Positions 1 to 13,758 of a stretch of 13,758 bases of DNA are shown here, one piece after another. Position 1 is the stretch's first letter. Every line of letters starts with the position of its first letter. The DNA lies in assembly GCA_004195335.1 (NCBI GenBank), contig SDWK01000036.1:1-13758 (forward strand), in the 5' to 3' direction. Below the pieces are notes generated by a model. It saw only the letters and a program-made list of their open reading frames with translations. It did not search any database and had not been told where the DNA came from. This DNA is from Shewanella sp. (GTDB taxonomy: Bacteria; Pseudomonadota; Gammaproteobacteria; Enterobacterales; Shewanellaceae). Position numbers and translations under genes: made by a program.

Positions 1-69
1 GCATGCTTGGGTTGTTGGTTTATGCAGAAAGAATAGATCGGCTGCATCTTGGCTGAGCTTTGTGGGTAA

Positions 70-821
70 TCAGGTGAGTCGTTGATGGTAGTTGTTCACC
101 CCTTGAATGTGCAAGACTGCCGCCTTGACTCTTTCACCAGCACTGGCGTTGAGCACCTTGTGCTCGAGACGGTGCTTGCGAGTCAACGATTCAAAGGTCA
201 GATGAGCGTCTGTACAGAGAACGATATCTCGGCTTAACAGGGGTAGCAGATGCTGCTCTACATTTTCAGGGTGAAGTGCTTGAGAACAAAGTCGGCCTCA
301 CCTGCGCTGCGGTCACGGGCCACTAGAACGGGCATCCACTTGGCGCCTTTTTTGTTGTCGTTGCCGCGCTTGCGAACAGGCCGTTCAGTAATCTTACGCT
401 GGCCTTTGAATGATTCGCGGAACATTGTTCAGCTTCTACGATACCAGTAAGTACAGGAGTATTAAGGTAATCTGCCAGTTTTAGGAAGCGGTGGCGCCAG
501 CGGAAAGAGGTGGACAGATGTACGTGGCACCGCGCCGCTGCTTTACGCAGTGCTTCAGAGCTAAGCATGGAGTCTGCGTATTCCATCCAAAGTTCGCGTT
601 TTCGTAGTCGAGCCAGCGGCGTGCCGGTCAAGGCCGTAAAGGTTTTGTGACTCATGGTTGCACTTAGGACATCTAAGATCGGACTGAAGTTGCTGTTCCA
701 GATGCTCGATGATTGCAGGTATTGCGTTGGGATTCTGCAATCGCTCCAGGAGCAGGTGTCGTTGACAGGGGCTGAGCGAGTCGATGGCTATAGATAGTTG
801 GTTGAAATCGACCTGTTTCAT
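70..821 (-). pseudogene. Decayed IS1595-family transposase
   Basis: This is a broken DDE transposase of the IS1595 (ISXO2-like) family. It starts at 821 behind a good ribosome site (CCGGAGG) and has an N-terminal zinc-ribbon start (LRCPKCNHES). The frame is then lost near 655-660, apparently with a short deletion that removes the second CxxC half. It resumes as TFTALTGTPLARLRKREL and the helix-turn-helix-like segment KAAARCHVHLSTSFRWRHRF. The frame shifts again near 430 (SFKGQRKITERPVRKRG follows) and a third time near 268. The tail reads VLCTDAHLTFESLTRKH and VNNYHQRLT, then TGA. The family motif normally reading EADETFF is degraded to EAEQCF, so the first catalytic aspartate is gone. At least three frame breaks and this loss make it non-functional. 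The family call is from remembered motif order; confidence is high for the family and for the decay. Confidence 0.88.
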
Positions 822-852
822 TAGAAACCTCCGGAAATTACTGGGGTTTTCT

Positions 853-892
853 ATAGTTTAGTTCAGGATCAACAGCTAAACTGAACATAGCC
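853..892. repeat. Possible outer terminal repeat of the IS1595-like element
   Basis: Upstream of the decayed transposase, the minus strand reads GGCTATGTTCAGTTTAGC from 892. It is followed by a partial copy in opposite orientation (TTTAGTTCAG, 857-866, against CTAAACTGAA, 876-885, with two mismatches). A terminus beginning GG, about 70 bp before the transposase start, is where the element's end would be expected. The other end is not recognisable in the window, so the repeat cannot be confirmed by pairing. Confidence 0.35.
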
Positions 893-1042
893 GCAGCAGA
901 CAATGAATGCGAAGCATCGTCATCAATGGATAGGGGCGACGACTATTACCCGGTTTTGGATAATGCGGTTCAATCACTGCTTCAAACCGTTTCCAAGGAA
1001 CCAACGTCTCCGTGGGCCGTAAATTTCACTTTATGGGTCTGA
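893..1042 (+). pseudogene. Possible 3' remnant of a gene interrupted by the IS
   Basis: Immediately beyond the presumed IS end lies an open frame of 49 codons ending in TGA at 1040-1042. It has no start codon of its own near the boundary. Its composition looks protein-like: acidic and Ser-rich at first, then [15 protein letters not shown], ending in [11 protein letters not shown]. That would suit the C-terminus of a gene whose front was removed by the insertion. I do not recognise the protein. A chance open frame of this length is quite possible. Confidence 0.3.
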
Positions 1043-1321
1043 CGGCGTTTGTTTTGGTATTAACTGTAGGCAAAGCTGAGCGGGTGTTTCATCCTGCATC
1101 CTGGCAAAGCGTTATGCTGCATATTATCTTAGGTAGAGATGCTTGTTTGCAATTACTCTTGTCTTATAACATTCAAGATGCTAAGTTATTTTTCAAGCTC
1201 AGAAGCTTGAGTAATAACTGAGAAATCGTGGCGCAAGCATGATAGTAGTTATTCTTTATTTGGCTTGGTGTTTATATACCATGTTTCTGTTCATTTGTTG
1301 TGTTGTTAACGTGAAGTATTT
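1043..1321. other. Gene-free stretch before the lipoprotein gene
   Basis: I find no convincing gene here. A frame from 1012 to 1221 is open but has no ribosome site and no recognisable protein features. The stretch turns A/T-rich towards 1250-1321 and presumably holds the promoter of the lipoprotein gene. TATATA at 1273-1278 could be a -10 box, but no good -35 sits at the right distance. The only clear structure is the palindrome at 1184-1219. Confidence 0.5.
1184..1219. repeat. 36-bp imperfect palindrome
   Basis: The arms are AGTTATT (1184-1190) with AATAACT (1213-1219), and TCAAGCT (1193-1199) with AGCTTGA (1204-1210), around a CAGA loop. Only two central positions per arm do not pair perfectly, and one of those is a possible G-T pair. 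No T-run follows on either strand, so it is unlikely to be an intrinsic terminator. It could be an operator upstream of the lipoprotein gene or a structural relic. Confidence 0.5.
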
Positions 1322-3484
1322 ATGAAATTCATAAGTGTTCTTTGGTTAAGCTTTCTTCTTGTTGTTTCTGGTTGTTCTTCTACTGTCTCCAATATTTCGT
1401 CCTCAGCATCAACGGGTGTTGATAAGTTAAATTTTAAATCTTTAGAAGACAAAAAATTATTTGTGATGTTTGGCATCGAAAAAAACAACATTAATATTTT
1501 GTCTATTAAAAATAGTGCTGATGAATATGAGTTATCTTCTGTTGATAGTGATAATAGTAAGTTAGATTTTGATGATGGAGATCAGTTAAAAGGCTGCATT
1601 GGTGTTTCATCGCAGTCTGAATATTTTCCGTGTGATAGCTACTATGCAAACTCTGTTTTTCAAGAAAGATCTGCGGATGTTGCTGGAATATTGGCGGGCG
1701 CTATACTTTGGCCTGTTGGTGTTATTGCTATTGTTGGCGGCGGAGCTAAGAGCATGTTTACCCAGACTGATTTAGATCAAGACAGCATTTTAAAAGTAGG
1801 ACGTTATATTGATAATGAACTTGCTGGTTCACAATATAAATTAATGGCTGCGATTGATCAGTATAATTCTAACTTAATTTCTGATATTAAACCCGTATCA
1901 ATTTTGTTGACAACTCCAAAGAAAATTTATGATGCTATCTCTAACGCAAAAACAACTGGAGAATTGGTTCAACTCTCAATAATTATAGACAGATTAGAAG
2001 GAAGCCCTGTAGAAATTACTGCGAGTTCGTTAAATCAACGAGAAGAGCCAAAATCTAGAGCAAAAGTATTATCAAGATTAAAGCAAGGCACTATTGTATA
2101 TCCTAAGGCAGAAAAAAATGGTTGGATTAATGTCGGTAAAGGTTGGGTCTCTGAGAAGTTTACTAAGCCTATTAAAGAAAAATTTAAAATTGCCATTAAC
2201 TTAAGAGAAAATAAAGTCAATTTCTCAAATAATAGTCGTTATTTGTTAGCAAACAATAATATTAAGAGTTCTGACGTACAAAAAGTGTTGAATGATAAAG
2301 CGGCATTAGCCGGAATTTCGCAAACAGACATTTATAAATTAACAGCGCGTCGATTATCCCTGGTTGATAAAGAAGCTTTTACTAAAGCAAAAAAAGTATC
2401 GTCAATACAATCTTACAACGCGTATTTAAAAAAACATCCTGATGGGAAGTTTGTTGCTGAGGCTACGGCGTTAAGAGAGCCTTTATGGTTCAACTTTGCC
2501 AAGAATAATAATACAGTGATCGCCTATCAGAGTTTTTTGGAAGCATATCCTACTAGTCAATATTACACAGAGACTAGAAAACTATGGTTTGAATTAGCAA
2601 AAGCTTCTCATACAAAAGATGGCTTTAGAGCCTTTTTATCTGAATACAAACAGACAAGTATAGAAAACACTGCTGCGAATTCACTTGAGATGATTTGGAT
2701 AGAGGAGATAAAGGCATTAGGACTTTATAGTGAGTTAGCTTTATTTCTTAAAGAGTTACCACAATCAACTTATAAAGCTGACATTAGCTATGCACACAAA
2801 AACTGTTCGAAAATCGCAGTAACCTTTAAAACCTCTTCTAATATTTGTGTTATTAACTATTTAAAAATGGATAGCCTTAGAGCGCAAGCTGACTTCAATG
2901 GTTATGCGCGAGCCTATGCTTTATCTGGCGAGGTTGATGATTTTAATCAAGCGCAAAATTTAGCTTCCACCTTGGTTGAAAAACAAATAATCGAATATTT
3001 TGCACTTCTAGCACTTACAGATAAATCTAGAATGTTTTCATTAAAAATCGTTGATGAGCATGAGTATATTGGAAGTTCAGAGCACTTCACGTTTTTCGCT
3101 CAAGAAAAGGACTCCTCTGAGGCAAAAATTAAAGGTAAAGTAGAGCTTAGCATAAAAGAAAATTCTCCTTTTAATATTGAGCATGGCGCTTATTCGGTTA
3201 ATGTAAATCTGCACATGAAAGCCTCCTATTTTAATCAAAGACGCAGTGATTGGTTAGGTAATAAAGATTGGAACGATTTACAGGAAAAATCTACTAATTT
3301 AACCTTTCGAATTAGTGGCGATAAACCAGTTGCCAAACAAAATTATGATTATGGCAATTACACCATTGCCTACAAAGATGTTGGTTCTATGGGAGGCTAT
3401 ACGTTGTACTACTTGGACAAAGAAGTCGAATTTGATGCGACTGTTAATAGTTTTCATCCTAATCACAGCATGAAAATATTTTAG
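1322..3484 (+). CDS. Outer-membrane lipoprotein with SH3-like domain and helical repeats
   Basis: A 720-residue lipoprotein precursor. The signal peptide ends in the lipobox VSGC, giving lipid-modified Cys18, and Ser19 would favour outer-membrane sorting. Residues 119-141 form a Gly/Ile-rich hydrophobic stretch (AGILAGAILWPVGVIAIVGGG) that may insert in a membrane. Residues 230-284 look like a bacterial SH3 (SH3b) domain, with the usual LNQREEPKSRAKVLSRLKQG opening and a GWINVGKGWV core, as in proteins that bind cell wall. Residues 352-450 contain about three helical repeats of the YNAYLKKHPDGKFVAEA type (Tyr-Leu ... Pro ... Ala), like TPR-type repeats. The C-terminal 250 residues are unrecognised. 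The gene is A/T-rich compared with its neighbours. It is followed after 9 bp by the small secreted protein gene, so the two are probably co-transcribed. The function is unknown; an envelope or wall-associated role is inferred from the domains. Confidence 0.85.
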   Translation: MKFISVLWLSFLLVVSGCSSTVSNISSSASTGVDKLNFKSLEDKKLFVMFGIEKNNINILSIKNSADEYELSSVDSDNSKLDFDDGDQLKGCIGVSSQSEYFPCDSYYANSVFQERSADVAGILAGAILWPVGVIAIVGGGAKSMFTQTDLDQDSILKVGRYIDNELAGSQYKLMAAIDQYNSNLISDIKPVSILLTTPKKIYDAISNAKTTGELVQLSIIIDRLEGSPVEITASSLNQREEPKSRAKVLSRLKQGTIVYPKAEKNGWINVGKGWVSEKFTKPIKEKFKIAINLRENKVNFSNNSRYLLANNNIKSSDVQKVLNDKAALAGISQTDIYKLTARRLSLVDKEAFTKAKKVSSIQSYNAYLKKHPDGKFVAEATALREPLWFNFAKNNNTVIAYQSFLEAYPTSQYYTETRKLWFELAKASHTKDGFRAFLSEYKQTSIENTAANSLEMIWIEEIKALGLYSELALFLKELPQSTYKADISYAHKNCSKIAVTFKTSSNICVINYLKMDSLRAQADFNGYARAYALSGEVDDFNQAQNLASTLVEKQIIEYFALLALTDKSRMFSLKIVDEHEYIGSSEHFTFFAQEKDSSEAKIKGKVELSIKENSPFNIEHGAYSVNVNLHMKASYFNQRRSDWLGNKDWNDLQEKSTNLTFRISGDKPVAKQNYDYGNYTIAYKDVGSMGGYTLYYLDKEVEFDATVNSFHPNHSMKIF

Positions 3485-3493
3485 GGAAAAATA

Positions 3494-3991
3494 ATGAAAA
3501 GCATTATTGTCAACATGTTGTTGGGTATGCTATTGATCAGCCAGGCTGTCGCGGCCGCAAATATTAATATATCTGAATTAAAACAGGGCGTTAACTCTAC
3601 TATTTATGCGGGATCTACTGATGGGCTGTCTAGATCGAGCACTAACAGCGTAAATAATTTAATTGATAAACAAAATCGCAGCATGAGTCGAACAGGAAAC
3701 AGTGGCTCAATTAACGATAGTTATTCTTCGTCATCTTCAACAAGTAGAAGCTCTTCGAATAGCGGAACGTCAACGTCTTCTAGCCAAAAGCCTACAGGTG
3801 TTAAAGAATTTTACGATGCAGGAACTCGATCATCTAAAGGCTACCATAATTATAGAGTTAAATGCCATAACGGACGTTCAACGACGTCCTATAAAGGAGA
3901 TCGTGGTTATTGGTATGAAGTAAGCTCAAATCAAGGCGATAAATATCGTCATCTTTCTCCAAGTAACTTTTCTAAAAAATACTGCTCTTAG
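3494..3991 (+). CDS. Small secreted Ser-rich protein with two cysteines
   Basis: A 165-residue precursor with a Sec signal peptide, probably cleaved after AVA (residue 20). Residues 65-100 are a low-complexity Ser/Thr/Asn linker. A compact C-terminal domain (102-165) is rich in Tyr, Lys and Arg, with Cys124 and Cys164 placed to form a disulfide; it reads YHNYRVKCHNGRSTTSYKG and ends KKYCS. The start is supported by AGGGA at 3483-3487, seven bases ahead of the ATG and overlapping the stop of the lipoprotein gene. This points to co-translation and a joint envelope job. I do not recognise the C-terminal domain. It shares the low G+C of its partner. Confidence 0.8.
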   Translation: MKSIIVNMLLGMLLISQAVAAANINISELKQGVNSTIYAGSTDGLSRSSTNSVNNLIDKQNRSMSRTGNSGSINDSYSSSSSTSRSSSNSGTSTSSSQKPTGVKEFYDAGTRSSKGYHNYRVKCHNGRSTTSYKGDRGYWYEVSSNQGDKYRHLSPSNFSKKYCS

Positions 3992-4175
3992 GCAGTTTGC
4001 ATCGTTAGTGGAATCTGTGGGTAATTTCTGGCTTTGGGAGTTTCCAAAAAACACGATTTACCGGCTCTGTTTGAAATAATCGGTGTTAAACACAATGCCC
4101 GGCGATGCCCTCCATAAATACATTGTTTGTCAGAGAGTGCTTACATAGGAAAAGGAAATCCGGGACCAACTAGGG

Positions 4176-4195
4176 GGACAGGTTTAAATCCGTCC
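4176..4195. repeat. Imperfect palindrome like those flanking REP-associated transposases
   Basis: GGACAGGTTTAAATCCGTCC pairs with its own reverse complement at eight of ten positions around a central TTTAAA. I recall similar GGGACAG...TTTAAA...CTGTCC sequences at the ends of Y1 (REP-associated tyrosine) transposase genes in Gammaproteobacteria. No transposase gene is present, so this would be a solo remnant. The attribution is from memory and tentative. Confidence 0.35.
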
Positions 4196-4281
4196 TCGGG
4201 CTTTAGAGGATCAGGTTTTGCATCTCGCGGTGCGGCGAGTGGATGACGTGGATCTACTTGGTGACGTGATCTGAAGCCTTG

Positions 4282-4293
4282 TGACAGAATGAC
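4282..4293 (+). repeat. First copy of TGACAGAATGAC motif
   Basis: This 12-base sequence lies 61 bases before the ATG of the HD-hydrolase gene. An identical copy lies 55 bases before the ATG of the next gene. The surrounding bases are also similar (CTT before, then one variable base, TGACAGAATGAC and a purine-rich end). The repetition at nearly equal distance from two starts suggests a regulatory site, but chance or a small duplication cannot be excluded. Confidence 0.35.
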
Positions 4294-4342
4294 AGATGCT
4301 TATCAAATATCGGAATAGCTATCGCTACAAGGAAAGTTCTCT

Positions 4343-4888
4343 ATGGCGGCATGGAATCAAGACCTGTATACCAAGACCTGGTGCTTTGCTTCAGAAGTTC
4401 ACTTGGGGCAGAAACTCCCAGGTAGTGAAATTTCCTATATCAATCATCTGGGCAATGTAGCCCAGGAAGTCATGGCGGCACTGGCTAATGGGGTGGCGGT
4501 TGATCAGCCTGATCTGGCCGTTCAATGTGCTCTGTTACATGACACGATTGAAGATACCGACTGCACCTTCGAACAGGTTCTTGAGGTTTTTGGAGCGGAT
4601 GTGGCGAACGGGGTAATGGCCCTCAGCAAATACGCATCCCTTGCCTCCAAGGAAGAGATGATGGCCGACAGCTTAAACCGGATTAAGCAACAACCGAAGG
4701 AGGTCTGGATAGTTAAGCTGGCTGACCGAATCTCAAATCTACAGAAGCCACCTGCCCACTGGGATAAAGACAAAATGCAGCGCTACCAGCAGGAGGCCCA
4801 GCGTATTCATGATGCATTAAAGGACGCCAGCCCCTTTCTGGCGCAGCGCCTGCAAGGCAAGATTGATGGCTATGTCAGGTATATGTAG
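4343..4888 (+). CDS. HD-domain hydrolase of the MESH1/SpoT type
   Basis: A 181-residue stand-alone HD-domain phosphohydrolase. It has the motif series of the (p)ppGpp hydrolase half of SpoT/RelA and of small MESH1-like enzymes: His35 in SYINHLGNVA, His66-Asp67 in CALLHDTIEDT with Glu70-Asp71 following, and Asp128 in VKLADRISNLQ. The length is almost that of MESH1 (about 180), and all expected metal ligands are present. Enzymes of this group remove the 3'-pyrophosphate from alarmones using Mn2+, and some act on other phosphorylated nucleotides such as NADPH. No synthetase domain is attached or seen nearby. The start follows AAGGAAAG at 4329-4336. It is first in a seven-gene plus-strand run. 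The fold call is firm; the exact substrate is an inference. Confidence 0.85.
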   Translation: MAAWNQDLYTKTWCFASEVHLGQKLPGSEISYINHLGNVAQEVMAALANGVAVDQPDLAVQCALLHDTIEDTDCTFEQVLEVFGADVANGVMALSKYASLASKEEMMADSLNRIKQQPKEVWIVKLADRISNLQKPPAHWDKDKMQRYQQEAQRIHDALKDASPFLAQRLQGKIDGYVRYM

Positions 4889-4902
4889 CTCCTTTGGTCT
4901 TA

Positions 4903-4914
4903 TGACAGAATGAC
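4903..4914 (+). repeat. Second copy of TGACAGAATGAC motif
   Basis: This copy lies in the 69-base gap between the HD-hydrolase gene and the FliG-like gene, 55 bases before the latter's ATG. It is identical over 12 bases to the copy before the HD-hydrolase gene. A separate promoter or shared regulator site for the FliG-like gene is possible. Confidence 0.35.
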
Positions 4915-4957
4915 GAATTAACCTTCAAACCTATCCAGTTGTAGGGAATCAGATCAT

Positions 4958-5770
4958 ATGGACATGAAACAGACATTGTCTGAGCATGGTTTCGCTGGCC
5001 TGAGTGGCCAAGAGACATGGGATTCATCAAGTCTTGAACAATGTCTCGCTGCTAGTGACCAATTCGTTCAGCGCTGCCTTAGAGAGTGTTACAGCGATAG
5101 TATTGTGACAGCCCTATGTGGTGATGATATTGATGCCGTGCGTAAACGGCTGATAGAGAACATGAGTGGTCGTACTCAAGAACTCATGCTTGAGGATATT
5201 GAGAAGGCCTCACCATCTGCTGAGGAGATTGAGTCTGCTCGTAATGACATAGTACAGGTTATCGAGCGAGAGAAGGTCACCTATGAACAGGAGTTATGGG
5301 AGGAGTATCATTCGTTTCTCCCCCCTAAGGCTCTAGAGACTGATCTGGCCTACCTCAAATCATTAACTCCAGAGCAGCGCAATGTCGTCTTTGAAGAGAT
5401 GGATCATTCTCTGATGATCATTGTTTTCAGTTCTTCACCTGAATGGCGGAGCTTGTTTGACTCAACTAATCAGCTGTTCAGTGATCGAGCTGTTGAGCTG
5501 CTCACTGACGATATCGAATCAGAGAAGATTGATTACCCCTGGGTGCCTGAGCTGGGTAAGAGAGTGATGACTCACCTGGCCAAACTATCTGTTGATGACC
5601 CTAAATCGTTTGAAGAAGAAAAGTTAAAACGTATACAATGGGAAGAGGAAAAGAAGAACGCTGCTGATAAAGCCATGGAAGAGAAATTGGCATCGCTTTA
5701 CGAAAAGTACGGAGAGCCGATTGAAGAGCCCAAAGGGCTGCTAGGGAAAATAGGTGCATGGTTTCGGTAA
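4958..5770 (+). CDS. Protein with two FliG C-domain-like repeats
   Basis: A soluble, acidic protein of 270 residues without a signal peptide. Residues 31-110 follow the pattern of the FliG C-terminal domain (the rotor part of the flagellar switch that faces the stator). The stretch DQFVQRCLRECYSDSIVTAL resembles FliG's D-R-x-IQR-LRE-x-x-S/D pattern, and ENMSGRTQELMLEDIE resembles its NMSKRAAEMLREDLE. A second, more diverged copy spans about 136-210: LTPEQRNVVFEEMDHSLMI, then LFSDRAVELLTDDIE. The tail (217-250) is a charged, probably coiled-coil helix rich in Glu and Lys, ending in a short amphipathic GLLGKIGAWFR. FliG's N-terminal domain is absent, and no flagellar gene is in view. The ATG at 4958 is used; one at 4964 is equally possible. 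The ribosome site is weak. The FliG resemblance is my reading of the pattern. It may reflect a protein-protein interaction fold rather than a motility role. Confidence 0.7.
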   Translation: MDMKQTLSEHGFAGLSGQETWDSSSLEQCLAASDQFVQRCLRECYSDSIVTALCGDDIDAVRKRLIENMSGRTQELMLEDIEKASPSAEEIESARNDIVQVIEREKVTYEQELWEEYHSFLPPKALETDLAYLKSLTPEQRNVVFEEMDHSLMIIVFSSSPEWRSLFDSTNQLFSDRAVELLTDDIESEKIDYPWVPELGKRVMTHLAKLSVDDPKSFEEEKLKRIQWEEEKKNAADKAMEEKLASLYEKYGEPIEEPKGLLGKIGAWFR

Positions 5771-5802
5771 CTATTAATACTAGTTTATTAGAGATACTGG
5801 CA

Positions 5803-6255
5803 ATGAAAGAGGGTCTTATTCAGAAGATAAAAACCACTATTTTTTTGTGTATTTGTTTAGCATCTTCAATAGGTTTTGCAGATGTCTCTGAAGAAAGGGT
5901 CGCGCTGAACGAGCTTTTGCCTCAATTTCAAATGCTATGGAATCAACCGAATCATTCGAAAATATTCGACCTATTCCATAGAAAATCACAAACATTTGTA
6001 GAATATCAATCTAACGATATCGCCAAGAAAAAGATTATTGATTCCTTAGAAAACCTGAAAGCAGACTTCGGTGAAATTAAAAACTTTGAAATCAGAAAAC
6101 ATATCTACAGGAAGGAAAGCTTTGTAGTGCGTATCACCTATGTAAATAAAGGTATGGTCCCAGGTACATTCAATGTTCGGCCGGACTCAGATGGTCAGTG
6201 GCGAATATACGATATCGACATCGACGGTCAGGGCGATGTTGAATTGCAAGAGTAG
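5803..6255 (+). CDS. Exported NTF2-like small protein
   Basis: A 150-residue precursor starting MKEGLIQKIK, with a hydrophobic core (TTIFLCICLASSIGFA) and likely cleavage after GFA at residue 26, so probably periplasmic. The mature part has the alpha-then-beta layout of small NTF2-like (DUF3887/DUF4019-style) proteins: helices around LLPQFQMLWNQPNHSKIFDL, then strands ending in DSDGQWRIYDIDIDG, which closely resembles the usual last strands of that fold. An ATG at 5758 would add 15 residues before the signal peptide and overlap the previous gene by 13 bases. I prefer 5803 because it gives a normal signal peptide. The gene is more A/T-rich than its neighbours. NTF2-like folds often bind small ligands or act as accessory subunits; the role here is unknown. 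Confidence 0.7.
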   Translation: MKEGLIQKIKTTIFLCICLASSIGFADVSEERVALNELLPQFQMLWNQPNHSKIFDLFHRKSQTFVEYQSNDIAKKKIIDSLENLKADFGEIKNFEIRKHIYRKESFVVRITYVNKGMVPGTFNVRPDSDGQWRIYDIDIDGQGDVELQE

Positions 6256-6286
6256 TTCTCTAGTGAGACTGCCTAAAAATATCTCT

Positions 6287-6631
6287 ATGCAGCTGAATAA
6301 AATAGTTCACTGGTTCAAGGCCGTATTGGTACTTGAAGCGGGAGTTCTGTTGGTTAGTTATCTGCTATCTGAAACGGCCAATCCACAACTAGATAGGCCT
6401 GCCTATGCCTGGTTTATTGTTATATCGGTGTTTGTTGGTTTTATGCCGCTCTATCTTCGGAAGAAGTATCTGTTTCAGCTAAGGGCATTGTTAACGGTGA
6501 TTGCTATAGGTGTTTTAGGCGCCCTGTTGACCCGCTACTGGGAAACGGAGACAGGGCCCTTTGTGCCTCTGGTGATGATTCTCGGGTTATCAATATTTAA
6601 GGCTAAGGAGCGGCCTGCTGATGCCGTATAA
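6287..6631 (+). CDS. Four-helix inner-membrane protein
   Basis: A small membrane protein of about 114 residues with four hydrophobic segments at roughly 10-27, 40-57, 65-83 and 91-104. The basic loop RKK (58-60) and the basic C-terminus suggest that both termini face the cytoplasm. The start is uncertain. The frame is open from 6173, but that part overlaps the previous gene; ATG 6287 and GTG 6263 are candidates and neither has a strong ribosome site. Its last 11 bases overlap the start of the next gene, and a GGAG ribosome site for that gene lies inside this one. I do not recognise a family. In context it may anchor the locus in the membrane. Confidence 0.65.
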   Translation: MQLNKIVHWFKAVLVLEAGVLLVSYLLSETANPQLDRPAYAWFIVISVFVGFMPLYLRKKYLFQLRALLTVIAIGVLGALLTRYWETETGPFVPLVMILGLSIFKAKERPADAV

Positions 6632-6977
6632 GGTCGTGATAACCGTATCCCCTGTGCCTGCTGATGAAGAGCAGGCATGGAAGTGGCTGGATGTATTGGC
6701 CAAGACGGTAGACACCAACCCGCCTCAGCTCTTTCATGAGCTGATTGACCGCCTATTGTCCCGATACCACTGCTATACCGAACTCTTGGCTCAAGGAAGG
6801 CAAAAGGAATCAGTCTGGAGTGATGGCCCACTACGGAACAATATTGAGCTATTAGCCCCTGTTATTGGCATCTTTGATGACCGTGTCGGTGAAGCGCTTC
6901 CCTTCCTGATTGATACTGCTAACCAACTGGAACTGACGGTATTTGATCCCCAAACAGAAACGATACACAGGCCCTGA
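6621..6977 (+). CDS. Conserved small cytosolic protein with C-terminal VFDPQT...IHRP motif
   Basis: A 118-residue soluble protein. The order of motifs (MPYKVVITVSPVPADEEQAW at the start, WSDGPLRNN at 66-74, LPFLIDTANQL at 93-103, LTVFDPQTETIHRP at the end) matches a conserved family of small bacterial proteins that I recall but cannot name. The pattern WSDGPL ... TVFD-Q-T-IHRP is characteristic of it. Members are often found beside toxin-immunity or accessory loci, but I know of no demonstrated function. It starts inside the previous gene (11-base overlap, GGAG at 6607-6610) and ends 5 bases before the PP2C gene, so translation is likely coupled to both. Confidence 0.75.
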   Translation: MPYKVVITVSPVPADEEQAWKWLDVLAKTVDTNPPQLFHELIDRLLSRYHCYTELLAQGRQKESVWSDGPLRNNIELLAPVIGIFDDRVGEALPFLIDTANQLELTVFDPQTETIHRP

Positions 6978-6982
6978 TCTGA

Positions 6983-7837
6983 ATGACTTTCATTAGCACC
7001 AACAATCTCAAAGATACGCCCGATATCCAGGTCTATCAGGCTGTGGGAAAACGGGATACCCAGCAGGACTGCTATGTTGTGGCCCGATTAGATACGGGTA
7101 TTCTTCTGGCTGTTGCTGATGGGCACGGCGGTGGCAAGGCATCCTCAATCATCGCAGCTCTCCTCCCTGCTCTATTTCATGGGGAGCTGGAGCGAGCCTT
7201 CAAAGATAACTCCAACTCTCGTTATTCTGGACTATCTGATACCAAGATACGGGGCGTGGTGAGGAGAACCATTCAATCCCTAACCAATAAAACTCAAGAT
7301 ATGGGTAGTGGATCAACGCTAACCATGGTGTTTTTAGAACAGGGAACACGGCGTATTGATAATGACTACAGCCTTCAGATACGAGCGACTGTCGGTCAGA
7401 TGGGTGACTCAGTCTTTGCCTTGAGCGCAAAGCCTGGTCATCTCTGTGTTGCCCCAATGCATAGTGTCTTTGATGCTAAGAAGGATGTTGAAGAAATCAA
7501 AGCTTCATACCTCAACAACCATGGCAAAGAGTGCAAATGCGGCAGTGGTTATATCTACTCCTCCGGTAATGGTGTTGATGCACTGGCGTTAACTCGATCC
7601 CTTGGTGATAAGAACTTTACTCTGATACGAAAGCCCGAAGTGAAGACGTATACCGCTGCACCGGATCAGGCGGTGCTGCTGTTAGCCTCTGATGGCATCT
7701 TTTCTGATCCAAGCAATCCTCGTAGATGTATCAGGGGTTATGTGGATCAACTGCAGCAAGGGAAGAGCGTGGCCGAGATTGGTGAAGGCATTCAGTACAT
7801 GCATGACAACACCACGATCATTGGTGCCAGGTTTTGA
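6983..7837 (+). CDS. PP2C-type Ser/Thr protein phosphatase
   Basis: A 284-residue soluble metal-dependent phosphatase. The PP2C motifs appear in order: RDTQQD (24-29); DGHGGG with metal-binding Asp46 (46-51); GSGSTL (108-113); QMGDSVFAL with Gly141-Asp142; LTRSLGDK (203-210); ASDGIF with Asp237; and DNTT with Asp275. All the acidic residues that hold the two Mn2+/Mg2+ ions are present, so it should be active in removing phosphate from Ser/Thr. An insertion around 153-200 carries ECKCGSGYIY, which recalls the front half of a SEC-C zinc motif. It follows the 118-residue gene by 5 bases and precedes the 99-residue gene by 16. No Ser/Thr kinase partner is in the window. Its target is unknown. Confidence 0.92.
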   Translation: MTFISTNNLKDTPDIQVYQAVGKRDTQQDCYVVARLDTGILLAVADGHGGGKASSIIAALLPALFHGELERAFKDNSNSRYSGLSDTKIRGVVRRTIQSLTNKTQDMGSGSTLTMVFLEQGTRRIDNDYSLQIRATVGQMGDSVFALSAKPGHLCVAPMHSVFDAKKDVEEIKASYLNNHGKECKCGSGYIYSSGNGVDALALTRSLGDKNFTLIRKPEVKTYTAAPDQAVLLLASDGIFSDPSNPRRCIRGYVDQLQQGKSVAEIGEGIQYMHDNTTIIGARF

Positions 7838-7853
7838 TGCTTAAGGAGAGGTA

Positions 7854-8153
7854 ATGAAACATACCCAACAAGTTAAGAGCTATTCCCAAAGCCATGAGCA
7901 GTTGGCCGAGGACATTGGAGATTTGTACTACGACTCACTGGCTGGCTTACTGCGCCTGTTATCCGACAAGATGAAGCGGGATGGTGACGCCGATGCAGGT
8001 AGAGGGCGTAGCAAGCTAGCCTCAGAGCTCTATGCCTGCAGTGAGCAATTGGCTCAAGCCGCCAAGCATGCTGATGTAGCCTGGGATATCTGTGAGCCCT
8101 ATGTCAAAGAGTGGATGGAGAAGACTATAACTCAGTCCATAGATGCCGAGTAA
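7854..8153 (+). CDS. Small helical cytosolic protein, last gene of the plus-strand run
   Basis: A 99-residue protein with no signal peptide or membrane segment. It is predicted by eye to be nearly all helical, with a basic Gly-rich turn (DGDADAGRGRSK, 42-53) between two helical halves. It has the best ribosome site in the run (AAGGAGAGG, 7843-7851, two bases before the ATG), which supports translation. It follows the phosphatase by 16 bases. Its last 22 coding bases overlap, on the opposite strand, the end of the TPR protein gene. I do not recognise a family. It could be a small partner of the phosphatase, but nothing in the sequence shows this. Confidence 0.7.
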   Translation: MKHTQQVKSYSQSHEQLAEDIGDLYYDSLAGLLRLLSDKMKRDGDADAGRGRSKLASELYACSEQLAQAAKHADVAWDICEPYVKEWMEKTITQSIDAE

Positions 8154-9262
8154 AGCAATTCCCCCTCTGCACTGATCCGAGCTAGGTGTCGCCAGCCATG
8201 ACGAACCAGAGATGTCTTCTTATTGTTAATCAGCTCGTCAACCATCCGTTGAAGGTCTAGGCTAATGGGGCTTAATCGGTCTACATAGATCAACCACAGC
8301 ATGCGTATGACGGCCTGTTCTATCTGATCGTCTGATTGTCCCTGTGCTGTGAGTTGGATCTCTTTGGCATTTTCTGAGAGGGTAAAGGTCATGCCCTGCT
8401 CATCAGTATGGTCCAAGTAACGCTCTTCCAGTGTATACCTGAGCCGGTCCTGAATTATCCATCTTCTGCGGTTAGTGTCGGGGGCTAATCTTAGCTGTGC
8501 GGCGAATATCGAGTCACTGTAAATGCCAATTACCGAACGCTCAGCCAGTTTAGGTAGCACATCAGCATCACCCAGCGCTAACGCCAACGATAGATGATAT
8601 CGGGCATTTTCAAAGTGGCGAGTATGCCTTAAGTGGTAAATGCCGAGGTTGTAGTTGGTGTCTGGGTCATAGGCAAATTTCTCAAAGGATTTGCTCCAGT
8701 AGTGCCCCCCTTTCTGAGGATCTTTGGCGACGCCGAGGCCGTTGAAATAGAGCGTTCCCAGGTTCAGATAGGCCAATGCAGTAGGGGATCGCTTTAGACA
8801 GTCCAGATAGGTAAGCCGGGCCAAAATGTAGTTGTTCTGCTCCTCCCGCACGACCCCAAGATTACTGCAGGCATCTGTATAATCGGCACTCCTTGCGTGT
8901 TGGAAGAAGGTTGCAGCTTTATCTAATTCGCCGTCATTCTGATACATGCCGCCAAGCAGGTTGTTGGTGTAGCCGATATCGAACTGATTGAGCTGCTCCG
9001 GGTGCTTGAGGGCATCGAGTAGAAACCTAGCCCCCAGTGCTCTATCTCCTCCACGCAGTGCCAGCGTACTGCCCAGCAATACGGCTTGGGCTGCAGGAGT
9101 TTTCTTGTCAAATCGTTCAAGGTCTCCCTTTTCGCCATACTGCTGATGGAATTGAAGTGCCGCCTGATACTGTTCCGGTGCTATGAGACTTTCCTCTGCC
9201 AAGGCAAGGCCTGTACAGAGTGACAGATATGACAGAAATAAACCGATTATCCATTTACTCAT
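8132..9262 (-). CDS. Exported TPR/Sel1-repeat protein
   Basis: A 376-residue precursor. The signal peptide MSKWIIGLFLSYLSLCTGLALA is followed by EES, so the protein is probably periplasmic. Residues of about 90-250 form helical repeats of TPR/Sel1 type, such as NLLGGMYQNDGELDKAATFF, then SNLGVVREEQNNYILARLTY, then the Sel1-like LNLGTLYFNGLGVAKDPQKG and NYNLGIYHLRHTRHFENARY. These normally act as protein-binding scaffolds. The last 120 residues are unrecognised. Its ATG overlaps the stop of the 672-residue membrane protein gene (ATGAGTAA), so translation is coupled; an ATG at 9274 would add four residues. It is the last gene of the minus-strand run and overlaps the facing run by 22 bases. An inner-membrane partner (the preceding gene product) is inferred from the coupling. 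Confidence 0.82.
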   Translation of the reverse strand: MSKWIIGLFLSYLSLCTGLALAEESLIAPEQYQAALQFHQQYGEKGDLERFDKKTPAAQAVLLGSTLALRGGDRALGARFLLDALKHPEQLNQFDIGYTNNLLGGMYQNDGELDKAATFFQHARSADYTDACSNLGVVREEQNNYILARLTYLDCLKRSPTALAYLNLGTLYFNGLGVAKDPQKGGHYWSKSFEKFAYDPDTNYNLGIYHLRHTRHFENARYHLSLALALGDADVLPKLAERSVIGIYSDSIFAAQLRLAPDTNRRRWIIQDRLRYTLEERYLDHTDEQGMTFTLSENAKEIQLTAQGQSDDQIEQAVIRMLWLIYVDRLSPISLDLQRMVDELINNKKTSLVRHGWRHLARISAEGELLYSASMD

Positions 9263-11273
9263 TGTCAGGCTCATCCTTGTTCAGCGTTTCAGGATAAAAG
9301 ATCCGCTGGGCGATGTGCTTCCATAGGTCATAGGGTATCTCAATGTTCTGTTGATCGAACTCTTCCAGCACCTCCATGATGATATACATGCCTCTTGATT
9401 TGGTGAGTTCTGAGCATTCACGAATTTCCTCGAGACAGCGCTGAGTGATGGTATCGAGCAGTACTGGATCAAGTTCTTCAGGCTTCAAAGGGTACGATTT
9501 ATAGAATCGCTTGCTAATGTAGTCCTCTGCCTCTAAGTGCTGATAGCTGCCTACTGACTGGATCTGTTGAACCCTCTCCGCTGTTAGCCGTTCAACACGG
9601 CCCCCATGGAATTGGAAGTAGAGGGTGTGTTGCTCATCCACTACGCCATCCAGGTCTCTCTGAAGCCTGATGTAAACGATGTCATCCATGAGCTGTTGTT
9701 GCAGGTCGGCGTAGATGCCGACCGATAGGATATGACAGTGCTTTAATGCTTCGTCGTATTCAGTAATGACTCGCTTGGTATCTACGGTCTGGTTATAGAT
9801 CTCATCCAGTTCACCTGCTACTGAGACAGGCGCTATGGCAACCCCGATATCAATCTCATCCTGTCCGTCAACAAGGTTGGTATCCATTGAAATGATGATG
9901 CCGTTAACTCGGTGCATATAGGCACCGACTTCAGCCTTAATGAAACCGATTTCCAGTTCATCAACCGAGCGTTGAAGGGAGACAAGCCAACCATCATTAC
10001 CTGCTTTCTTAAGGGCTTGGTTGAACTCAACCAGAGGCTGCAAGCGCTGGTCACGGGTGAGATTGATTACCTTGGCAGAGCCTTCTGCATTAACAAGGAA
10101 TGTCCGAACCATATTCATTAGCTTGCGTGCAGTAGGGGCGTTCATCGGCTCAATTTGCCAGTGTTGTAACCCTCCAGGCTCATCATGCCTTGTAATTGAA
10201 AAAGCCTTATTATCAGTGATGCCTATCCACTTCTCGCCGTTGTTGGGCTGATAAATAGGTGCTGGGTCGAGACTGATATTCTTGTAGTCGCTGATACGTT
10301 CATAAAGATGGATGATGCACTCAGCAAGGTTTTTATCTGTTTCTTCACCAGGGTCGCAATCGACTGTAATGGCATAACGATGCCCTTCAGGCTGAGAAAT
10401 GCGTGTCTCGGTTTCCATAGGGCTGATATCCTCAGAGCTATCCGGCACAGGAAGTGGTTTTTTACCCATCGCGGTCCAGAAGTAAAGCCCCACTGCTGAA
10501 AGGTACAACAGTGATGCCCCCAGCAGTGTGCTTGTAGGCACTGATGTCTTTAACGGTATGATTAACAAGAAACACCCAAATAGCAGGGCAAAGCCCGTCT
10601 TGAATATGGAGAAAGGATGCTTGAGGAAGCTGGTCAATGGATTGGCAATACCTCTCAGGCAAGCAAGCAGGCAGAGGTTGATACCGATGACCCACCAGCT
10701 ACCCTGAAACATCACTTCAGCAACGCTTCCCTTTTCCGCCTGCATAAACAGTGCGATAAGCCATATCGCAACCAGTAGCCATAACATCCAGGTATTGGCT
10801 CTGAGTAGCCTGTTGGGCAGGTTGTTTGGTTGAGGTAACCCTGCATAGAGGTTGTGTTTCTCCCAGTCTTTAGGCGGCTCTTCATCTTCTTGAAGATCGA
10901 CTAAAGCTAGCAGGTGCCAAGGGATACCCCCCACCTTGCTGGTATCGCTTTTGATCAGCCCCGAGACGGGGGCTTCGAGCTCAAAGTTAAAGATGCTTGC
11001 GGTGATGGGATAGCTGAAACTGATGTGCCCAATTGTTCCTGCAGGTATGGTAACGCCAAGGGTATCGTAGGGTTCAAGAAGTTTAACCGGCCTCCACCAG
11101 AGACCGGCATCCATCAATGTTTTCTCGTTGGCATGAGAGGATAGATATAGAGGAACATCGACAAGAGACGACTTGCCTTCAAGGCGGCGATCCCACTCTT
11201 CTCTGATACCTGCACCAATCGAGTTACGGATGTCTTCTACAGTGATGATTGGTTGTTTATCTGAGTCAGACAT
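9255..11273 (-). CDS. Large four-helix membrane protein with soluble C-terminal domain
   Basis: A 672-residue protein. Residues 1-160 are soluble and probably beta-rich from about 70 to 125 (GVTIPAGTIGHISFSYPITA, then GGIPWHLLALVDL). Four hydrophobic helices follow at about 161-179, 191-209, 226-242 and 250-269. A 400-residue acidic soluble domain follows, probably cytoplasmic given the basic GKKP after the last helix. I recognise no domain in it. The start at 11273 is chosen because AAGG lies six bases before it; an ATG at 11279 has the AAGG directly against it. It lies a few bases after the small anchor protein gene and overlaps the TPR gene by 8 bases, so the three form one unit. The function is unknown; a scaffold or sensor across the inner membrane is a guess from topology. 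Confidence 0.8.
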   Translation of the reverse strand: MSDSDKQPIITVEDIRNSIGAGIREEWDRRLEGKSSLVDVPLYLSSHANEKTLMDAGLWWRPVKLLEPYDTLGVTIPAGTIGHISFSYPITASIFNFELEAPVSGLIKSDTSKVGGIPWHLLALVDLQEDEEPPKDWEKHNLYAGLPQPNNLPNRLLRANTWMLWLLVAIWLIALFMQAEKGSVAEVMFQGSWWVIGINLCLLACLRGIANPLTSFLKHPFSIFKTGFALLFGCFLLIIPLKTSVPTSTLLGASLLYLSAVGLYFWTAMGKKPLPVPDSSEDISPMETETRISQPEGHRYAITVDCDPGEETDKNLAECIIHLYERISDYKNISLDPAPIYQPNNGEKWIGITDNKAFSITRHDEPGGLQHWQIEPMNAPTARKLMNMVRTFLVNAEGSAKVINLTRDQRLQPLVEFNQALKKAGNDGWLVSLQRSVDELEIGFIKAEVGAYMHRVNGIIISMDTNLVDGQDEIDIGVAIAPVSVAGELDEIYNQTVDTKRVITEYDEALKHCHILSVGIYADLQQQLMDDIVYIRLQRDLDGVVDEQHTLYFQFHGGRVERLTAERVQQIQSVGSYQHLEAEDYISKRFYKSYPLKPEELDPVLLDTITQRCLEEIRECSELTKSRGMYIIMEVLEEFDQQNIEIPYDLWKHIAQRIFYPETLNKDEPDNE

Positions 11274-11285
11274 CGGCATCCTTGC

Positions 11286-11621
11286 TCAACGGTAGCTGTA
11301 GCCCTGATCATGGTAATAGCAACTACCCAGGAAGCGCTTGAACCAACTCATGGGTTGGACTTCAGCATCAACTAATGGGTCGTGTTCACTGTTGCTATTG
11401 AGCTCGTCGTATATCTGCTGTATTTGATCTTCGGTCAAGCAATTCTTACCGTTGCTGGCAGGGGATCCAAAGCTTACTTTGTTCGAATACTCTTCAATAT
11501 AAACGGTGAATCTCTTGGAGATTACTTGATAGCGAGGTCCCAGCTGGTACAGGGTCCATGACCTTGTACCTATCAAGGCGACAAGCAATACGGTAACAGA
11601 GACTAGTATCTTGCGCCTCAT
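11286..11621 (-). CDS. Small membrane-anchored protein
   Basis: A 111-residue protein starting MRRKILVSVTVLLVALIGTR. It has one N-terminal hydrophobic helix with a basic front end, so it is either anchored with its C-terminus in the periplasm or processed as a weak signal peptide. The rest contains two cysteines (in NGKNCLTEDQ and LGSCYYHDQG) that could form a disulfide outside the cytoplasm. The ATG at 11621 is used; AAGGGAA (11634-11640) is somewhat far from it. A TTG at 11633 would add four residues but sits directly against that site. It is the first gene of the minus-strand run, about 12 bases before the large membrane protein. No family recognised. Confidence 0.7.
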   Translation of the reverse strand: MRRKILVSVTVLLVALIGTRSWTLYQLGPRYQVISKRFTVYIEEYSNKVSFGSPASNGKNCLTEDQIQQIYDELNSNSEHDPLVDAEVQPMSWFKRFLGSCYYHDQGYSYR

Positions 11622-11656
11622 GACGTGAATCAATTCCCTTAGTATATGAAGAAGTA

Positions 11657-11686
11657 ACAGTACCCCTCTTACCGTGCTGGCTTCAA
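11657..11686 (-). promoter_or_regulatory. Candidate promoter of the minus-strand three-gene run
   Basis: On the minus strand, TTGAAG (11686-11681) and TACTGT (11662-11657) are 18 bases apart and lie 36 or more bases before the first gene. This is a fair but not strong match to a sigma-70 promoter. It sits directly outside the IS21 terminal repeats, so the insertion may have come close to the original upstream control region. Confidence 0.3.
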
Positions 11687-11690
11687 GTCA

Positions 11691-11750
11691 CAGCGTTGTC
11701 AATCAGCGTTGACAATTGACCAGGTTTCAGCGTCCAATTTTGACCAGGTT
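11691..11750. repeat. Terminal repeats of the IS21-family element
   Basis: Repeated words cluster after the istB remnant. CAGCGTTGTCAA (11691-11702) and CAGCGTTGACAA (11704-11715) differ at one base, and a related CAGCGTCCAATT lies at 11729-11740. TTGACCAGGTT occurs at 11716-11726 and 11740-11750. Multiple short terminal repeats of this kind are typical transposase-binding sites at IS21 ends. The exact outer boundary is uncertain but should lie near 11691-11705. The other end lies beyond the window. Confidence 0.6.
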
Positions 11751-11752
11751 GG

Positions 11753-12329
11753 TTAACGGTTTTGCAGCCTTTTCTTGAACCGGTATGACTCGTTTCCCGT
11801 CTCGATGATTTCAGGGCAGGTAGCCCAGCTCATCCAAGATGACGGCATCTACGTTCAGCAATCGATTGGTGAGCTGACCCGATCGACCTGTGATCTTCTC
11901 CTGTTCCAGCAGGTTAACCAGATCGACTACGCTGAAAAACCGTACGCGTTTGCCTTGCCGCACAGCATGACGTCCGATGGCGATTGCCAGATGTGTCTTG
12001 CCGGTTCCGGTGCCGCCGACGAACAGTAGGTTATGGGCCTGCTCCAGGAACGGGCCTTGGTGCAGCCTGTCGATATCGGCCTGCTCCAGCGGTGCATCAT
12101 CGAAGCTAAAGCCGTCGAGATCACGTGCCAGCGGGAACTTGGCAATGCCCATCTGATAACGGATCGAGCGGCTTTTACGTTCAGCTTCCTCCGCCTCGAT
12201 CATCCGTTGCAGCCAGACCTCTGGCGGTGGCGTATGCCGACTGGGCTGGTGCAGTAGCTCGTCACACTGGGCCGCCATGCCGAACAGCTTCAGCGCCTTC
12301 AGGCGCGTATGGATTTCAGCGCTGTGCAT
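11753..12329 (-). pseudogene. istB: istB, IS21-family helper ATPase, with internal deletion
   Basis: IstB is the AAA+ helper ATPase that assists the IstA transposase in choosing and capturing target DNA. The start at 12329 follows an excellent AAGGAGG, and the protein opens MHSAEIHTRLKALKLFGMAA. Walker A is intact (GGTGTGKT, 105-112) and so is Walker B (VILDE, 163-167). After DELGYLP (residue 172) the frame hits TGA at 11811-11813. In a shifted frame the next bases read EIIETGNESYRFKKRLQNR and stop at 11753-11755. IETGNESYRF is the normal C-terminal motif of IstB, so roughly 55-65 residues between the two motifs are missing and the frame is broken. The lost part carries the sensor and arginine-finger region, so it should be inactive. 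It overlaps istA by 14 bases, as is usual in IS21. Confidence 0.9.
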
Positions 12330-13758
12330 GGGCCCCTCCTTTTCGCAGCTGGTCGTAACGGCCACAGTTGGCGACCGGTGCGATGGATAACGGGATGACA
12401 TCGGTTTTGATCTTGTCTTGACTCGCAGTGGGCTGACGCAGCCGCTGTAGCTGGTTTAGCACGAGCGCTGCAGAGACAGCCTTGTTTTCAAGCGTTATCT
12501 GGCAGGCCGTACCCAGGGCCTCAAGACCCTCGGATTGAGCGGCAAGCAGCAGCGACACCATCTCTTTATCACCGCCTTTTCGGCTTAGCAGGAGGCGTTG
12601 AACCTGCTCTACTGCGGCAGGCAACTGCCAGTGCTGGAAGGGCGCGCCATTGCGCAGTGCACCGGGTTTGCGCTCCAGCAACCCCAGGTAGTGCCAAGGG
12701 TTGTACTGGGTCTTGTCGCGCCCGAACAGGCGCAAATGATCGGCGATGATCTCGCCGTCTGCCATCACCAAGACGCGGCCTGCAAACACCCGTAGCGTGA
12801 CATGGTGGTTGGCATAACGGCTGTCGACGCTGTAGCTGTTGCGATCCAGCCGAACCAGGCAGGTGCTGTCGGCACGGACCTCGCGTTCGACATATCCATT
12901 AAAGGAGACTGCCAGAGGGCGTAGCTGTTTGCGTTCGGTTTCAAACACTTGCCAGACCGTCTGTTCTGGCTGCTTGGGGTGCGGGTGACGCTGGGCATGC
13001 CGCTCGACCTCCGCCTGCAGCTGTCGGTTCAGCTCGGCCATATCACCGGCTTTGCGGCGCGGCACAAAACAGAGCCGACGAATATCCTGCACCTGTTTTT
13101 CGACCTGACCTTTCTCCCATCCTGCCGCAGGCGTACAGGCGCGCGGTTCGATCAGGTAATGACTCATCAGCGCTAGGAAGCGAGGGTTGAAGCGCCGTTC
13201 CTTGCCGGATAGCACGGCATCGACACAGGTTTTCAAGTTGTCATAAATACCGCGATGGGTGACGCCGCCCCAATAGGCAAAGGCCGCATCGTGGGCGGCA
13301 AAGACCATCTCCTGAGTTTCACGTGGAAAGGCGATAACAAAGGGTAAGCGGCTGCGCGAGAGCCGGAAGTGAGCCACCTTGATACGCTGTACGATGCCAT
13401 CAAGCTCGACCTCCTCTTCGCTCCAGTCGAACTGGTAGGCATCCCCCGGCTCGAACACCAGCGGCACGTAGGCCTGTTTGAGGGCCGGTTTGGCTTTCCA
13501 GTGCTTAACGAAGCGCTGAACGCTGTCGTAGGCACCTCGATAGCCCTGGCGCTGCAGGTCATCATGCAACCGCGTGGCACTACGTCGGAGTCGCTTGGGT
13601 AGTTTAACGTCCGCATCCAGCCACTCGGTCAGCATCGGTTCGAATTCGCCGAGCTTGGGTTTTGCAGGTTGCTCTCGGCGATAAGTAGGCGGCTCAGATA
13701 GAGGCTGGCGCAGATACTTTCTGACCGTATTGCGAGACAGGTTGAGCTGACGGGTAAT
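12316..13758 (-). CDS. istA: IstA, IS21-family DDE transposase (5' end outside the window)
   Basis: The visible 480 residues run open from the window edge (13758) to the stop at 12316, so the true start lies outside. The first residues form a helix-turn-helix (ITRQLNLSRNTVRKYLR). The RNase H-like catalytic core follows, with its three acids at visible residues 111 (AYQFDWSE), 173 (GIYDNLKTCVDAV) and 220 (WEKGQVEKQVQDIRR). A C-terminal beta-barrel-like region (LVRLDRNSYSVDSRYA) precedes the end. No frame break is visible, so this subunit could still be functional. It is G/C-rich compared with the A/T-rich block at 1322-3991. It overlaps istB by 14 bases. Transposition would still fail or be poor if its helper ATPase is dead. 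Confidence 0.93.
   Translation of the reverse strand: MTRQLNLSRNTVRKYLRQPLSEPPTYRREQPAKPKLGEFEPMLTEWLDADVKLPKRLRRSATRLHDDLQRQGYRGAYDSVQRFVKHWKAKPALKQAYVPLVFEPGDAYQFDWSEEEVELDGIVQRIKVAHFRLSRSRLPFVIAFPRETQEMVFAAHDAAFAYWGGVTHRGIYDNLKTCVDAVLSGKERRFNPRFLALMSHYLIEPRACTPAAGWEKGQVEKQVQDIRRLCFVPRRKAGDMAELNRQLQAEVERHAQRHPHPKQPEQTVWQVFETERKQLRPLAVSFNGYVEREVRADSTCLVRLDRNSYSVDSRYANHHVTLRVFAGRVLVMADGEIIADHLRLFGRDKTQYNPWHYLGLLERKPGALRNGAPFQHWQLPAAVEQVQRLLLSRKGGDKEMVSLLLAAQSEGLEALGTACQITLENKAVSAALVLNQLQRLRQPTASQDKIKTDVIPLSIAPVANCGRYDQLRKGGAHAQR

Follow-up and report, generated by a model that had tools for sequence, protein, structure and literature searches.

A stand-alone FliG_C-domain protein encoded beside a gene of small alarmone hydrolase type in Shewanella

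The window, a 13,758-nucleotide stretch of Shewanella sp. DNA, contains on its forward strand a gene (4958–5770) for a 270-residue protein in which the C-terminal domain of FliG occurs on its own; judged by its sequence, this is a genuine FliG_C domain in a genuine, unusual gene, and adds a new variant to the known FliG_C family; its locus has been found at least once more. FliG_C is the torque-receiving domain of the flagellar rotor and is commonly regarded as exclusive to the flagellum. In the window it occurs by itself next to a signaling enzyme, an HD protein of small alarmone hydrolase type, and the order HD, FliG_C-like, TPR recurs in a second species of the same genus (genome G045). The reading that we favor, at about even confidence, is that the product is a fast-diverging stand-alone FliG_C docking or adaptor protein of an accessory alarmone-hydrolase locus; its adaptor role, its co-transcription, and its partners are what we infer. 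The motor domain has apparently been put to new use as a signaling adaptor.

The first-pass annotation had placed at 4958–5770 a tandem FliG C-domain-like protein that lacks the FliG N-terminal domain, and an intact open frame of exactly that extent is present. Pfam FliG_C (PF01706) matches residues 28–104 (5039–5269) at E 6.3e-13 and 49.4 bits, where the cut-off is 23.3, and FliG is present in 9 of the 10 sequences that a PDB search listed up to E 10, the best at E 5.8e-6. Homology to the FliG C-domain is thereby borne out for the first half of the protein, as is the absence of the N-terminal domain, since neither FliG_N nor FliG_M, the domains that bind FliF and FliM, is among the Pfam results up to E 10. 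A cyclic nucleotide-binding (cNMP) domain is also absent (Pfam). Two other identities were rejected: a plain flagellar FliG, by a score of 25.8 bits against the cut-off of 226.7 for the NCBIfam FliG equivalog TIGR00207, matched through its C-terminal part only, and an MgtE transporter, by the absence of the transporter part (Pfam).

Pfam places FliG_C in residues 28–104 but not in the second half, residues 107–215 (5276–5602), where hmmscan lists no FliG_C up to E 10. The two halves do not align significantly with each other; a local alignment scores 33 over 13 residues, which 138 of 2000 shuffles reach, and for a global alignment 1446 of 2000 shuffles do as well as the observed pair. On these two grounds we do not assert a tandem repeat; the FliG C-domain is confirmed for the first half but not, at the strength claimed, for the second. 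A second FliG_C repeat in residues 107–215, diverged and possibly of FliG_C/MgtE_N type, is plausible and unproved. MgtE_N matches this region at E 0.031 (15.2 bits, under the cut-off of 25.9), at E 0.11 when the whole protein is the query, and is not listed for residues 107–270. A profile of 31 FliG proteins gives the second half 5.4 bits, a score reached by 2 of 1000 shuffles (170 without a reported score being counted as not reaching it) and, among 743 pieces taken from other ORFs, by 2, the two top pieces overlapping within one protein; these pieces come from six-frame ORFs of at least 70 residues, so that spurious ORFs are included, and 13 FliG_C ORFs were left out. When the profile was widened by 13 non-flagellar domains and the first half, the score was 6.0 bits, which 3 of 5000 shuffles (717 without a score, again counted as not reaching) and 5 of the 743 pieces attain, and with the G045 domain added it was 5.0 bits, reached by 12 of 5000 shuffles and 6 of 743 pieces (759 shuffles and 117 pieces without a score, counted likewise). 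The scores are thus reached by about 0.06–0.8% of the backgrounds, of which the shuffled ones exaggerate significance where proteins are helical. The best local match to the FliG_C profile, at residues 172–204, is in register with the torque helix and places an R and then DD.

Structure models of the protein are all-helical and of low confidence (mean pLDDT 47.8 and 58.3). In them the predicted helices of the second half are ordered like those of the first, and residues 216–251 (5603–5710) form a long helix, a charged tail that may be a coiled coil. Foldseek with the full low-confidence model gives FliG (3hjl) as the top match at E 0.78 and TM 0.15; with the model of the second half alone nothing significant was found, a flagellar C-ring chain being eighth (E 8.4).

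Directly upstream, on the same strand and separated by 69 bases, is the gene for a 181-residue HD_4 protein (4343–4888; Pfam HD_4, 44.6 bits). Residues 6–180 of this protein are covered by homology to solved small alarmone hydrolases in phmmer searches (6yvc, 6z3n, and 6z3o; E from 7.2e-34, for 6yvc_A, to 3.3e-33), and by sequence it is a small alarmone hydrolase. Downstream on the forward strand follow three small ORFs: one with an apparent signal peptide on reading (5803–6255, inside an ORF at 5758–6255; Pfam MlaC at E 0.01, under the cut-off), a hydrophobic one, also as read, that overlaps it (6173–6631; no family over cut-off), and one of 118 residues (6621–6977; no family over cut-off). 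The fourth downstream gene encodes a PP2C-type phosphatase (6983–7837; Pfam PP2C 34.9 bits, cut-off 20.3) with nine relatives in the protein database (42–66% identical), and its acidic residues Asp46, Asp237, and Asp275, which we take to be metal ligands, are invariant across 10 aligned sequences. A 99-residue ORF without a match (7854–8153) completes the forward run, and a TPR/Sel1-like protein, whose TPR and Sel1 matches are under their cut-offs, is encoded on the opposite strand (8132–9274), with the PP2C gene and the small genes lying between it and the FliG_C gene. The gaps and overlaps suggest that the genes at 4343–8153 may form one transcript; scans for promoters (5 sites, 6.3 expected) and terminators (9 sites, 3.7 expected) were uninformative. 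The signaling-type, non-flagellar neighborhood proposed in the first-pass annotation is confirmed by the match of the HD protein to small alarmone hydrolases and by Pfam and NCBIfam scans of window ORFs, in which this FliG_C is the only match to a flagellar family, and no MotA or MotB homologue is found among the window ORFs. Of the two enzymes named there as neighbors, the HD hydrolase does adjoin the gene, but the phosphatase does not.

The corresponding locus of G045 (L091) has its three genes on one strand, the minus strand: an HD gene (8680–9246), an ORF of 296 residues (7763–8653), and a TPR gene (6604–7845). The HD gene and the ORF are 26 bases apart, and the ORF overlaps the longest form of the TPR gene by 83 bases. 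The HD and TPR proteins are homologous to those of the window (34% identity and E 1.3e-33 for TPR by tblastn), and no clear homologue of the PP2C and small genes of the window was found in L091. In the 296-residue ORF, Pfam FliG_C matches residues 187–240 at E 0.038 and 14.7 bits, under the cut-off of 23.3, and NCBIfam lists nothing. The widened FliG_C profile, built without this ORF, gives it 19.6 bits; among 465 ORFs, 13 score above it, all of them with FliG_C, 12 being members of the profile and the window ORF contributing its first half, and the next below it is a weak FliG_C ORF of Oceanospirillum sediminis at 7.9 bits. A profile of flagellar FliGs alone gives 3.8 bits. Direct comparison of G045 residues 171–285, a region picked after the position of FliG_C was known, with the first half of the window protein gives a score of 48 that none of 2000 shuffles reaches, and comparison with the second half gives 33, reached by 199 of 2000; for the whole ORF against the whole protein the score is again 48, which 50 of 2000 shuffles reach. 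When the L091 ORFs are searched by phmmer with the window protein as query, this ORF comes out at only E 0.29. Its position between the HD and TPR genes and its profile score, taken together, make a good though not compelling case that the window and G045 proteins are counterparts. In its N-terminal half the G045 protein has a stretch suspected to be MotA-like, which we do not claim; it scores 1.7 bits, a value that 3 of 1000 shuffles reach (304 without a score being counted as not reaching it), and no domain is reported. In G017, a third genome of the genus, the HD gene occurs without TPR or FliG_C-like homologues within the stretch read.

Relatives of the window protein over its full length appear to be rare. 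None besides itself was found at E 0.01 among 5.8 billion proteins, in a search that relies on shared five-residue words, and the second half alone has no match there at E 10. No relatives were found in viral contigs or genome contigs; a plasmid search returned six records, all matching over residues 26–104, of which one is annotated fliG and the others are unannotated, and the DNA at 4300–11,700 has no plasmid match. In a set of 145 genomes that includes its own, 96 match at 1e-5, and the matches listed, the window aside, fall between residues 16 and 127 and lie in frames of 332–383 residues, the length of FliG. Among 398 genomes of the phylum, a set that overlaps the first, four match at 1e-8, these being its own and three with frames of FliG length (340–383 residues, matching residues 30–115). 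Neither set yielded a full-length relative. However, at 1e-5 only a frame of FliG length was listed for G045, where the 296-residue ORF was missed and later located by gene order. Since sequence searches overlooked this diverged ORF, the rarity of the protein is an upper estimate.

ARM-like motifs common to FlgY, MgtE_N, and FliG are described in one report (PMC11870540), according to which FlgY, itself an ARM-like protein related to FliG and MgtE modules, dimerizes and forms higher oligomers; a second report describes FliG as distantly homologous to MgtE (PMC7355467). The second half of the window protein matches MgtE_N weakly, and the protein differs from MgtE_N-type and FlgY ARM-like domains in having neither a transporter part nor flagellar genes nearby. 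Compared with FliG itself, it is homologous to the C-terminal domain over residues 28–104 but lacks FliG_N and FliG_M, falls far under the equivalog cut-off, has an extra helical half (in low-confidence models) and a charged tail, and is encoded outside a flagellar locus.

In the favored reading, the core of the locus would be a small alarmone hydrolase, a FliG_C-like protein, and a TPR protein, recurring together as an accessory set. The 270-residue protein would be a non-flagellar, cytoplasmic, helical docking protein or adaptor, a location and a role that we infer. Its armadillo-like FliG_C module, perhaps with a second diverged copy and with the charged helix at the end, may bind a partner protein, which would be brought to the signaling enzymes of the locus, the alarmone hydrolase and here also the PP2C phosphatase, or those enzymes may themselves be regulated. 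The adaptor role is suggested by the FliG_C domain in the ORF, the repetition of the gene order in G045 with an ORF that scores above the background on the FliG_C profile, the match of the HD protein to small alarmone hydrolases, the oligomers of FlgY as an ARM-like relative, and the joining of FliG_C to cyclic nucleotide-binding domains elsewhere. It is weakened by the finding of only one sister locus, whose FliG_C match is under the Pfam cut-off and low on flagellar FliGs alone, and in which PP2C and the small genes have no clear homologue. The whole-protein comparison with G045, the phmmer E of 0.29, and the empty NCBIfam result count against it as well, as do the HD gene without TPR or FliG_C-like homologues in the G017 stretch read and the low pLDDT of the models, which have no significant fold match. 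The distribution of the HD gene also weakens it: at 1e-15 the gene occurs in 3 of 118 genomes (its own, G017, and G045) and is absent from 115, and of 69 plasmid records with a match to it, the three examined for neighbors, on Tolypothrix, Nostoc, and Sphingobium plasmids, have none annotated as FliG.

The first alternative, which we regard as rather unlikely, is that the protein faces a motor, its torque helix binding MotA-type stators or competing with FliG and so braking or diverting the cell's own motors when alarmone levels change. A FliG_C search of the host genome gives three places over cut-off: the 270-residue ORF, a 355-residue frame on contig C232, where FliG (321.8 bits), FliF (254.2), and FliH (336) lie in a row, all over cut-off, and a 341-residue frame on contig C66, where FliG matches the whole equivalog model (178 bits against a cut-off of 226.7) and adjoins FliF (242.8, over cut-off). 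These two frames are flagellar by family and by neighbor, so that the host has two flagellar FliG genes and the 270-residue ORF is not one of them. The gene had been described as outside any flagellar context, and this holds for its contig but not for its genome; the two fliF-fliG pairs elsewhere make contact of its product with a motor possible.

The residues of the torque helix bear on the same alternative. Arg281, Asp288, and Asp289 of Escherichia coli FliG are given primary importance for rotor-stator function, and Lys264 and Arg297 secondary importance, in two papers (PMC6079164 and PMC12505986). In the window protein the corresponding residues are Arg, Glu, Asp, Cys, and Ser, so that the primary positions are occupied by R, E, and D whereas both secondary ones differ; the second half also aligns an R and DD in register. 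Among 31 FliGs, position 281 is Arg in 31, 288 is Asp in 28, and 289 is Asp in 30. The C66 FliG of the host (L041, 91–2875) keeps the Arg but has Thr and Gln at the aspartate positions, the sole FliG to deviate at both, and loss of these residues therefore leaves a motor role possible, just as their presence is no proof of one and no sure mark of motor contact. The G045 protein, as read from an alignment, likewise keeps the Arg but has Glu and Ser. Contact of the window protein with a stator is possible on the residues it retains, and MotA and MotB homologues do occur in 5 of 11 loci of the class with non-flagellar FliG_C, O. sediminis counted; but no such homologue is encoded in the window, and the absence of the HD gene from so many related genomes also speaks against a regulator of this kind. 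A more specific proposal is an alarmone-linked clutch, a diffusible FliG_C protein with two torque-helix modules that is made together with the small alarmone hydrolase and occupies the torque interface of MotA-type stators. We consider it improbable; if it were true, nucleotide-stress signaling would be coupled to ion-driven motors outside the flagellar regulon.

That the contig is misassembled or a contaminant, and the gene foreign to this genome, is similarly improbable, although the assembly consists of 1060 contigs with a contamination estimate of 4.91 and the PP2C protein is found in no other of the 145 genomes at 1e-10. Elsewhere PP2C occurs in one other genome (G145) of 369 at 1e-12 and also in O. 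sediminis, with no FliG_C ORF among the adjoining ORFs read in either locus; it has no phage or plasmid match, and matches in three viral contigs are 27–28% identical. The right end of the contig (11,811–13,758) carries an IS21-type transposase (292.6 bits), a stretch without another match in the assembly, and the left end (323–821) has transposase-like fragments in two frames, as read. Against a foreign origin stands the FliG_C-like ORF between HD and TPR homologues in G045, of the same genus, and even if the contig were foreign the nature of the protein would be unchanged.

FliG_C outside flagella is not confined to the window. Across the class, FliG_C is found at 1e-5 in 146 of 274 genomes, and nine of these genomes, chosen for extra or odd matches and not at random (one of them, G157, has a single match in a 350-residue frame), gave 19 matches, in seven frames of FliG length and 11 other ORFs, the latter in 8 of the 9; for the class as a whole this count of non-flagellar FliG_C proteins is a minimum. 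Three ORFs join cNMP_binding to FliG_C by Pfam (in G260, G248, and G376), and an ORF of G375 is their homologue; in G260 (L077, 4757–10,418), G375 (L078), and G248 (L081), although not in the G376 contig, the ORF is followed by MotA and MotB homologues, for which Pfam confirms MotA_ExbB, OmpA, and MotB_plug in G260. The G260 locus also encodes, just upstream, a protein that has a guanylate/adenylate cyclase domain. These three loci look like a cyclic-nucleotide-controlled, stator-bearing non-flagellar machine. A different type is represented by a 708-residue membrane-type protein of G196, which has both FliG_M and FliG_C, and by a similar 587-residue ORF in G164, with MotA and MotB homologues in both loci. 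The large ORFs of this kind, frames of 587–793 residues in which FliG_C is joined to an apparent membrane segment, lie in L073 (7413–9539), L074 (1952–3712), and L075 (3965–6334); that of L073 has FliG_M as well, and MotA and MotB homologues accompany the first two. Ahead of the membrane segment they read as FliF-like, so that they may represent fusions resembling FliF-FliG in a motor other than the flagellar one. The large ORF is the only FliG_C match at 1e-3 in G164 and G241. The six loci without MotA and MotB are those of G241, three of G376, G335, and O. sediminis; three of the six (L076, L079, and L080) are shorter than 9 kb, and the absence of stator genes there weighs little.

These loci raise the further alternative that the window protein belongs to an independent non-flagellar machine driven by stators, with the stator genes at another place in the genome. 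The cNMP_binding-FliG_C and membrane-type proteins, with their MotA and MotB neighbors, provide the precedent, and the window protein resembles the former in having FliG_C on a signaling-type protein outside a FliG gene. It differs from them, however, in having neither a cNMP domain nor stator homologues beside it, and it reads as lacking a membrane segment, which leaves membership of such a machine very improbable. Pairs of adjacent small FliG_C ORFs, three of the four over cut-off, occur in O. sediminis (L051, 8967–10,288; one of its two over the Pfam cut-off) and G335 (L082, 7212–8174) and resemble the window protein in being small FliG_C proteins outside flagellar loci, but they are two adjacent short genes with other neighbors, among which no alarmone hydrolase was noticed; those neighbors look like housekeeping genes. 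The 157-residue FliG_C protein of O. sediminis has no match in the 274 class genomes at 1e-8, in a search run without a positive control, and its 278-residue neighbor has no FliG match in the PDB. It is hardly likely that the window gene is a decaying or chance remnant, a functionless FliG fragment captured by transposons, since, despite the transposase at one contig end, the transposase-like fragments at the other, and the lack of a full-length relative in the protein database, it is an intact frame inside a tight gene run, its best FliG matches are 28–40% identical and hence do not indicate a recent copy, and an intact FliG_C-like ORF stands at the same place in G045.

In the part of the openly licensed literature that was searched, we found no description of a stand-alone FliG_C protein of a signaling locus and no report of a FliG_C partner gene of small alarmone hydrolases. 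The view that stand-alone FliG-like modules in signaling loci had not been described thus agrees with that literature, but they are not unique to the window, given the 11 ORFs of other than FliG length in eight of the nine picked genomes and the two in O. sediminis. Scattered relatives either join FliG_C to cyclic nucleotide-binding domains or adjoin stator homologues. If such proteins touch stators, nucleotide signals would have a connection to ion-driven motors of which we found no description in the openly licensed literature searched; if they do not, FliG_C would be a more general docking module, with a bearing on the origin of FliG.

Some further features of these sequences may be mentioned. 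The window encodes on its reverse strand a 674-residue protein (9255–11,279) that appears to contain membrane segments and matches no family over cut-off. A search of plasmids and of 98 other genomes at 1e-6 found no relative. An ORF at 1322–3484 reads as a 720-residue lipoprotein-like protein with a weak SH3_3 match, and its G+C content is 0.342 against 0.467 for the whole contig. Finally, a 957-residue frame on contig C77 of G376 (L079, 3–2873) has two FliG_C matches over cut-off and is possibly a true tandem FliG_C protein.
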